NCBI GenBank assembly: GCA_009904015.1
Contig: WYEQ01000035.1
Span: 62,001 to 126,000, forward strand
Length of the DNA: 64,000 nt
Reading direction: 5' to 3'
Origin: Desulfurococcales archaeon
GTDB lineage: Archaea > Thermoproteota > Thermoprotei_A > Sulfolobales > Fervidicoccaceae
Part shown: piece after piece, positions 1-64,000 of the stretch
How positions within the stretch are numbered: position 1 is the stretch's first letter
Layout of the letters: every line of letters begins with the position of its first letter
Program-made: the position numbers and the translations under genes
Notes under the pieces: model-generated
The model's input: the letters and a program-made list of their open reading frames with translations, nothing else
The model's database searches: none
Told to the model about the DNA's origin: nothing

Positions 1-698
1 CTTCTCGATACTACATCTAGAGTTAAATGGACACGGAAATCCCTTGGTGGGAGAGGGCCCTCAACGATTGGCGTCGCGAAGACAAGGTCCTGGCCTGCCC
101 TGTAAGCCAGCTTCCTGGCAAAATTAGTCAAATCCTCGGGAGACAAGAAATAAATGCTGGTGGGCAGCCACTCATAGTACTTATGATAAACATAGACAGG
201 TGATTGATAACCACTACACGTAATATCCTCGATGAAAGGGTCACTGTACATTGGGTCAATAGGGCCGTAGCCAAAAAAATCTCTGTTCAGGTAGTACAGA
301 ATCTTGTTTTTCCCTTCCTCACTAAGCCTTTCACCAAGAACACGGAGGATCCTTTCTAGTGCATTGCTAAGTAGCTCTTTTCTCTTTTCCTCATCCTTCT
401 CCACGTATCTGGAGAGCCTTAGCATACGTGGAGCTATTTCACGTACTTCCGAGTATACTCTGGCCTCATCTTCATCGAGAACAGGCTCAACCGGATAATA
501 TACAAGCTTATTCCCTTCTTTTATAATAGCGATGTATACGTTTTCGCTAATCTTGTAGAAATCAATTATCTCTCTATCTTTGTATACAGATAAGAAATCT
601 TCGATATAACTGTTCTCCGCGGACAACGTCGTCCCTCTTAGATTTACTAACATGTTTTTACTTGTAATGATTTCTCTAAATAGTTTTCGAGAGCTCAT
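1..698 (-). CDS. Type II/IV secretion system ATPase, N-terminal part (runs off window)
   Basis: Reading the minus strand from ATG at 698 gives an open frame of 232 codons to the window edge; a second in-frame ATG lies at 653. An in-frame TGA directly precedes the 698 ATG. The protein contains the segment FGYGPIDPMYSDPFIEDITC, followed by PVYVYHKYYEWLP and PIVEGPLPPRDFRVHLT, which are hallmarks of the N-terminal domain of archaeal GspE/VirB11-type ATPases that power archaellum, pilus or adhesin assembly at the membrane. The Walker motifs lie beyond the window, so I cannot tell whether it is ArlI-like or a pilus ATPase. tRNA-His lies just upstream on the same strand. The family is confident, the system is not. 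Confidence 0.85.
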   Translation of the reverse strand, partial: MSSRKLFREIITSKNMLVNLRGTTLSAENSYIEDFLSVYKDREIIDFYKISENVYIAIIKEGNKLVYYPVEPVLDEDEARVYSEVREIAPRMLRLSRYVEKDEEKRKELLSNALERILRVLGERLSEEGKNKILYYLNRDFFGYGPIDPMYSDPFIEDITCSGYQSPVYVYHKYYEWLPTSIYFLSPEDLTNFARKLAYRAGQDLVFATPIVEGPLPPRDFRVHLTLDVVSR

Positions 699-717
699 TC
701 AGATATTGTTTTTTGAG

Positions 718-791
718 GGCCGCCGCCGGGATTTGAACCCGGGACCTCCGGATCCACAGTCCGGCGCTCTTCCAGCTGAGCTACGGCGGCC
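718..791 (-). tRNA. tRNA-His (GTG)
   Basis: The minus strand folds as a cloverleaf: acceptor GCCGCCG/CGGCGGC, anticodon stem CCGGA/TCCGG around loop CTGTGGA (anticodon GTG), T stem CCGGG/CCCGG. An encoded G at 791 opposite a C discriminator at 718 fits the G-1:C73 pair that identifies tRNA-His. CCA is not encoded and no intron is seen. A TATA-like element (CCTATAAGG, 824-832) lies upstream. A 7-base inverted repeat (788-794 with 804-810) joins the 5' end of the tRNA to its leader. Confidence 0.95.
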
Positions 792-855
792 AATTCCTGT
801 TGTATTGGCCATCGCTCATCATTGCCTTATAGGCTCCTGTGGCGGCCCTCGGAGA

Positions 856-996
856 TTAATTTTTGTTTTTAGGAAAATATAAAAATAACATGTCTGTCAG
901 CAACGATTTGTAGTTCCTTCGTGTGGCTTCCCTGACCTTTTCCACGTCATGAATAACAAGGCTTTTGTTTGTAATAGTAATGTTCCCGCTGGTCAT
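856..996 (-). CDS. Small hypothetical protein, 46 aa
   Basis: An uninterrupted minus-strand frame starts at ATG 996 and ends at TAA 856, filling much of the gap between the biotin carrier gene and tRNA-His. The product starts MTSGNITITNKSLVIHD and has a charged helical middle (VEKVREATRRNYKSLL). There is no ribosome binding site, but an AT-rich TATA-like stretch about 27 bases upstream would allow leaderless translation. I recognise no family. It could also be chance or the remnant of a longer gene. Confidence 0.35.
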   Translation of the reverse strand: MTSGNITITNKSLVIHDVEKVREATRRNYKSLLTDMLFLYFPKNKN

Positions 997-1080
997 CAGA
1001 AATAAACCTACAGAAAAAGTTAAAATAAAAAATAATCAAGAATAAGACATCAGTGTTAATAAAACAAGTTATGGAATAAG

Positions 1081-1554
1081 TTATTCGATGAGAATCAGTG
1101 GTGCTCCCTGAGCAACGAACTGCCCTGGCTTCACATATATTGCTTTCACTACTCCGTCTTTGTTTGCTTTTACTTCGATTTCCATTTTCATTGACTCCAT
1201 TATTATTACCGTGTCACCTCTCTTTACACTTTGGCCCTCCGAGACCTTTACTTCCTTAATCTTTCCTGGAACCCTGCTGGTTATTGCTCCAGCAGCGACT
1301 TGCGTTTGCTGAGCGGGTGGAGGCGGAGGTGGAGTTGCGGGCTGCGCAACGGGCTGAGCAACAGGTTTAGCTTCCTCCTTTTTAGCTTCTACTTGAGATA
1401 CTGCCGCTTGTTGTGTGCCTGCTGCTTTTTCTAGGCTTTCTAGGCTCACGGTTAGTTTTGTCCCATCAACATCTATCTCGAGTGCACCTTCTTTTTCTCC
1501 AACTATTTTTACTGTGTACTCTTTGTCTCCAACTTTAACCTTATACACACTCAT
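1081..1554 (-). CDS. Biotin carboxyl carrier protein (acyl-CoA decarboxylase/carboxylase gamma)
   Basis: A 157-aa acyl carrier with a C-terminal biotinyl domain. The biotin attachment motif ESMKMEIEV puts the biotinylated lysine near residue 123. An N-terminal beta-rich segment (1-45) is joined to it by a Pro/Ala-rich flexible linker (about 50-90, with a run of six prolines), the usual design that lets biotin swing between active sites. ATG 1554 is preferred over a GTG four codons earlier because GGTGAT lies 7 bases before it. The OadG-like gene is 27 bases upstream and a carboxyltransferase is at 16-17.6 kb. It likely serves a methylmalonyl-CoA decarboxylase or a propionyl/acetyl-CoA carboxylase. 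Confidence 0.9.
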   Translation of the reverse strand: MSVYKVKVGDKEYTVKIVGEKEGALEIDVDGTKLTVSLESLEKAAGTQQAAVSQVEAKKEEAKPVAQPVAQPATPPPPPPAQQTQVAAGAITSRVPGKIKEVKVSEGQSVKRGDTVIIMESMKMEIEVKANKDGVVKAIYVKPGQFVAQGAPLILIE

Positions 1555-1581
1555 GGTAAGTATCACCCATCACGTTATAGA

Positions 1582-1950
1582 TTATCTTGTTTTTTCTCTA
1601 TGGAAGGGGTCCTCCCTGAAGTGAGGATTCAATCTCTCACTAAGAACCCAGTAGTTAATAAAAAATTGCTTCTGAGAGAGAGCTCCAGCGGACATAGGTG
1701 ATGTTTTCCTCGCTTTGCTTCTGAGATATTGGTGTGCTCCAGCTACAGCAGCGGCCACCAGCTCCAGTAAGGGGGGAGTAGTGATTAAGGTCTGCGGTAT
1801 TGGCTGTGGAGTTACTTGGGGCTGGGGAGCAATGGGAGCTTCGGGTTTGCTGGAGCATCTGCACAGTATTCTTACCACTGCGAAGAAGGCTACGATTATG
1901 ATAAACGCAGTTATGTATCCTAAAAGGTTGCTAGCGGAGACAGCATCCAT
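1582..1950 (-). CDS. OadG-like membrane subunit of a sodium-pumping decarboxylase
   Basis: A 122-aa protein with one N-terminal membrane helix (about residues 10-29, YITAFIIIVAFFAVVRILC) followed by a Pro-rich cytoplasmic tail, with VAAAVAGAHQYLRSKAR at about 65-82. This matches the small OadG/MmdD-type subunit that anchors Na+-translocating oxaloacetate or methylmalonyl-CoA decarboxylases. ATG 1950 has GGAGA upstream and a TATA-like TTTATATTTAAA stretch at about 1965-1980. It lies directly before the biotin carrier gene, probably in one transcript. The sodium-channel beta subunit is not in the window. OadG-type sequences are poorly conserved, so the call rests on topology, length and context. 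Confidence 0.7.
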   Translation of the reverse strand: MDAVSASNLLGYITAFIIIVAFFAVVRILCRCSSKPEAPIAPQPQVTPQPIPQTLITTPPLLELVAAAVAGAHQYLRSKARKTSPMSAGALSQKQFFINYWVLSERLNPHFREDPFHREKTR

Positions 1951-2086
1951 CAGTATCTCCGCTCTTTTTTTAAATATAAAAAGCTAATAAATATAACATA
2001 ATATTATATTAACAAAAGAGAACAGTGATTATCGAAAATCAGAATTGTTTTTAAATAGATTTAAAAAATAATTTTTAATATACACG

Positions 2087-2554
2087 TTATTTATAATACT
2101 TCGCTGCATCTTCGATAGCTCTGATTATCTGTAGGTAGCCAGTGCATCTGCAGAGTATGCCGCTGAAGAAGTGCTTAATCTGTTCTCTTGTGGGGTTGGG
2201 GTTGTTCTTGAGGAAGTTGTGAGCAGCGATGACATATGCGGGCGTGCAGAAGCCGCACTGAAACGCGTTGTGCTCTATGAATGCCTTCTGTATTGGGGCT
2301 AGCTTACCTTCTCTGGCTAAGCCAGCGGCCGTCAGTATCTCCGCGCCGTCTGCCTCTACAGCCAATACCATGCATGATTTCACCAGTTTTCCATTCATCT
2401 CAACTGTGCATAGACCGCATTCTCCTTTCCAGCACCCAGCCTTCACGCTTGTTTCTTTCAGTTTGTATCTAATTACATCTAGTAGTGTTTCGTTATCTTC
2501 TACCTCTACTGTTCTTTTTTCTCCATTTAGGGTGAATGTTATCACGCGTGCCAT
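2087..2554 (-). CDS. Molybdenum hydroxylase small subunit, 2x[2Fe-2S] (CoxS-like)
   Basis: A 155-aa iron-sulfur subunit of the xanthine oxidase family. The N-terminal plant-type [2Fe-2S] cluster ligands are in CWKGECGLC plus a later Cys in KLVKSC; the C-terminal cluster ligands are in QCGFCTPAYV and ILCRCTGY. It passes electrons from the molybdenum centre to the FAD subunit. ATG 2554 follows GAGGTGA with a 6-base gap. It is the last gene of the coxL-coxM-coxS order on the minus strand, 2 bases after coxM. Length and cysteine pattern are normal for the family. Confidence 0.93.
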   Translation of the reverse strand: MARVITFTLNGEKRTVEVEDNETLLDVIRYKLKETSVKAGCWKGECGLCTVEMNGKLVKSCMVLAVEADGAEILTAAGLAREGKLAPIQKAFIEHNAFQCGFCTPAYVIAAHNFLKNNPNPTREQIKHFFSGILCRCTGYLQIIRAIEDAAKYYK

Positions 2555-2556
2555 GA

Positions 2557-3447
2557 TTATTCACCTCTGGCTAGTTTTATTAAAAGCTTGTATGTCAGGG
2601 TGGATGCTAGGTATCTCCTATACTCAGCAGAGGCGTAGGGGTCGCTTAGAGGCTCTATTTCCTCCTCTATCTTCTTCGCAGCTAGCTCTGCGGCTTTTTC
2701 GAATGGAATGTCTTGTTTGAATACTTCCTCTGCTGCCTTTGGCCTGAATGGCAGCGTTGTAGCGCTTGTTATGACTATCCTCACATCCCTTTTCTGGGGA
2801 TTGTCAGGGTTTGCCACCAGAGCAGCTACATTGACGTAACCATACTCGAGTCCGGGGTTGAACTTTACGTATCCTGTTCTGGCTCCAGCGGGCGGCTCCT
2901 TGTACAGTATCTCCGTTACGATTTCGTCTGGCTCCAGACTCGTCATCATGGGGCCTAGCACTAATCCTTCCACTGGCAGAACTCTCTCTCCTCTAGTGCT
3001 AACAGCTTTCACTTCAGCCTCAAACAGTATTGCGGGGCCAGGTGCATCCGTGTACGGTAGTCCCTCTAGAATGTTGCCAATAATGGTGGCTCTGTTCCTA
3101 AGTATTGCATCAGCGAGTTCGGATGTAGATTCGTATAGAGCGCAGAATTTCTTCTTGATTTCAGGGTTCTTTTCAAGGTACTGTAAAAGCTCGTTGGCTG
3201 TAACGGTAGCTCCCACCACCAGGCCTTTTCCTGGCATGTACTCTATCTTTTTTAGTTCCTTGATTCCCTTAATGTCGACCAGTATCTTTGCTTCAATCAT
3301 TCTTTCCTTCATGAATCCTAATACTCCTATTCCTCCATTTAGTATCTTTGCTTCACCGGCATTCTCCGCGAGGATTTTGAGAGCTTCTTCTAATGTCTGG
3401 GGTTTTACGTATTTGAACTCTGGTAAAGTGAAATATGGGGCCGACAT
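2557..3447 (-). CDS. Molybdenum hydroxylase FAD-binding subunit (CoxM-like)
   Basis: A 296-aa FAD subunit of an aldehyde oxidoreductase/CO-dehydrogenase-like complex. Family features seen are the start FTLPEFKYVKPQTLEEAL, an ILNGGIGVLGFMKERM segment in the place of the usual AGGT FAD loop, and LRNRATIIGNILEGLPYTDA in the place of RNxATxGGN. Both FAD loops therefore depart a little from consensus. It accepts electrons from the small subunit. ATG follows GGTGA, and only 3 bases separate it from the large-subunit stop, so the three genes form one operon. Confidence 0.9.
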   Translation of the reverse strand: MSAPYFTLPEFKYVKPQTLEEALKILAENAGEAKILNGGIGVLGFMKERMIEAKILVDIKGIKELKKIEYMPGKGLVVGATVTANELLQYLEKNPEIKKKFCALYESTSELADAILRNRATIIGNILEGLPYTDAPGPAILFEAEVKAVSTRGERVLPVEGLVLGPMMTSLEPDEIVTEILYKEPPAGARTGYVKFNPGLEYGYVNVAALVANPDNPQKRDVRIVITSATTLPFRPKAAEEVFKQDIPFEKAAELAAKKIEEEIEPLSDPYASAEYRRYLASTLTYKLLIKLARGE

Positions 3448-3450
3448 TTT

Positions 3451-5886
3451 TTACTCACCTCTCCATTCAAGAAGAGCTTTCCTAGCTTTTTCGAGCAGGT
3501 CTGGTCTTTGTTCCTTTATGGCTCTCCACACTCTTTCTGGATTCATAGGTAACGTTGTGATATTTATTCCGAGAGATCTTCTAAGAGCATTTGCTATTGC
3601 TGGCATGACGGCTATCATTACGTTTTCGCTGAATCCTCTTGCTCCGAAGGGTCCGTCTGCCTGCGGTGTTTCTAGGAAGTATGAGACAATCTCGTCTGGC
3701 GCGTCCTTCATTCTCGCCAGGTAGTAGAAGCTGAAGTTGGGGTTAGCCACTCCTCCTCTCTCGTCATATATTATTTGTTCCCACAGCGCCCTGCTCATAC
3801 CCATGACGAAGCCTCCTATTGACTGCCCCTCAGCTGTTAACGGGTTTATTACCTTGCCTAAGTCGTAGACCTGCACTCCTTTCAGTACTTTTATCTCGCC
3901 TGTTAGGAGGTCGACCTCTATTTCAACACCGCTTGCACCTGGAGTTATGAATACGGTGGCGTGGCCGGGCTCAGTTTCTTTGCCTAGCTCTGGGTTGAGT
4001 GGCAAGGCCTGGCCAGTGTCTGGGTCCAGGTAAGTTGATGTGCCTGGATAATGTACCCCCACCCCAATTATTGGTCCTCCAAATGTCTGGCCATTTGGAT
4101 ATACATATCCCATTACCAGTTCAGTTAATGGTACCTTTAGCCACGGCTCTCCCTTCACGACTACGTGGCCTTCTTTTAGCTCCAACTGGTCTGGAGCTAC
4201 CTTCAGCACCTTGCTTGCAAGATCAAATATCTTTCTTTTAGCATCCTCGACCGCTCTCATCAATGCTTGTCCAACCGTGAACAGGCTTCTGCTGCCAACG
4301 GTCTGCCATGTATAGGGCATCCACTCTGTGCTGTTCATCCATGTTATATGTACTTTCTCGAGTGGAATGTCAAATGCTTCCGCAACTAACATTCTAAATG
4401 CATTGACTGTTCCCTGGCCGTAGTTCCCCGTTGAGACAAGTATGTCAACGCTTGCATCCTCGTTGAACTTTACTATAGCGGCGTCCACCGCGTTTGGCGG
4501 CTGTGATGGGCCCTTAACGCTGTACGCTAGGCCCTTTGCCCTTATTTTCCATGGCTCTTTTGGTTGTTCTGGTGGCTTGTTTATCTCGATTAGCTCAGCT
4601 GCCTTCTTTAATACTCCCTGGTAGTCTCCCTGGTCTGCTCTTAGTGGGGCCCCATAGCCTAGCGTTGAGTGTGGGTCACCTGGTCTTAACAGATTGATGC
4701 TTCTGATTTTGACCGGGTCCATGCCTAGCTCTATTGCTCCCATTTCTATTAGCTGCTCTATCACCCAGTGGTTCTCAGGGAAGCCGAATCCTCTAATAGC
4801 TGTCGTAGGTATCTTGTTGGTGTAGACTGTCACGCTTTCACAGTAAAGGTTAGGTATATCGTAGGCGCCTGAGCAAGCGTAGCCAGCGGTTCTTGCTACG
4901 TTTACGGCGTAGTCAGCGAACGCTCCTCCATCAAATATGAATCGCGCGTAGTAAGCAACTATTCTTCCGTCCTTGGAGAACCCTATCTTGGCTTTAGCTT
5001 TATACTTAGGTGCTATTGGCCAGCTCCTCATCTGCTCCGCTCTGCTCATCATGAGCTTAACTGGCCTGTAGCCAGCCTTCTTGCTAAGCATCGCGGCAAG
5101 CGGCTCAAACAATACTCCTGCTTTTCCTCCGAAGCCTCCTCCAACATAGGGTATTCTCATCTTTATTTTTCCTACCGGTATTCCAAGGCTCATAGCCATT
5201 AAGTATCTTGGCGCAAACGGCGATTGCGCGCTGGTCCAGATCTCGATGTCCCCGTTGTGCTTGTAGTGAGCTATCGCTGCCCACGTCTCCATGTACGCAT
5301 GGTGTATGTTCGGTATACTGAACTCCTGCTCGATGACTAAGTCAGCTTTATCAAACGCGGCTTCACCTTCACCCTTCTTTTGCTTAAATATATTTGCTAT
5401 GTTGGTTCCAGGAATAGGCTTGAAAGCCGGGCTTACCTTGTACTTCGCGAGGTCGGGATGTAGTATTGGTGCGTTTGGCTTCAACGCCTCCTCGGGGTCA
5501 AACACTGGCGGGAGAGGGTCGTACTCAACTTCTATTAAGTCAATGGCTTTCTCAGCTGCTCTCCAGCTCTCAGCTACAACTGCCGCTACCGGGTGTCCTA
5601 CCCATAAAGCCTTATCAATAGCGAGTATGTCTCTATCACCTACATATATACCGATTCTATACGGGAAGTCCTTGCCTGTCGCGACCGTTTTTACTCCTGG
5701 AACCTGCAGGGCTTTGCTGTAGTCGATATTCTTTATGTACGCGTGTGGCTCGTTTGATGTAAGGATCTTCGCATATAGTAATCCGGGAAACTCCATATCG
5801 TGAACGTAGGTCGCTGTTCCGGTTACCTTTTCGTATGCATCAAAAGTAGGTGTAGGCTTACCTATAACTTTGTAATTGCCTCCTAT
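3451..5886 (-). CDS. Molybdenum hydroxylase large subunit (aldehyde oxidoreductase family), probable AUA start
   Basis: Catalytic molybdopterin subunit. From the first ATG (5796) the protein has 781 aa and begins inside a conserved region. The frame stays open for 30 more codons to an ATA at 5886-5884 and adds the typical family start YKVIGKPTPTFDAYEKVTG. GGTGAG lies 5 bases before this ATA, the same signal used by its two operon partners, and no ATG, GTG or TTG exists in the extension. The active-site loop reads TAIRGFGFPE rather than the CSFR of true CO dehydrogenase, and the catalytic Glu lies in GARGFSE. An aldehyde or purine-like substrate is therefore more likely than CO. With the extension it is 811 aa. 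Confidence 0.9.
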   Translation of the reverse strand: MGGNYKVIGKPTPTFDAYEKVTGTATYVHDMEFPGLLYAKILTSNEPHAYIKNIDYSKALQVPGVKTVATGKDFPYRIGIYVGDRDILAIDKALWVGHPVAAVVAESWRAAEKAIDLIEVEYDPLPPVFDPEEALKPNAPILHPDLAKYKVSPAFKPIPGTNIANIFKQKKGEGEAAFDKADLVIEQEFSIPNIHHAYMETWAAIAHYKHNGDIEIWTSAQSPFAPRYLMAMSLGIPVGKIKMRIPYVGGGFGGKAGVLFEPLAAMLSKKAGYRPVKLMMSRAEQMRSWPIAPKYKAKAKIGFSKDGRIVAYYARFIFDGGAFADYAVNVARTAGYACSGAYDIPNLYCESVTVYTNKIPTTAIRGFGFPENHWVIEQLIEMGAIELGMDPVKIRSINLLRPGDPHSTLGYGAPLRADQGDYQGVLKKAAELIEINKPPEQPKEPWKIRAKGLAYSVKGPSQPPNAVDAAIVKFNEDASVDILVSTGNYGQGTVNAFRMLVAEAFDIPLEKVHITWMNSTEWMPYTWQTVGSRSLFTVGQALMRAVEDAKRKIFDLASKVLKVAPDQLELKEGHVVVKGEPWLKVPLTELVMGYVYPNGQTFGGPIIGVGVHYPGTSTYLDPDTGQALPLNPELGKETEPGHATVFITPGASGVEIEVDLLTGEIKVLKGVQVYDLGKVINPLTAEGQSIGGFVMGMSRALWEQIIYDERGGVANPNFSFYYLARMKDAPDEIVSYFLETPQADGPFGARGFSENVMIAVMPAIANALRRSLGINITTLPMNPERVWRAIKEQRPDLLEKARKALLEWRGE

Positions 5887-5891
5887 GTGGG

Positions 5892-5946
5892 CTCACCTTT
5901 TTTTAATTAACAAAAAACATAATTTATTTAGAGGCTATATATACTT
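5892..5946 (-). promoter_or_regulatory. Promoter and ribosome binding site of the molybdenum hydroxylase operon
   Basis: On the minus strand a TATA box (AAGTATATATAG, 5935-5946) is followed about 26 bases later by the expected start of transcription, and then by GGTGAG (5897-5892) just before the ATA codon at 5886. This gives a short leader and supports initiation upstream of the first ATG. Confidence 0.6.
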
Positions 5947-6001
5947 TATTACAAAGTATTATTTATAACGATAAATTAAAATTTATGATTAGATAATGAA
6001 T

Positions 6002-6625
6002 CTATATCTCGATGTTAGCGTGCCTGTTCTTGAGCTCTTTCTCTTCTTTGCCTAGCTTGTACATCAGCTCTACTATCATTCCGTCGAGCACAACCATGGC
6101 TGTATCCTCGAACAATGTTCCCAGGGGGGCTAAGGGCTCATGTATACCCAAGATTTGTCTGGAGAAGTAGTCCTTCTCTACCGCTACCTTTGTTCTCCCG
6201 GGGACAAAAAGCACTACGTCAGCGAGTTTTCCGAGGGGGGACGAGGGATACGACGTGACGGCTATAATCTTTGCCCCTACTCTTTTAGCTGCTTCGGCAG
6301 CTGTTACTATGAGCTCCGTTGTGCCTGACCCACTAATAGCTACAACTACATCATCTTTGCCTATAGGAGGGATAATCGTGTCTCCCAGAACATAGCTGTT
6401 AAAGCCCAGATGCATAAGCCTAATTGCAAAGGCCTTGCCTACCAGCCCGGACCTCCCCGCTCCCATGACTAGGACTTTCTTGTTGTTGTTGTAAGCCTCG
6501 ATCAGTGTTTTCGAGACTTCCTCTATGTCCTCTTTTCTGATGATATCGATAGCGTTCATGATGAAACTCGCTATTTCCCTCATGGCCATGTATGCATAGC
6601 TCATGATAATCAGCTCATCATACAT
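6002..6625 (-). CDS. hxlB: 6-phospho-3-hexuloisomerase
   Basis: A 207-aa SIS-domain sugar-phosphate isomerase. The sugar-phosphate loop is in [19 protein letters not shown], followed by [31 protein letters not shown] and the family-specific [20 protein letters not shown]. In archaea it works with hexulose-phosphate synthase in the reversed ribulose monophosphate pathway to supply pentoses; the synthase is often fused but is neither fused nor adjacent here. The first ATG (6625) is taken because a TATA box lies about 20-25 bases upstream and no ribosome binding site is seen, suggesting a leaderless message; later ATGs at residues 8, 13 and 15 are alternatives. Confidence 0.9.
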
Positions 6626-6640
6626 TGATTTCTCGGGTGG

Positions 6641-6650
6641 CTTTAAATAA
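6641..6650 (-). promoter_or_regulatory. TATA box of hexuloisomerase gene
   Basis: TTATTTAAAG on the minus strand, 16-25 bases upstream of ATG 6625, fits an archaeal TATA box for a leaderless transcript. Confidence 0.5.
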
Positions 6651-6698
6651 GTATGTAGAAGATGTATGGGCTAACCAAAATATTTGTAATTTGAAAAT

Positions 6699-6971
6699 CT
6701 AAGCTGTCGCGACTTTCTGAGTCGCATTTATAACCGCTATGAACGAGTCATCCTCCAGCGACTCATCTTCATTAACAACTTTCTTGGCCTTAATATAGGT
6801 GTTCAACAGCTCCATGGCCTGCTCTGCTAGGTAGCGAGCAAGTGTTTCCTCTCCCATCTCTAGGAAATCGAGGGCCGCTTTGCATAGATATATTGCATCT
6901 CTCTTGATCTCGCTTATCTCCCTAGCAACGATGTTGCTTAGCTTTTCGTTCAAGTAATCGGCTTCACCCAT
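6699..6971 (-). CDS. Small helical hypothetical protein, 90 aa
   Basis: I do not recognise a family. The 90-aa product is predicted almost wholly helical: residues 5-40 form a charged amphipathic helix (NEKLSNIVAREISEIKRDAI), then LCKAALDFLEMGEETLARYL and AEQAMELLNTYIKAKKVV, ending in an acidic tail with a hydrophobic patch. This could be a small helical bundle that binds a protein partner. It is divergent from apbE with about 85 bases between them. Reading-frame length and composition match real neighbouring genes. Confidence 0.7.
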   Translation of the reverse strand: MGEADYLNEKLSNIVAREISEIKRDAIYLCKAALDFLEMGEETLARYLAEQAMELLNTYIKAKKVVNEDESLEDDSFIAVINATQKVATA

Positions 6972-7056
6972 GCATAATCTCCGATGTATAATCTTGGCTT
7001 AGTAAGTATAAATACGGCATGACTGGATATTATAGCTGAAAACAGGTTGCATAGTT

Positions 7057-7950
7057 ATGATTAAGAGAACAAGGGTCTATATGGGGACCTTCTTCACGAT
7101 TATGATAGATGACGATGTGGAGGAAAATATTGTTGTAGAAGCGTTTAGGGAAGTTGAGCGGGTTGAAAAGATATTCAGCAAGTTCAACGAGAACAGTGAG
7201 CTCTCCCTTCTCAATAAACACAAAGTAATCTTGAACGCCTCTAAAGACTTTGTGCATGTACTGAAAAAATCTCTTTTCTACGCTGATATAACAAATGGGA
7301 GATACAACCCATGCATACTTCCACTGCTAGAGCTATACTCAAGAAAAAGTTTACAGGAAATAAGCGAGGAAGAAATTAAGAAGAGCCTTGAGCTCACCGA
7401 TTATAAATCAATAATTATTGATGAGATTACCAACTCTGTGCGAGTAACTAAGAACGGCGTGAAAGTAGACTTAAGCTCGATAGCCAAGGGATACGCTGTG
7501 GACAAGGCTTCAGAGCTCCTAATGAAAAACGGTGTGTCAAGAGCCCTTATTGACGGCGGAGGAGACATAAGGGTGATCGATGGCAAAAAAGACAATGAGT
7601 ACTGGTATATTGGGGTCAGAGATCCCTTCGGGAAAGGCATAAAGAAGATATTAAAAATAAAAGATAAATCCGTCGCTACTAGCGGAATATACGAGAGGTT
7701 TTTAGATGCTCAGAGAAGAGTTACACACATTATTGATGGATTAACGGGAAGACCTGTTGATACAACTATGAGCGCAACAGTTATTACTGATTACGCGATA
7801 GATGCTGACGCTCTTGCCACCGCTGTCTTAATACTTGGAGAAAACGGTATTGATTTAGTTGAGGAAAAAAAGCTGGGGGAAGCTTACATTATATTAAGGA
7901 ATAGCAAAGAAGTCATGACAGCAGGTTTCGATGCATATCTGGTTAGTTAA
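7057..7950 (+). CDS. apbE: FAD:protein FMN transferase
   Basis: A 297-aa ApbE family protein that attaches FMN covalently to threonine residues of membrane or extracellular flavoproteins. Seen motifs: MGTFFTIMI at the start, VDLSSIAKGYAVDKASELL, ALIDGGGDIRV, SVATSGIYERF, and VTHIIDGLTGRPVDTTMSATVI with the metal-binding Asp/Thr region near ITDYAIDADALATAVLILG. No signal peptide or lipobox is seen, which is common in archaeal members. The start at 7057 leaves the conserved MGTFFTI strand intact. No RnfG-like flavoprotein partner is in the window. Confidence 0.93.
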   Translation: MIKRTRVYMGTFFTIMIDDDVEENIVVEAFREVERVEKIFSKFNENSELSLLNKHKVILNASKDFVHVLKKSLFYADITNGRYNPCILPLLELYSRKSLQEISEEEIKKSLELTDYKSIIIDEITNSVRVTKNGVKVDLSSIAKGYAVDKASELLMKNGVSRALIDGGGDIRVIDGKKDNEYWYIGVRDPFGKGIKKILKIKDKSVATSGIYERFLDAQRRVTHIIDGLTGRPVDTTMSATVITDYAIDADALATAVLILGENGIDLVEEKKLGEAYIILRNSKEVMTAGFDAYLVS

Positions 7951-7951
7951 G

Positions 7952-8024
7952 CGCCGGGGGGAGGGCTCGAACCTCCGACCACCGGGTTAACAGCCCGGCG
8001 CTCTACCCGCTGAGCTACCCCGGC
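7952..8024 (-). tRNA. tRNA-Asn (GTT)
   Basis: Minus-strand cloverleaf with acceptor GCCGGGG/CCCCGGC, anticodon loop CTGTTAA (anticodon GTT) in stem CCGGG/CCCGG, T stem GGAGG/CCTCC, and discriminator G. It ends 2 bases from the stop of the convergent apbE gene. A TATA-like TTTATAAAA (about 8055-8062) lies 31-38 bases upstream. CCA is not encoded. This is the likely substrate of the GatCAB route if AspRS mischarges it. Confidence 0.95.
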
Positions 8025-8154
8025 TCAGCTATTTTTCTATATTTCAAAAAAGGTTTTATAAAGTGTATTGGTCTCGAAAAAAGGTTGCCAGCTAGTTTTA
8101 TTTGTTTTTAAACCATGTTTGATTCTTGATGATAGGTTATGGACGGTGGTAAAA

Positions 8155-8667
8155 ATGAGGATAGCAGTAATCAGTGATACTCATGATAACCTAGTTATCA
8201 TTAAGAAATTCAAAAAAGAAATCCTGAGCGTAGGCATCGACTACATTGTTCACCTGGGGGATTTCACTTCTCCATTTGCATTTAAGGAGGTATTCAGTGG
8301 GTTTGAAGGAAAGGGGGCAGCTGTGCTTGGAAACAATGACGGCGAGGCTTTTTTGATGGCTAGGTTCGCCGAGAAAATGAACATAAAGCTGTTTAATCAC
8401 CCGGCGATCTTGGAGCTGGATGGCTTAAGGTTTTTATTGATGCATGGATTCAGTGATTCGTGGTTTACTCTTGATTTTGCCCGCTCACTAGCAGTCTCAG
8501 GCAAATATGATATTGTTTTATTTGGGCATACCCATTCTTTCTATATGGAGAAGATCGGGGATATAGTTCTGCTAAATCCAGGTGAAGCTGGAGGCTGGCT
8601 TACGGGTAAATCTACTATAGCACTACTGGATACTAGCAACAAAACAGTGTCCAGAGTCGAAATATAA
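8155..8667 (+). CDS. YfcE/MJ0936-type metallophosphoesterase
   Basis: A 170-aa calcineurin-like phosphodiesterase. Metal ligands are visible in order: SDTHDN, HLGDF, LGNNDGEA, LMHGF, FGHTH, ending with LLNPGEAGGWLTGKST, which is characteristic of the YfcE/MJ0936 group. ATG 8155 is chosen over a frame opening at 8068 because it starts exactly at the conserved first strand (MRIAVISDTHDN) and has GGTGG upstream. Its substrate is unknown; members hydrolyse bis-p-nitrophenyl phosphate in vitro. Confidence 0.9.
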   Translation: MRIAVISDTHDNLVIIKKFKKEILSVGIDYIVHLGDFTSPFAFKEVFSGFEGKGAAVLGNNDGEAFLMARFAEKMNIKLFNHPAILELDGLRFLLMHGFSDSWFTLDFARSLAVSGKYDIVLFGHTHSFYMEKIGDIVLLNPGEAGGWLTGKSTIALLDTSNKTVSRVEI

Positions 8668-8776
8668 CTTCTATCAAGCAGTCTTGAATTAGCAATATAA
8701 GATTCTCCTAAATTTTATATAATTCATGGGGACCGCGATGGAGAGATTTAATTAAAAGGAGAGGAGGGAGTCAGCG

Positions 8777-9037
8777 TTGTGGGATAAACTCGTGTTTATA
8801 GGTTTTATCACCATCATGATAGGTATAGCCTTGATAATCATCGGTTCCATCATAAGCGTCTTAAGAGCTTCCAGCGAAGAGAACGTGGAGGTCGAGGCCG
8901 GCGGAGTCGTGTTCATCGGGCCTATACCTATTGTTTTTGGAACAAACAAGCAGATAGCGTGGTATATGCTTTTAACAGCGGTTGTATTAGCTATTTTAAT
9001 GATTGTAATGCTATATATCACTAGGAAGATAATTTAG
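8777..9037 (+). CDS. DUF131 (TIGR00304) small membrane protein
   Basis: An 86-aa protein with two membrane helices (about 6-30 and 62-82) around a short loop carrying EAGGVVFIGPIPIVFGTNK. The FIGPIPIVFG core is the mark of the archaeal DUF131 family of unknown function. The TTG start is supported by GGAGG about 9 bases upstream. The rimI-like gene follows 12 bases later and may be cotranscribed. Confidence 0.8.
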   Translation: MWDKLVFIGFITIMIGIALIIIGSIISVLRASSEENVEVEAGGVVFIGPIPIVFGTNKQIAWYMLLTAVVLAILMIVMLYITRKII

Positions 9038-9049
9038 AGGCGCCTAAGC

Positions 9050-9526
9050 TTGACCCCGCAATTTATTATTAGAAAAGCCGAGAGAGATGATATCCCGAAG
9101 GTTATAAGCATTAACCTTAAGTGCCTACCAGAGAACTACCCCGAGTTCTTCTTCTACTACCACCTTGATAACTGGGGGGATGCTTTTTTCGTGGCTGAGG
9201 TAGACGGCGACGTTGTCGGCTACATTATGAATAGGGTGGAGAGAGGGATCGGTTTCCTCAGGAAGTCGCTCGTGAAGAAAGGACACGTTGTATCAATAGC
9301 TGTGTTAGAGGAGCATCGTAGAAAGGGCATCGGCGAGGCACTAATGAAATCTGGTATGGAAGCTATGAAAAATGTATATGACGCCAAGGAGGTTTACCTG
9401 GAGGTTAGAGTATCAAATACTCCTGCAATAAGGCTCTACGAGAAGCTTGGATTCAAAATAGTGAAGGTGCTTGAGGGGTACTACAGTGATGGCGAAAACG
9501 CTTATCTCATGGCTCGTGAGCTATAG
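9050..9526 (+). CDS. N-terminal acetyltransferase (RimI/Ard1 family)
   Basis: A 158-aa GNAT protein that acetylates protein N-termini from acetyl-CoA. The acetyl-CoA loop is EEHRRKGIGEALMKSG, preceded by the VVSIAVLEEHR strand and followed by EVYLEVRVSNTPAIRLYEKLGF, the usual C-terminal signature. The N-terminal region CLPENYPEFFFYYHL matches the archaeal Ard1 peptide-binding loop. The TTG start is 12 bases after DUF131, with GAGG upstream. Confidence 0.88.
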   Translation: MTPQFIIRKAERDDIPKVISINLKCLPENYPEFFFYYHLDNWGDAFFVAEVDGDVVGYIMNRVERGIGFLRKSLVKKGHVVSIAVLEEHRRKGIGEALMKSGMEAMKNVYDAKEVYLEVRVSNTPAIRLYEKLGFKIVKVLEGYYSDGENAYLMAREL

Positions 9527-9527
9527 T

Positions 9528-9767
9528 TCATATTGTCAAAGTGCAATATCCAAGTACTGAGTCTATACGCTTTATGGCTATGGCTTTCCTGGGACATACC
9601 ACTACGCAGCCATAGCAGTTAATGCATAGGTCTTGATTAACTTCTAGCTCATCTTTCTTCAAGTAGATAGCTTTTGTTGGGCATAGCTTTACGCATATCA
9701 AGCATTTATCGCATTTTTCGTTGTCGATCTTGACTTCAAGCTTAGAATTAAATAACTGTACTTGCAT
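9528..9767 (-). CDS. 2x[4Fe-4S] ferredoxin
   Basis: A 79-aa protein with two classical four-cysteine motifs, CDKCLICVKLCP (about 19-30) and CINCYGCVVVCP (about 48-59), suited to low-potential electron transfer. A short N-terminal strand and a C-terminal tail of about 18 residues flank the motifs. Its start overlaps the end of the upstream PHP gene by about 20 bases, so the two are translated from one message. Partner enzymes cannot be named from context. Confidence 0.88.
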   Translation of the reverse strand: MQVQLFNSKLEVKIDNEKCDKCLICVKLCPTKAIYLKKDELEVNQDLCINCYGCVVVCPRKAIAIKRIDSVLGYCTLTI

Positions 9768-10440
9768 TTCCTCCCACTATGTTTCTATAAATACTCCAGG
9801 TTAGTCTATCTTTTATTGTTTTTATTGAGTAACGTGTTATTAGCTTAATAAGGGGCTGTCTGGACAGGAGGCCTAGAAAGTCATCAGCTGTCTCTACTGC
9901 TTCGACTTCAGGAAACATCGTGTGGAACAAGCCCACCTGTGAGGGGACGTGTGCGTCGCTCGATGCCAAGCATTTCTTCTTCTTCATATTAGCTAGCCTG
10001 TATGTAATGTAGTTTAGAAGCGGGAAGGTCCAAGAGTTAAAGCACTCTATCCAACTAAATTCTTGGCTGAACGCTTTATAGCCACAGCCGTTCATGAGTA
10101 CATTTAGTGGATGCGCCGGAATAACGAAGCAGTTATTCATATCAGCTAGCTCAATTAATGCGTCGAGATTTCCTAGTGGGCCTTTGATACGCAGCGGAGA
10201 AGCACAGTATACTAGGAAATCGCCTAATTCAACTACACGAATCTCTGCTCCGGGTATCACAAGTATAGGTAGCTTCCTGTTAGCAACGTACTTAGCCGCT
10301 CTTATTGAGCCATCAAAAGTGTCATGGTCAGTGATGGAAATAACATTCAGGTTCCTTGATATAGATACACGTACCAGCAACTCGGGGGAGCCAAGACCAT
10401 CGCTAAGATGGGAGTGGATATGAAGGTCAGCTTTAATCAA
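9748..10440 (-). CDS. PHP-domain metal-dependent phosphoesterase
   Basis: A 230-aa polymerase-and-histidinol-phosphatase domain protein. The four metal-binding motifs appear in order: DLHIHSHLSDG, ISITDHDTFDG, IPGAEIRV, and VIPAHP, with a late SSDAHVPSQVG. Such enzymes hydrolyse phosphomonoesters or nucleoside 3',5'-bisphosphates; the exact substrate is unknown. The gene is divergent from the next one and overlaps the ferredoxin gene downstream. Confidence 0.88.
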   Translation of the reverse strand: MIKADLHIHSHLSDGLGSPELLVRVSISRNLNVISITDHDTFDGSIRAAKYVANRKLPILVIPGAEIRVVELGDFLVYCASPLRIKGPLGNLDALIELADMNNCFVIPAHPLNVLMNGCGYKAFSQEFSWIECFNSWTFPLLNYITYRLANMKKKKCLASSDAHVPSQVGLFHTMFPEVEAVETADDFLGLLSRQPLIKLITRYSIKTIKDRLTWSIYRNIVGGNASTVI

Positions 10441-10498
10441 TAGGCACGCAACCCCAAGTTATACTTGAAAAACAAACTATTTATTTGAGATTATCTAA

Positions 10499-11137
10499 AT
10501 GGATCGGGGCAAGGGGGTTCAGTTGAGCGAGAATATAAATGTAACCAGCATAGGCGTCCAAGAGCTGATTGACGACTTTTTTGCGAGATATGGTGAGAAG
10601 GGCAGAGCAGTTCTACTTGCTGCTGTGGAGGCTATGATTGAAATACAAAGAAGAAACGAATACACTAGGCTGGGAGATTTTGATTACAAGACACTAAAGG
10701 AAATGCTTGAGAGATTAGGAGGAGGAGTTAACCCAACTAATTACCTCAGAGCTCTAGAAAGAGAATACGGCATCGTTAACCAAACTTATAGATCAACGAG
10801 ACAGCAGTGGTGGTCATTCGCGAATAAAGAAGCAATTCTGAGCTGGTATGAAAGGCAGGTTGGCAAACATTCAGATGATCCTGTAGTTAAAGTCCTCGTC
10901 GTTAAATACAGAGTTCTCAAGCCAGAAGAGAAGCTTAGTAGATTGGAGGCATTATCACGAAAGCCATCATTATCGCTGGTTGAGCAAAAAGAGATTATGG
11001 ATTTCGTCTTCAATGAGCTGGATAAGGTTCTCCTTGTTTTGAATGAGATAAAGAAGTACGGCGATGTTTTTAGGAACGAGGTAAATGTTTTATCAAGAAT
11101 AATTGACTTAGCATACCAGCTATCAAGCAAGATATAA
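10499..11137 (+). CDS. Hypothetical protein with winged-helix-like N-terminal half
   Basis: A 212-aa protein I cannot assign. Residues about 20-115 look like a helix-turn-helix fold (FDYKTLKEMLERLGGGVNPT followed by NYLRALEREYGIVNQTYRST). The C-terminal half is helical and charged, with an amphipathic last helix. ATG 10499 has an AT-rich TATA-like element about 20 bases upstream (leaderless), while TTG 10523 has GGGGGT before it, so the true start may be either. It is divergent from the PHP gene. A regulator or nucleic-acid-binding protein is possible. Confidence 0.75.
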   Translation: MDRGKGVQLSENINVTSIGVQELIDDFFARYGEKGRAVLLAAVEAMIEIQRRNEYTRLGDFDYKTLKEMLERLGGGVNPTNYLRALEREYGIVNQTYRSTRQQWWSFANKEAILSWYERQVGKHSDDPVVKVLVVKYRVLKPEEKLSRLEALSRKPSLSLVEQKEIMDFVFNELDKVLLVLNEIKKYGDVFRNEVNVLSRIIDLAYQLSSKI

Positions 11138-11205
11138 ACGAGACGGCAATAATTACTCAAAAACCTGGAAAGACGCTGAGCAAGGCTACGTGGCTGCTTC
11201 TTGAG

Positions 11206-11430
11206 TTAGATTTTATTCTTTTTAAGCAAATTTGAGTTTATGTTGTAGCAACCCCTACCCTTCACCAAATAGCCCTTCTCTATTAACGAATTAATAATGG
11301 GTAAAGGATCCTTTATTCCTTCGAGGACTTGAAGCTCACGTATAGCTATTATTTCTCCCACAGATTTGTTTTTCAAAAAGTACCTGAGCACCGCCTCCTC
11401 TTCTTTACTAAGCTTGGCAGGCTGAGCCAT
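11206..11430 (-). CDS. Small winged-helix protein, 74 aa
   Basis: A 74-aa DNA-binding-like protein: LSKEEEAVLRYFLKNKSVGE, then EIIAIRELQVLEGIKDPLPI, then INSLIEKGYLVKGRGCYNI, the helix-helix-wing order of an ArsR/MarR-like winged helix. The start overlaps the end of the ribbon-helix-helix gene upstream by 23 bases, which points to translational coupling. The pair resembles a small regulatory module. No toxin is visible beside it. Confidence 0.75.
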   Translation of the reverse strand: MAQPAKLSKEEEAVLRYFLKNKSVGEIIAIRELQVLEGIKDPLPIINSLIEKGYLVKGRGCYNINSNLLKKNKI

Positions 11431-11584
11431 TTTTTATCTCTAATCTTTTTTCAGGGATATTAGTTATAAGCATTCCTATCGCGTATCTTATAGCCTCGCT
11501 TCTACTGCTAAATAATCCCTTATTCACAAGGTTATCCACCTCTTCTATGAGTTCTTTAGGAATCTTGAAGGTTACCAGCTCCAT
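11408..11584 (-). CDS. Ribbon-helix-helix (CopG/MetJ-like) regulator, 58 aa
   Basis: A 58-aa protein with the ribbon-helix-helix pattern: strand ELVTFKIPKELIEEVDNLVN, then the helix-turn-helix GLFSSRSEAIRYAIGMLI. ATG 11584 starts just before the DNA-contacting strand and has GGGG about 8 bases upstream, while a GTG seven codons earlier has no such signal. It is divergent from taw3 and overlaps the winged-helix gene downstream. It probably binds DNA as a dimer and regulates its own operon or taw3. Confidence 0.8.
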   Translation of the reverse strand: MELVTFKIPKELIEEVDNLVNKGLFSSRSEAIRYAIGMLITNIPEKRLEIKNGSACQA

Positions 11585-11752
11585 TTTGTTCCCCAAGAAA
11601 CTCACCGATCAAAAACATGGTGTCGAATAAGTTTTTAAAAGACCGCTTAACCGTTTTTAAACTAAACGAAACGTAAGGTTGCATGTTTAGTTTAATTGCC
11701 TAGAAGGCAGAAATAACTTCTCAAAACAAAAACAATATTGGTAGGTGAGAGC

Positions 11753-12331
11753 TTGTCATCGCTATGGGATACGGAGAAGAAAAAGCACTTAGAGAGGATA
11801 GCTAGGGACAAGGAGGTGGGATATATAGATATTAGGATAATCGACTTGCTTGAAGCTATAAATAGAATCGAGGCACTGTACACAACGAGCAGTTGCAGCG
11901 GGAGGATAGCAATCATTGATTCTGATTGGCCATGGGAAAAGGACGATACATTCACGGTGTTCAAATCACACGAGAAAATTTCCGAAAGTGATATCAAGAC
12001 AATCATTGAAATGATGCCGAAAGAGAGATACTGGTTAATGGTGAGAGGACCAATACTACATGTTATCGCTAAAGATTTGGAGTCGGCGAAAAAGTTGTTA
12101 AGGCTTGCGAGGGAATCAGGATTCAAGCACAGCGGCGTTATGGACGTAACATCCACTGGTTATCTCGTAGAGCTAATAAGTAGCTCTCAAATAACAATGC
12201 CTCTAAGAGATAAGTACGCGATTTATGTTGATAAAGAAAATCTACATATGCTTATAATGCTCTCAAACGAAATACTTGAAAACAGTTGGCTTAGAATAAA
12301 TAAACTAAAAGAAAAAATTGAGAGCTGGTGA
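11753..12331 (+). CDS. taw3: tRNA(Phe) wybutosine-pathway methyltransferase Taw3/TYW3
   Basis: A 192-aa TYW3 family protein, the N4-methyltransferase acting on 4-demethylwyosine derivatives at position 37 of tRNA-Phe. Family marks are YTTSSCSGRIAIID, FKSHEKISESD, and LRLARESGFKHSGVMDV. TTG 11753 is chosen since GGTGAG lies a few bases upstream, and an earlier in-frame TTG would place that signal inside the gene. The stop overlaps the ribosome binding site of the PhoH-KH gene, so they are coupled. Confidence 0.88.
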   Translation: MSSLWDTEKKKHLERIARDKEVGYIDIRIIDLLEAINRIEALYTTSSCSGRIAIIDSDWPWEKDDTFTVFKSHEKISESDIKTIIEMMPKERYWLMVRGPILHVIAKDLESAKKLLRLARESGFKHSGVMDVTSTGYLVELISSSQITMPLRDKYAIYVDKENLHMLIMLSNEILENSWLRINKLKEKIESW

Positions 12332-12336
12332 TTTCA

Positions 12337-13458
12337 ATGGTGCTAATAGAAGAAAAGGTGAAGCCCCTAACAAAAGGCCAAGAAAAATTGATTAAAGCTC
12401 TGAGAGACAAGAACGTCAACATAATAGGCGTTTTTGGACCTACAGGCACAGGCAAGAGTCTTATTGCTGTTTGTTTTGGTTATGATTCATTGTGGAGCGG
12501 TCTCTATGAAAGAGTGATTTACGCGAAACCAATAATTGATGTATCTACAGGTAAAGAAATGACTCTTGAGACCACAGGTGAAAAGTTCGAGGAAATAATG
12601 ATGCGGCATTTATTCGACCTCTTCACAGGTCTTGTTGATGGAGCGGAAATAGAAGAATTGATTAGCAAAGGAAAGATACAGCTTAGCGATACACATTACA
12701 TAAGGGGCCGAACCTTCGATAAGACATTTCTAATTCTTGATGATGCTCAGAATACCACTAGCGAAACAATAATTGAAACAATATCTCGTTTGGGAATGGG
12801 AAGCAAACTGGTTATTATAGGTGACCCCATATTCCAATCAACCTCTACAGATAGAAACCCAATAATCGAGATAAGAAGCCTTTTGCTCAGGGAACAGGAT
12901 GCCGCAGTCGTAGATTTAGGATTAAAAGACATCGTTAGACCCGGAGCCAAGAAAGCTCTGAAACTACTCCTTGAGCTAAGAATGAGGAAGAGGAGCTTAA
13001 CAGAAGACGAAAAGAAAGTTAAGCAAACATTTGAGCTAATAGCACCAGATGTTGGCATAGTGACCGTTGTCGATACACGCTCAATAAAGACTAAGATAGG
13101 AATAAGTGAGAGTGCGCCAGCGCCTGATTACCTAATCATTGTTAAGGAGGGGCATCATGGAAGGGCAGTGGGCAAAAGTGGAGAAAGAATTAACAAGCTC
13201 GAGAAGGAACTAAACATCAAGGCTAGGGTATCAGAGGCTTCGCTTGATTTCGTAGATTTAATCAGAGCAGTACACCCATTGCCGCGATCTATCTCTGCTA
13301 TAAAGGACATAGAAATAGAGGGAGGAGATTTGGTTTTATACGTGGAGCCTGGTAGCGCTGGCCCGCTTATAGGTCAGAAGGGCATATATATACGCTTTGT
13401 AGAGGCAGTGCTACAACAACTCCTTGGCTTAGGCGTCATAATAAAGGAGGAAAGCTAA
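12337..13458 (+). CDS. PhoH-like ATPase with two C-terminal KH domains
   Basis: A 373-aa protein. The N-terminal PhoH-type ATPase carries Walker A GPTGTGKSL (about residues 34-42), YAKPIIDVSTGKEMT, RGRTFDKTFLILDDAQNTT with the Walker B DD, and KLVIIGDPIFQST. From about residue 265 onward two KH motifs follow, with GxxG loops GKSG and GQKG. The fusion implies an ATP-driven RNA-binding or remodelling role; no substrate is known to me. ATG 12337 has GGTGA at the end of taw3, 5-6 bases upstream. Gene order taw3-phoH/KH-thiL suggests one operon. Confidence 0.88.
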   Translation: MVLIEEKVKPLTKGQEKLIKALRDKNVNIIGVFGPTGTGKSLIAVCFGYDSLWSGLYERVIYAKPIIDVSTGKEMTLETTGEKFEEIMMRHLFDLFTGLVDGAEIEELISKGKIQLSDTHYIRGRTFDKTFLILDDAQNTTSETIIETISRLGMGSKLVIIGDPIFQSTSTDRNPIIEIRSLLLREQDAAVVDLGLKDIVRPGAKKALKLLLELRMRKRSLTEDEKKVKQTFELIAPDVGIVTVVDTRSIKTKIGISESAPAPDYLIIVKEGHHGRAVGKSGERINKLEKELNIKARVSEASLDFVDLIRAVHPLPRSISAIKDIEIEGGDLVLYVEPGSAGPLIGQKGIYIRFVEAVLQQLLGLGVIIKEES

Positions 13459-13498
13459 AAAGGATAGTGAAACGTTTTCTTAATGGGAAACGAAAACG

Positions 13499-14458
13499 AT
13501 GAGCAAGCTAAGCGAAGAAGACATAATTGATATTTTCATATACGAGCTAAGCGATAGGTATACTCCCGGCACTAATTTAAACTTGAAAGATGATGCAGGG
13601 GAATTAAACAGTAGTTATTTATTCAACATCGATGGTTATAGCTCATTTAATAGCAAGTATCCATGGGAGACATGGGAGGACTGGGCCTGGAAGGCCGTCG
13701 TGGGTTCTATTACTGACTTGATAGCGAAAGGGGCTTTACCATTCGCTATCGGGTTCTCGATAGGCTTGTCTCAACAACTCGACATAGAAAAAATTTCTAG
13801 GAGCATAGCAAAAGGGGTAAAGGAGGCTTGCGATGCTTATCAACTAAGAGTTGTTAAAGCAGACACTAATAGTAGCAAAGAGGATGTATGGATAACGGTT
13901 TCATCCATAGGAATTTTGATTACTGATAAACCTATTCCCCGCTCAGGCGTTATTAATAAATCCTATATTTACGTTACTGAGGTAAATGGCTTTGGTAGAC
14001 TAATGACCATATACAAGAAATACCTGGAAGGCAAACTGACCTACGAACAGGCCAGACGTATGTACCGAAGGCCTATGGCGCCTTACGGTTTTCTGAATCT
14101 TTTACAACACATAAAAATAGACGCCTCTATTGACTCAAGTGATGGACTAGCTTACTCTTTAGGATTGATAGCGCGTAACAACAAAGCTGAACTCATACTA
14201 AGTAATCTGCCGAGACCACAAAGAGATTTAATATTTTTATATGAAACGAAGGAAGAGATGGATAACGAAGTTCTATATGGTGGAGAGGAGTACGAAATAA
14301 TATTTTTGACAAAGCACTCCCCAGAGGAAGTAGTTAGAGAATGCGATAGCATCAATCTCAAATGCATATATCTGGGGGAAGCTATATCTTCTAGTTATAG
14401 TAAAGTGTTTTTCAATAACAAAGAAATAAGCATGGATGGATGGCAGCATTTCCGATAA
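13499..14458 (+). CDS. thiL: Thiamine-monophosphate kinase
   Basis: A 319-aa AIR-synthase-fold kinase that phosphorylates thiamine phosphate to the diphosphate with ATP. Visible features are LKDDAGELNSSYLFNIDGYS (substrate Asp region), VVGSITDLIAKGALPFAIGF, a GVKEACDAY helix, VVKADTNSS in the place of GGDT, IDSSDGLAYSLG, and GGEEYEIIF near the C-terminus. The ATP-site loop VVKADTN departs from the usual GGDT, so specificity is a little uncertain. It lies 40 bases after the PhoH-KH gene and 15 bases before the prenyltransferase. Confidence 0.85.
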   Translation: MSKLSEEDIIDIFIYELSDRYTPGTNLNLKDDAGELNSSYLFNIDGYSSFNSKYPWETWEDWAWKAVVGSITDLIAKGALPFAIGFSIGLSQQLDIEKISRSIAKGVKEACDAYQLRVVKADTNSSKEDVWITVSSIGILITDKPIPRSGVINKSYIYVTEVNGFGRLMTIYKKYLEGKLTYEQARRMYRRPMAPYGFLNLLQHIKIDASIDSSDGLAYSLGLIARNNKAELILSNLPRPQRDLIFLYETKEEMDNEVLYGGEEYEIIFLTKHSPEEVVRECDSINLKCIYLGEAISSSYSKVFFNNKEISMDGWQHFR

Positions 14459-14473
14459 TGATGTGTGATTGCC

Positions 14474-15337
14474 ATGAGCATGGTCAAACGCATCGTGGTA
14501 GAGTTATTTAAGCTTAAGCAAACAGTTCTCCTTATCTTGACGGGTATTTTTGCGTATTTAATTGCTGCTGGAAGAGATTCAAGCTTAATAGTTTTAGCAA
14601 AACTAACATTATCCATGTTTCTAACTATCAGCGGTACCACTGGATTCAATATGGTTCTTGATAGAGACATTGACGCGTTGATGTTTAGAACAAGAAGCAG
14701 GCCTTTACCAGATGGTTGCCTATCAGTATCGGAGTCTCTTTTTTATTCAACAATAGCACTGATGCTAGGATTACTAATTGCTTGTTGGATTAACGCTTAC
14801 GTCCTAATAGCTGGTTTAACAGGCTTTCTAATAGATATCCTGCTCTATACTTATTTGTTAAAGCGAAAAACCTGGATAAGCGTGTTGATAGGAGGAATAG
14901 CTGGTGGAGCCCCAGCCTTTGGGGGGTACATGGCCTATCCAGGGGCTTCGATTATAGACGCTCTATTCTTTATGCTGATAGTATCTTTATGGGCCACCAT
15001 ACACATATGGTTCATAAGCACGTACTACAAAGAGGATTACGTGAAGGCTAGGATACCTATGCTACCGGTGGTCAAGGGTGAAAAAAACACAGCTATTTTT
15101 TCATTGTTTTCGTTAGTAGTAATCATAACAACGTACATACTACTATTCTTAAGAAAGGTTATTGGATTTGTTACAGTGACCACGGTTCTAATGCTAAGCC
15201 TTTATCTTCTTACACTTATTCATAATTTCTACAAAAATTATTCTGATAAGTGGCTTGCTAGGAGGATATACAAGTTCTTGAACATTTACCTAGGATTAAC
15301 ATTTGTAGTCGGTTTCTTGGAGAGAATATTACTCTGA
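14474..15337 (+). CDS. UbiA prenyltransferase, heme O synthase (CtaB)-like
   Basis: A 287-aa protein with about eight membrane helices. The first Asp-rich motif reads NMVLDRDIDALMFRTRSRPLP, the pattern of CtaB, and the second half has GGIAGGAPAFGGYMAY and ATIHIWFISTYYKEDYVKARIPMLPVV, again CtaB-like. It would attach a prenyl chain to heme B or a related acceptor at the membrane. No terminal oxidase genes are in the window, so another aromatic or polar acceptor is possible. ATG 14474 has only a weak GTGAT signal upstream; GTG 14465 is an alternative. Confidence 0.8.
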   Translation: MSMVKRIVVELFKLKQTVLLILTGIFAYLIAAGRDSSLIVLAKLTLSMFLTISGTTGFNMVLDRDIDALMFRTRSRPLPDGCLSVSESLFYSTIALMLGLLIACWINAYVLIAGLTGFLIDILLYTYLLKRKTWISVLIGGIAGGAPAFGGYMAYPGASIIDALFFMLIVSLWATIHIWFISTYYKEDYVKARIPMLPVVKGEKNTAIFSLFSLVVIITTYILLFLRKVIGFVTVTTVLMLSLYLLTLIHNFYKNYSDKWLARRIYKFLNIYLGLTFVVGFLERILL

Positions 15338-15612
15338 CCTCCTCCCCCGCCCTGAATGGCGAGGGTTTCTTTTAGGGGGTTCACTGGTTCCCCTCGTCTG
15401 TTCGGGTCTACATCTGTCATTTGCGGGGCAGTCGGGGTGGCCAGAGACCCCCATCACAGCTTATGAGCTTATATGAGTGGTTGCGCTCCCCGCACCCACG
15501 TGGTTGGGGGCAACCACGACCTACAATTAACTTATAACTAGAAAACAATTATGCAAGAGGGGGCTACAGACTTTCCTATCTATCCCAGCCTTAAAAGGGA
15601 AGGCTTTCAGTT
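15338..15612 (-). mobile_element. Internally deleted IS200/IS605-type element with tnpB 3' remnant
   Basis: A GC-rich island of about 275 bases in AT-rich surroundings starts right after the prenyltransferase stop. On the minus strand one frame from about 15447 to 15342 gives SLATPTAPQMTDV and PNRRGEPVNPLKETLA, the familiar C-terminal tail of archaeal TnpB, followed by a terminal hairpin (15345-15364) of the IS605 right-end type. A second hairpin (AGCCTT/AAGGCT, 15587-15605) next to TGAAAGCC looks like a left end. No tnpA or tnpB core remains. This would be a MITE-like derivative retaining the region that encodes the omega/reRNA in intact elements. Confidence 0.7.
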
Positions 15613-15679
15613 GTAAAAATTAAGCTATACATTACCTTATTAGTTAGTAATTTCATTATTAGAGGATAGGTGGATATTC

Positions 15680-16033
15680 GTGAGCAAGTTCAGGTTAAGC
15701 ATCCCTAAAAGCGAAGAAGACCTAAAGGAACTTGTTGAAGAAATATCCAAGGAGCATGAGCATGAACACGAACACGAACATCATCACCACCATGAGCATG
15801 CTGAGGATGAAGTTGTAATAGCGATAAACGTTTTGATCGACGCAGTTAATGACTTAGCAAGCAGAATAGATAGGCTTGATAAGAGAGTACGTAGCCTTGA
15901 AAAACAAGCCTTAGCTATTAGTAAACTTCAAAGCCTTGTGCTAAAACTTCAATTAACAGAGCAACCGATTGATAAAGAAAAAATCCTTGAAGAGCTGAAG
16001 ACCATAATTGAGGAAATTGATAAAAAAGAGTAG
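15680..16033 (+). CDS. Histidine-rich coiled-coil protein, 117 aa
   Basis: I know no family name. The protein has a His/Glu cluster at about residues 25-41 (16 of 17 positions are His or Glu), then a charged helix and a coiled-coil segment INVLIDAVNDLASRIDRLD to about residue 85, ending in an acidic helix. The cluster should bind Zn2+, Ni2+ or similar metals. The GTG start has GGTGG upstream. It converges on the carboxyltransferase gene with 5 bases between their stops. A metal chaperone or storage role is a guess. Confidence 0.75.
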   Translation: MSKFRLSIPKSEEDLKELVEEISKEHEHEHEHEHHHHHEHAEDEVVIAINVLIDAVNDLASRIDRLDKRVRSLEKQALAISKLQSLVLKLQLTEQPIDKEKILEELKTIIEEIDKKE

Positions 16034-16038
16034 CTTCT

Positions 16039-17607
16039 CTAGACAGGCATATTGGCATGCTTCTTTGGAGGCACCCGTACTCTAACTTCTCTCTTTGTTG
16101 ATAGCACCTCCAGTGCTCTATACAATTTTGTTCTTGTCTCTCTAGGCAATATAACATCATCTATATAGCCTCTAGCAGCGGCGAAGAACGGTGTTGCCAG
16201 CTTTTCCTTATACTCCTGCGTTATCTTCTCAACGAACTTGGCTCTTTCCTGCGGGTCCTTAATTTGCGAAATTTCTTTTCTATACAGAATCTCAACAGCG
16301 CCTGCGGGTCCCATGACGGCGATCTCAGCTGTTGGCCACGCAACGACGTAGTCCGCACCTAGATGTCTGCTGCCCATAGCAATGTATGCTCCTCCATAAG
16401 CTTTTCTCAGAATCACTGTTAGTTTTGGAACGGTGGCCTCGCTGTAGGCATATAGGATTTTTGCTCCGTGCCTGATTATTCCTCCGTGCTCCATCATTGT
16501 CCCAGGCATGAATCCAGGCACATCAACGAACGTTATAATTGGTATGTTGAACGCGTCGAGGAATCTCACGAACCTCGCTATTTTGTCCGAGGAGTCAATG
16601 TCAAGTGAGCCGGCTAGGTAGTTTGGCTGGTTAGCAACTATTCCTACGACTCTTCCTCCAAGCCTAGCGAAGCCTATAACAGCATTTGGAGCCCAATGCG
16701 GGAATATCTCGAAGAAGCTATCTTTATCCACGACTCTTGTTATCACTTCCTTTACATCGTATGGTTTGTCTGGGTCATCCGGCAACACGGCGTCGAGCTC
16801 CGGGACTTCTTTATCTGTGGGCTCATCTGTCGGTATGTATGGCGGGTCTTCAGCATTGTTGCTTGGTATATAGCTTAAAAGCTTCTTGATGAGGTCAAGG
16901 GTTTCCTTGTCGTCCTTACCCACCAGGCTGGCTATTCCGCTTTTTGTGGCGTGAACATCTGCTCCGCCGAGAGATTGCTCATCAACCTCCTCACCTAGGG
17001 CAGCCTTCACTACTCTTGGACCAGTTATGAACATGTAGCTTGTTCCTCTAGTCATAACAATGAAGTCCATTAGTGCTGGGCTGTATACTGCTCCACCGGC
17101 GCACGGCCCCATAATAGCGGCTATTTGCGGAATTACGCCGCTAGCCATGACGTTCATGTAGAAGATGTCTCCGTAGCCCTTCAGGCTATCAACGCCTTCC
17201 TGTATCCTGGCACCCCCGCTATCATTGAGAAATATCATGGGAGCGCCGACACTTAGGGCTGTTCTCATGGTCTTAACTATTTTCTCTGCCTGCTTCTCGC
17301 CTAAGCTACCACCCATAAACGTGAAGTCCTGCGCCGCAATGAAGACTGGCCTACCATTTACTCTTCCGAAACCCGTTACAACACCGTCGCCTAAACCAAC
17401 TCTTTTCTCCATCTCGAAGCCTACTGCCCTGTGAGTAACGAACATATCTATCTCGGTGAAGCTGCCGGGGTCCAAGAGATACTCTATTCTCTCCCTAGCA
17501 GTCATCTTTCCTGATTGATGTTGCTTATCAATAGCTTCCTTCCCACCACCAAGAAAAGCTTCCTCCCTTTTTGCTAAAAGAAGCTTGTAGAGGTCTTCCT
17601 TACCCAT
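16039..17607 (-). CDS. Biotin-dependent carboxyltransferase (methylmalonyl-CoA decarboxylase alpha / propionyl-CoA carboxylase beta)
   Basis: A 522-aa protein with the two crotonase-like halves of the family. N-terminal marks are GKMTARERIEYLLDPGSF, FTFMGGSLGEKQAEKI and FLNDSGGARIQEGVDSL; C-terminal marks are VGIVANQPNYLAGSLDIDSSDKI-type sequence, ITFVDVPGFMPGTMMEHGGI and KAYGGAYIAMGSRHLGADY. It moves CO2 between biotin and an acyl-CoA. The biotin carrier and OadG-like gene 14 kb away suggest a Na+-pumping decarboxylase; the same subunit also serves carboxylases. No biotin carboxylase or beta subunit is in the window. A TATA-like TTTTTAAAA lies about 20 bases upstream. Confidence 0.92.
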   Translation of the reverse strand: MGKEDLYKLLLAKREEAFLGGGKEAIDKQHQSGKMTARERIEYLLDPGSFTEIDMFVTHRAVGFEMEKRVGLGDGVVTGFGRVNGRPVFIAAQDFTFMGGSLGEKQAEKIVKTMRTALSVGAPMIFLNDSGGARIQEGVDSLKGYGDIFYMNVMASGVIPQIAAIMGPCAGGAVYSPALMDFIVMTRGTSYMFITGPRVVKAALGEEVDEQSLGGADVHATKSGIASLVGKDDKETLDLIKKLLSYIPSNNAEDPPYIPTDEPTDKEVPELDAVLPDDPDKPYDVKEVITRVVDKDSFFEIFPHWAPNAVIGFARLGGRVVGIVANQPNYLAGSLDIDSSDKIARFVRFLDAFNIPIITFVDVPGFMPGTMMEHGGIIRHGAKILYAYSEATVPKLTVILRKAYGGAYIAMGSRHLGADYVVAWPTAEIAVMGPAGAVEILYRKEISQIKDPQERAKFVEKITQEYKEKLATPFFAAARGYIDDVILPRETRTKLYRALEVLSTKREVRVRVPPKKHANMPV

Positions 17608-17694
17608 AAAGCTATCGCCTTACGCATTTTTAAAAAGCATTTGAGGATAATTAATATTGTTAAAAACATTTTAAGTTAAAAGACAATACAAATA

Positions 17695-18114
17695 ATGAGT
17701 GATCGAGTAAAAGTTGACCTAGTAATGGCTAAGAAAAGCCTGAGGAAAGTTTTGTTCTCCAGAAAGAAAAAAGAAATTATGTTACCAAAGGTCGTGTACA
17801 AGGGGTCCTCTTACTACGTTGTTTCACCGAGCCTCATACTCTCCATGGATTTGGAGGGATACCCGGTTTACCTTAAATCAAGGGTTATGGACAAACCGAA
17901 AATCACGTTTAGGAGACCATTACCTGTTTTTGGCGGTGAGCATGAGCATGTTGTAGTATTTGGCATTGAAGGGGGATTAACGGTCGTTTTCCATGGCATT
18001 GCCTTTGTTGCTCAAGGCGAAATCATTGATATTTACGGGATAGTTAGGGATAATAAACAAATAATCGCAACAGCCATAATAACGGAGAAAGCTGAGTACA
18101 GTACGCAGTTCTAG
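17695..18114 (+). CDS. Hypothetical protein, 139 aa, beta-rich C-terminal half
   Basis: I do not recognise this family. The N-terminal 30 residues are basic (MAKKSLRKVLFSRKKKEIML). The rest is strand-rich, with YKGSSYYVVSPSLILSMD, VYLKSRVMDKPKITF and, near the end, FVAQGEIIDIYGIVRDNKQI, a pattern reminiscent of an OB-like barrel. It is divergent from the carboxyltransferase gene. A TATA-like TTTTAAGTTAAAA precedes the ATG, suggesting a leaderless message. A nucleic-acid-binding role is only a guess from charge and fold. Confidence 0.7.
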   Translation: MSDRVKVDLVMAKKSLRKVLFSRKKKEIMLPKVVYKGSSYYVVSPSLILSMDLEGYPVYLKSRVMDKPKITFRRPLPVFGGEHEHVVVFGIEGGLTVVFHGIAFVAQGEIIDIYGIVRDNKQIIATAIITEKAEYSTQF

Positions 18115-18179
18115 TATCTTGTAGTTTTTTGTGAAGAATATATTAACTAAGTTTATAGATTAAATGTTTATTCCCTTCT

Positions 18180-20852
18180 ATGTTATATTTTGATCGATGT
18201 GAAAATATGGAGACAGTTATTTTCACCAACAATAGTAGCATAGAAGAGTACAGAGATGATGATATACTTAGCATGCTTAACCCATGCGTCGCGAGCTGGT
18301 TCAGGGATAATTTCCGCGAGTTCACTGTTCCGCAGAGACTAGCTATCCCGTTGATTAAAAAAGGGTACAACGTCCTGATATCATCCCCCACTGGTTCTGG
18401 CAAGACGCTCGCAGCTTTCCTCGCAATTATCGATGAGCTGGTGGGGCTTGCAACGAGGAATTCCCTCGAGGACAAGGTTTATGCTGTATACGTCTCTCCG
18501 TTGAGAGCATTGAATAACGATATGAAGAAGAACCTTATGGAGCCGCTTGAGGGGATAAAAAAGAAATATCACGAGCTTTATGGAAAAGAGCTTCAAGAAA
18601 TAAGGGTTGCCGTAAGAACGGGGGATACCTCTCAATCTGAAAGGCAAAGCATGCTTAGAAAGCCTCCACACATCTTGATAACAACACCGGAATCTCTTGC
18701 GATAATTCTCGTTTCACCTAAGTTCAGGCTAAAGTTAGCCGATGTAAAATGGATAATAATAGATGAGATACACGAGCTGGCATCAAGCAAGCGAGGAACA
18801 ATGTTATCAGTAATGGTGGAGCGGCTGGAGTGGTTTGTCGGTAAGCCACTACAGAGAATCGGCCTGAGCGCAACAATTTCTCCACTCGAGACTATAGCGG
18901 AGTTTCTAGGAGGCTACTATGATGGCAGGCCCAGGCCTGTTATGATCGTTGATGCTAGATTTTACAGGAAAAGCGACATAAAAGTCATAACTCCCAACGT
19001 TAGCCTCGTCTACGCTGGCTCCGAGGAACTTAACGAATCTATATACAAGCTTCTAGCGGAGCTTATCAATACGCATAGAACAACTCTCGTATTCACCAAT
19101 ACCAGGAGCTCAACCGAGAAGGTAGTGTTCAAGCTGAAAAAGATGCTGGAGAAAAAAGGAATAGCTAACCTCGACGAAGTAGAGGCTCATCATGGGAGCC
19201 TATCAAGGCACCTCAGGCTAGATGTTGAAAACAGGTTGAAAAACGGTAAGCTTAGATGCGTTGTGTGCTCCACAAGCCTCGAGCTCGGAATAGACATTGG
19301 GTACATAGACCTTGTAGTGTTGCTCAGCAGCCCTAAAAGCGTTAGTAGGCTACTACAAAGAATAGGGAGAGCTGGGCACAGAATAACCGAGATAAGCAAG
19401 GGCCGAATAATAGTTGTTAATAGAGATGATCTTCTAGAATGTGCTGTCTTGGCGTGGGGTGCTAGGAACAGAATTATTGATAGAGCAAGAATACCTATGA
19501 AGCCTCTTGATGTGTTGGCTCAACAAATAGTGGCAATGAGCCTGGAGAAAAAGTGGAGGGTATATGAGGCCTACAGAGTGATAAAAAGAAGCTATCCTTA
19601 TCGGGACCTGAGCTTTGAGGAGTTTGAGTCAGTGTTGAGGTTTCTCGGAGGGTTTGACCGTTCTCTCGAGGAGTACAGGGTTTACAGCAAGATATGGTAC
19701 GACCCCATCGAGGGTGTTTTTGGAAGAAAAAAGGGAGTAAGGCACATCTACTATCTTAATCAAGGAGTCATACCTGATGAGTCCAAAATACATGTGTTTT
19801 TGAGAGGAAAGAAGTACCTAGGCGACTTGGAGGAAGAGTTCGTTCAATATCTTGTGCCCGGGGACATCTTTGTCCTTGGTGGAAGAACCTATAGGTTTGT
19901 AGAAAGCAGGGGGAGCTACATTATTGTGGAGGATGCTGAGGGGCACAGACCAACGGTTCCAGCTTGGTTCAGCGAGATGTTGCCCTTGTCTTTTGACTCA
20001 GCAATAATTATCGGAGGGTTCAGGAGAGCGATAGGTGAGCTTATAGAGAAAGGCTATAACGAAGACTATATCATAAATTGGATTCAAAACGAGCTTGGAG
20101 TCGAGGAGAACGCGGCCAGGGAGATATACAGTTATATTCTCGAGCAATATCTGTATACCGGTGGAATTATAGCTAGTGATAAAGTACTACACATAGAGAT
20201 ATACGATGACGAGAAATCAAGGAACCTAATTTTCCACTCTCTGTTTGGTAGAAGAACAAACGATGCCTTATCAAGAGCTTATGGCTTGGTGTTATCCGAG
20301 CTGGTTGCGCGGCCCGTTAGAATAACCGTGAGCGATAACGCTTTCATGCTATCTGTTCCTGGTCACCCGGAGATAAACATTAATGAGTTGCTCAGAAGAG
20401 TGAACAAAGAGAACCTTAGAGACTTGGTCAGCAAGGCTGTCTGGAACACGGAGCTTTTAAAAAGAAGATTCAGGCATGTTGCTCAGAGAAGCTTCATGAT
20501 ACTGAGGAACTATAAGGGCAAGGAGAGAAGCCCGAACAAGCTTCAGTTAAACGCGCAGGCTATTCTGGAGGCACTAAAAATTACTAGCGATAACCCGGTC
20601 GTGAAGGAGACTATAAGGGAAATTCTCGAGGACCACATGGATATAGAGAACGCCTCAAAGGTTCTAGAGTTAATAGATGAGGGCTGGATAAAAATAGTGG
20701 TTACGCAACCATGGAGCATACCTAGCCCATTTGCCCATCATATTGTTGCAACAAGCTTCGAGGACATAGTTCTAATGGAGGATAAGAAGAAGCTGCTAAT
20801 AGAGCTTTACAATGAGGTCATCAAGAAAATACGCTCCTTAAAGAAACAGTAG
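18180..20852 (+). CDS. Lhr-type superfamily 2 helicase
   Basis: An 890-aa Lhr-core helicase. RecA1 has the Q-motif region FTVPQRLAIP, Walker A SSPTGSGKT (about 68-76) and DEIH (about 195-198); RecA2 has TRSSTEKVVFKLK, CSTSLELGIDIGYIDLVV and LLQRIGRAGHR. The C-terminal half is the winged-helix and Lhr-specific domain, with KKGVRHIYYLNQGVIPDE and WRxNTE-like WNTELLKRRFRHVAQRSF. Archaeal Lhr proteins act in DNA repair and on RNA:DNA duplexes. Start 18180 has a TTTATA element about 27 bases upstream; ATG 18207 is the alternative. Confidence 0.93.
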   Translation: MLYFDRCENMETVIFTNNSSIEEYRDDDILSMLNPCVASWFRDNFREFTVPQRLAIPLIKKGYNVLISSPTGSGKTLAAFLAIIDELVGLATRNSLEDKVYAVYVSPLRALNNDMKKNLMEPLEGIKKKYHELYGKELQEIRVAVRTGDTSQSERQSMLRKPPHILITTPESLAIILVSPKFRLKLADVKWIIIDEIHELASSKRGTMLSVMVERLEWFVGKPLQRIGLSATISPLETIAEFLGGYYDGRPRPVMIVDARFYRKSDIKVITPNVSLVYAGSEELNESIYKLLAELINTHRTTLVFTNTRSSTEKVVFKLKKMLEKKGIANLDEVEAHHGSLSRHLRLDVENRLKNGKLRCVVCSTSLELGIDIGYIDLVVLLSSPKSVSRLLQRIGRAGHRITEISKGRIIVVNRDDLLECAVLAWGARNRIIDRARIPMKPLDVLAQQIVAMSLEKKWRVYEAYRVIKRSYPYRDLSFEEFESVLRFLGGFDRSLEEYRVYSKIWYDPIEGVFGRKKGVRHIYYLNQGVIPDESKIHVFLRGKKYLGDLEEEFVQYLVPGDIFVLGGRTYRFVESRGSYIIVEDAEGHRPTVPAWFSEMLPLSFDSAIIIGGFRRAIGELIEKGYNEDYIINWIQNELGVEENAAREIYSYILEQYLYTGGIIASDKVLHIEIYDDEKSRNLIFHSLFGRRTNDALSRAYGLVLSELVARPVRITVSDNAFMLSVPGHPEININELLRRVNKENLRDLVSKAVWNTELLKRRFRHVAQRSFMILRNYKGKERSPNKLQLNAQAILEALKITSDNPVVKETIREILEDHMDIENASKVLELIDEGWIKIVVTQPWSIPSPFAHHIVATSFEDIVLMEDKKKLLIELYNEVIKKIRSLKKQ

Positions 20853-20948
20853 GAATAATACATATTTTATTAAACAAATGAATAAAAATAAGGTAAGGTT
20901 TAAATCGTGTTGAAACTTATAAAACATTTTAGTTAATCAAAAAAGCTG

Positions 20949-21536
20949 ATGCCCATGACCAGGCTAGCTTATCTCTGGGATTCAACAAAATGTATAGCCT
21001 GCATGGCCTGCGTAACAGCCTGCGGAGCCGCCAATCACCCTGAGCTGAAAGACCCAACCCAGAAGGATCCAGTCAAGGCTTGGAAAGGATCGAACATAAG
21101 GATTGTTCAAAGCCCTGATGGAAAAAGATTTAGGCTTGTCTCCTGTCAGCATTGCGAAAGACCAGCATGCGTATACGCTTGCCCGACAAAGGCTTCCTAC
21201 ATCAACGAAAAAACAAAGCTTGTCGAAATTGATTACTCCAAGTGTATTGGCTGCTTGGCGTGCGTGGCGGCCTGCCCGTACGAGGCGAGGTGGGTTCACC
21301 CAGAGTCAAGGCTACCTATGAAATGCATGGGGGAGTTCTGTAAAGCAAGGCTCGAGATGGGTAAGCAACCAGCCGCCCTGTGCACAGCCGTGTGTCCAGC
21401 CGGTGCAAGGGACTTTGGAGACCTGGATGATCCTCTCAGCAGTATTAGCAAGAAGGTTAAGGAGTCTTATACCGAGAGAATGCTCGTAAACCTCGGTTTA
21501 GAGCCAAAGTACTTAATAGTTGTAGGTGGTAAATGA
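20949..21536 (+). CDS. Four-cluster ferredoxin subunit (DmsB/PsrB/NrfC-like)
   Basis: A 195-aa electron-transfer subunit of a membrane-bound molybdopterin-type oxidoreductase family. Four cysteine clusters are seen: CIACMACVTAC, CQHCERPACVYACP, CIGCLACVAACP, and CMGEFC with a distant CTAVCP. No twin-arginine signal is present. Its last codons overlap the NrfD gene by 4 bases, so the two form one operon. It would wire quinone oxidation or reduction in NrfD to a catalytic subunit, but none is encoded nearby. Confidence 0.92.
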   Translation: MPMTRLAYLWDSTKCIACMACVTACGAANHPELKDPTQKDPVKAWKGSNIRIVQSPDGKRFRLVSCQHCERPACVYACPTKASYINEKTKLVEIDYSKCIGCLACVAACPYEARWVHPESRLPMKCMGEFCKARLEMGKQPAALCTAVCPAGARDFGDLDDPLSSISKKVKESYTERMLVNLGLEPKYLIVVGGK

Positions 21537-22678
21537 TGAGTGAAAGAGAAGGTTTAATAACTGTAGGTATACTCGGTGTTATAGCTGGGTTAGTAATAGC
21601 GATAATGGGCTATCTTGGCAGAGAAGTACATGCAATAACCTGGGGACTCTTTGTACCTAGCTACGTTTACTTTGCTCTAATATCTATCGGGTCAAGCATA
21701 ATCAGTAGCTTTTGCGTGGTCTTCAAGTACGGAGAAGCCGAGGAGAAACTACTTAAATATTCAAGGCTGTCATCTTGGTTCTCTTTAGCAACGATTATTC
21801 CGGCCTGGCTTCTAATTATTCTTGACCTAACTAGGCCAACTAAGTTCTACTTAATATACCTATCATTTAATCCGGAGTCGAGAATAGCCTGGATGGCAGC
21901 ATTTTATGGTGGATTCGCGCTTTTCCTCCTAATAGAGCTCTTGTTCTTCATAAGAGCAGAAGCAAGCGAGAAGATAGCTAAAATGAAGACGCTTGAGCTG
22001 ATAATAGCATCACTTGTTCTTATACTGGAGTTGGGTCTAGCTGGAAATCTAGCACAAGTGTTCGGCTCTCTCGTATCAGTACCGTTCTGGTACGGCGTTC
22101 ACATGGTCCCCCTCTTTATTTCATTTGCTATCCTACTAGGAGCATCAGGCACATCATTATTGCTGACGCCATTTATGGATGAGCGCGAAACAAGAAAATT
22201 CGTAGCAAAGTATTACGGAAAAATTGTTCTATTATCCTCACTGATTATAACCTACTTCCTAATATGGTTATTCCTTACAAGCTGGTACAACAAGGCATCA
22301 TTCGATGTTGCTAGGGAATTCCTCGCCGGGAGATTTTCCAAGATATTCTGGCTTGGAACAGTAGCTATAGGAATAGTTACACCGATAATCACCTCTACGG
22401 TCGCTATCAAGAAGGAGAGCCTGGTAGCCCTGAGGCTAGGGGCAATATTCGCGTTGATTGGCGGCTTAGTAACTATAGTCTCCATGATAATACTGCCGCA
22501 AACCATGCTACCAGAAGTGCTTGGTGGCTATAGAATAAAAGAATACCACATAACAGGTAGCGAGCTAGCTGGGCTAATAGGAGCATTTGTACTCTGGCCA
22601 TCACTCTATCTACTAGGAACACAGCTATTAGCGGTCTTACCAGAAGATAAGCCAAAGATACTATGGATATTTAAATAA
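21533..22678 (+). CDS. NrfD/PsrC-family quinone-binding membrane subunit
   Basis: A 381-aa protein with about ten membrane helices, the NrfD/PsrC type that exchanges electrons with quinones. Family features include WGLFVPSYVYFALISIGSSI near the start and an acidic ILDLTRP segment in helix 3, plus VPFWYGVHMVPLFISFAILL. It overlaps the FeS subunit gene by 4 bases (ATGATG junction). With no Mo/W catalytic gene beside it, polysulfide or sulfur reductase function is possible but not shown. A gap of about 100 bases with no gene follows before tRNA-Leu. Confidence 0.9.
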   Translation: MMSEREGLITVGILGVIAGLVIAIMGYLGREVHAITWGLFVPSYVYFALISIGSSIISSFCVVFKYGEAEEKLLKYSRLSSWFSLATIIPAWLLIILDLTRPTKFYLIYLSFNPESRIAWMAAFYGGFALFLLIELLFFIRAEASEKIAKMKTLELIIASLVLILELGLAGNLAQVFGSLVSVPFWYGVHMVPLFISFAILLGASGTSLLLTPFMDERETRKFVAKYYGKIVLLSSLIITYFLIWLFLTSWYNKASFDVAREFLAGRFSKIFWLGTVAIGIVTPIITSTVAIKKESLVALRLGAIFALIGGLVTIVSMIILPQTMLPEVLGGYRIKEYHITGSELAGLIGAFVLWPSLYLLGTQLLAVLPEDKPKILWIFK

Positions 22679-22779
22679 TTTTTTAACAAAACAGAATCAT
22701 TGATACGAGAGGCAATCTTATTAATACTATTTATTTTTAATTCTTATCTAGATAGACTAGCATAGCGTCATTAAAATGT

Positions 22780-22867
22780 GCGGGGGTGCCCGAGCATGGT
22801 CAAAGGGGCGGGACTCAGGCTCCCGTGGCGTAGGCCTGCGTGGGTTCAAATCCCACCCCCCGCACCA
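22780..22867 (+). tRNA. tRNA-Leu (CAG)
   Basis: Cloverleaf with a long variable arm typical of tRNA-Leu: acceptor GCGGGGG with CCCCCGC, anticodon stem CGGGA/TCCCG around loop CTCAGGC (anticodon CAG), T loop TTCAAAT in stem TGGG/CCCA. Discriminator A is at 22864 and CCA is encoded at 22865-22867, unlike the other two tRNAs here. An AT-rich TATA-like stretch lies about 40 bases upstream. Confidence 0.95.
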
Positions 22868-23009
22868 ATAAAAATAGAGTCAACGATGACTTTGTATGAA
22901 CAAAAACTTCGCATAATTAAATAATTAATGTATATGCTCCATTGGGCTGTGTTTACTTAGGTTCCATGATTTATTTATTTATTTGATTAATTTATAAACA
23001 CGATGCATT

Positions 23010-23441
23010 ATGGTGTTCGAGAACATCTACTGCTTAAGATGCAACAAGTGCTGTAGAGACACCGAAATGATTCTACTTTTGTCAGATATTGACAGAATAA
23101 CCGACAAAGGATTTAGGGATTTCTATGAGCTCAAGAATGGTTTTTATGTATTGAGCAACATTAATGGTAAATGCGTGTTTCTTGACCCAACAGGAAGGTG
23201 CATCATATATGAGGATAGGCCTTTGGGATGCAGAGTATATCCTTTGATTCTTGATGAAGATAATGGAGCAATGCTGGATAAGTACTGTCCATTATCAGAT
23301 TTCTTTGTTACTCTTAAACATGATTTGAGGAGAGGCTGTGAACTACTGGTACAATTTATGGATGAGTTATCCAGGGACTATGGATATTCTGTGGATATTA
23401 ATAAGCTTAAAGCGACTTGCGAGAAATTAATTAATAAGTAA
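23010..23441 (+). CDS. YkgJ-type CxxCxxCC zinc/iron-cluster protein
   Basis: A 143-aa protein of the YkgJ/UPF0153 group. The N-terminal cysteine motif is CLRCNKCCRDTEM, followed by GKCVFLDPTGRCIIYEDRPLGCRVYPLIL, which supplies the remaining cysteines. These proteins bind a metal or Fe-S cluster; their reaction is unknown. A TTTATAAAC element about 26 bases before ATG 23010 indicates a leaderless message. It lies between tRNA-Leu and the C/D box sRNA. Confidence 0.85.
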   Translation: MVFENIYCLRCNKCCRDTEMILLLSDIDRITDKGFRDFYELKNGFYVLSNINGKCVFLDPTGRCIIYEDRPLGCRVYPLILDEDNGAMLDKYCPLSDFFVTLKHDLRRGCELLVQFMDELSRDYGYSVDINKLKATCEKLINK

Positions 23442-23548
23442 TAACTTCGCTGACTATGTTAGTAATAAACAAATCAAAGATGGAGAAAAAACATGAATCA
23501 ACAAATATATTACGTGATTACGTTCTAATGATTATTGAAGCTATAAAC

Positions 23549-23595
23549 ATGATGAGAAAAAGCTTCTGAGCAGTGATGAGGTTATCCCTGCCTGA
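23549..23595 (+). ncRNA. C/D box guide sRNA
   Basis: In the gap between the YkgJ-like gene and padR, four boxes stand in perfect order: C box ATGATGA (23549-23555), a 10-base guide GAAAAAGCTT, D' box CTGA (23566-23569), a 3-base spacer, C' box GTGATGA (23573-23579), a 12-base guide GGTTATCCCTGC, and D box CTGA (23592-23595). This is the canonical archaeal layout and size. The D guide is complementary to GCAGGGATAACC, resembling the conserved GGAUAAC stretch of 23S rRNA domain V, so Gm there is a plausible target. It would act with L7Ae, Nop5 and fibrillarin; the last two are encoded at 42.8-44.8 kb. Confidence 0.85.
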
Positions 23596-23597
23596 AG

Positions 23598-23921
23598 CTA
23601 TTTTCCTATCTGGTTCTTGAGTAATAGGAGCTTTTCCTCGAGGTAAATAAGAGCTTTTCTGTACTCTATGTCCCCGAGACTGGTTAACGAGTACCTGATA
23701 GGGTCAGTTTCGATTTTTTGAATTAGCCCTTCATCCTCCATTCTATATAGAACACTGTAGAGCTTTATGCTTGATACCTTTATTCCAAACTTTTCTCTCA
23801 AAATGCTCTTTATCTCATGAGTAGTTTTCTCGCCAGACGTGAGTATGTAGCAAATGTATATCCACAGAACTTCGTTTTCTAGTTTTTTTCTTAGCCGCTT
23901 CATTGCTTTTGATTCACTCAT
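23598..23921 (-). CDS. PadR-like winged-helix regulator
   Basis: A 107-aa PadR family DNA-binding protein. The winged helix is VLWIYICYILTSGEKTTHEI, then KLYSVLYRMEDEGLIQKIET and the wing region DPIRYSLTSLGDIEYRKA, followed by a dimerising helix LIYLEEKLLLLKNQIGK. Its 3' end lies 2 bases from the convergent C/D sRNA. It is divergent from the inositol-phosphate synthase gene and could regulate it, though no operator is identified. Confidence 0.85.
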   Translation of the reverse strand: MSESKAMKRLRKKLENEVLWIYICYILTSGEKTTHEIKSILREKFGIKVSSIKLYSVLYRMEDEGLIQKIETDPIRYSLTSLGDIEYRKALIYLEEKLLLLKNQIGK

Positions 23922-24023
23922 GGCGTCTACACTGTTTTTATTACGGTAGAAAAAGCATATATACTCTTCTTATGATTAACTAATATTATAGCTCGTATAA
24001 AAAAATTAAATACGTGGTTACAT

Positions 24024-25151
24024 ATGGGAAAAATAAGAGTAGGACTAATAGGGATAGGCAACTGTGCGTCAGCTATTGTACAATCAGTATTGCTTTCCAA
24101 GAAAAAAGGCATCATTGAGGGTCTCCTATACCCGGAGATAGCTGGGTACAAGATATCTGATATAGAATTCACTCTTGCGATAGATGTAGATAGAAGAAAA
24201 ATTGGAAAAGACCTTACACAAGCAATCTTCGAGGGGAGCAATATTTTTCCTAAACTCGATGATTACTCTCCCATAGGAGTAACTGTGCAACCAGGCCCTG
24301 TTCTGGACGGTGTAGCTGAGCATATGGAGGCTTACTTCCAGCCTCACGATATGAAAATAGAGATTGACGATATTGCTAGATTAGTAAAGGATACGGAGAC
24401 AGAAATACTGGTCAACATGATTCCCGTAGGCTCAGAGCAGGCCACAAGAGCTTACGCTGAGGCTGCCATAAGAGGCGGAGCAGCATTTATTAATGGCATC
24501 CCAGTATTTATTGCAAGCGACCCCACAGGTTACTGGCCAAAAAGATTTTTCGATGCGGGGCTACCAGTGTTGGGAGACGATGTTAAGGGGCAGTTTGGCG
24601 CAACGATTCTGCACAGTGCATTAACATCGCTAATGAGAGATAGAGGAATAATAGTGGAGGAGACCTACCAGCTCAACGTGGGTGGAAACACGGATTTCCT
24701 GAACATGAAGATGGAGGAGAGATTATCAAGCAAGAGAATAAGCAAAACCAAAGCAGTTACAGCAACGCTAGATAACGGAGACAGATACATATATGATGGA
24801 AAAGTTCGCATAGGCCCGAGCGATTATGTCCCGTTCCTAGGCAACACGAAAGTAGCGTATATATACATTAAGGGTAGATCGCTGTTAGGATTTCCAGTAG
24901 AGCTGGACATCAAATTAAAAGTTGATGATAAAAGCATGTTCGCGGCGGTTATGCTTGACGTGATAAGACTGGCTAAACTTTCACTGGATAGAGGACTAAG
25001 AGGACCAATACACGAAGCATCTGCTTATTACTTCAAGCATCCTCCGAAGCCCGTGAGGTCTCCACTGGAAGCAAGGATACTGCTAGAACAATTCATCACT
25101 GGGAAGCAAAGAAACACAGTGATCGAGAACATAGTTAGCTACACTCAGTAG
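24024..25151 (+). CDS. ino1: Myo-inositol-1-phosphate synthase
   Basis: A 375-aa NAD-dependent synthase turning glucose 6-phosphate into inositol 1-phosphate. Seen features are the Rossmann start KIRVGLIGIGNCASAIVQ, VNMIPVGSEQATRAYAEAA, the catalytic Lys in DDVKGQFGATILHSAL, and YQLNVGGNTDFLNM. Length and motifs match the short archaeal type. The product feeds inositol phospholipids (archaetidylinositol) and, in some hyperthermophiles, the solute di-myo-inositol phosphate. ATG 24024 is followed directly by the Rossmann strand. Confidence 0.95.
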   Translation: MGKIRVGLIGIGNCASAIVQSVLLSKKKGIIEGLLYPEIAGYKISDIEFTLAIDVDRRKIGKDLTQAIFEGSNIFPKLDDYSPIGVTVQPGPVLDGVAEHMEAYFQPHDMKIEIDDIARLVKDTETEILVNMIPVGSEQATRAYAEAAIRGGAAFINGIPVFIASDPTGYWPKRFFDAGLPVLGDDVKGQFGATILHSALTSLMRDRGIIVEETYQLNVGGNTDFLNMKMEERLSSKRISKTKAVTATLDNGDRYIYDGKVRIGPSDYVPFLGNTKVAYIYIKGRSLLGFPVELDIKLKVDDKSMFAAVMLDVIRLAKLSLDRGLRGPIHEASAYYFKHPPKPVRSPLEARILLEQFITGKQRNTVIENIVSYTQ

Positions 25152-25299
25152 TGCTACAACATATCAGGTTTTTATATTAGAATAGAAAATTCGCCATAGA
25201 TAAGTATTTTATGAGTACTATTATTTAACATTGAAGTTTTTTATTCTTTTAAGACCACTTATGTTTAGCGAGGTAATCTGGCTTTGGAGGGATTAGAAA

Positions 25300-27204
25300 T
25301 TGGTAAGTAACAGCGACGTAATCGCTTACATAGCTAAGAAAGATGAACATGAAGAGTTAATCCCGAGGACTAAGGTCAAGGAATACGGAAACACTGCTCT
25401 TCAGCCAGTATTTTTTGATGATGAGCTTGGAAAAAGGCTTTTTTACAGCTGGGTTTGCAGAGCACTCGAGCTAGGAGTAAAGAGAATATCCAAATCATAC
25501 TTGCTTGGAGGATGCTCGTGGACCTTAAATGAAATAAGACTTGACATATACACTTTCAACGATTCAATAAATGATAGATTCATCAAAAATCTACTCGAAG
25601 AAACCACTAGGCTTTTATCGCAACAACTGAGAGCCGAGAAAGTCGAGAAAAACGATTTACTACAAATCCTAAAGGAGAAATCCGAGGTACTTATCTACGA
25701 AGTCGTTAAGGACAATGATAGCAGGGAGTTCATGATAGTGAAGGATGATGGAAACGTATCTGTTTGTCTAGATACCTGTGTTGAGCAAAGCTACGATGAG
25801 GCTGTGCTAGAGTATGTTAATCAAAGCATGGTTCATTGGAGAGGAGATGAGAAATCCTTTTTGCTGACTAGACTGCATATCAGGGCTTTTCCATCGAAGA
25901 AAGCCAAGGACAGCCAAGCTGAGTTAGAGAGGGAGTACAGCCTAAGAGACCACGTGATACTCGGAAGAGAGTTGGACTTGTTCTTGACAGACCCGTCTGT
26001 GGGCGCAGGCCTTATTCTCTGGGCCCCGAACGGGGCTATTGTTAGGAAATTAATGGAGGAGTTCGAGTACAAGCTACATCTGAGGCATGGATATCAGCCA
26101 GTCGTTACTCCCCATCTAGCTACTAGCGAGCTATTCGAGACCAGTGGGCATTTGTCTTACTATAGGGAAAACATGTATGTCTTTGACCATGATGGAAAAA
26201 CCCACGTTGTTAAGCCAATGAATTGCCCGTTCCACATACTTATATTTAAGAGAAAGAAGTGGAGCTACAAGGAGCTTCCTGTTAGGTACTTCGAGTTTGG
26301 AACAGTATACAGGTATGAGAGAGCGGGAACCCTGCATGGACTCACCAGGGTTAGGGGATTAACTCAGGATGACAGTCACATATTCCTGAGACCAGATCAA
26401 ATACAAGAAGAGATTGGTAGATTGCTGGATTTGCTTCGATTAATGTATTCTAGCTATGGAATCAACAACTACTCGTTCAAGCTTAGTCTGAGAGACCCTA
26501 ATAATCAATCAAAGTATATTGGAAGCGCGGAGCTGTGGGAGAAGGCCGAAAAAGCTCTTGAAGAAGCCTTAATTAATCATGGTATACCGTTCAAGAAAGA
26601 GTATGGGGAAGCAGCGTTCTACGGCCCGAAAATAGACATTTATCTGAAGGACTCGCTTGGAGATCGGAAGTGCTGCGGAACAATTCAGCTCGATTTCAAT
26701 TTGCCTGAGAGATTTAACATAACTTATGTTGACCAGGACAACAAGGAGAAGCGGGTGGTAATTATTCACAGGGCACTGATAGGTAGCATAGAACGATTTT
26801 TAGGTATACTGCTTGAGTATTACGCTGGCAGGTTGCCATTGTGGTTGGCGCCAGTACAGGTTGCTTTGCTACCGGTTGATGAGCATAGTGAGGAGCAGAG
26901 AAGCTATACTCTGAGGATGAGAGAGGAGCTTATCAATAATGGTATTAGGGCGGAGGCAATGATGGAGGGGAGGCTTCAGGCCAGAGTTAGAGAGGCTAGA
27001 AAACTAAGGATACCACTGATAGTGGTTATCGGAGAAAAGGAGCTCAGGACAGAAGAGTTCGAGGCTCAATGGATAAAATACGGTGTAGATGAGAAAGGGC
27101 GTTATAAGCCCGTAGAGGAAAAAATAACTGTTAGGGGAATAAGAGGGCTCGTGGAGTGGATTAAGGAGGAGGTAGGTAGAGAGACTCATGGAATCATCAA
27201 GTAA
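25300..27204 (+). CDS. thrS: Threonyl-tRNA synthetase with degenerate N-terminal editing-like domain
   Basis: A 634-aa class II synthetase. Motif 2 is in YRYERAGTLHGLTRVRGLTQ, motif 3 in IHRALIGSIERFLG, and the catalytic zinc ligands are the Cys of MNCPFH, the His of DDSHIF and the His of IHRAL. The anticodon domain is at the end. Residues about 35-180 can be aligned by length and position to the bacterial N2 editing domain, but the HxxxH pair is absent (KRLFYSWVCRALEL instead) and VCLDTCVEQS replaces DLCRGPH. The archaeal D-aminoacyl deacylase-like editing domain is also missing. TTG 25300 has GGAGG upstream. Confidence 0.92.
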   Translation: MVSNSDVIAYIAKKDEHEELIPRTKVKEYGNTALQPVFFDDELGKRLFYSWVCRALELGVKRISKSYLLGGCSWTLNEIRLDIYTFNDSINDRFIKNLLEETTRLLSQQLRAEKVEKNDLLQILKEKSEVLIYEVVKDNDSREFMIVKDDGNVSVCLDTCVEQSYDEAVLEYVNQSMVHWRGDEKSFLLTRLHIRAFPSKKAKDSQAELEREYSLRDHVILGRELDLFLTDPSVGAGLILWAPNGAIVRKLMEEFEYKLHLRHGYQPVVTPHLATSELFETSGHLSYYRENMYVFDHDGKTHVVKPMNCPFHILIFKRKKWSYKELPVRYFEFGTVYRYERAGTLHGLTRVRGLTQDDSHIFLRPDQIQEEIGRLLDLLRLMYSSYGINNYSFKLSLRDPNNQSKYIGSAELWEKAEKALEEALINHGIPFKKEYGEAAFYGPKIDIYLKDSLGDRKCCGTIQLDFNLPERFNITYVDQDNKEKRVVIIHRALIGSIERFLGILLEYYAGRLPLWLAPVQVALLPVDEHSEEQRSYTLRMREELINNGIRAEAMMEGRLQARVREARKLRIPLIVVIGEKELRTEEFEAQWIKYGVDEKGRYKPVEEKITVRGIRGLVEWIKEEVGRETHGIIK

Positions 27205-27967
27205 CAAGCAAGTAGCTAGTGGCGGCGAATGGTCTGGAGGCTATTCTTTAACAGATGTGCATGCTCATGCATATGAGTATTCCAGTGATGAGCTGGGACA
27301 AATAGAAAAAGAGGGCATTAGAATCATCAGTGTAGCCGAGGACCTGGAGTCATCATACATAAATATTTCTTTAAGTGAAAAGCATTATTGGATAAAACCC
27401 TGTGTAGGAGTTCATCCATGGAACGTTTCGAAAACTAGCGTCTCTCTTCTAAAGCAAATAGAAAAAATTGTTTCGAGAAACGAGATAGCATGTATAGGGG
27501 AGATAGGCCTAGACACAAAATTTGTGCCTCAATCAATAGATAGGCAAAGAGAATTCTTTGTAACGCAGCTAAAGATAGGCAAGGAGTACGGCGTTCCATT
27601 CAATCTGCATGCCGCTGGGACATGGACAGAAGTGTTTGATTTGCTAGTGAAAATGGATATCGATAGAGCCGTCTTCCACTGGTACACGGGGCCGATTGAT
27701 TTGCTAGAGAAGATAGGACAGCACGGGTATTACATATCCATTAATCCATCAATCAAGATACAGGAGAAACACCAGAGGGTTGCAGAAGAAGCTAGCTTAG
27801 ATATGATTCTCGTTGAGAGTGATGGGCCCTACACCTACCGTGGACTAAGGCTAAACTCCCTGATGATAAAAGAAACAATCAAGCTATTATCAAAATTAAA
27901 GAAGGTTGAGGAGCATTATTTGCTTGAGAAGCTAAATGTAAATACAACCAGAATTTTCCCTCGATAA
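27188..27967 (+). CDS. TatD-family metal-dependent hydrolase
   Basis: A 259-aa TIM-barrel hydrolase of the TatD DNase family. Metal ligands are visible in LTDVHAHAYEY, CIGEIGLDTK, FNLHAAG, AVFHWYTG and LVESDGPYTYRG. The first 20 residues are a non-conserved extension; the gene overlaps the end of thrS by 17 bases, so a shorter start inside is possible. Members cleave DNA 3' ends in vitro. It is followed closely by the metallophosphoesterase gene. Confidence 0.88.
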   Translation: MESSSNKQVASGGEWSGGYSLTDVHAHAYEYSSDELGQIEKEGIRIISVAEDLESSYINISLSEKHYWIKPCVGVHPWNVSKTSVSLLKQIEKIVSRNEIACIGEIGLDTKFVPQSIDRQREFFVTQLKIGKEYGVPFNLHAAGTWTEVFDLLVKMDIDRAVFHWYTGPIDLLEKIGQHGYYISINPSIKIQEKHQRVAEEASLDMILVESDGPYTYRGLRLNSLMIKETIKLLSKLKKVEEHYLLEKLNVNTTRIFPR

Positions 27968-27981
27968 CGAGGTGATTAATC

Positions 27982-28716
27982 GTAATAAAACTCATGGCTT
28001 TCTCTGATGTTCATTCACCTCTATACACAAATGAGGTCTTGGGATTAATAGAGAAGCACTGTGCAGTATCAGGCCCAGACATCATTGTCGTTGCGGGAGA
28101 CATTGTGGATAGAGGGAAGTGGCAAGCAGCTTCATATCTAGAGAGAATCAACGAGCTATGCAAACCATCGTACTTCATTGGTGTTTTCGGAAACGATGAT
28201 TTCCCCGAGATTAGAGAAAAAATCAAGGAGCTAACACCTAGTGTCAAATGGCTTGATGACGAAAACCTCGGCTTAACTCTGAAAAACCTTAGTTTCAGGA
28301 TACATGGTTCTACGGGGATTCTCGATGAACCTACTAATTGGCAGTCGAAAAACATTCCCAACATAAGGGAAATTTATCAAAAAAGACTAGATAACCTCAA
28401 GAGCTTTTGTGAACAATCCGAGAAGGATTCCATCAACATAGTGGTTATGCATTATCCACCAACCTATACAACAATGCTGGGTGAGCCTAGCTGGGCTTGG
28501 AAGCAAATGGGGTCGAGGAGAGCGGAGGAAATTTTGGTATCACTATGCAAACACGGGTACGTTTTTCATGGGCATGCTCATAATAGCAAAAGACTACAAC
28601 ACACCATCGGAGACATTACTTTTATAAATGTTGCTTATCCTGCAAGAAAAGATGTGTTTTTTACACTGATTAAGCCAAAGGTTAGCTTGGATAAATATTT
28701 GTTAAGGGATAAGTAA
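27982..28716 (+). CDS. Calcineurin-like metallophosphoesterase, probable GUA start
   Basis: A phosphoesterase with ligands in FSDVHSP, VVAGDIVDRG, FGNDDFPE, MHYPP and HGHAHNSKR. The first ATG (27994) would start in the middle of the conserved first strand. The frame continues upstream as V-I-K-L-M-A-F-S-D, the normal beginning of this fold, to a GTA at 27982. GGTGA (27971-27975) precedes this codon by exactly 6 bases, and is 18 bases from the ATG. No ATG, GTG or TTG lies between. With the GTA start the product is 244 aa. It overlaps gatC by one base (TAATG). The substrate is unknown. Confidence 0.88.
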   Translation, partial: VIKLMAFSDVHSPLYTNEVLGLIEKHCAVSGPDIIVVAGDIVDRGKWQAASYLERINELCKPSYFIGVFGNDDFPEIREKIKELTPSVKWLDDENLGLTLKNLSFRIHGSTGILDEPTNWQSKNIPNIREIYQKRLDNLKSFCEQSEKDSINIVVMHYPPTYTTMLGEPSWAWKQMGSRRAEEILVSLCKHGYVFHGHAHNSKRLQHTIGDITFINVAYPARKDVFFTLIKPKVSLDKYLLRDK

Positions 28717-29012
28717 TGAAGAAGATTGAATTCACCGATGATTTCATCAAGCATCTCGAATGGCTGGCGAGAATCGAGCTGGAGGATTCCGAGAAGAAGA
28801 GGTTAAAGGAGGAGCTCGCTCTTCTTCTGAGATATATAGATGATGTTCTGAGCATAGATGTTGAAGGCTACTCCCCCTACATTTATCCAAAGCCATCAAT
28901 GGAGCTACGCGAGGACATCCCTGTTAGCGACGAAGATGCATATAGCTATTTATCCAGATTAGCTCTCGAGGAGGGGTTTGTAAAAGGACCTGTGGTGATC
29001 AAGAAGAAATGA
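28716..29012 (+). CDS. gatC: Aspartyl/glutamyl-tRNA amidotransferase subunit C
   Basis: A 98-aa GatC, the linker that holds GatA and GatB together. Typical features are the start FTDDFIKHLEWLARIELED, LKEELALLLRYIDDVLSIDV, and the C-terminal REDIPVSDEDAYSYL, LEEGFVKGPVVI. The gene overlaps its neighbours at both ends (TAATG and ATGA-type junctions), forming gatCAB. Confidence 0.93.
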   Translation: MKKIEFTDDFIKHLEWLARIELEDSEKKRLKEELALLLRYIDDVLSIDVEGYSPYIYPKPSMELREDIPVSDEDAYSYLSRLALEEGFVKGPVVIKKK

Positions 29013-30442
29013 GAGCTGTTGATTTCCTCCTGAGCATTAAGCGAGGAGAAATAGATGATGTAAAGTTAATTGAGGGATTTCGTGAAAGGGTCATCGCTGA
29101 AGATGAAAAATACAATATTTTCATAACTTTAGCTGAGCCGGACGAAGCATTCCATAGGAAAAGGCTTCTCTCAGGCGTGCCTATTGCTGTTAAGGACAAC
29201 ATAGTCACCAAGAATCTTAGAACTACATGTGCATCCCAGGTTCTCGAAAACTTCGTGCCAAGCTACGACGCTACAGTGGTTGAGAGAATAAAAAGCGAGG
29301 GAGGGGTGATCGTCGGCAAAACCAACATGGACGAATTCGCTATGGGAGCTCTAGGCACGACAAGCTATTTCGGTCCAACGAGAAACCCGCTGAACCCATC
29401 ACTATCTCCAGGGGGAAGCAGCTCTGGGAGCGCAGCGGCCATATCCTCAGGACTAGTTCCAATGGCCTTGGGTAGCGATACGGGGGGAAGCATTAGGCTA
29501 CCAGCAGCTTGGACCGGTATTTATGGATTGAAGCCAACGTACGGGCTGGTGAGCAGATACGGGCTGGTATCCTATTCTGATAGCCTAGACCAAATCGGTC
29601 CCATGGCAAGCAGCATCTTTGATTTGGAGTTGTTATTCGGAGTTATAATGGGATGGGACGAGAAGGACCCCACAACATATGATAAGCATGTTCCAAGCGA
29701 GGTTTTCATTAAAAGAGCATTTATGAATCCGGATCCCCACATTATGAGAAACCTGAGGGTTGCTTTGCTCAAGGAACCACTTGTCCACGAGGATGCTGAC
29801 CAGAAGGTTGTGGATAGATTCATGGATTATGTCTCTGAGTTGGAGGCTTACGGGGCCGTTGTGGAGGAGGTCTCGATCCCTCTCGTGAATAAAGCTCCAC
29901 AGATATACTATGTAATCGCGTTTAGCGATGCAAGCAGCAATCTAGCTAGGTACTCAGGCCTGCTTTATGGTAAACGCGTTGTTGATGTTATTGATACTGA
30001 TTGGGATGAATACTACATGAGGAACAGGAAGCTGTTTGGATGGGAGGTCAAGAGGCGTATACTGCTGGGGTCATTCATACTTAGTGCTGGTTACTACGAG
30101 ATGTACTATGATCGTGCTCTCAGGGCGAGGGCGAAGCTTTACGATGAGCTTAACAAGGTGCTTGCGAAGTACGATGTCATCGCGACTCCGGGGTCAAACA
30201 TTCCTCCTCTGCCTCTTGATTTCGATGCGTCTGACCTCTCGAGGCTCAACGCTATTGATTCACTGCTTGTTATCGCTAACTTAGCTGGTCTCCCAGCAAT
30301 CGTTATTCCTCTGGAGGTGAGTACTAATACACCTATATCAATACAGCTTATCTCACAGAAGTGGTCTGAGGACATACTGTTCGAAATCGGGAAGTACATA
30401 GCTTTATACATATCAAAGCTGGAGAGGGAGCTGGAGGCATGA
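29009..30442 (+). CDS. gatA: Aspartyl/glutamyl-tRNA amidotransferase subunit A
   Basis: A 477-aa amidase that releases ammonia from glutamine for transamidation of mischarged tRNA. The catalytic triad is visible: Lys62 in IAVKDNI, the cis-Ser in SPGGSSSGSAAA (about 138) and the nucleophile Ser161 in GSDTGGSIRLPA. Length is normal. ATG at 29009 overlaps gatC by 4 bases and its stop overlaps gatB by 4. Confidence 0.95.
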   Translation: MRAVDFLLSIKRGEIDDVKLIEGFRERVIAEDEKYNIFITLAEPDEAFHRKRLLSGVPIAVKDNIVTKNLRTTCASQVLENFVPSYDATVVERIKSEGGVIVGKTNMDEFAMGALGTTSYFGPTRNPLNPSLSPGGSSSGSAAAISSGLVPMALGSDTGGSIRLPAAWTGIYGLKPTYGLVSRYGLVSYSDSLDQIGPMASSIFDLELLFGVIMGWDEKDPTTYDKHVPSEVFIKRAFMNPDPHIMRNLRVALLKEPLVHEDADQKVVDRFMDYVSELEAYGAVVEEVSIPLVNKAPQIYYVIAFSDASSNLARYSGLLYGKRVVDVIDTDWDEYYMRNRKLFGWEVKRRILLGSFILSAGYYEMYYDRALRARAKLYDELNKVLAKYDVIATPGSNIPPLPLDFDASDLSRLNAIDSLLVIANLAGLPAIVIPLEVSTNTPISIQLISQKWSEDILFEIGKYIALYISKLERELEA

Positions 30443-31872
30443 ACATAAAGATAGGGCTCGAGGTTCATGTTCAGCTAACAAGCTTGAAGACAAAGCTGTT
30501 CTGCAGTTGCTCAGCTGATTACAGAGGCAAGCCTCCCAATACCAACATCTGCCCAGTCTGCCTTGGAATGCCTGGAAGCCTCCCAAGGGTAAACAAGGAA
30601 GCTATTAAAAGCGCTATCAAGGTAGCCCTAGCGCTCAATAGCAATATCAACCAGGTCCTGGCGTGGGCTAGAAAACACTACTTCTACCCGGACCTACCGA
30701 AGGGATATCAAATTTCCCAGTATGATGGGAAGGGAGTAGCGACCTTTGCTAAAGGAGGATACATAAATATAAGAGTAAATGGCAAGAAGAAGAAAATCAA
30801 GATTAGAAGAATAAATATTGAGGAGGATCCCGCCAGAATAGTTTACCCAACAGGCGACGCGGAGACCTCTAGCTATATTCTCATTGACTATAACAGAAGC
30901 GGTATAGCTTTGCTTGAGATAGTAACGGAGCCTGACATGAACAGCCCCGAGGAAGTTAGGGCTTTCCTGGAGAAGCTGAGGTCAATACTCGAGCACCTGG
31001 AGGTAAGCGATTTATCTCTTGAGGGATCGATGAGAGCTGATGTAAACATAAGTGTTGGTGATGGAGAAAGGGTTGAGGTGAAAAACATCAGTGGGTTAAA
31101 GGATATCGAGCAGGCTATTAGGTACGAAGTAGCTAGGCAGATAGACGTTCTTGAGAAGGGAGGGAGAATCGAGAGAGAGACGAGGCACTGGGATTCAACT
31201 AGAAAAATAACAAAGCCAGCTAGAGTCAAGGAATACGAGGAGGACTACAGGTACATGCCTGACCCAAACCTGCCATTCTACATTATTCCTGACGAGCTAA
31301 TAGAGGAAGTAAGGAAAACATTACCAGAGCTACCGGAGGAGAGGGCAGCTAGATTCATAAATCAACACGGGTTATCAGAGTACCTCGCGCACGTCCTCGT
31401 ATCATCAAAAGCACTGGCTGATTACTACGAGAAAGTCGCCGAGCTCTCGGGTGTCAAGGGAGATAAAGTGGCTGGCCTTATAGTAACTGACCTTCTAGGC
31501 TGGATAGACAGCGAGGATTTAAGCAATATATCAAGGATAGTTCCTCCCGAGGATTTAGCAGAGGTGGTTAAGCTTCTGGAGAAAAACGAGATAACCATCA
31601 AGATGGCCAAGGAAATGATCCCCCTGCTGGTAAGGGGGGAGAAACCTAGACAAATAATAGAGAGGATGGGGTGGAGCGTCATCAGGAACCGCGCTGTGCT
31701 TGAAAAAATAGTTGATGATGTCCTAAAGGAGAATCCCCAAGTGCTTAAGGATATAGAGAGAAACCCAAGGGCGGTTCAGTTCATTATTGGTAAGGTTCTC
31801 GAAAAAACTGGTAAGAAGGGCGACCCAAAAATTATAGCTGAGATAGTGAGGGAAAAAATCAGGTTAAGCTAA
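30439..31872 (+). CDS. gatB: Aspartyl/glutamyl-tRNA amidotransferase subunit B
   Basis: A 477-aa subunit that binds and transamidates mischarged Asp-tRNA-Asn or Glu-tRNA-Gln. The N-terminus IGLEVHVQLTSLKTKLFCSC and the zinc-site cysteines in CSCSA and ICPVCLGMPG are seen, with YPDLPKGYQISQYD and a C-terminal YqeY-like tail (NRAVLEKIVDDVLKENPQV). As GatDE at 50.9-54.1 kb handles Gln-tRNA in archaea, this complex most likely makes Asn-tRNA-Asn. It converges with porB and their ends overlap by 4 bases. Confidence 0.95.
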   Translation: MNIKIGLEVHVQLTSLKTKLFCSCSADYRGKPPNTNICPVCLGMPGSLPRVNKEAIKSAIKVALALNSNINQVLAWARKHYFYPDLPKGYQISQYDGKGVATFAKGGYINIRVNGKKKKIKIRRINIEEDPARIVYPTGDAETSSYILIDYNRSGIALLEIVTEPDMNSPEEVRAFLEKLRSILEHLEVSDLSLEGSMRADVNISVGDGERVEVKNISGLKDIEQAIRYEVARQIDVLEKGGRIERETRHWDSTRKITKPARVKEYEEDYRYMPDPNLPFYIIPDELIEEVRKTLPELPEERAARFINQHGLSEYLAHVLVSSKALADYYEKVAELSGVKGDKVAGLIVTDLLGWIDSEDLSNISRIVPPEDLAEVVKLLEKNEITIKMAKEMIPLLVRGEKPRQIIERMGWSVIRNRAVLEKIVDDVLKENPQVLKDIERNPRAVQFIIGKVLEKTGKKGDPKIIAEIVREKIRLS

Positions 31873-32825
31873 GCTAGGGGGCCAATAACTTCTTTTCCAA
31901 CAGCCCTGTTTATTTCTTCGACCTTTCTGTTTATTCTCTCCTGAATATCGTTTATTTCTTCCTCTGTTAGGTGAGAGTATCGGCCCTGCAGCTTTAAGTA
32001 CTCCCTGACATGCTTGCGTTTGGGAACAGGCGTGGTTACCTCAAGCTTACCGTAGTTGTACTCAAGATTAACCCACACAGCTGTCTCGACAGCGAGCTTC
32101 GAGATTTTTATCCCAAGCTTGGGATCAAACCTCCAGCCCGTCGTGCACGCCATTAGAACATGGATTAGGCTTGGCCCATCAATTTGAAGTGCCTTAGCGA
32201 ACTTCTTATCCATATCGAGAAGGAATGCTGGGTTAGCTGTAGCGATGTATGGTACCTTGTGAGCTAGAGCTATTCCTATTATATCTTTCTTATCTCTCCA
32301 CTCGCCCCTCATAATTGTACCAACAGGCGTCGTCGTGGTCCAGGCCTTGTACGGCGTTGCCCCGCTCCTCTGGATACCAGTGTTCATGTAGGCCTCATTA
32401 TCATAGACGACATACAAAACGTTGTGCCCTCTCTCAAGCATACCGCTTAGGGCTTGTAATCCAATATCAAATGTGCCTCCATCCCCGCCTATCGCGATGA
32501 TGTTGATTTTCTTGTTTGGGTCAATCTTACCTTTTTCTTTGAGGACCTTAATGGCTGCCTCCACTCCACTCGCAACCGCAGCTGCGTTTTCAAACGCTAT
32601 GTGTATCCATGGAACCTTCCATGAAGTAAATGGGAAAAGCGAGGTTGAGACTTCGAGGCAACCAGTGGCATTAACAACAATCGTGTTAGGGCCGGCAACC
32701 TTTAACAAATTCCTAACTATAGTACCGGCGGTGCAGCCAGCGCAGAGGTTGTGTCCTCCAACGAAGTAATCCTCTCTTGGTAGGTCCCACACTGTTCTTG
32801 GAATCCTGATGTTAACTGTCAAGCT
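31869..32825 (-). CDS. porB: Pyruvate/2-oxoacid:ferredoxin oxidoreductase beta subunit
   Basis: A 318-aa thiamine-diphosphate subunit. HNLCAGCTAGTIVRNLL gives the CxxC part of the FeS site, VNATGCLEVSTSLFPFTSW fits POR beta, and the TPP-binding motif is AIGGDGGTFDIGLQALSGML with YDNEAYMNTGIQRSGATPYKAW. TTG 32825 is chosen because GAGGTG lies 6 bases upstream, inside the end of porA. It oxidises pyruvate (or another 2-oxo acid) to the acyl-CoA with ferredoxin as acceptor. Confidence 0.94.
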   Translation of the reverse strand, partial: SLTVNIRIPRTVWDLPREDYFVGGHNLCAGCTAGTIVRNLLKVAGPNTIVVNATGCLEVSTSLFPFTSWKVPWIHIAFENAAAVASGVEAAIKVLKEKGKIDPNKKINIIAIGGDGGTFDIGLQALSGMLERGHNVLYVVYDNEAYMNTGIQRSGATPYKAWTTTTPVGTIMRGEWRDKKDIIGIALAHKVPYIATANPAFLLDMDKKFAKALQIDGPSLIHVLMACTTGWRFDPKLGIKISKLAVETAVWVNLEYNYGKLEVTTPVPKRKHVREYLKLQGRYSHLTEEEINDIQERINRKVEEINRAVGKEVIGPLA

Positions 32826-34011
32826 CAACACCTCTCACTCCATAAAACAATGTATGTTTTGTGAAGCCAGGAGAATCCTTGTTTTTGTATACATGCAGAA
32901 TTACCTTGTATAGGTCTTCGTTAGTGATCGTTCTTTGGCCTATCCCAGCGACCACGCTCTTTATCTTAACTGGGCTTTGCAGATTAGTGTAAATCTCATT
33001 CGCAAGGGGACCTGCAACCCTGAGACCATAGCTAATGGCTTTATCAATAACCACAAGGACTTCCTTCCCGGCAAGAATTTTTTCTATTTCATCGATAGGT
33101 AACGGCCTGTACAGCCTTAGTCTTAAACCCCCGATTCTTAATCCATTGCTTCTGGCTTTATCAATAGCCAGCTTTAGCGAGCTCCATATGGAGCCGGTAA
33201 CCAGCAAGTCTATTTCGGAGTCTTCTGTTCTATATGTCTCGACAAGCCCGTTCTTCCTGCCGAACTTCTTGTAAAAATCTCTGTCTATAATCTCGGCTTT
33301 TCTCAAAGCGTTTTTCATGGCCTCAACCTGCTGGTACTTAAACTCGTAATAATAATCTGGGGATGCAAGGGTTCCTATGGCGACCGCCCCCTCCTCTATG
33401 TAACCCTTCCAGGTTTTGGGAGAAAACTCGATTACATCCTCGCTTGATTCAATAACTACTGGCTCGTATGTATGGCTCATCAAAAACCCATCGTAGGACA
33501 CTATTGTTGGTAGAAGTACTTCTCTATCCTCAGCTAGCCTATATGCCTGTATCACGGTATCATAGGCTTCCTGTGCGCTGGATACAAAATAGATTATCCA
33601 TCCTGTATCTCTGGCGTTCATTATGTCGCTGTGGTCATTCCAAATAGAGATTGGAGCTGATAATGCTCTTGTTGGGACAGCCATTACAACAGGCAGTCTA
33701 AGCCCGCTCGTGATGTGTAAGATTTCGTGCATCAGCTCTAGTCCTTGGCTGCTTGTGGCTGTGAATGTTCTTGCGCCAGCTATGCTTGCGCCAACAACCG
33801 CGCTGAGAGCACTATGCTCGCTTTCGACATGTATATATTGTGCCTTTACTTCCCCGTTGGCTACCATTTGTGCCAGTTCTTCAACGATTGTTGTCTGAGG
33901 AGTAATAGGGTAAGCTGCAATAACATCCACGTCAAGCTGCCCAACCGCTTTTGCTACAGCTTTATTGGATGATAAAGTCGCTAGGCTTTTGCTCTTGTAT
34001 ACTTGGGTCAT
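32812..34011 (-). CDS. porA: Pyruvate/2-oxoacid:ferredoxin oxidoreductase alpha subunit
   Basis: A 399-aa subunit with the POR alpha start LDVDVIAAYPITPQTTIVEELA, then HVESEHSALSAVVGASIAGAR, TATSSQGLELMHEIL, and the FLMSHTYEPV region before the C-terminal domain II (KEVLVVIDKAISYGLRV). ATG 34011 follows the GAGGTG that ends porD; earlier in-frame codons lie inside porD and are unlikely. Third gene of porG-porD-porA-porB. Confidence 0.94.
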   Translation of the reverse strand: MTQVYKSKSLATLSSNKAVAKAVGQLDVDVIAAYPITPQTTIVEELAQMVANGEVKAQYIHVESEHSALSAVVGASIAGARTFTATSSQGLELMHEILHITSGLRLPVVMAVPTRALSAPISIWNDHSDIMNARDTGWIIYFVSSAQEAYDTVIQAYRLAEDREVLLPTIVSYDGFLMSHTYEPVVIESSEDVIEFSPKTWKGYIEEGAVAIGTLASPDYYYEFKYQQVEAMKNALRKAEIIDRDFYKKFGRKNGLVETYRTEDSEIDLLVTGSIWSSLKLAIDKARSNGLRIGGLRLRLYRPLPIDEIEKILAGKEVLVVIDKAISYGLRVAGPLANEIYTNLQSPVKIKSVVAGIGQRTITNEDLYKVILHVYKNKDSPGFTKHTLFYGVRGVELDS

Positions 34012-34016
34012 GATAT

Positions 34017-34334
34017 CTACACCTCTGGGACCATTGTTATAGCCTTGACTGGGCATTCCTCGGCACAAATACCACAGCCCTTGCAGAAGTAGTAGTTAAT
34101 TTTGTAAGATACGTTGTATGTTTTGCCTGTTTTGGTCGTGTATTTCTCATCGCTTTCTACAATAGCCGCGTCGGGGCAGTAGAGAAAACAAAGCCTGCAT
34201 CTAATGCACTTTTCGTTATCTATAACTGGCTTTTCGAACCTCCACCCAGCCTTGCTTTCAGGAGTAATGTTTGGTCTCGATATACCCCCTATTGGTAGCT
34301 CATACCAGCTGGGCAAAGATTCACGCGATTTCAT
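34017..34334 (-). CDS. porD: Pyruvate/2-oxoacid:ferredoxin oxidoreductase delta (ferredoxin) subunit
   Basis: A 105-aa subunit with two [4Fe-4S] motifs, CIRCRLCFLYCPD and CKGCGICAEECPV, and the usual N-terminal GISRPN and WRFEKPVIDNEKC. ATG 34334 overlaps the end of porG by 14 bases and has GAGG 8-12 bases upstream; a longer form from 34388 would overlap porG far more. It passes electrons from the catalytic subunits to soluble ferredoxin. Confidence 0.92.
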   Translation of the reverse strand: MKSRESLPSWYELPIGGISRPNITPESKAGWRFEKPVIDNEKCIRCRLCFLYCPDAAIVESDEKYTTKTGKTYNVSYKINYYFCKGCGICAEECPVKAITMVPEV

Positions 34335-34935
34335 GGATAACAGCCTCTTCTCTTGTGGGTACAAGCATGACTTTTCTAACTTCATCATATCCTCTCTTAA
34401 TGGCCTTCACGTTGGTCTGGAAATTTTTGTCTCCGAACTCCTCTTTCACCGCTAAGTACAATGAATCAAGAGTTGGAGCGCCTATCACCTTTGAAAATGA
34501 GCCGAGCAAAACCATGTTTACCAGCGGTCTACCGAATATATCCAGGGCTATCTGCGTGGCATTTATCGCCCAGACCTCATGCTTGGCTAGCGCAGATGAG
34601 CTCTGAAATATGGTGGTTTCTGAAGCGTTAACTATGAATTTTGTCTCTGAATGCACGTTCACTATGCCGAGAAACTTCTCGAGTAAACTTTTCTCCATTA
34701 TAACTACGACGTCTGCCTCTCTTATCGGCTCTCTTGGAAGCTCTTTGTCCTTGTTTTTCGTAATAATTGAGTAAGCCTTAACCGGCGCTCCTCTGCGCTC
34801 AACGCCGAATTCAGGCATGCTGAAGCCCTTCATTCCCTCCAGAACAAAAGCTGATACAAGGAGATTACTCGCTGTAACAGCCCCTTGCCCCCCTCTACCC
34901 AGCCATACAGCTCTCAACACATAATTGTTTTTCAT
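34321..34935 (-). CDS. porG: Pyruvate/2-oxoacid:ferredoxin oxidoreductase gamma subunit
   Basis: A 204-aa gamma subunit. The signature VWLGRGGQGAVTASNLLVSA begins the protein and is followed by FSMPEFGVERRGAPVKAYSI, both characteristic. It binds the CoA and holds the complex together. First gene of the operon; the AT-rich upstream region (34936-35050) must contain the promoter and also separates it from the divergent htpX. Confidence 0.94.
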   Translation of the reverse strand: MKNNYVLRAVWLGRGGQGAVTASNLLVSAFVLEGMKGFSMPEFGVERRGAPVKAYSIITKNKDKELPREPIREADVVVIMEKSLLEKFLGIVNVHSETKFIVNASETTIFQSSSALAKHEVWAINATQIALDIFGRPLVNMVLLGSFSKVIGAPTLDSLYLAVKEEFGDKNFQTNVKAIKRGYDEVRKVMLVPTREEAVIHEIA

Positions 34936-35056
34936 TTTTAATCATCAATATATTTTCGATTTCTAGCAATTTATATTGTTACGTTAATATTTTTCATGTG
35001 CCTAAAAAATATAAGAGGCTATACGTGATAAATAAAACACTAGTTGGTGTTAAGAA

Positions 35057-36196
35057 ATGTTGCTTTTCACATGGATTACCCTGATGTTTTTCGTGGGCAT
35101 AGTGCTATCCCTGATTATTGGAATAATAGCTCTTCTAGCAACAAAATTCATAAGAGGACCTCCGAAAAGCCTCATTGGACTAAGAGTAAGCATGGCGGTA
35201 ACAGCGATAGCGGTTGTTTTCGGTAGCCTCGGTGTTCTGTACCTAATCGATTACCTGACCAGCGGAACAGCCCCGCTTATATACTCTGGAATAGCGATGG
35301 TCGCTGGATTCATGGTTTTCCAGTGGATTATTTCGCCATTTCTAATCAACCTGGCATATAGAACAAGGGATCCTGGTCCGGGCGAGGAGTGGATTGTAAG
35401 GGCAGTTGTTGATTACGCTAAGAGAGCTGGCTTTAGGAGCCCTCCCAAGGTGAAGATAGCCGAGGTTGATGCTCCCAACGCCTTTGCTTACAGCAGCTTA
35501 ATCGGCGGTAGCTACATAGCTGTTACGAGAGGGCTGTTATCGCTTATGCCTAAGGAGGAGGTCGAGGCCGTTATAGGCCATGAGCTTGGTCATCTCAAAC
35601 ACAAGGATGTCCACGTTATACTCGCTCTAAGCCTCATACCCGTAGCTATTTTCTATATTGGCAGGTACCTTTTGATGTGGGGGTGGTTAATGGGAGGCGG
35701 CTCCAGCAGGGGTAGGCAAGGAAACGCAACGCTTTACTACGTTGGTCTTGGGTTAATACTCGTTATAGCAGGCGTTATATTTCAGTTCCTGGTAACACAC
35801 TTCAACAGGCTGAGGGAGTACTTTGCTGATGCTCACAGCGCAGGATTGACGGGGAACCCGAGGCTCCTGCAGAGAGCTCTCGCCAGGCTAGCCCTTGTCT
35901 ACGAAAATTCTCCCGAGCTATCTTCAACCACGAGTAAATCTGCAGCTATGCTCTTCATTGTTAATTACTTCATAAACGCTACTGGTGGGATGGCGTACGA
36001 CCCATACGACGAGTTTCTCCCGAGAAGAAGGGCAACTAGGAGAGTGATAGTTGATATTGACGCCGCTGTGGAGGAGCTAATGCAGAGGGAGACAAGCGCG
36101 TTAGTCGAGCTATTTAGCAGTCACCCACCAATTCCAAAGAGGCTCAGGTTCCTCGAGAACATGAGGATTAGAGGAGAAAAAATAAGAGTAGAGTAA
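35057..36196 (+). CDS. htpX: HtpX-like M48 membrane metalloprotease
   Basis: A 379-aa zinc protease with about four membrane helices. The catalytic motif VIGHELGHLKHKDVH gives the two His ligands and the Glu; the third ligand is in REYFADAHSAGLTG. Two N-terminal helices (about 3-28 and 42-65) and two after the active site (about 194-210 and 225-245) match HtpX topology. It degrades damaged membrane proteins. ATG 35057 has GGTG 7 bases upstream. It converges with the GTPase gene. Confidence 0.92.
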   Translation: MLLFTWITLMFFVGIVLSLIIGIIALLATKFIRGPPKSLIGLRVSMAVTAIAVVFGSLGVLYLIDYLTSGTAPLIYSGIAMVAGFMVFQWIISPFLINLAYRTRDPGPGEEWIVRAVVDYAKRAGFRSPPKVKIAEVDAPNAFAYSSLIGGSYIAVTRGLLSLMPKEEVEAVIGHELGHLKHKDVHVILALSLIPVAIFYIGRYLLMWGWLMGGGSSRGRQGNATLYYVGLGLILVIAGVIFQFLVTHFNRLREYFADAHSAGLTGNPRLLQRALARLALVYENSPELSSTTSKSAAMLFIVNYFINATGGMAYDPYDEFLPRRRATRRVIVDIDAAVEELMQRETSALVELFSSHPPIPKRLRFLENMRIRGEKIRVE

Positions 36197-36197
36197 G

Positions 36198-37028
36198 CTA
36201 GCACTCAGCTCTAGCTGGTTTTACATAAAACTTAATTTTTCCATCCAGGTAATCTCTTATTACCTGTATGCCCGCTTGCTCGATTATCGGCTCCTTGGTT
36301 GTTTTTTCTAACCACCCTCTCCTCCTGGCTATCTCCTCAAGTATAGTGTATTCATCTAAGAATTCATCTACACCGTATGTTGCTGTTATGGAGCCCGGCA
36401 CGAACTTTTTTGCTCTTGACAGAATCTTGGCGGCTATTCTCTCAGGGTCACGAATCTTTTCCGGCGGCTTTAATCGGATAATTCTCTCTAGAGGATCCCT
36501 CACATCCGGGAACACCCCAGGGGTGTCCCACGCGTAGATTTTGCCCTCTATGTTAAAAAGTGTGAACCCCTTAGTATAGCCCGTAGTGCCTGGATAAGCA
36601 CTTACGGACGCGCTGTGCTTCCCCCTAAGCACATTGATAATGCTTGATTTACCAGTCTTTGGAACACCGGCTATCATAACGATGACTTTGTCTTTGTTTA
36701 CTTCCCTAGCCCATCCCCTAAGAATTTTCCTGAGCTTAAGAGTACTCAACCTGTTATTAGCTGATATAGAAAGAGCTTGATGCCCTTTACACTCGAACCA
36801 CCTCTCCCACATCAAGCCAATTTCTCTCGGAACAAGGTCAGCTTTATTTAAGGCGAAAAGCCTCCGCTTCCCCCTAGATACTCTTAACAGGTAGCTACTC
36901 ATCGTTCCAATAGGGTTACGTACATCCAGAACCACCAACACGATATCGCTTAGTTGAATTTTTTCTAAAATTTCCTTTTTACTGGCAAACCTTATGGACA
37001 AAAACAACCCCCATACAAGCATTATCAA
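36198..37028 (-). CDS. Circularly permuted YlqF/RbgA-like GTPase
   Basis: A 276-aa GTPase with permuted motif order: G4 ALNKADLV and G5 SISANN come before G1 GVPKTGKSSIINVL, G2 PGTTGYTKG and G3 DTPGVF. This order defines the YlqF/YawG group, which acts in large ribosomal subunit assembly. A C-terminal helical region (ERIAAKILSRAKKFVPGSI) follows. The exact start is uncertain: ATG 37028, ATG 37022 and a later TTG after GGGGGTTG are candidates. Confidence 0.9.
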   Translation of the reverse strand: MIMLVWGLFLSIRFASKKEILEKIQLSDIVLVVLDVRNPIGTMSSYLLRVSRGKRRLFALNKADLVPREIGLMWERWFECKGHQALSISANNRLSTLKLRKILRGWAREVNKDKVIVMIAGVPKTGKSSIINVLRGKHSASVSAYPGTTGYTKGFTLFNIEGKIYAWDTPGVFPDVRDPLERIIRLKPPEKIRDPERIAAKILSRAKKFVPGSITATYGVDEFLDEYTILEEIARRRGWLEKTTKEPIIEQAGIQVIRDYLDGKIKFYVKPARAEC

Positions 37029-37196
37029 GGCAATAAATAATAATGGTTTTCGAACAAAACCTCTTCCTACTATGATGAACTATTAATACATAAAAAATAA
37101 TCACAAAATGAAAAAAATATAAAAAACAAAAAAAGAAGCAATTACTTTTTCCATATATCTAAAAAATTATGTATATCTTTTACAGTTGACAAACCA

Positions 37197-37328
37197 ATGT
37201 CAAAGACACTGAAAAAAGTAAAGCCCATATACGAGGTCCAAGCCTCAACAATATCCCTTTACACAAAAGAACTCATTCTAGGGGGAGGAAATATAATGAA
37301 CAGAGAAAGAAATGATGTAGGATTCTAA
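37197..37328 (+). CDS. Possible small protein, 43 aa, in a 360-base gap
   Basis: The AT-rich gap 37029-37391 holds one short plus-strand frame starting MSKTLKKVKPIYEVQASTIS and ending at TAA 37328. A TATATC element about 25 bases upstream would allow leaderless expression. Composition is less AT-rich than the flanks. I recognise no family; it may be a real peptide, a decayed gene, or chance. Nothing else is seen in this gap. Confidence 0.25.
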   Translation: MSKTLKKVKPIYEVQASTISLYTKELILGGGNIMNRERNDVGF

Positions 37329-37391
37329 CATAGTTTCATCAATAAAATATTTTTATATTTTATCCTTTCTATATTATTATCTTGATAAGGG

Positions 37392-38564
37392 TTGGCTTCA
37401 GGAGATAATAATAATATTATACATGACTTAAGGTTAATCATCAAAAATCCATATGCTAGACGTATCTATGAATACATAATGAGTAACAATCCAATTTTCT
37501 TCAGGCAAAAACTAACAAGAGTGATCGGGTTAAACATAGATACTATAAATAGATGGATAAAAATAATAAATATTATTGATAGTGGATTCATTATCAATAT
37601 AGATTTTGAAAAGATTGGTCTTATACAAATAGCATTCAAGTTCAATAATCAGTTAAAAGTTAGCTCGACGGAGAGAGTAACGGGTTTGCCTGAAAGAAGC
37701 AAGTGGTTTCTTAGATGGAAGGCTGATGCTGTTTTCCCAGATACAAGAAGCTTGCTGATAAGTTTTGCTCCTTTAAGCACAATAGGCATTAACACAATCT
37801 TAAAAGATTACGCTTTAGTTGGCGAAATCGATGACTACTTTATAGCTGATTCCTACATACCAAATAAGTTACCCGGCGAATTCTTTGAGTGTGATTATAA
37901 ATATAAGATTTGCATGAACAATTGGAAGCAAATCTCAGAGCATTTAAAGAAAATAGCAGATAGTTTTGACGAACGGGAGGAATTTTCTGTTTTAGATAAG
38001 AAACGTTTGAGGAAAAAACGACATAGGATAGACTTGTTAGACTTGCTTATGTTGTCGCATCTTGAGGAAAACGCGCTTTATAGACCCCAAGAGCTAGCTA
38101 CCATGACAAAGTCAACGGTCTTAAAAATCAACAGGCACCTTAGAAAACATATTCTTCATCCTCAATTGATTAATAACACAAGAATTAGATATGGAAAGCA
38201 TATGGTCAAAAAATTTGCACTATATACTTTCTGGGGGAGAGATGAACCCAATAAATCAAGGGTTTTGTTAAATGAGATTTCAAGGATTTATGGCTTTATC
38301 AGCGGTGTTCTGGACTCTAAAAGCGGCAAGTTTATGTTTATGTTAGGGGTTCCCGGTCATGAGATATTCGAGTACGCCGAGTATATGCCGAGTACTTTTA
38401 AGGAGCTGTTTAGCGAAATCGAGGCTTATCAGCTCGATAAATTCTCTATTAGGTCCTATACTATACCCTACATTCCATTCGACAGGTTCAATAAGGAGTG
38501 GAGCTTGTCAGAAGAGGTTATAGTGGAGACGAAGGAGAGCTTAATGAAGAAGGGGCTTATATAG
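37392..38564 (+). CDS. Putative two-domain helix-turn-helix regulator
   Basis: A 390-aa protein not assigned to a named family. Two helix-turn-helix segments are visible, at about 15-60 (ARRIYEYIMSNNPIFFRQKL, TRVIGLNIDTINRWIKII) and about 215-262 (LDLLMLSHLEENALYRPQEL, ATMTKSTVLKINRHLRKHI), each followed by a domain of about 130 residues, so the protein looks like an internal duplication of an Lrp-like plan. It is AT-rich with more Lys, Asn and Ile than its neighbours. TTG 37392 is the only clear start and has a weak ribosome signal. Confidence 0.75.
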   Translation: MASGDNNNIIHDLRLIIKNPYARRIYEYIMSNNPIFFRQKLTRVIGLNIDTINRWIKIINIIDSGFIINIDFEKIGLIQIAFKFNNQLKVSSTERVTGLPERSKWFLRWKADAVFPDTRSLLISFAPLSTIGINTILKDYALVGEIDDYFIADSYIPNKLPGEFFECDYKYKICMNNWKQISEHLKKIADSFDEREEFSVLDKKRLRKKRHRIDLLDLLMLSHLEENALYRPQELATMTKSTVLKINRHLRKHILHPQLINNTRIRYGKHMVKKFALYTFWGRDEPNKSRVLLNEISRIYGFISGVLDSKSGKFMFMLGVPGHEIFEYAEYMPSTFKELFSEIEAYQLDKFSIRSYTIPYIPFDRFNKEWSLSEEVIVETKESLMKKGLI

Positions 38565-38660
38565 GGTTCTCCGTTATCTCTTGTATATGCTACTTTTATT
38601 AGACTAAGTTTATAAGGTATGTTTAACATATGCGCTTATTGTTAATCACCGGTGGTGTCG

Positions 38661-39368
38661 ATGTCAGCCAAGGCAATAGAGGTTATTAATAAAGCTATTA
38701 GTGAGAATAGAAGAAAACTTTTAGAGCATGAATCAATGGCTCTTTTGGAGGCCTATGGTATACCCCTGGCCCCGTATGTTTTTATCCAAGATGAGAGTGA
38801 GGCACATAAAGCAGATAACATTGGGTACCCAGTCGTAGCTAAGGTTGTATCACCAGATATAGTTCATAAAAGCGATGTTGGCGGAGTAATACTAGGCCTA
38901 AACAACTGGAGAGAAGTGGAGCAAGCAGTTAAGACAATAAAGCTAAACGTAAAGGAGAAGACGGGCAACGCAAGAATAACGGGCTTTCTATTACAAAAGA
39001 TGCTTCCAAGGGGCGGCGTAGAGGTAATCGTGGGGGGCATCAGGGATCCTGTCTTCGATGCTGTTATAATGTTCGGCCTAGGCGGCGTCTTCGTCGAGGT
39101 CTTCAAGGATGTTAGCTTCAGGGTTACTCCGGTGAGCATTAATGAAGCTAAGGAGATGATAAGGGAGATTAAGAGCTTCACAATACTTCAGGGCTACAGA
39201 GGCGCTCCCCCCGTCAATATTGATAGCCTGGCCGAAATTATTGTTAAGGCTTCACAGCTGATGAGCGAGTTAAGGGAAGTCTCGGAGATGGACATAAACC
39301 CAGTAATTGCTTATCCCGATGGGGCCTACGCCGTTGACGCCAGATTCCTGTTAAATTTTAAGCACTGA
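38661..39368 (+). CDS. ADP-forming acyl-CoA synthetase beta subunit (ATP-grasp)
   Basis: A 235-aa protein with the ATP-grasp region of archaeal acetyl-CoA synthetase (ADP-forming): LEAYGIPLAPYVF, GYPVVAKVVSPDIVHKSDVG, GGIRDPVFDAVIMFGLGGVF and EMDINPVIAYPDGAYAVDAR. It makes ATP and acid from acyl-CoA plus ADP and phosphate, the energy-yielding step after POR. ATG 38661 lies just after GGTGGTG. The CoA-binding alpha subunit is not adjacent, as is common in archaea with separate subunits. Confidence 0.92.
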   Translation: MSAKAIEVINKAISENRRKLLEHESMALLEAYGIPLAPYVFIQDESEAHKADNIGYPVVAKVVSPDIVHKSDVGGVILGLNNWREVEQAVKTIKLNVKEKTGNARITGFLLQKMLPRGGVEVIVGGIRDPVFDAVIMFGLGGVFVEVFKDVSFRVTPVSINEAKEMIREIKSFTILQGYRGAPPVNIDSLAEIIVKASQLMSELREVSEMDINPVIAYPDGAYAVDARFLLNFKH

Positions 39369-39393
39369 TCCCCATTGCTAGCTGGTGAATGGG

Positions 39394-40272
39394 TTGGAAA
39401 ACGCCGAGTCAATGCTGGAGGCGCTGAGCGAGCAGATATTCTCGTTGAAACAGGAGATTAATAACCTGAAAGCTAGAAAAGCTGAGCTAATAGAGGATCT
39501 CAGGAAGCTGAGGAGCGAGAAAAACAGTATTTACAGCAACTATAAACCAGTCATAGAGCAAATCCGCTTGCTACGCGAGGAGAAATCCAAGCTAATAGAG
39601 GAGCTCAGGAGACTGAAGGAAGAAAACAGAGAGATAAGGGAGAAGCTTGCTGATTATAGGAAGAAAAATGAGGAAATAAAGAAGCTGAACGAGGAGCTTA
39701 GGAAGACGATAAAGATGCCTATACCAGCGATAAAGAAGCGTATAAAGGAGCTTGAATGGAAGCAGCAAACAAATATTCTTAGACCAGAGGAGGAGAACAG
39801 GATTCTCCAGGAAATAGCTAATCTCGAAAAAATGCTCGAGAAGGCCAGGAAAATCAGGGAGATCGAGGAAAAACTAATGGAGTCAAACGCAGAGATAGCT
39901 AGCATGAGGCTTAAGCTCAAGACAAACAAGGAGAAAATCAAGGAATTAGCAAAAAAGCTCGATGAAATAAACAGCAAAATCAATCAACTTAAGGAATCAT
40001 TAGGGAAAAACTTGGGGAGACTAGATGAAATAAGAAAGCAAATACAGGAGCTATCGAGCATGCTAGAAAGCATAAAGGAAGATATCAACAAGAAAACCGA
40101 GGAGCTGAAATCGCTGCAAGAAAAAGCAACAAGCCTGAGAAACGAGCTCAATAAGCTCAAGGAACAGGAAATCCTGAAAAAGAAGAAGGAGGAAGCTCAG
40201 AAAAAGCTTGAGCAGAAAGGCAGGCTAACCCTCGAGGATTTAGCTGCTTTATATGGAGAACTGTCAGATTAG
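39394..40272 (+). CDS. Archaeal coiled-coil protein (COG1340-like)
   Basis: A 292-aa protein that is nearly all charged coiled coil, interrupted near the middle by PIPAIKKRIKELEWKQQTN, the conserved loop of COG1340 proteins, and ending with RLTLEDLAALYGELSD. No nucleotide-binding motif is present. TTG 39394 has GGTGA 5 bases upstream; the GTG inside that signal is less likely. Function is unknown. It follows the acyl-CoA synthetase gene by about 25 bases. Confidence 0.85.
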   Translation: MENAESMLEALSEQIFSLKQEINNLKARKAELIEDLRKLRSEKNSIYSNYKPVIEQIRLLREEKSKLIEELRRLKEENREIREKLADYRKKNEEIKKLNEELRKTIKMPIPAIKKRIKELEWKQQTNILRPEEENRILQEIANLEKMLEKARKIREIEEKLMESNAEIASMRLKLKTNKEKIKELAKKLDEINSKINQLKESLGKNLGRLDEIRKQIQELSSMLESIKEDINKKTEELKSLQEKATSLRNELNKLKEQEILKKKKEEAQKKLEQKGRLTLEDLAALYGELSD

Positions 40273-40333
40273 TATACTTTTGCATACATTTTTCTTTATA
40301 ACGTGGGCAACAATATTTTTTCTGGGATAATTT

Positions 40334-41419
40334 TTGCCCAGAACACTCATTCTAGCGGTAGACAAGGACAACGATGTCGGTTTATCTCTAGGGGTAGATG
40401 GCCCTATAGTCGGTTACGACGAATTAGTGAAAGTCGCTTTTGGATACGCTTATGAAAAACCAGAAGACAGCGACCTAAACGTCTTGTTCGCGGCTCTGAA
40501 GCTATACAAGGAAAAAAAGCAGGAAAACCAGGACGTAGAGGTAGCCCTTGTTACCGGGGATCACCGAAGTGAGCTTAAAGCTGACGAGAAAATTGCTTCT
40601 CAGCTCAAGAAGCTGAAGGAGCTTTTAGGTTACGAGGAAGTTATACTGGTCAGCGATGGCCCGGAGGATGAGAGCGTTATACCAATTGTTCTTGGCTTAG
40701 CAAGGGTGGCAGGAGTAAAGAGAGTGGTTGTTGAGCAACTTAGAGGAGTTGAGGAAACATATATTCTACTGGGCAGATATATCAAGAAAGCCTTCACTGA
40801 GCCCAGGTTTTCGCGCTTGTTCCTGGGGGTACCAGGAATAATTATTCTAAGCTTAACCATTCTGAATTTCCTTGGTCTCATGAATTATGCTTTGCTAGCT
40901 ATCGGCATAATTCTCGGTGGAGCAATGGTTATTCAGGGATTCAATCTAGAGGAGAAAATATACACTCTCTGGGGAAGCTCACCAATAATGTTTACATCAT
41001 CGCTTTTTTCAACGGTTTTTCTGATAATAGCTCTCATAATTATTTACACTTCCGTAAATGATAAAGGATTAACGCCTCTGGGGATAGGCACAGCTATCAG
41101 TTCAGCCGCACCTTTTGGCGGGCTCGCGGCGATGTCTATACTCCTGGGCAAAGGAGTCGTGAAAATTCTTAACAGGGATGTCAGGATATGGAGAGATATC
41201 GTGGGAATGGTAATAGTGGTTATCGCTATAATTGCTTTTCAGAGTCTTGGAGAATCAATATCTTCATCGATGACATCGTGGAAAACAGCGGAGTTTATCA
41301 ACGCGATAGTGAAATCAGGCTTTATCGAAATAACACTAGTGGGTATAGGTCTATCGGGTATTATGACCCTTGTAGCCATGCTTATCGAGAAGAAGTTTTC
41401 CTCTACCTCTAAAGAATAA
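40334..41419 (+). CDS. DUF373 membrane protein
   Basis: A 361-aa archaeal DUF373 protein. The soluble N-terminal half has LILAVDKDNDVG, VALVTGD and LVSDGPEDESVIPIV; the C-terminal half has about six membrane helices from residue 160 on. Function is unknown. The TTG start has a TATA-like TTTATAAC about 40 bases upstream. Its end overlaps the convergent TFB gene by about 11 bases. Confidence 0.85.
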   Translation: MPRTLILAVDKDNDVGLSLGVDGPIVGYDELVKVAFGYAYEKPEDSDLNVLFAALKLYKEKKQENQDVEVALVTGDHRSELKADEKIASQLKKLKELLGYEEVILVSDGPEDESVIPIVLGLARVAGVKRVVVEQLRGVEETYILLGRYIKKAFTEPRFSRLFLGVPGIIILSLTILNFLGLMNYALLAIGIILGGAMVIQGFNLEEKIYTLWGSSPIMFTSSLFSTVFLIIALIIIYTSVNDKGLTPLGIGTAISSAAPFGGLAAMSILLGKGVVKILNRDVRIWRDIVGMVIVVIAIIAFQSLGESISSSMTSWKTAEFINAIVKSGFIEITLVGIGLSGIMTLVAMLIEKKFSSTSKE

Positions 41420-42323
41420 CCTCTATGTATAAATTGTCTATTAGTTCTCTATATCTGTTCCTTATAGCTACATCAGTGAAGGTCCCGAACACCTCCGCTA
41501 TGTCTTTCTGTCTCTTCTTCTCTCCCATAATTCCACTAGATATATACGTTATTGCAGCTATCATTGCGAGCGGTGACTTACCGTGAATCAAGTTGAGTTT
41601 CTCCACGGCTCTGCTTAATCTGTACATAAGTGTGGTGGTAGCTGGCGATAAGTTAAGGGCATTAGAGACATAGCTTATATAGTCTTGTGGCTTGTAAACT
41701 GTAAGTGTGACATTAGATCGTCTATGCTCTCTATTAACCTCTAGTATCTTTCTATAAGCATACCTTAGCTTCTTAATTGTGATTATATCGTTTTTCAGGT
41801 CTTTTCTCTCATAACTTATAGCGTGCTTCACGAACTCACTGAAGCTCCTCGGAACCCCATGTATTTTGCACGAAATGTACAGGGAAGCTAGTATGTAGGA
41901 TCGAAGCATCTCACCTCTCCCTAATCCCAGGGCTATTACTCCCCTTATAAGTTGCGAAGCAGTAGACGTTACGTCTGATGGTAGGTTCAGCCTCTTCGCT
42001 TCGTCCCTCAGCATCTGTAGAGTTTTGACAAGTCTTCTTTTGCCTTGAACCCTTATTCTAGAGTTCAGCCTAGACAATCTTTTTGAGTAGAAGGAGGAAC
42101 CGCCTCTGCTAATAGTTGTTGATAGACCCCTATCATGAATGCTTTCATTTAGAGGAGAGCCTCCACGAACTCTGTTGCTGGGAGATTCACCAAAGTTTCT
42201 CCATTCCTTGCCGTAATCTACTAGGGTCCCTATAACTTCTCCCGTATCCATACATATAATTTCTCCTCGAACCTCGTCAACATAAACGTTGTTACTAACA
42301 CATTCATTCACGTTTTTTTCCAC
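41409..42323 (-). CDS. tfb: Transcription factor B paralogue with degenerate zinc ribbon
   Basis: A 304-aa TFB. The two cyclin-like repeats are clear (about 105-195 and 205-300), with LIRGVIALGLGRGEML, ASLYISCKIHGVPRSFSEF and SPLAMIAAITYISSGIMGEKK. The N-terminal zinc ribbon is damaged: the CPxC...CxxC plan has become CVSNN...CMDTG, leaving two of four ligands. The B-reader region (WRNF...RVRGGSPLNESIHDRGLSTTI) is retained. It follows gar1 with an overlap of 20 bases, a gene pair common in archaea. GTG 42323 or GTG 42311 may be the start. Confidence 0.92.
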   Translation of the reverse strand: MEKNVNECVSNNVYVDEVRGEIICMDTGEVIGTLVDYGKEWRNFGESPSNRVRGGSPLNESIHDRGLSTTISRGGSSFYSKRLSRLNSRIRVQGKRRLVKTLQMLRDEAKRLNLPSDVTSTASQLIRGVIALGLGRGEMLRSYILASLYISCKIHGVPRSFSEFVKHAISYERKDLKNDIITIKKLRYAYRKILEVNREHRRSNVTLTVYKPQDYISYVSNALNLSPATTTLMYRLSRAVEKLNLIHGKSPLAMIAAITYISSGIMGEKKRQKDIAEVFGTFTDVAIRNRYRELIDNLYIEVIL

Positions 42324-42570
42324 CCCTCCTCTTTTCTTCTGTTTCGTAGAAAACCTTAGTGTTTTCTTTTAGTCTAGGCTGTTGGCGAGTCAGCTTTACT
42401 AGAACTCTGGGTTCATTTAAGGGGCCCAAAACATCAATAGCTTTTCCAATAACTGTTAAGTCTGGCCCATAGACCTTGTAGTTTATTCTAAAAGCAGCCT
42501 TCTTATCAATTGTTTTTACTACGAAGAATTTGTCTTTGTAGAAAAACTCAATTGTTCCTAGGACCTTCAA
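42304..42570 (-). CDS. gar1: H/ACA RNP protein Gar1
   Basis: An 88-aa protein of the Gar1 beta-barrel family, a subunit of H/ACA particles that make pseudouridine in rRNA. It shows VYGPDLTVIGKAIDVLGPLNEPRVLVKL, with the GxAxDVxGP core. The TTG start lies next to a GGTAATACC sequence, and a TATA box (CATATAAAAACC, about 42590-42602 on the minus strand) is about 26 bases upstream, so the leader is very short. First gene of gar1-tfb. Confidence 0.9.
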   Translation of the reverse strand: MKVLGTIEFFYKDKFFVVKTIDKKAAFRINYKVYGPDLTVIGKAIDVLGPLNEPRVLVKLTRQQPRLKENTKVFYETEEKRRGGKKRE

Positions 42571-42655
42571 GGTATTACCACGCTACAAGGTTTTTATATG
42601 AAACAATATTTAAAATCCAAACGCTCAGTATTACCATTATATTAAATGGTAATAC
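42571..42655. promoter_or_regulatory. Repeated inverted repeat around the gar1-tfb promoter
   Basis: An 11-base perfect inverted repeat, GTATTACCATT (42628-42638) and AATGGTAATAC (42645-42655) with a 6-base centre, lies upstream of the gar1 TATA box. A third copy of the half-site, GGTATTACC, sits at 42571-42579 directly before the gar1 start. The copies flank the TATA box, as expected for an operator or activator site. The binding protein is unknown. Confidence 0.5.
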
Positions 42656-42862
42656 CTCTATGCGTAAAGAATGCATGAAGCGCGAGCCCTCTTCGTAACA
42701 CCATTATCGAGTATTTAAAAATCACAAAGGGTTTGCTATTGGAATCAATGTGGCTGACGTCTTTCTAGTCCTGAAAAGCGAGGCTTCCAGTTCTACTGGA
42801 TGAAAAGATATATTTGTAGATGAACGTAAACATTATATTAACTTATCATAAACATTAACCTA
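42656..42862 (+). other. Intergenic region with promoter-like element and hairpin before nop5
   Basis: This stretch has no convincing gene. It holds a TTTAAAAA element (about 42714-42721), a TCCAGT/ACTGGA hairpin about 70 bases later, and a TATA-like TTATATTA about 30 bases before ATG 42863, the likely promoter of the nop5-fibrillarin operon. The first element could drive a short unannotated RNA. Confidence 0.35.
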
Positions 42863-44122
42863 ATGAATACATGGCTGAGATGGCTTTATATGAAGAGTCT
42901 GTTCGTAACATTGGATATTAGTGGGGTAGTCGGGTTCAGTGATAACGAGAGCCCCGAAGTAATTGTCCCTATAACTAAGGATTTTGATGAAGCCGTGGAC
43001 CAAGTAATGAGACTAGATAAGGAAGAAGCGGTCCCCTTTATAAAGGAGTTTTATGAGCAAGTCAAGGACAAATACGATGTTATATATGTGGATTCAGAGA
43101 AAGCTTCACGTATTCTTTACAAAGCTGGTATCCGTAACGTGGAAGTAGCGGCCAGTAAGGATGCTTTTAAGAAGTTGAAATCAAAACTGCCTCAAGTACT
43201 GGTGGAGAAGGGAGTATTTTCATCTATAGAGGAGTTCTGGGATTATAGGCATAAGTTCTCGACTGAGCTTGTGAGGAGACAGCTTAGAGCGTTCGCGAAG
43301 AGAAGGGACCTACTAGCCGCTCAGGGTATAAGAGCAATTGATGATTTGGACAAGACCTACAACTTATTCGCAATTAGAACAAGGGAGTGGTACAGCGTTC
43401 ACTTCCCCGAGCTAGACCAACTTATTCCTGACCATGACCTGTACTTAAGACTTGTTGAGAAGCTAGGCATAAGAGATAACTTCACAGTTGAGAATCTGCT
43501 ACAGTTTGGCTTATCAAAGGAAAAGGCACAGATAATCGAGGAAAAAGCCAGAAGCAGTATTGGAGCTGATTTAAGCGATTTCGATATTAAGCCGATACAG
43601 ACTCTAGCGAAGATGGCTAATGATATGTATGAGCTGAGACAAGAGCTGGTTAGATACATTGATGCCGTAATGAGAGAAGTGGCTCCCAACATAACAGCGT
43701 TGGTGGGCAGCTTACTTGGAGCTAGACTCATAAGCCTTGCAGGTAGCTTGGAGGACCTGGCTAAGCTACCAGCAAGCACAATACAAGTGCTTGGTGCCGA
43801 GAAAGCGCTATTCAGAGCTTTGAGATTCGGGGGAAAGCCACCAAAGCACGGAGTAATCTTCCAGTATCCTGATATCAATAAGTCACCGAGATGGCAGAGA
43901 GGTAAAATAGCTAGGGCCTTAGCAGGAAAACTGGCTATAGCGGCGAAAGTTGATGCGTATACTGGAAGGTTTATAGGAGATAAATTAGTCGAAGATCTCC
44001 GGAAGAGAATAGAGGAAATCAAGAAGCTTTACGCGAAGCCTCCCCCGAGAAAGGAGGCTCCTCCATCAAAACCCAAGCCAAGAAAAGAGGGAAAAGAAAA
44101 ACGAAGGGAAAAGAGGAGGTGA
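42863..44122 (+). CDS. nop5: Box C/D RNP scaffold Nop5 (Nop56/58)
   Basis: A 419-aa Nop5. The N-terminal domain binds fibrillarin; the central coiled coil and Nop domain bind L7Ae-RNA, with the signature APNITALVGSLLGARLISLAG and LGAEKALFRALRFGGKPPKHG. A basic, Pro/Lys/Arg-rich tail (last 35 residues) is typical. ATG 42863 fits a leaderless start from the upstream TATA element; ATG 42890 just before KSLFVTLD is an alternative. It is 8 bases before fibrillarin. Confidence 0.95.
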   Translation: MNTWLRWLYMKSLFVTLDISGVVGFSDNESPEVIVPITKDFDEAVDQVMRLDKEEAVPFIKEFYEQVKDKYDVIYVDSEKASRILYKAGIRNVEVAASKDAFKKLKSKLPQVLVEKGVFSSIEEFWDYRHKFSTELVRRQLRAFAKRRDLLAAQGIRAIDDLDKTYNLFAIRTREWYSVHFPELDQLIPDHDLYLRLVEKLGIRDNFTVENLLQFGLSKEKAQIIEEKARSSIGADLSDFDIKPIQTLAKMANDMYELRQELVRYIDAVMREVAPNITALVGSLLGARLISLAGSLEDLAKLPASTIQVLGAEKALFRALRFGGKPPKHGVIFQYPDINKSPRWQRGKIARALAGKLAIAAKVDAYTGRFIGDKLVEDLRKRIEEIKKLYAKPPPRKEAPPSKPKPRKEGKEKRREKRR

Positions 44123-44130
44123 ATGTATAG

Positions 44131-44829
44131 ATGAGCGAGATAACAAAGATTCGTTCATTGGAGAAAAATGAGAGAATTTATTATATCGAGTTTGATGATG
44201 GAAGCACCAAGCTAGTTACAGAGAACTTAGTTCCAGGCAGAAGGGTTTATGGAGAGAGGCTTTATAGAATAGGAGGTAAAGAGTACAGGGAATGGAACCC
44301 CTTTAGAAGCAAGCTTGCAGCAGCTATATACAACGGCATACAGGATGTTCCTCTCAGGAAGGGCGATGTTGTATTGTATTTGGGCGCTGCGTCCGGAACT
44401 ACCATAAGCCATGTCAGCGATATAATTGGATGGGAAGGAAAAGCCTACGGAGTCGAGTTCGCTCCAAGAGTTATGCGCGAATTATTGCTAGTTGTATCTG
44501 ATAGAAAGAATATAATACCAATACTCGGTGACGCCAGGAAACCATGGGAGTATTCCCACATAGTAACTACGTGTGATGTTCTATACGCAGATGTTGCTCA
44601 GCCCGAGCAAGCCTCACTAATTGTTGACAATGCGAACTACTTCCTAAGGTCAGGCGGCGTATTGTTCTTCGCTATAAAAGCAAGAAGCATTGATGTCACT
44701 CAAGAGCCAACAGAGATATATAAGAGAGAAATTGAAGTACTCGAGAAAAACGGGTTCAAGATACTGAACGTTGTTCATTTGGAGCCCTATGATAAAGACC
44801 ACGCGATGGTTTTAGCAAGGTTCAAGTAG
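44131..44829 (+). CDS. flpA: Fibrillarin, rRNA/tRNA 2'-O-methyltransferase
   Basis: A 232-aa S-adenosylmethionine-dependent methyltransferase that modifies ribose at sites chosen by C/D box sRNAs. The cofactor site is VLYLGAASGTTISHVSDIIG, followed by AYGVEFAPRVMRELL, ILGDARKP and CDVLYADVAQPEQA. With Nop5 and L7Ae it would use the guide RNA at 23549-23595. Cotranscribed with nop5. Confidence 0.95.
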   Translation: MSEITKIRSLEKNERIYYIEFDDGSTKLVTENLVPGRRVYGERLYRIGGKEYREWNPFRSKLAAAIYNGIQDVPLRKGDVVLYLGAASGTTISHVSDIIGWEGKAYGVEFAPRVMRELLLVVSDRKNIIPILGDARKPWEYSHIVTTCDVLYADVAQPEQASLIVDNANYFLRSGGVLFFAIKARSIDVTQEPTEIYKREIEVLEKNGFKILNVVHLEPYDKDHAMVLARFK

Positions 44830-44833
44830 CGTG

Positions 44834-45277
44834 ATGAACGAAGATATAAATAGAATAAAGCGATTGATAGATGTAGAAAAAACGAAGCTTTTTTCAACAC
44901 CATTATTCTTTTACAGTTTAAGTCAGCTTGAAATAAGGGATTATATAATTAATCTGTCCAATGGAGATAAGAAAATCATCAGAAAAGAAGATATATACAA
45001 TTTAAAGAAAAGCTTGCCCGAGTTTTTACATGAAAAACTAAAAATCCCAGTAATTATTAATATTACATTGAACCAGAAATGCAAATACCAAATAAGAGGG
45101 GAGGTTTGGCAAGCGAGAGTAGTGGAAATGCTATTAAGACAAAAAGTATCCTGGGAACCCAACACTTGTCTATCGGAAGAGGAGGTAGCAATAGCTATAC
45201 AAAGATTGGGTTCGCTGATACACATTTCCTTCAAAGAGGATGTATGGGGAGCGGAAAATGAAAGCCTGGAAGAATAA
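44834..45277 (+). CDS. UPF0216 (DUF61)-like protein
   Basis: A 147-aa protein resembling the archaeal UPF0216 group: IKRLIDVEKTKLFS at the start, then LEIRDYIINLSNGDKKIIRKE and LKKSLPEFLHEKLKIPVIIN. Function is unknown. ATG 44834 follows the fibrillarin stop by 4 bases, and its 3' end overlaps the next gene by about 20 bases, so it belongs to the nop5 operon. Family assignment is from pattern memory only. Confidence 0.7.
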   Translation: MNEDINRIKRLIDVEKTKLFSTPLFFYSLSQLEIRDYIINLSNGDKKIIRKEDIYNLKKSLPEFLHEKLKIPVIINITLNQKCKYQIRGEVWQARVVEMLLRQKVSWEPNTCLSEEEVAIAIQRLGSLIHISFKEDVWGAENESLEE

Positions 45278-46208
45278 ATTGCTGGACGAGCTAGTGGAAT
45301 CCGTATGGAAAACAGCGAATAAACATGGATTCAATGTTATAAAGCTTAGCACTCCAAGCAATCCTGAGGATAGAAGCATAGATATGTTCTTGTTAAGGGA
45401 AGACAAGAAAACTATTCACCTGAAAATAGCTGTTGATTCAAGGGATATTGATTACTACGAGCAAAAAGACCTGTTCGGAGTAGCATCAGTTCTGAAATCC
45501 AGGCCTTTAGCTGTATCGGAGTATGAAGACAAAATTGAGCTTGAAGACGACGTAGTATATGAAAGAAACAAACTGCCCGTCGTCAATGTGAAAACACTTG
45601 ATAGTTTACTTTCATGCAGTAAGAACCTATTCATAATTGGAAAAAAGAAGGACTTTTATGTAAGGATCGATGGCGAGAAGTTAAGAAAAGCGAGGCTGGA
45701 GAGAAACATAAGTCTCGGAGAACTAGCAGATATATTGAAGGTGAGCAGAAAAAGCGTTTATGAGTATGAGCGTGGAAGTTACAATGTAAATTTAGATGTG
45801 GCTGAAAAACTGATAGATGTCTTAAGCGAAGATGTACTTAAGCCATACAATATTTATGAAGAAGAAATTACCATTGATATGAACCTTGTAAACATGCCTG
45901 ATAACGCTGTGGAAGAAAAAGTAATGAGAATACTAGAAGGATTTACCGACACTCAGTACCATGTTAAGAAAGCCTTTGTCGATATAGTTGCAAAGAAAGA
46001 TGATAAGAAAATCTTCATTGCGGTCGAGCATGTAAAGTCGGGTTCATCACTCAAAGATAAGATAGAGGATATAGAGAGATTCTCTTTCATGAAGGATGCA
46101 CTGAAAATTGCAGTTGTAAGCGAAAAAAGAATAGATTATGCCTCATCAGCTATACTAACTAATGTTGACAGGCTTAAGAAAATCCTTGAAGAGCATATTT
46201 CTAGGTAA
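45258..46208 (+). CDS. HTH-XRE regulator between two nuclease-fold-like domains
   Basis: A 316-aa protein of the archaeal putative HTH-regulator family. A Cro/C1-type helix-turn-helix lies at about 149-205 (LRKARLERNISLGELADILK, VSRKSVYEYERGSYNVN). Each flank looks like the same alpha/beta fold: N-terminal DMFLLREDKKTIHLKIAVD and C-terminal FVDIVAKKDDKKIFIAVEHV, both reminiscent of degenerate endonuclease-like or NERD-like cores. ATG 45258 has GGAG upstream. The family probably binds DNA; whether the flanks are catalytic is unknown. Confidence 0.8.
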   Translation: MKAWKNKLLDELVESVWKTANKHGFNVIKLSTPSNPEDRSIDMFLLREDKKTIHLKIAVDSRDIDYYEQKDLFGVASVLKSRPLAVSEYEDKIELEDDVVYERNKLPVVNVKTLDSLLSCSKNLFIIGKKKDFYVRIDGEKLRKARLERNISLGELADILKVSRKSVYEYERGSYNVNLDVAEKLIDVLSEDVLKPYNIYEEEITIDMNLVNMPDNAVEEKVMRILEGFTDTQYHVKKAFVDIVAKKDDKKIFIAVEHVKSGSSLKDKIEDIERFSFMKDALKIAVVSEKRIDYASSAILTNVDRLKKILEEHISR

Positions 46209-46214
46209 GAGCTC

Positions 46215-46775
46215 TTGCAACCGTGTGAGCCTAACAAGCTATTTTTAACTGGCCCTCCAGGCGTGGGCAAATCAACAATTATGAGAAAAGCCGTTGATTA
46301 TGCAATTAAAAAGGGCATAAAAACAACTGGGTTCTTCACTCCTGATATAAGAGATAACAGCTATAAAAGAGTTGGCTTTGATATCGAGGTTTTAAATTAT
46401 GGAAATGTGCCTTTAGCAAGAAAAAATGCTGAATGGAACCTGAGATTCGGGGATTATTACATAAACCCCGAAGCTAAACAGGCTTTTCAAATTGTACTTA
46501 GAGATATTGATTTTGAGAAAAAGGATAGAAAACTAATTGTCATTGATGAGATAGGGCCAATGGAATTGATGCTTGAGGGTAGCAAGGAGTTCTTTATATT
46601 AATACTGCAGCAAAACGTTGTGCCAGTAATAGGGGTATTTCATAGAAAGCTAAGCCTTACTCACCCCGATCTATATCGTTTAATAAAGAAAAACATCGTT
46701 TACGAGCTATCCATACAAAACCGCGAAGCTGTTTTAATGAACATTATGAAGTGGATAGACAGCTGTTACTATTAG
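46215..46775 (+). CDS. THEP1-type nucleoside-triphosphatase
   Basis: A 186-aa P-loop NTPase of the THEP1/MTH538 family. Walker A is LTGPPGVGKSTIMRKA near the N-terminus, then GFFTPDIRDNSYKRVGFDI and Walker B IVIDEIGPMELM. These enzymes hydrolyse nucleoside triphosphates slowly and may be nucleotide kinases. The TTG start is 6 bases after the previous stop, with a GGTAA-like signal. Confidence 0.88.
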   Translation: MQPCEPNKLFLTGPPGVGKSTIMRKAVDYAIKKGIKTTGFFTPDIRDNSYKRVGFDIEVLNYGNVPLARKNAEWNLRFGDYYINPEAKQAFQIVLRDIDFEKKDRKLIVIDEIGPMELMLEGSKEFFILILQQNVVPVIGVFHRKLSLTHPDLYRLIKKNIVYELSIQNREAVLMNIMKWIDSCYY

Positions 46776-46846
46776 GAACTCAATTTATTATTTTTAAGGT
46801 AAAACAAAGATAAAAGAAAACTTTTCTAAAATGGTGAACGTACTGA

Positions 46847-48061
46847 ATGGGTAACCATGCCATCACCAGTAATGATGGCTGGTCTGTGATTGATGAACTG
46901 GAGATTACAAGGGAGGGAAAAGCCTACATTTTAGCTCCTCGAAAAGAGCTTTTCATGAGGCCTGATGGTATATTTGAGCCTGCCTGGGCACCTATCTTTT
47001 ACAATCCAACCATGATGGATAATAGAAGCTTAACCGTGCTTTCCTCGCTGGCTCATAGTTACTTTGGAAACAAAGTAAAAAGCTTCGCTGAACCGCTTGC
47101 CGGCTCATGTGTCCGTAGCTTAAGGATGATTCTTGAAGCGAATACGCAAGAAGCATATGCAAATGATATTGACCCGTACAGCATTTATGTATGTAGAGCT
47201 AATGCCAGGCTAAACAACATCGCTGATAAAGTAATTGTCTTTAATACAGACGCTAATTTATTCACATTGCAATTAGATAACCTTGGAATTCCGATTGACT
47301 TTGTGGACATAGATCCCTATGGTACCCCTATATACTACTTGCAATCGAGCATTAAGCTCATCGCAAAAAATGGGCTTTTATCAGTGACAGCTACAGATGT
47401 GGGTACGCTCGAGGGGAAGTATCCTTACAAAGCTTTTTCTAGATATGGTGTTTTAGTAACCAAAAACTCGTTTAGCAAAGAGGTTGCAGCCAGAGTGTTG
47501 CTTTACACTTTGTTTAGATTCTCCGCGTTTCAGGATAGAGTAATCGAGCCTATATTGACCTTTTACGATAAGCACTACGTAAAAATTGTTGTTAAGGTCG
47601 AGAAAGCCTCGTCAACCAAAATTAGAGAGCTGGAAAGAAATGTTGGATATATAGTTGTGGATAGCAATGGGTTACCCATTCATACCATTAGCGTTGATGA
47701 ACTAATAGGTACTCACGAGGACAACAAAGTTATTGGCCCTCTTTGGTTAGGACCGATATGCAACCAAAGTTATTTAGAAAAAATTATTGAGCTTTCCTTG
47801 AATAAGCATGTTGACCTAAGCAAAGAAGCTTTATCCAAACTGAGAACTGTACTTGAGGAATGCAGAATAAATACACCCTACTACTTAAATCTGCCTTTAA
47901 TAGCCAAGATACTTAAAGCAAACATTCCCAAGATAAACTATGTTCTAGAAACACTTAGAAACAAAGGTTTCCTAGCTTCCAGAACCCACTTTGATTTGTT
48001 ATCGATAAAAACGAATGCACCATTAGAGGAGGTAAGCTCGTTGTTTTCATTTAGAAGCTAG
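46847..48061 (+). CDS. trm1: tRNA (guanine26-N2)-dimethyltransferase
   Basis: A 404-aa Trm1, which makes m2,2G26 in tRNA. The start ITREGKAYILAPRKELFMRPDGIFEPAWAPIFYNP-type region, AEPLAGSCVRSLRM (cofactor loop), YANDIDPYSIYVCRANARLN and VDIDPYGTPIYYL are characteristic. Length is normal. Its end overlaps the convergent RPC34-like gene by 15 bases. Confidence 0.95.
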   Translation: MGNHAITSNDGWSVIDELEITREGKAYILAPRKELFMRPDGIFEPAWAPIFYNPTMMDNRSLTVLSSLAHSYFGNKVKSFAEPLAGSCVRSLRMILEANTQEAYANDIDPYSIYVCRANARLNNIADKVIVFNTDANLFTLQLDNLGIPIDFVDIDPYGTPIYYLQSSIKLIAKNGLLSVTATDVGTLEGKYPYKAFSRYGVLVTKNSFSKEVAARVLLYTLFRFSAFQDRVIEPILTFYDKHYVKIVVKVEKASSTKIRELERNVGYIVVDSNGLPIHTISVDELIGTHEDNKVIGPLWLGPICNQSYLEKIIELSLNKHVDLSKEALSKLRTVLEECRINTPYYLNLPLIAKILKANIPKINYVLETLRNKGFLASRTHFDLLSIKTNAPLEEVSSLFSFRS

Positions 48062-48415
48062 CTTCTCTAACCATTCATCAAGAATTGTGCAGTCAGCCGG
48101 GTTAGGATTGCTTCCAGGCTTGCATACCAACAAATACTTGCATTTAAAACAGGGAATTTGAGACAAAAACTCCAGGCTCACAGGGATTTTTAAATTGCTT
48201 TCAAATAAACGTAAATAGGTGACTTTTTTGCTATCGATTTTACGTGTCTCCTTTTTTAAAATTCCCTTTTTAGTTAACTTAGATAGAAGCTTTATTGCTT
48301 CCTTGCTATCAATGCCTAGTTCTTCGATAAATTTATCTTGTGGGACCCCTTCATCACCATATTTCTTAAGTACTTCCAATGCCAAATTCAAGAGCTCAGC
48401 TTCAGATTTCTCCAA
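48047..48415 (-). CDS. RPC34/RPC39-like winged-helix Fe-S protein
   Basis: A 122-aa protein with an N-terminal winged helix (ALEVLKKYGDEGVPQDKFIE, AIKLLSKLTKKGILKKET) and a C-terminal four-cysteine site CFKCKYLLVC followed by NPADC. This layout matches the crenarchaeal orthologue of RNA polymerase III subunit RPC34/RPC39, which carries an Fe-S cluster and is thought to act in transcription of some genes. The first Cys pair plus two further Cys makes a full set of ligands. Confidence 0.8.
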   Translation of the reverse strand: MEKSEAELLNLALEVLKKYGDEGVPQDKFIEELGIDSKEAIKLLSKLTKKGILKKETRKIDSKKVTYLRLFESNLKIPVSLEFLSQIPCFKCKYLLVCKPGSNPNPADCTILDEWLEKLASK

Positions 48416-48526
48416 TGCTTATGCACCGCTGGTTAAAACCACTTTTATACTATCTATATTTATGTGAAAGGAAAATTAAATAACTATCATCAAATCTCTG
48501 ATGCGACTACGACCTGAAAGAAGAGC

Positions 48527-49345
48527 CTAGGCCCCAAAATTCCTTTTTCTTTTCTGGAAACTTCTAATAGCCCTGAACAAATCTATCCTTCTGAACTCGG
48601 GCCAGTAAGAATCAACGAAGTATAGCTCGCTGTAAGCGCTCTGCCATAACAAGAAATTGCTTATTCGTTCCTCACCGCTGGTTCTAATGATTAGGTCAGG
48701 GTCTTCAATGTCGTAGGTAAATAAATAATTTTTGAATACTTCCTCGTTTATTTCGCTTGGATTTAATTTGCCGTTGAGAATGTCTTGCGCAATTTTTTTA
48801 CTTGCCTCAACGATTTCATCTCGACCTCCATAACAAATAGCTATGGTAAGAGTTTTGGGCCCATAATTTCTTGTTTTTTCTTCAACGAGTTTGGCTAGCT
48901 CAATTATTTTAGGTGTTGATAGTTCCAGTCTGCCTATCACTTTTATCTTTATCCTTTTCTCATCAATATCCTTCATGTTAATTATTTCTCTCAGGCCCTC
49001 CTCTATTAGCTTGAATAGATTCTCTCTTTCGTCAAGCGGTCTTTTTAAGCAATTCTCTTTAGACATTGCGTATAGGGTTGCCTTCTCGATTCCTAAGTCC
49101 CATATCCACTGCAAGACTTCTTTGACTTTCTGATAGCCAGCTTGATGGCCCTGATATATCATTACTCCCTCCTTCTTGGCCCATCTCCTGTTCCCATCGG
49201 GAATTATAGCTACATGCCTAGGAAAAGGGCCTTGCCGAATTTGTTGATACAGGGACCATTCGTAAATTTTATACACCGGCGCCAAGATTTTCTTGAATAA
49301 CCCCTTATCCATTATCCATGCTATCATGTTACTTATGCTTGGCAT
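48527..49345 (-). CDS. uppS: Cis-prenyltransferase (undecaprenyl/dolichyl-diphosphate synthase family)
   Basis: A 272-aa enzyme that elongates a prenyl diphosphate with cis units, providing the dolichol-type lipid carrier for glycan assembly. Motifs: HVAIIPDGNRRWAKKEG with the catalytic Asp, LYAMSKENCLKRP, and LIIRTSGEERISNFLLWQSA, SELYFVDSYWPEFRRID. The N-terminal 40 residues before the first motif are as in other archaeal members. The large glycosyltransferase at 61.6 kb could use its product. Confidence 0.94.
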   Translation of the reverse strand: MPSISNMIAWIMDKGLFKKILAPVYKIYEWSLYQQIRQGPFPRHVAIIPDGNRRWAKKEGVMIYQGHQAGYQKVKEVLQWIWDLGIEKATLYAMSKENCLKRPLDERENLFKLIEEGLREIINMKDIDEKRIKIKVIGRLELSTPKIIELAKLVEEKTRNYGPKTLTIAICYGGRDEIVEASKKIAQDILNGKLNPSEINEEVFKNYLFTYDIEDPDLIIRTSGEERISNFLLWQSAYSELYFVDSYWPEFRRIDLFRAIRSFQKRKRNFGA

Positions 49346-49430
49346 TTTAAACCACGTTATCTTCCAGTATTCTAAAACTAATTTACATCTATATTATTTT
49401 CTTTTGGATAATTTTTTAGCGGTGCTTTGC

Positions 49431-50015
49431 TTGGGTTTTCAGAAAGTGGTGATAGGTAATCAGGAGGATTGGGTTATTAAAGGAGCTATAAGAGCTTTGA
49501 GCCGTTTCTTTGTTCCAACTAGCAGAATCATAGTGAATACACAAGCTGAAACAATATCTGAGGGATGGACATCCACAATAAGCAATCTTATAGCTAGAGC
49601 CGAAAAAATCATGAGATACATTGAAAATGAGAAAAATAGCATAGGAATAGTAGCGCAAGCAGGCCTTGTTTTCATGCCAGGTGTGCCAAGACCGCATTTA
49701 TCTGTTATATCAGCTATTACGCTTGGTTTTGACAGAGTTGCTCTCGGCTACTCATTGGGAGTCCCTATATTTGCTTTGGGGAAAAACGAATCACTCCTAT
49801 TTCAATTTGCATCTCTTCTCGCAAAAAAACCCTCCGAGAAAACCCTTGACGATTTAGTACTAGAGCTGACAAAAGGTTATCAAAGCTTAACTGAATTAGT
49901 GGAGAGCTCCGTTAAGAATGCGTACATATCCCTCAAGCTTATGGGAAATCAGCCATACATCTCCTTGAAAGTACTTAAAGAAAACCTAATCGGAGAGGAA
50001 AACGTTCGAGTTTAG
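49431..50015 (+). CDS. DUF84-like inosine/xanthosine triphosphatase, divergent
   Basis: A 194-aa protein that resembles the YjjX/DUF84 house-cleaning NTPase family by pattern: VVIGNQEDWVIKGAIRALSR at the start, then ISEGWTSTISNLIARAEKIM in the place of the GA..RA helix, and SIGIVAQAGLVFMPG in the place of VGIEGGL. Several consensus residues differ, so activity is uncertain. TTG 49431 is preferred over longer frames because GGTG lies 6 bases upstream and the gene then does not overlap the divergent prenyltransferase. Confidence 0.7.
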   Translation: MGFQKVVIGNQEDWVIKGAIRALSRFFVPTSRIIVNTQAETISEGWTSTISNLIARAEKIMRYIENEKNSIGIVAQAGLVFMPGVPRPHLSVISAITLGFDRVALGYSLGVPIFALGKNESLLFQFASLLAKKPSEKTLDDLVLELTKGYQSLTELVESSVKNAYISLKLMGNQPYISLKVLKENLIGEENVRV

Positions 50016-50145
50016 GTAAAGACATTAGCATTTGATTTCTTATTCTTTTAATTACGATGATAAGGTTAGAAAGATATAAATGACAGAATCTAGGAAAATC
50101 TAAATAACCCTAAATATTAATGAATATGACGAAACGGTGATTTCG

Positions 50146-50535
50146 ATGGGTTTGTGGCAAGGTAAAGATAATAAAAAACCAAGTGGCGGTATTAGGAGAC
50201 CGGCCTTCAAAATTAAAAAGAAAGCGAAGCTTGGAAGAGAGCCTACGATGACTAGGCTAGGCACGAAAGACAAGGTTATCCTGGATAGGGTAAGGGGAGG
50301 AAATGTAAAGAGAAGAGCTAAAATCATTTCCTATGCCGTGGTGATTGATAAGAAGACAGGTAAAGCAAGAAAAGAAAAGATAATAAACATTCTAGAAACT
50401 CCCGCTAACAGAGAGTATGCTCGTAGAAACATTATTACTAAAGGCGCGATCATCCTTGTTGAGAGTGGAAAAGCAATCGTTACTTCAAGGCCAGGCCAAG
50501 ATGGCATTGTAAACGCTGTTTTGCTTCAAGAATAA
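50146..50535 (+). CDS. rps8e: 30S ribosomal protein S8e
   Basis: A 129-aa ribosomal protein with the typical start MGLWQGKDNKKPSGG, then KKAKLGREPTMTRLG and ILETPANREYARRNIITKGA, ending with VTSRPGQDGIVNAVL. ATG 50146 follows GGTGA with a 5-base gap; an earlier in-frame GTG is part of that signal. SRP19 follows 16 bases later. Confidence 0.96.
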   Translation: MGLWQGKDNKKPSGGIRRPAFKIKKKAKLGREPTMTRLGTKDKVILDRVRGGNVKRRAKIISYAVVIDKKTGKARKEKIINILETPANREYARRNIITKGAIILVESGKAIVTSRPGQDGIVNAVLLQE

Positions 50536-50551
50536 CTACTAAGGTCTACTT

Positions 50552-50857
50552 ATGTCCCTTAGAGAGTATATTGGCGAAAAAATAGTTATTTGGCCTCACA
50601 ACATTGATTGTACGGTTTCTAGAAAAAAAGGTAGGAAAATAAGTCTTAAAGAATGTGTTTCTAAGCCAAAGATAGATGAAATAGTGAAGGCAGCTGAGAA
50701 CCTTGGACTTAGCCCTATACAAGAAGATAAATCTCATCCGAAAAGATGGTTTATGGAAAGAGGAAGAATAGTTGTTTTAAAGAAAGCAAATAAGCTTACG
50801 ATTTTAAAAAATATAGCAAGCGAAGTTAAAAAACTAAGAGCGAAGATAGGCGGATGA
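50552..50857 (+). CDS. srp19: Signal recognition particle protein SRP19
   Basis: A 101-aa SRP19, which binds SRP RNA and prepares it for SRP54. Typical parts are IVIWPHNIDCTVSRKKGRKI, ENLGLSPIQEDKSHPKRWF and a basic C-terminal tail. It is downstream of S8e, probably cotranscribed, and converges on gatE. The SRP RNA gene is not in this window. Confidence 0.93.
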   Translation: MSLREYIGEKIVIWPHNIDCTVSRKKGRKISLKECVSKPKIDEIVKAAENLGLSPIQEDKSHPKRWFMERGRIVVLKKANKLTILKNIASEVKKLRAKIGG

Positions 50858-50909
50858 AGAGTACTCCCGTCACTGAAGATGATGAAAAGGCATTTGGCGG
50901 ACGCTTGCA

Positions 50910-52844
50910 TCAACCCTTCTTAGCTGATAAGTACTCGTTAATGTTTCTTCTAACTAGTTCAGAAACTATTTTACCTTGAGCTCTCCCCCTCAATATCTCC
51001 ATAGCTTTACCCATAATAATGCCGAAGGCTTTTTCTCCTTTTTCTTCGACTATCTTGGCGTTTTCTTCTATTATTTTTTTGATAATCGCGTTTATGGCTT
51101 CCATATCGAGAGGCTTTAAGCCAAGCTTATCCATTACCTCGTCAACAGATAATGAGGGGTTGTTACACAGATACTTAATTACTTCCTCTACGCCTTCCTT
51201 GGTTATTTTCTCCTCATATATTTTTTGTGATAATGAAACATATTGTTCCTTGGTTATGTTCTCTACCTGGAAGCCCTCTCTTTTCAAAGCTTTTCTGAGC
51301 TGAACAAGCATCCACGCGACTGTTTTTAGGTACGAGCCTTTGCCTAGCAACTTGGCTATATCCATGAACAGAGCGTAATTCTCATCGAAAAGAAGCTCTT
51401 TTGCTAGCTCCTCGTTTAAATTATACTCACTAACTAATAGTTGAATAGCTTCTTTTGGGGTTGGAGGTGCTAGCTGTTTAGCGGATGATAGTAACTCGCT
51501 GGTTATAACGAGAGGCGGGATATCCGTTTCCGGATACATCCTGGCGCTTCCAGGTAAAGGCCTCATGAAACGCGTTGTGCCATCAGGCATCGCTGCCCTC
51601 GTCTCTGGAGGAACCCCGTCGAATGCCATTTTTAATCTATCAACTACAGCTCTTAATCCTTCACGAGCTTTTCTTTCCTCATCTATAATAACTATGAAGG
51701 CATCCTCCTCGGAGCATTTAAGTTTCTCATATATAGCTCTCACATCATTGATGCTTAGCCCGTATCCCGGAAGCTCATCGGAGTGAATAATGCCTTTCAC
51801 GCCGCCCCAGAACTTTGCGTAATCAGATAGCTCGGTTCCAAATCTCTTCCCCGGCTGAATCTCCATTCCAAGCAAACCCCTCATCTTCGGTACACAAATA
51901 GCTAGTCCAACGGCATTTTCTTTTGAAAGCAGTTTCTTAACGACTTTACTATCAGTTTTACTTAGTACATCGGTGATGTCAACAAAATTCAAAGCTATAT
52001 CCTCCTTCTTAAGCCCTCTTTGTAAAAGTAGCTCCTTTATCTCCAGTAACTTTAATTGCCTTCTAGCCTCATTTTCAATAACTAGCGGAAGAAGCTCTAG
52101 CTCCTGGACTCCTTTGACCTCCACTTTTGTGCCTCCACGCACGCTTATGTTTAGGTCTTGTCTAACACTACCTATTCCTCTCTTAGCTTTGCCTGTTAAA
52201 CGAAGCATAAGACCAATTGTTAATGCAGTTTCCACAGCCTCTTCGGGCGTATTTATATCGGGCTGTGTGCTAATCTCCAATAAAGGTACTCCTAGTCGTT
52301 CTAGGTCATAAATCACGTTGTTATCTTCTTCACCGAGCTTCTTCGACGAGTCTTCTTCTACACAAATAGTGCTTATTCGTATCTTTTTTCCGTTACTTAG
52401 TTCTATAGACCCACCTATAGAGAGCAACGCTGTTCTTTGGAAGCCGGTTGTATTGGAACCGTCAATAACTATTTTTCGCATGACATGAAGCTCATCTACT
52501 GGTGTACTCCCGACCGAATGCGCAAATGCTAGCCCAACCCTCACTGCCTCTATGTTTATTGGGTGAGGAGGCTCCTCGTCAGCCTCAACAAGACATGATG
52601 TATTTTCTGAGGACTGATAGATGTATTTTCTTCCTCTCTTCCATTCGAAGTATGCCGCTATATCTATTTCTCCCAGCTCGCTTCTGGTAGGCCTTAGCCT
52701 CCTTTCAAAAGAGCTTAAGATAGCGTTATCCCCTTGTGGGGTAACTGGGCAGTTACAGAACAATTTTCGCTCTACATCCAGTTGCTGATGCACTTCGAGC
52801 CCTACTTTAAGCCCTATTTTTTGGTAATAATTTTCATTCTCCAT
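50910..52844 (-). CDS. gatE: Glu-tRNA(Gln) amidotransferase subunit E
   Basis: A 644-aa GatE, the archaeal GatB-like subunit that recognises tRNA-Gln. It starts KIGLKVGLEVHQQLDVERKL, with LFCNCPV in the cysteine region, and contains the GatE-specific AspRS-like insertion (GVKGIIHSDELPGYGLS) and a YqeY-type tail. ATG 52844 has GGTGG 4 bases upstream and overlaps the end of gatD by 11 bases; a longer frame to 52886 is unlikely. Confidence 0.95.
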   Translation of the reverse strand: MENENYYQKIGLKVGLEVHQQLDVERKLFCNCPVTPQGDNAILSSFERRLRPTRSELGEIDIAAYFEWKRGRKYIYQSSENTSCLVEADEEPPHPINIEAVRVGLAFAHSVGSTPVDELHVMRKIVIDGSNTTGFQRTALLSIGGSIELSNGKKIRISTICVEEDSSKKLGEEDNNVIYDLERLGVPLLEISTQPDINTPEEAVETALTIGLMLRLTGKAKRGIGSVRQDLNISVRGGTKVEVKGVQELELLPLVIENEARRQLKLLEIKELLLQRGLKKEDIALNFVDITDVLSKTDSKVVKKLLSKENAVGLAICVPKMRGLLGMEIQPGKRFGTELSDYAKFWGGVKGIIHSDELPGYGLSINDVRAIYEKLKCSEEDAFIVIIDEERKAREGLRAVVDRLKMAFDGVPPETRAAMPDGTTRFMRPLPGSARMYPETDIPPLVITSELLSSAKQLAPPTPKEAIQLLVSEYNLNEELAKELLFDENYALFMDIAKLLGKGSYLKTVAWMLVQLRKALKREGFQVENITKEQYVSLSQKIYEEKITKEGVEEVIKYLCNNPSLSVDEVMDKLGLKPLDMEAINAIIKKIIEENAKIVEEKGEKAFGIIMGKAMEILRGRAQGKIVSELVRRNINEYLSAKKG

Positions 52845-54141
52845 GATACCACCTAGGGAATGCTGATATTGTTCTTCTGTACTCAATTTCGCCTACAAGA
52901 TTTGTTACATAAAGCTTCTTCACAACATCTATGTCGTTGTAATTGCCCAACAGCCATGATAACTTAACGAACGCTGTTTCTGGCAGCATGTCTGCAGATG
53001 GCAACACTCCTGCTTCTAGAAGTTTTCTACCCGTGCTATATACATTCATGTTAATAGTCCCGAATATGCATTGAGAAGTCATAGTCACTATTGCTTCCTG
53101 TTCAACCGCTCTTTTAATAGAGTTGAGAAGCCTTAAGGATACATGTCCAAGCCCTGTTCCCTCGATAACTATTCCTCTGTACCCTTTATCCACCAGGAAA
53201 TCAATAACATCACCGCTCATTCCTGGATAAAACTTGATGAGAGCCACCTTGTCGGAGAAATTTGTTTTCGCCTCGAAGCCTTCCTGCTTGGTTTCTTTAA
53301 TATCTTTGCGTAAAAGCACAATTTTCTTTTCATAAGGTAGTATCTTAGCTATGGGCAACGAATTGATACTTTGGAAAGCATCTCTTCTGCTGGTATGCAT
53401 TTTCCTAACTCTAGTACCCCTATGAGCCAAGGCATATGTGTCGGATATTGTGCCGTGCATAACAACTGATACTTCTCCAATATTGCTTGTTGCGTATAAA
53501 GCGGCGGCAAGCAGGTTAAACGCGCTATCGCTGCTTGGTCTATCACTGCTTCTCTGAGCCCCGACCAAGGCTACTGGGGATGGGAGGTTCTGTAAGGCAA
53601 AGCTAAGGGCAGCTGATGTATAGCCCATAGTGTCAGTACCATGAGCAATTATCAGCCCTCTGTCGGGATTGCTTAATAGCTCTTTAGCAACTATCTCAGC
53701 TATCCTCTTCCACTCATGAGGCGTCATTTCCTCACTAAAGATGCTCATGGGGCTTTCCAGCTCGATATCCGTGATTTCTCTAAGCTCAGGTATAGCTTCC
53801 AGTAGTTCGCTAGCAGTTAGAATAGGCGTTACGCCTCCTGTTTCATAATCGATTTTGCTGGCAATTGTGCCTCCAGTCAAGATTATCTTAGTTGTTTTAG
53901 AGGACTTGGTTGCCGCTTCCTCATCGAGTTTGTATATAACTACTTCTCTTTTAGGTGGTCGCTCAACTTCTTCTATATGGACTATGTTATCTTTTTTAAT
54001 CCCGATGTTGTAGCCGTTGTCGAGCTTTATAGTTAAATACTCATTGCTGAATAACGCATACCTTGGAAGCACTGTGCCCTCTATTTCGAGTCCTGTTTTT
54101 GTCTTTATCTTTACTCGCTTGAATAGATACTCGTTGCTCAA
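52834..54141 (-). CDS. gatD: Glu-tRNA(Gln) amidotransferase subunit D
   Basis: A 435-aa GatD with an N-terminal beta domain (about 1-75) and an asparaginase-like domain that releases ammonia from glutamine. Active-site motifs are KIILTGGTIASKID, IIAHGTDTMGYTSAAL and VALVGAQRSSDRPSSDSA. With GatE it converts Glu-tRNA-Gln to Gln-tRNA-Gln, the archaeal route. First gene of gatDE. Confidence 0.95.
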   Translation of the reverse strand: MSNEYLFKRVKIKTKTGLEIEGTVLPRYALFSNEYLTIKLDNGYNIGIKKDNIVHIEEVERPPKREVVIYKLDEEAATKSSKTTKIILTGGTIASKIDYETGGVTPILTASELLEAIPELREITDIELESPMSIFSEEMTPHEWKRIAEIVAKELLSNPDRGLIIAHGTDTMGYTSAALSFALQNLPSPVALVGAQRSSDRPSSDSAFNLLAAALYATSNIGEVSVVMHGTISDTYALAHRGTRVRKMHTSRRDAFQSINSLPIAKILPYEKKIVLLRKDIKETKQEGFEAKTNFSDKVALIKFYPGMSGDVIDFLVDKGYRGIVIEGTGLGHVSLRLLNSIKRAVEQEAIVTMTSQCIFGTINMNVYSTGRKLLEAGVLPSADMLPETAFVKLSWLLGNYNDIDVVKKLYVTNLVGEIEYRRTISAFPRWYHGE

Positions 54142-54182
54142 AGCGTACTCACTGGTTATAGTTGAATATAAACAAAGTTATA

Positions 54183-54860
54183 TTACTTGACTATGTTGCC
54201 TGTTTCCAAATACCATAGGTACAAGTCCAGGATTCCTGGTGGAATGCCAATTTTTTGTGAAATATAAAAGAGTACGTTTTCTATCTCCAAGTACTTTTTA
54301 CGTGTGAGTGTTTTTGGCCGATTTATCACGCCGTTTCTTTCAAGTAAATCGAGTATATGGAAGTCAAGAATCGCTACGTCAAACCTCCCCGTGTTCCGCA
54401 AGAAGTGGCTGGCGACCTTCATTCCAACGCCGTTAATGTTAATTACTAGCCAATCTCTAATGGCATGGGTCTTTTGCTGAGACCTAATCAAGGAAAAAAT
54501 ATAGCTTATCTTTTCCCTTGCGTTAATAATATATCTAGCTCTGGTTTCCGGGTACCTGTGACCTTTTCTTCTCAGAATTTCTATTATCTCTTCCTTGCTT
54601 ATTTTCAAGATATTTGTGTGTATTTCTTGCTGTATCTCAAGGCTTTTGGAGGCACTAAAGTTTGCTGCCAATATACAGAAGGCAAGCTCGGACATTATTT
54701 CCTGAGGCGTACCTTTCTCTCTTAAGTAAAGGAAGTAATCCATAAGCTGATTTATTTTGTTTTGAACAGAGCTAGTTTGTAGGGCTCTTATTTTTGGCTC
54801 TAGCTCCTCAACGAAACTGTCAAGCCGGCTTAGCTTTGCACACAAGTCCTTTTCCCTCAA
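54183..54860 (-). CDS. ogg: 8-oxoguanine DNA glycosylase/lyase, OGG2-type
   Basis: A 225-aa HhH-GPD DNA repair enzyme that removes 8-oxoguanine and cleaves the abasic site. The hairpin and catalytic Lys are in NINGVGMKVASHFLRNTG, and the catalytic Asp in FDVAILDFHILDLLERNG. The C-terminus ends in hydrophobic LYLWYLETGNIVK, as in archaeal OGG2. The TTG start is the only good one. It is divergent from the S30e gene. Confidence 0.9.
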   Translation of the reverse strand: MREKDLCAKLSRLDSFVEELEPKIRALQTSSVQNKINQLMDYFLYLREKGTPQEIMSELAFCILAANFSASKSLEIQQEIHTNILKISKEEIIEILRRKGHRYPETRARYIINAREKISYIFSLIRSQQKTHAIRDWLVININGVGMKVASHFLRNTGRFDVAILDFHILDLLERNGVINRPKTLTRKKYLEIENVLFYISQKIGIPPGILDLYLWYLETGNIVK

Positions 54861-54915
54861 ATTTTTATTAAGGCTTGTAAAACATGAATAAATGAAGCTT
54901 ATTGGTGGTAAAAAA

Positions 54916-55062
54916 ATGCCTAGCCACGGTTCATTAACTAAGGCTGGAAAGGTAAGGAATCAAACACCAAAGATCCCCCCTAAAGGCAAGAAGAACAAGC
55001 CTCCAAGAATAAGGAATAGAATAGAGTATATAGTGAGGGTCGCTAAGCCAAAGTCAGAGTGA
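54916..55062 (+). CDS. rps30e: 30S ribosomal protein S30e, 48 aa
   Basis: A short plus-strand frame reads [20 protein letters not shown] and then a Lys/Pro/Arg-rich stretch with [16 protein letters not shown], which is the archaeal S30e pattern. ATG 54916 has GGTGG 7 bases upstream and the frame ends at TGA 55062. It is easily missed because of its length. It is divergent from ogg. Confidence 0.93.
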
Positions 55063-55091
55063 TTGATTTACTCAGCTTACAGAGCTATTAT

Positions 55092-56705
55092 CTAGGCTGT
55101 TTTATACATGTTTTCCCATTTTGATGACTTTCTGATGTTTTTCCCTATTGTCAGAATTTTTCCTTCCAGAGCCCTATCACTGTGAATATTGGTTATCAGT
55201 ATTTTCACTATTCTCCCCTCCAAGCTTTTTCGGTGATCTTTGTCGGCATAAGCATATATTACTGGGCCATGGCTTAGTGGATACGCTATGTAAGTTTCTT
55301 TCATTTTACTGGCTATTATTCCAAGAATTTTTCTCCCTATCATTCTTGTTTTCGATTTATAATTGAGCTTCTTAACAAAATTCTCTAGCTCCAGCTCTAA
55401 CGGAGATAGCTTCTCTTTTCTGGTATAATCTTCGAGAGGTGTTCTGGGAAGGGGCATAAATCTGTAGAGTATAATTCTATCAGCACCTTTGCTCATCATT
55501 TGCTTAATCACGTTAAAAGTTTTCTGCAGCGAGGATTCGTCCTGGCCGGGCAATCCATAGATGAAATAAACTTGCGGGTAAAGCCCATTTTTGGCTAATA
55601 GCTCTACTGCAGTGATTGCTCGGGCAAGTGCTCCAGGTCTCCCCATTCTTCTCAATAAATTTTCGTCTCCTCCCTCTACGCCTATATTGATAGGTGTCCC
55701 AGAGAAAAACTCGCCTAGTAGGCTTGCCGTATCCTCATTCACCGTTACTGGCTTTACGTTTTCAACTAGTATCGAGTTCTTATCGCCGGAAAAACCGGTT
55801 TTTTCGAATAACTCCTTAAATAATTTTCTAAGAGCATCCATGTTGGGGGGAGGATCATCGGGCTTCACAGCAAGTAAGTGGTTAGCTGAAACCCAGTCTC
55901 GTCCGTAATCAAGAATATCTGGTCCGCTTAGAACAATTCTGGTTACCCCAGCATCAAGAAGGCATTTCACCTCTTCGACTATTCTATCGAGAGGTATGCT
56001 TCTAGCGGGCCCCCAGTATGAGGGAACGCTGCAGTACGCGCATCCTGGGTAAAGCTTCTTTGTCTCAATCGCGATTGGTGATAAAAGAAAGTTGCTGCAT
56101 CCTCTAACGACCTCCACGTAGAACCTATAGGCCCAGTACCCGGGATAATGAGTTGCTAATCTACACGAAGGCCTGAATTTTGATAAATCCCTCGTTGTCA
56201 AAGGCGGTCTTGGCCCGGTGTACACGACTCTGTTGTTTTTTTTGAACATCAGGCCTCTTATTCTTTCAAGTTCTTCAATCTCAATTCTGGCTTCATCAAA
56301 AACACTGGTCCGCGAGAGCTCTTGTAGTGTTGCCTCAGCTTCTCCGACAACCACCACATCGACTCCTTGCTCCAGAATTCTCTCGGCGTAGCCAGAGAAT
56401 GGTCCCCCAGCAATGATTGGACGCTTTCCTCTTCGTCTCCTCCAAGCAGATATGACTTGGCTTGCTATGGGTAAATCAGTAACCATGCCACTGATAAGCA
56501 ACACGTCATAGTTATCCACCAGGAAAGGGCTCCTCAGCAACAAGTCACCAGGTATTAAATCAACACTCACGCTCTGCTGCTCCAACACGCCTCCAACCGT
56601 CCTAGGACCACTGCCTATCACGTCTCTGGTCCATAACCTCGTCCCCCTCGAATGTGCTAGTAGATCAACGATTAGGGCACTCAGCATCATTCGACTCATA
56701 CCCAA
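55092..56705 (-). CDS. B12-binding-domain radical SAM protein with expanded cysteine motif
   Basis: A 537-aa protein. Residues about 1-140 form a B12-binding-like Rossmann domain (VDNYDVLLISGMVTDLPIA, PIIAGGPFSGYAERILEQ, VVVVGEAEATLQEL). The radical SAM domain follows with VRGCSNFLLSPIAIETKKLY then PGCAYCSVP: the first Cys is 18 residues before the CxxC pair instead of the usual 3. Other barrel parts are RIVLSGPDILDYGRDW, NIGVEGGDENLLRRMGRP and VYFIYGLPGQDESSL. Its reaction is unknown; families of this kind make modified tRNA bases, cofactors or lipids. Confidence 0.88.
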   Translation of the reverse strand: MGMSRMMLSALIVDLLAHSRGTRLWTRDVIGSGPRTVGGVLEQQSVSVDLIPGDLLLRSPFLVDNYDVLLISGMVTDLPIASQVISAWRRRRGKRPIIAGGPFSGYAERILEQGVDVVVVGEAEATLQELSRTSVFDEARIEIEELERIRGLMFKKNNRVVYTGPRPPLTTRDLSKFRPSCRLATHYPGYWAYRFYVEVVRGCSNFLLSPIAIETKKLYPGCAYCSVPSYWGPARSIPLDRIVEEVKCLLDAGVTRIVLSGPDILDYGRDWVSANHLLAVKPDDPPPNMDALRKLFKELFEKTGFSGDKNSILVENVKPVTVNEDTASLLGEFFSGTPINIGVEGGDENLLRRMGRPGALARAITAVELLAKNGLYPQVYFIYGLPGQDESSLQKTFNVIKQMMSKGADRIILYRFMPLPRTPLEDYTRKEKLSPLELELENFVKKLNYKSKTRMIGRKILGIIASKMKETYIAYPLSHGPVIYAYADKDHRKSLEGRIVKILITNIHSDRALEGKILTIGKNIRKSSKWENMYKTA

Positions 56706-56989
56706 AATTACTTTGTTCTCCAGGAAAGAAGTGCTTCAATTGAATTGTTTTTTTTTTGTTGCCCATAATTAACCGATTGGAACTTTTTATTAATTCTCTC
56801 AATGACTGAATAATTTTGTATAAAGCCAGAGCAATTAAAGTTCAGCAATTAGCTTTTTCTTCAGCAATTTTCCTCAGAGGCTACCATCCTAGTCATTGAT
56901 TACTCTCTTTGCAATCCCCCGTGTTCATCATCGGTGCTAAGAAGTATTATTGTTGACAAAAAATAAAAAAGTGATTTTTATTTAACTTT
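56706..56989. other. AT-rich intergenic region, weak C/D sRNA candidate
   Basis: No gene is visible in this 284-base stretch. On the minus strand an ATGATGA (56925-56931) and a CTGA (56874-56877) stand 58 bases apart end to end, a size that fits a C/D box RNA, but the internal D' and C' boxes are poor. Confidence 0.2.
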
Positions 56990-58288
56990 TCAGTGCTTCC
57001 TTACGAGACCAAGCGCGGCCAGAACAAGGGCTATTAGGCCTAGCAGGATCCCCACATACGCTATCGTTGAGCTTGCTTTTTGATTCAGTTGTGTCTGGAT
57101 GGATTGTAGCGTGTTTTCAAGGGAGCCCACTTTCTGGTTAACGTTGTCTAGATTGGTTGAGAGCTGGGTTGACACGCCCTGTATTTGTGTATTTAGCTGG
57201 TTAACCTTTTGAGGTAGCTCTGTTTTTAGTTGGTTTAGCTCAGAGCTCAGCTGGTCAATCTGGTTCATCAATCTGACAACTTCTTTGAGCTCTCCCCACA
57301 CACCGCTCATCCATAGAAACACGTTCCTGACAAACCTTGGTCCGTCAAGCTGTACTCCGTAGTAGGTATATACCAGTCCTCCTTGATACCCGCCGATCGG
57401 CGTTTCACCGCTCACAACCACTATTCTGGTCGCCGGCTTGCCCTCAACGGTCACGTTCATGACCTCCGCCGCCATTAATACAAAGACTCCTTCCTGCCCA
57501 GCAGTGTATGCTTTGCCAACGTCTCCGGGGGCTCCGGGCTGCGTTGGCTGGTTCTCAACTATTTTTCCTTTCTCAGACGTATGCGCTATTCTATAGACGT
57601 TCGGGGGCTTGGAGTTAGTTAAGCTCTTCCATGTCCCATCAGTATCTACATAAGCTATTGGGCCTGGGCCGTGGAAGAGGTATCTCTCGACACCGAACTT
57701 AAGGAACTTGACTTCGGGGTCAGGGTCAACGATCCCCACAACCCTGTACGTGGCGTTAGCGTTGCTCAGATAGTCATCGACTGATACGTAATCGAATCTT
57801 AGTTTCGAGCCTATTGCCTCAAGAATATCGTTAAGAGTATGCTGAGCTACCTCGAGTGTTCCTCCCTGCGCTGGGTAATCGCTATCTGAAGCTAACCAAA
57901 TGAACTTCTGGACGCTTGGGTTCGAGTAGAACCATTTGTTTATTAATTGTATTTCATCTGGGGTGAATGGAGCCCATGGCTGAGGAATAAGCATTCCATC
58001 AATCCCACCTAGCTTATCGGCATAATCAGTGAGCTTGCCTACCCATATATCCTTGGCCAGCGCTAGGGCAGCCGGTGGAAGCTTTGCCTTAGCTCCCTCA
58101 TCCGGTACCAGCAATATGAACTGGAATTCCGGGAGGATCTTCAGCAACACATCGACGCCTGCAGGGGATTCTCCGTGACTGAAGTCCACGAGAACTACTG
58201 GTCCTACGTCCCTGGCAAACGCTACTCCCGCGCTACCCATAGAAAGTATTATTCCTAGTAAAAGTAGTAAGGATACCATTCTCTTCAT
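56990..58288 (-). CDS. Secreted, membrane-anchored surface protein with coiled-coil stalk
   Basis: A 432-aa protein with a clear signal peptide (MKRMVSLLLLLGIILSMGSA), an extracellular alpha/beta domain starting VVLVDFSHGESPAGVDVLL (a GldG/DUF4350-like pattern), a coiled coil at about 335-400 rich in Gln, Asn and Leu heptads (QIDQLSSELNQLKTELPQKV), and a C-terminal membrane helix followed by a short basic end (LGLVRKH). The layout is like archaeal surface stalk proteins that carry an outer domain away from the membrane. Function is not known. Third-position GC is higher than in neighbours, which may mean high expression. Confidence 0.8.
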   Translation of the reverse strand: MKRMVSLLLLLGIILSMGSAGVAFARDVGPVVLVDFSHGESPAGVDVLLKILPEFQFILLVPDEGAKAKLPPAALALAKDIWVGKLTDYADKLGGIDGMLIPQPWAPFTPDEIQLINKWFYSNPSVQKFIWLASDSDYPAQGGTLEVAQHTLNDILEAIGSKLRFDYVSVDDYLSNANATYRVVGIVDPDPEVKFLKFGVERYLFHGPGPIAYVDTDGTWKSLTNSKPPNVYRIAHTSEKGKIVENQPTQPGAPGDVGKAYTAGQEGVFVLMAAEVMNVTVEGKPATRIVVVSGETPIGGYQGGLVYTYYGVQLDGPRFVRNVFLWMSGVWGELKEVVRLMNQIDQLSSELNQLKTELPQKVNQLNTQIQGVSTQLSTNLDNVNQKVGSLENTLQSIQTQLNQKASSTIAYVGILLGLIALVLAALGLVRKH

Positions 58289-58416
58289 TATTAACTACCC
58301 GTTATGTAATGGTTTATAGTTATTTAAATTTCTATTTCGAAAAAGCTTAGGATTACCTATGTAACTTTAATTAAAAATATAGCCAGAAAACAACAATAAA
58401 TACTGTGTGGACCTAA

Positions 58417-59361
58417 TTGAAGCTCAAGGAGAAATACAGAGACGTTGACCTTATTATTTCTCATTGGGATACAGATGGGATAATATCATCATGTATGCTT
58501 GCCCGCGGGCTGGGTCTAGGGATAGATGACTTAGTTCTATCAAGCATAAACGCGTCTGTTAGCAATATGGTTAAGTACATGAAAAAAGGATACAGTAAAA
58601 TAGCTATCCTTGACTTAAACATGCCTGAGAAAGAGCTTGCGAACCACCTTTCTAAAGTTCTTAATAAAAAGAATTTGCCAGAATTGCTAGTCATAGATCA
58701 TCACCCGTGGAACGAAAATTCAGTAACAATGCTATCAGCCTACAGTAGTTTTCGCGAGATTATAATCGAGCCCGAATATCCAAGCACAGCCCGAATAATA
58801 TACGAGAAGCTGTTGGAGAAGGATAGCTTAACCGAGGAGGAAACCTTCATGGTTAATATAGCTGATGATGATGATACATTCACAAATACATATCCATTAA
58901 CGAAGAAGCTCAGGGTTGTTCTCAGGTGGAGTGACTGGAAGATTAGGTATAAAGTTCTCGGGGAATGCCTAAAGGGCAATTTATGGTCTGAGTGGCTTGA
59001 AAGGTACTATAGGGAAGCTTACCCTAAGTACGAACAAGAAATCGAAAAAACCCTTGAAACCACAGAGCTCGTTCATCTCGGGCATATGACAATCTGCTTT
59101 GTGAAGCCAAGCGAAAAGGTTCATCCAGGCGACATCCAGTCTTATCTTGAGGAGAAAAGAAAAGTGACCGCTGATATATATTTGTTCCTTTACAAATCTG
59201 GACTAAGCATAAGGTCCGCGAGGTTCAACGTGGCAAACCTAGCAAAGGAGCTAGGCGGGGGAGGTCACCCAAAGGCAAGCGGGGTTCTCTTCGAGAGTGA
59301 GGAAAAAGCCACCAATATCAAGGAAAGGTTGTTAAGGCTTATAGAGAAGCTATACAAATAG
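58417..59361 (+). CDS. DHH-family phosphoesterase
   Basis: A 314-aa DHH/DHHA1 phosphoesterase. The metal motifs are ISHWDTDGIISS, AILDLNMP, VIDHHPWN and NIADDDDTF, and the DHHA1 domain ends with LAKELGGGGHPKASGVLFES. Archaeal members include oligoribonuclease-like NrnA and RecJ-like nucleases, so it probably acts on short RNA, cyclic dinucleotides or DNA. The TTG start at 58417 begins directly before the conserved first strand. Confidence 0.9.
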   Translation: MKLKEKYRDVDLIISHWDTDGIISSCMLARGLGLGIDDLVLSSINASVSNMVKYMKKGYSKIAILDLNMPEKELANHLSKVLNKKNLPELLVIDHHPWNENSVTMLSAYSSFREIIIEPEYPSTARIIYEKLLEKDSLTEEETFMVNIADDDDTFTNTYPLTKKLRVVLRWSDWKIRYKVLGECLKGNLWSEWLERYYREAYPKYEQEIEKTLETTELVHLGHMTICFVKPSEKVHPGDIQSYLEEKRKVTADIYLFLYKSGLSIRSARFNVANLAKELGGGGHPKASGVLFESEEKATNIKERLLRLIEKLYK

Positions 59362-59377
59362 TAAATAATGTAAGGGG

Positions 59378-59503
59378 AGCCTGGCTCCGGCTTGGGGCCC
59401 CTGCGAGCCCTCGCGGAGCTCACTGGGAACCCCAACGCGGCTGGCTTAACTTCCGGGATCGAACGAGTCCGGGTGTTTCCCAGCCGCTATGGCCGGACCA
59501 GGC
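59378..59503 (-). rRNA. 5S rRNA
   Basis: The minus strand contains the conserved 5S core with CACCCGGACTCGTT, CCCGGAAGTTAAGCC and a 5'/3' closing stem GCCTGG/CCAGGC (59503-59498 and 59384-59379). Length is about 126 bases; both ends are accurate to a few bases. It stands alone, with no 16S or 23S nearby, as is common in crenarchaea. A TATA box TTATAA (59529-59534) lies 26-31 bases upstream. Confidence 0.92.
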
Positions 59504-59515
59504 ATTATATGTTAA

Positions 59516-59534
59516 TTATATAAAAGGTTTATAA
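59516..59534. promoter_or_regulatory. Back-to-back TATA boxes for 5S rRNA and phosphatase gene
   Basis: Within 19 bases two TATA boxes are read in opposite directions: TTATAA (59529-59534) for the 5S rRNA leftward, and TATATAAAA (about 59517-59525) for the phosphatase gene rightward. The two promoters overlap, so polymerase loading at one should compete with the other. Confidence 0.6.
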
Positions 59535-59551
59535 GCATTGTTTCATGTGGT

Positions 59552-60331
59552 TTGAGGAAGATGTCTAGAGAAGATATTCGCATAAAAATAATCGCCACCG
59601 ATATCGATGGTACCTTGACTATTGATAGAAACAGGTATGAAATTCTACCCGAGGTTGTCTCCAGAATACAGATGCTTGGCTACCTGGGAATAAAGACGGT
59701 GCTGGTATCAGCCAACGCCTTGCCAGTCGCGCTGGGATTAGCCAGATACATCGGGGCTAAGGGCGTTGTGGCCGAGAATGGATGCATGATTGCGGTGATG
59801 AATCACGTTGAAGGTAGAAACGTAGTAATCCAACAGTTGTGTGATTGGCCCTCATTCATTACTTTGAAGGAAATATCAGGTGTGCTCCAGGGTTTCGCTA
59901 ATGAGTCGTGGCAGAACGATTATAGGAAATGCGATTTTGCCTTCATTCCTATTGATAAAAATAAAGCTCTGGATGGGCTAAAAGCCCTAGAAAAACACCT
60001 GGCGCAAAAAGGCTATGACAAATACATATCAGCGGGGTTCAGTGGATACGCAATCCATGTTCATCCAATACACTGCAGCAAACTAGCTGGTCTGAAAAAA
60101 ATATTGGAGTTAATGAACTCTTCCCTCGATGAAGTATTAGCTATCGGGGATAGCGTGATGGATGTAGACATCGTTAAACATGCCAAGATAGGAGTAGCAG
60201 TTTCAAACGCTGACGATGAACTCAAAAATGTCGCTAAATACGTAACTAAGCATCCAAGCGGGTTTGGCTTCATAGAAGCAATAGATCACATTGTATTAAT
60301 GCGTTACAAAGACGCTAAACAATCACAGTAG
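59552..60331 (+). CDS. Phosphoglycolate phosphatase (archaeal HAD type)
   Basis: A 259-aa HAD hydrolase. Motif I is IATDIDGTLTIDR, motif II KTVLVSANALPV, the Lys motif in IHCSKLAGLKKI, and motif IV VLAIGDSVMDVDIV followed by GVAVSNADDELKNVAKYVTK. This matches the archaeal phosphoglycolate phosphatase (TA0175-like) with a type C2 cap. TTG 59552 or ATG 59561 is the start. It has a promoter overlapping that of 5S rRNA. Confidence 0.88.
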   Translation: MRKMSREDIRIKIIATDIDGTLTIDRNRYEILPEVVSRIQMLGYLGIKTVLVSANALPVALGLARYIGAKGVVAENGCMIAVMNHVEGRNVVIQQLCDWPSFITLKEISGVLQGFANESWQNDYRKCDFAFIPIDKNKALDGLKALEKHLAQKGYDKYISAGFSGYAIHVHPIHCSKLAGLKKILELMNSSLDEVLAIGDSVMDVDIVKHAKIGVAVSNADDELKNVAKYVTKHPSGFGFIEAIDHIVLMRYKDAKQSQ

Positions 60332-60343
60332 TATTGGGATCCT

Positions 60344-60514
60344 TCATAACTTGAGGTACAATATAAGGATTAGGACCATGAGCCATAAAATTCCATAAGC
60401 AATGTATTTTGGAGAGGAATAGTGCAGGCCCACGATTAAACTCGCAGCGATGCATAATAACACGGTAAGTATCGTTGCTTTTTTAATATAGATGTATAGT
60501 TTTTTTAGCGACAT
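60344..60514 (-). CDS. Small membrane protein, 56 aa
   Basis: A minus-strand frame from ATG 60514 gives a 56-aa product with two hydrophobic helices (TILTVLLCIAASLIVGLHY and IAYGILWLMVLILILYLKL) after a short basic start MSLKKLYIYIKK. An upstream ATG at 60535 is possible. No family is recognised. It converges with the phosphatase gene. Confidence 0.55.
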   Translation of the reverse strand: MSLKKLYIYIKKATILTVLLCIAASLIVGLHYSSPKYIAYGILWLMVLILILYLKL

Positions 60515-60601
60515 GATTTTTAAACCCTGCTTCAATGTCTTCTAGGCGTTGGAAAACTCAGTAATGAATCATGCTGAGATGTATAAATTCTCTTTGTGGC
60601 T

Positions 60602-60709
60602 TTATTGCATTTTACTGAAAAGTGGAAATCTCGCGTGTTTTGCAACAAGCTTTTTCATTTCAATTAATGGTGTATTGATGTTTATTTGTCCTTTTTGGTT
60701 GAGACTCAC
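60602..60709 (-). CDS. Possible small protein, 35 aa, directly after lrp
   Basis: Three bases after the lrp stop, a minus-strand GTG frame reads MSLNQKGQININTPLIEMKK and ends FPLFSKMQ. The amino acid pattern (a strand then an amphipathic basic helix) looks coding, and it would be translated from the lrp message. No family is recognised. Confidence 0.35.
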   Translation of the reverse strand: MSLNQKGQININTPLIEMKKLVAKHARFPLFSKMQ

Positions 60710-60712
60710 GTG

Positions 60713-61180
60713 TTAGAGAGGAACCTTTACGTCAGACTCTTTCACTACTCTTAGTATGACGTTTGTTATTGTTCTTTTTATCTTCGGGTTCTTTAGAAGA
60801 CTTTTAATAAATTTGTCAAGCTCCTCAACGCTTCTGAACCTCGCGATCGCGAGGACATCGTATTCACCCGTTATATCGTAGAGATACAGAATATTAGGGT
60901 TCTCCGCCAGTGTTTTCTCTATTTCTTCTAGATACGGGCCTTCGACGTTGAGATGAATAGCCGCCGTTACATCATAGCCAATAATAGATGGGTCAACATT
61001 AATGGTGAATCTCTTAATTACCCCTAACTCTTTTAGCTTCTTTATCCTATTGAAACAAGTACTAACCGGAATCCCTATTTTCTCAGCTATCTCCTTAACG
61101 CCCTTCTCTGAGTCCATTGATAGCTCCTTAAGAATCTTGTAGTCAATATCATCCAAAGCGATCTTTTTCTTTGTTGTCAT
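60713..61180 (-). CDS. Lrp/AsnC-family regulator
   Basis: A 155-aa regulator with an N-terminal helix-turn-helix (DDIDYKILKELSMDSEKGVK, EIAEKIGIPVSTCFNRIKKL) and a C-terminal RAM/ACT ligand domain (AAIHLNVEGPYLEEIEKTLA, LYDITGEYDVLAIARFRSVE). These octameric proteins sense amino acids. ATG 61180 has GGTGA about 9 bases upstream. It is flanked on the same strand by two very short frames. Confidence 0.92.
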   Translation of the reverse strand: MTTKKKIALDDIDYKILKELSMDSEKGVKEIAEKIGIPVSTCFNRIKKLKELGVIKRFTINVDPSIIGYDVTAAIHLNVEGPYLEEIEKTLAENPNILYLYDITGEYDVLAIARFRSVEELDKFIKSLLKNPKIKRTITNVILRVVKESDVKVPL

Positions 61181-61209
61181 TGGGAAAGTTCACCAAGTCA
61201 AATGCTTAA

Positions 61210-61317
61210 TTAGCTAACTGTTTCTATTAAGAATTTGCGTTGCAGTTCATGCGAGAAACCCTGTTTTGAATAGTCTAGTAGCTTATCTAAAATATGTTCT
61301 GGGCTTGAATAAGACAC
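61210..61317 (-). CDS. Possible small protein, 35 aa, upstream of lrp
   Basis: A minus-strand GTG frame reads VSYSSPEHILDKLLDYSKQG and ends ELQRKFLIETVS, 29 bases before the lrp start. The sequence is compatible with a single helical peptide, perhaps a leader peptide or a gene remnant. No family is recognised. Confidence 0.3.
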   Translation of the reverse strand: MSYSSPEHILDKLLDYSKQGFSHELQRKFLIETVS

Positions 61318-61639
61318 TAGTAAGAAGAACTTCTACAATGAGCAATAATTCGACATTGCGGGAAATGTACATGCCGGGCAGATGCACAGTGAATCTTAAA
61401 CTATATTGTTTTGGTCTAATTTAACAATAAGAAAACATAAAGGGAACAAGTCCTTAGCTTAACTCATTAACTCCCACACATCTTCATATTCACTAAGCAA
61501 GCACTATTCAGTGAACAGAAAGAAAAAATTTCTTAACGATTTCTCTCTGCAATGGAGATGAGATATTAATTTTTCTTCGGAAATCTTTTTTATAGTAGCT
61601 ACAATTAGCTTTTCACTTAGACGAAGGTGCTCATTAACT
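61318..61639. other. Intergenic region without identified gene
   Basis: About 320 AT-rich bases between the lrp region and the glycosyltransferase gene. I see no gene, tRNA or clean C/D box. It should contain the glycosyltransferase promoter; an AGGTG lies at 61625-61629. Confidence 0.5.
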
Positions 61640-64000
61640 TTGCAGGAAAAAAGCGTTGATTTTAAGGGTATTATGGAAAGAGCTAGCGAGGTTCTGGGCA
61701 GAAAGGAAAGCTACTACATAGCCATAGCTCTTATTTTTGTGATAGGCGCGGTACAGATTTACTCATCATATGCTCTGGCAATTACTGCGGATACTTATAG
61801 AAGCGATGAGGTTTGGTACGTGAGCAGCGCAAGGAACATCCTGAACGAGGTATTCAAAACAAATGTATCCTATAATTACCAAGGTTACAGGGTCTATACG
61901 GTTTTTACATATGACTATTCAACTTTGATAAAAATCAAAGAACTGGTCACTGAGAGAAACGGAATTATAGTTAAGGATATCTACACGAAAACAAACGCAA
62001 TAGCCATTGGGGTAAAGGATGTAAGTGTTCTGGAGGAGATTCAGCAACTAAGAGGAGTAAAAAAGATAATCAGCGGTTTTCCTTACCCAGACGCGGCCAA
62101 CATTGATGCTTATTTGAACTTTGAGCACCCCCCACTCGCCAAGTACATTACAGGATTATCAATGAAGATTTGCGGTGATTCCCCAATCTGCTGGAGAATG
62201 CCCAGCATCATATCGAGTGGCTTAACCATAGTGCTTGTCGGATTAGTGTCAATAAAGCTCTTTGGACCCCTAGGGGGAGTTTTATCCGCGCTTATTGGTC
62301 TCCTGGACCCACTATCTACTAACATGGGCAGCGTAGCTATGCTAGATATTTATCTAGCGCTATTCACCGCATTAGGGCTTCTTTTTCTCAGTAAGAAAAA
62401 ATATCTTCTGGCATCAGTTGCTTTTTCTCTTGCATTTAACGTGAAGTACAGCGCTCTTTTTCTTCTTATTGGGTTGTATATCTATCTTAGGTTTAAGGAC
62501 AAAAGTATATTGAGGAACCTGTACATCATCGCTATACCGTTTCTTTTAGTCACAAGCTTGATTTACCTCCCCTTTATCCTTAATTTCGGTATTGAAAGGG
62601 TATTAAGCGAACTGAAGGGAGCGTTAATCTGGCACACAACGAGCAGGCCTCCTGGGCCAGCTACCAGTAATCCAATCGATTGGGTTCTGGGCTTCAACTC
62701 TTTTTATTTATCTGTGCAACCAGAAATATTAGCGAGAGGGTATCCATGGATATATGTGCCAGCCTTCGCCGGCATGTTATTGTTACTTCCATCTTTCAGT
62801 GGGGTGTACCGCTACAAAATAAATGATGTTTTGAAAGCAACAGCTCTTCTAGGAATACTTTTCTTTGCTGAATACTTCTTCGTAATGATGCTTGGTAACA
62901 GAACTCTTTATAGCTTTTACTTCGTTAACTTTTCTCCTATTGGATATATTATGTTCGTAAAGTTTCTTGACTTATTGTTTATTAATCAACAACAACTCGA
63001 CGAGTCACTATCTATGTATAAACAATGGTTTACCTTACTACTCAAAGGCGAAACCTCATGGATACCAATCCCAAAGGAGCTTAAACTAATTATACCAGCA
63101 TCATTCTTTGAGAGGAAATACAGAAAAACAACCCTAATGTTGATAGTTTTACTTATATCATCACTATTCATGCATTTAACAACTACCGCTTCCTTCAGGT
63201 TATACACAGATTCATTCTACATTCTCCACGAAGCACCTATAAATGAGCCTGGACGAATAATGGGTATGCAAGGATTACTAATTATTCTTTTGAAAAAAAT
63301 AGGGGCTTCCGAGAACCTTCTAGTTCTTCTTGACATCTTCTTTGGATATTTGTTAATAAACGAGCTGTTAATTCTAGCACGTAAGGCGACAAGCGAAAAA
63401 AACAAGAAGCTCGTCCTTGCCATTTATCCATTTTTGCTCTCAATTCTCTTCTATACAGGCTACGATGGAAGCACCATAAGCTTATTCTTCTTCGTGTTAT
63501 CAATCAACCTCATATTGGAGGGCAGGGAAGGAATGGGCTACCTTACATTGGGGCTCTCCAGCGGGAACCCCATGATTTTTTTGGTAAATTCCCTTATAGC
63601 TATTATCGCTGAACTGAAATATACCGCTATATATTTCGCAACTATTGCTAGCCTGTTTTTATCTATACCCCTGCTGCTCAGAGTACCTTTCTACAACTAC
63701 ATCAACGATATCTCGCTTTTCTATGTGGCTCAGAAAACAGCTACATACTACTCGTTTTTCGGAGTAGAATCTGTTTTCCTATTAGGAACAGCAATAACTC
63801 TTCTACTAGCATGGTATATTATCAACAAGTATCAAGTAGCTGGACTCCTTGATAGAATAGGAATTATTCTTTTGGTGTTCGTGTCCCTGTACCCAAATAT
63901 GCTTCCCCAGTGGAGCGTATTTCTAATCGTCCTATCAATCATGTTGTCAAAAAGATTTTTGGGCAGAGTAATGATTATTGACCTGCTAAATGCATTGTTC
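61640..64000 (+). CDS. GT-C (PMT/ArnT-like) membrane glycosyltransferase, C-terminus beyond window
   Basis: An uninterrupted frame of 787 codons runs from TTG 61640 (GGTG 10 bases upstream; ATG 61673 is an alternative) to the window end. After one membrane helix it has the luminal acidic motif TYRSDEVWYVSSARNIL and later NFEHPPLAKYITGLSMKICG, the EHPPLxK mark of protein O-mannosyltransferase-like GT-C enzymes that use lipid-linked sugars. Many further membrane helices follow. Between the two motifs lies an inserted domain of about 70 residues with alternating strands and helices (YTVFTYDYSTLIKIKELVTE, VSVLEEIQQLRGVKKIIS). It likely glycosylates surface proteins or lipids outside the membrane. 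Confidence 0.85.
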   Translation, partial: MQEKSVDFKGIMERASEVLGRKESYYIAIALIFVIGAVQIYSSYALAITADTYRSDEVWYVSSARNILNEVFKTNVSYNYQGYRVYTVFTYDYSTLIKIKELVTERNGIIVKDIYTKTNAIAIGVKDVSVLEEIQQLRGVKKIISGFPYPDAANIDAYLNFEHPPLAKYITGLSMKICGDSPICWRMPSIISSGLTIVLVGLVSIKLFGPLGGVLSALIGLLDPLSTNMGSVAMLDIYLALFTALGLLFLSKKKYLLASVAFSLAFNVKYSALFLLIGLYIYLRFKDKSILRNLYIIAIPFLLVTSLIYLPFILNFGIERVLSELKGALIWHTTSRPPGPATSNPIDWVLGFNSFYLSVQPEILARGYPWIYVPAFAGMLLLLPSFSGVYRYKINDVLKATALLGILFFAEYFFVMMLGNRTLYSFYFVNFSPIGYIMFVKFLDLLFINQQQLDESLSMYKQWFTLLLKGETSWIPIPKELKLIIPASFFERKYRKTTLMLIVLLISSLFMHLTTTASFRLYTDSFYILHEAPINEPGRIMGMQGLLIILLKKIGASENLLVLLDIFFGYLLINELLILARKATSEKNKKLVLAIYPFLLSILFYTGYDGSTISLFFFVLSINLILEGREGMGYLTLGLSSGNPMIFLVNSLIAIIAELKYTAIYFATIASLFLSIPLLLRVPFYNYINDISLFYVAQKTATYYSFFGVESVFLLGTAITLLLAWYIINKYQVAGLLDRIGIILLVFVSLYPNMLPQWSVFLIVLSIMLSKRFLGRVMIIDLLNALF

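Follow-up and report, generated by a model that had tools for sequence, protein, structure and literature searches.

The bacterial gene infC, which encodes the initiation factor IF3, has an AUU start codon. Starts at AUA are represented in the literature by rare or doubtful bacterial cases (PMC11238559; PMC9094748), and a survey of 36 groups, which reconstructed some 69,000 ancestral starts, reported no natural switch to AUA (PMC5622118). One of the bacterial cases is ralp3 of emm4 group A Streptococcus, in which ATA is found where relatives have ATG (PMC11238559). In archaea, non-AUG initiation with Shine-Dalgarno (SD) leaders is known as well, in the form of GUG and UUG starts (PMC7531240); the relevant passages of this review name AUG, GUG and UUG only, and AUA, AUC, AUU, ACG and CUG are unmentioned in them. 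Our search of the literature on archaeal near-cognate starts, Desulfurococcales and Fervidicoccus revealed no report of the former, and an earlier one may be contained in subscription papers.

The window analyzed here, a stretch of 64,000 nucleotides from the genome of a heat-loving Desulfurococcales archaeon (contig WYEQ01000035.1), encodes a molybdenum hydroxylase whose large-subunit gene resembles ralp3 in having ATA where certain relatives have ATG. Unlike ralp3, which is an isolated bacterial case presumed to be poorly translated, the apparent ATA start of this gene has counterparts elsewhere in the same genome, and that of ribosomal protein P1/L12 is conserved across families.

The molybdenum hydroxylase operon

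The gene encoding the large (molybdopterin-binding) subunit of this three-subunit enzyme is located at 3451..5886 of the minus strand. Its frame is uninterrupted from ATA (5886-5884) to TAA (3451-3453) and comprises 811 codons. The predicted 811 aa product contains, in this order, the Pfam domains PF01315 (Ald_Xan_dh_C), PF02738 (MoCoBD_1) and PF20256 (MoCoBD_2), all above the cut-off, and the match to the first of them, the hammerhead domain, begins at residue 22. Genes of the FAD-binding subunit (2557..3447, minus strand) and of the [2Fe-2S] subunit (2087..2554, minus strand) adjoin the large-subunit gene downstream and have the same direction. NCBIfam matches of both are below the cut-off, those of the FAD-binding subunit being to glyceraldehyde/xanthine dehydrogenase FAD-subunit families. 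By its domain order and the two adjoining genes, the large-subunit gene is that of a xanthine-oxidase-type molybdenum hydroxylase. The domain order and a conserved N-terminal segment are common to this protein and to the large subunits of 4-hydroxybenzoyl-CoA reductase (1rm6) and of xanthine dehydrogenase (XdhA). It differs from enzymes of these types in that it scores under the cut-off of every NCBIfam equivalog (XDH, HBCR, CODH, glyceraldehyde DH; best score 458.5 bits vs. a cut-off of 780).

A TATA-box-like sequence AAAGTATATATAG at 5935..5947 of the minus strand, which matches the consensus, suggests that the transcript may have a short leader. Downstream of the operon, the region 1081-1950 of the window encodes two proteins that resemble parts of a biotin-dependent decarboxylase: one of 122 aa, which is short, proline-rich and membrane-anchor-like, and one of 161 aa, which is biotin-carrier-like.

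Start codon of the large-subunit gene

The start region of the large-subunit gene, on the minus strand, reads TTAATTAAAAAAAGGTGAGCCCACATAGGAGGCAATTACAAAGTTATAGGT. A GGTGA SD motif (5893..5897) is separated by six bases (N6) from ATA (5884..5886), the only codon at this spacing, which differs by one change from ATG and occupies the start position determined by the SD. The first ATG, GTG or TTG in the frame is the ATG of codon 31 (5794..5796), and the 30 codons that precede it (5797..5886) encode the conserved N-terminus IGGNYKVIGKPTPTFDAYEKVTGTATYVHD. The original prediction of GGTGAG, a gap and ATA, followed by a stretch free of standard starts that restores the N-terminus of the family, is borne out in these respects. 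It had also pointed to an in-frame TGA upstream of the ATA. This stop codon is present (5893-5895), but it is a part of the GGTGA motif, and since any start at GGTGA-N6 is preceded by such an in-frame TGA, it lends no independent support. The claim that both partner genes have the same spacing from GGTGA to their ATG holds for the [2Fe-2S] subunit gene, where it is N6 (AGGTGAATAATCATG, 2566-2552), but not for the FAD-binding subunit gene, where it is N7.

The N6 spacing is the modal one in the whole 156-kb contig. Standard starts are present at 10 of the 14 in-frame codons at GGTGA-N6, the ATA of the large-subunit gene being one of the four non-standard codons, while at other spacings they account for 0-5 of 13-28 codons.

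Codons 5-30 of the large-subunit gene align with the N-terminus of the family. In an alignment of 14 homologues, the invariant residues are G9, D16, K20 and D30, with V21, G23 and A25 close to invariance. Chain A of 1rm6, whose structure is known, aligns from residue 7 and has a homologous N-terminal segment. Nucleotide differences from relatives in these 26 codons are concentrated in the third position (in the case of the orthologue L009, they number 8, 7 and 18 at the first, second and third codon position, respectively), which indicates that this stretch has evolved as protein.

Orthologues that are 75-78% identical to the large subunit over residues 4/5-810 start at the equivalent place. 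The comparison with relatives that had been proposed as a check of the ATA codon gave a mixed picture, with ATG in L002 and L003, TTG in L009 (GGTGA-N6) and in L015 and L016 (GGTGA-N5), and GTG in L010 (GGTGA-N5). Since ATA at this gene is not conserved, a lineage-specific change at that base is likely. In a further homologue (L012, G010:C33, minus strand), a CTG start is possible (GAGGTG-N6-CTG-ACT-TTT), with an in-frame GTG three codons upstream. An exact-pattern scan of viral contigs for the sequence gave no match.

The SD motif at N6, the conserved N-terminus and the starts of orthologues together indicate that the ribosome is aimed at the ATA codon, and AUA is very probably the true start of the large-subunit gene.

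Start codon of the P1/L12 gene

The P1/L12 gene of the same genome (L110 / L130, G000:C33:195-527, plus strand) also starts at ATA, behind GGAGGTGA. The context of this start is GGAGGTGAACCGAA-ATA-GAG TAC ATA TAC GCT, the encoded protein being IEYIYASLLLH... as translated codon by codon (MEYIYA... when initiated with methionine), and there is no standard start for 32 codons. Met1 of the solved archaeal P1 (3a1y), which we take to be from Pyrococcus, aligns exactly on the ATA codon.

Among 30 genomes, including the one studied here, the P1/L12 gene has a non-standard start in 13, namely ATA in 11 and ATC in two. At all 13 loci the SD is strong, and a stop codon closes the frame one or two codons before the start, with no standard codon between. 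CTC and ACG at the rpl12 genes of G003 and G011 were dropped, as TTG or GTG is present 1-3 codons upstream, and rpl12 of G036 starts with ATG. We also searched 229 genomes of the class with a degenerate P1/L12 pattern; outside the 30 loci, the assignment to P1 is by the pattern alone. All matched genomes of family f1 have ATA, as do those of f4 and f10, while those of f5 and f13 have ATA or ATC. In family f9, the start is ATA in about 15 genomes, ATC in 17-18 and ATG in 3-4. The genomes of f2, f3, f7, f8 and f11 that were examined have ATG or GTG; families are described as having no near-cognate starts on the basis of rpl12. Genomes assembled into a single contig are represented among those with ATA (G002, G044, G134 and G140) as well as among those with ATC (G025, G133, G131, G138 and G139).

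Near-cognate starts at other genes

In a genome-wide scan, every GGTGA motif and the codon N bases downstream of it were considered, provided that the codon opened a frame of at least 100 codons in which no standard start preceded it and the nearest one downstream was at least five codons away. In the own genome of the large-subunit gene (G000, 931 kb), 12 of the 21 non-standard codons at N6 are near-cognates, vs. 2.7 expected (p = 1.7e-6): ATA in five cases, ACG in three, and ATT and CTG in two each. No excess of near-cognates was found in these 931 kb at N0, N3 or N9; a weak excess at the control spacing N12 (p 0.003-0.03) indicates that the scan carries some noise. In a relative represented by a single contig (G002, 800 kb), near-cognates make up nine of 13 codons at N6 (1.8 expected, p = 7.6e-6; ATA 4, ACG 2, CTG 2, ATT 1), and the excess is confined to this spacing. 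In G025 (400 kb), they make up five of seven (1.2 expected, p = 0.002). As a bare pattern, AGGTGA-N6-ATA shows no excess (11 sites vs. 21 of the reversed control), and only the subset followed by long frames stands out.

The genes identified in these scans include two whose products have homologues of known structure. The catalytic subunit A of the A-ATPase of G002 (L260, C1, about 909515, minus strand) has an apparent ATA start (GGGGGTGAAGAAAA-ATA); it aligns with the solved subunit A from residue 4, and its first standard start is 19 codons in. Most relatives have ATG, GTG or TTG at the equivalent start, which indicates that outside P1 the choice of a near-cognate is not widely conserved, as in the case of the molybdenum hydroxylase gene. 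The TtuA-like tRNA thiolation protein of G025 (C1, block L290-L309, minus strand, offset 35873) has an apparent ATT start after AGAGGTGA; it aligns with 5mko/3vrh from residue 3, and its first standard start is 35 codons in. A frame of 1036 codons in G025 appears to start at CTG. A candidate Xaa-Pro peptidase gene (C20, ATA) is uncertain, as GTG is present nine codons in and the N-terminus is poorly conserved, and several further candidates with a standard start close by were not counted as proven.

Near-cognate starts are almost certainly a real class in this archaeal group, and the most plausible reading of the large-subunit gene is that it belongs to this class as an SD-driven member. The statement of the original prediction that AUA initiation is very rare fails in this lineage, given the ATA starts of P1/L12 and the enrichment of near-cognates in three genomes.

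Alternative explanations of the ATA codon

Three options had been proposed for the ATA codon: a true non-standard start, a recent G-to-A change, or a base error. With ATA and other near-cognate starts recurring in the genome and its relatives, the first is favoured, a lineage-specific base change is itself likely, and an error is less favoured. If the change is real, it could also be the first step of gene decay, the loss of a start codon having left the gene with very low expression. The G002 orthologue (L034, G002:C1:632723-633127) is a C-terminal remnant of 135 residues beside seemingly intact genes of the FAD and FeS partners, which shows that this family can lose the enzyme, and the ATA-start gene of streptococci is suspected by its authors of yielding little protein (PMC11238559). 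Against this stands the integrity of the 811 codons, of the promoter-like sequence, of the SD and of the partner genes. Moreover, P1/L12 of the same genome uses ATA, so this codon alone need not silence a gene, and we regard decay as unlikely.

An error of a base or of the assembly consensus, the true codon being ATG, appears quite unlikely. The genome is a single MAG-like assembly of 37 contigs, 92% complete, and a search of the genus for a second, conspecific genome returned this genome alone; ATA is one substitution away from ATG, which is present in the close relatives L002 and L003. The frame of 811 codons is otherwise intact, however, and ATA starts occur also at P1/L12 of the same genome and in single-contig relatives. 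The enrichment of near-cognate starts and the recurrence of ATA make a true ATA not improbable a priori.

According to another explanation, a one-base frameshift, real or artefactual, conceals a start at the GTG inside GGTGAG, with the protein reading MSPH-GGNYKVIGKP. GTG AGC CCA CAT does precede GGA GGC, and the more distant homologue L011 has MDKPHSGGEYRYIGK, which shows faint similarity. However, the GTG frame reaches TAA after 12 codons, the GTG has no SD of its own (upstream of it is TTAATTAAAAAAA), the same GGTGA serves as SD in the nearest orthologues, L009 and L010, at a spacing of N5-N6, and there is no long homopolymer at the site of the required indel, which makes a frameshift very improbable. 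A start at the internal ATG 5796, the first standard one in the frame and the one that a gene caller would choose, is hardly tenable, as the resulting 781 aa protein would lose the invariant G9, D16, K20 and D30 together with part of the hammerhead domain, no SD motif is present directly upstream, and intact orthologues begin about 30 codons earlier.

Possible mechanism of initiation

If the large-subunit gene starts at AUA, as we favour, the GGTGA motif would place the 30S subunit at the distance preferred in this lineage, N6, and Met-tRNAi (CAU) would be accepted on AUA despite the mismatch in the third position. Provided that this very base was read correctly, the product would be a protein of 811 residues with the normal N-terminus of the family, presumably beginning with methionine. 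In a wider perspective, a minority of SD-led genes of Fervidicoccaceae-like and Desulfurococcaceae-like archaea would start at AUA, AUC, AUU, ACG or CUG, each probably decoded by Met-tRNAi with one mismatch.

The archaeal factor aIF1 favours proofreading when initiation complexes are erroneous (PMC6237735). Loss of this factor does not explain the near-cognate starts, since all 59 genomes examined have SUI1. An initiator tRNA was not recognized among the tRNA hits of G000 or in 800 kb of G002, and may be encoded in the missing parts or have been overlooked; the tRNAs found that carry the anticodon CAT resemble elongator Met and Ile2. The genome pieces examined gave no tRNA with anticodon UAU. 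Editing of A to I could make AUA mimic AUG, but it cannot account for starts at ATC, ATT or CTG.

Implications

A broader reading of these results is that AUA, AUC, AUU, ACG and CUG are regular start codons in a large group of Thermoproteota, comprising Fervidicoccaceae-like, Desulfurococcaceae-like and other archaea, and that the non-AUG start of P1/L12 is kept there by selection. We put this forward tentatively, as a possibility somewhat short of an even chance. As to selection, P1/L12 starts with ATA or ATC in about 32 genomes of f9 and with ATG in 3-4, even though a single step would yield ATG, and this interchange of ATA and ATC, judged from the start codons, hints at selection against AUG at P1.

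Like bacterial infC, the P1/L12 gene belongs to the translation apparatus and has retained a near-cognate start preceded by a strong SD. It differs in that its product is a stalk protein, its codons are AUA and AUC, and its hosts are archaea with aIF1 and not IF3; autoregulation of P1 is only conjectural, and its regulation by the start codon is speculative.

Should near-cognate starts be routine in these archaea, proteins including P1/L12, TtuA and the A-ATPase subunit A are truncated or missed by gene callers that accept only ATG, GTG and TTG. Natural AUA and AUC starts would then also allow a test of how stringently start codons are selected in archaea, a property assigned to aIF1, aIF1A and aIF2. 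A selected non-AUG start of P1, if true, would by analogy with infC fit translational control of the stalk protein or of initiation stringency. The conservation of a non-AUG start in a ribosomal stalk gene raises the question of whether infC-like control may exist in archaea.
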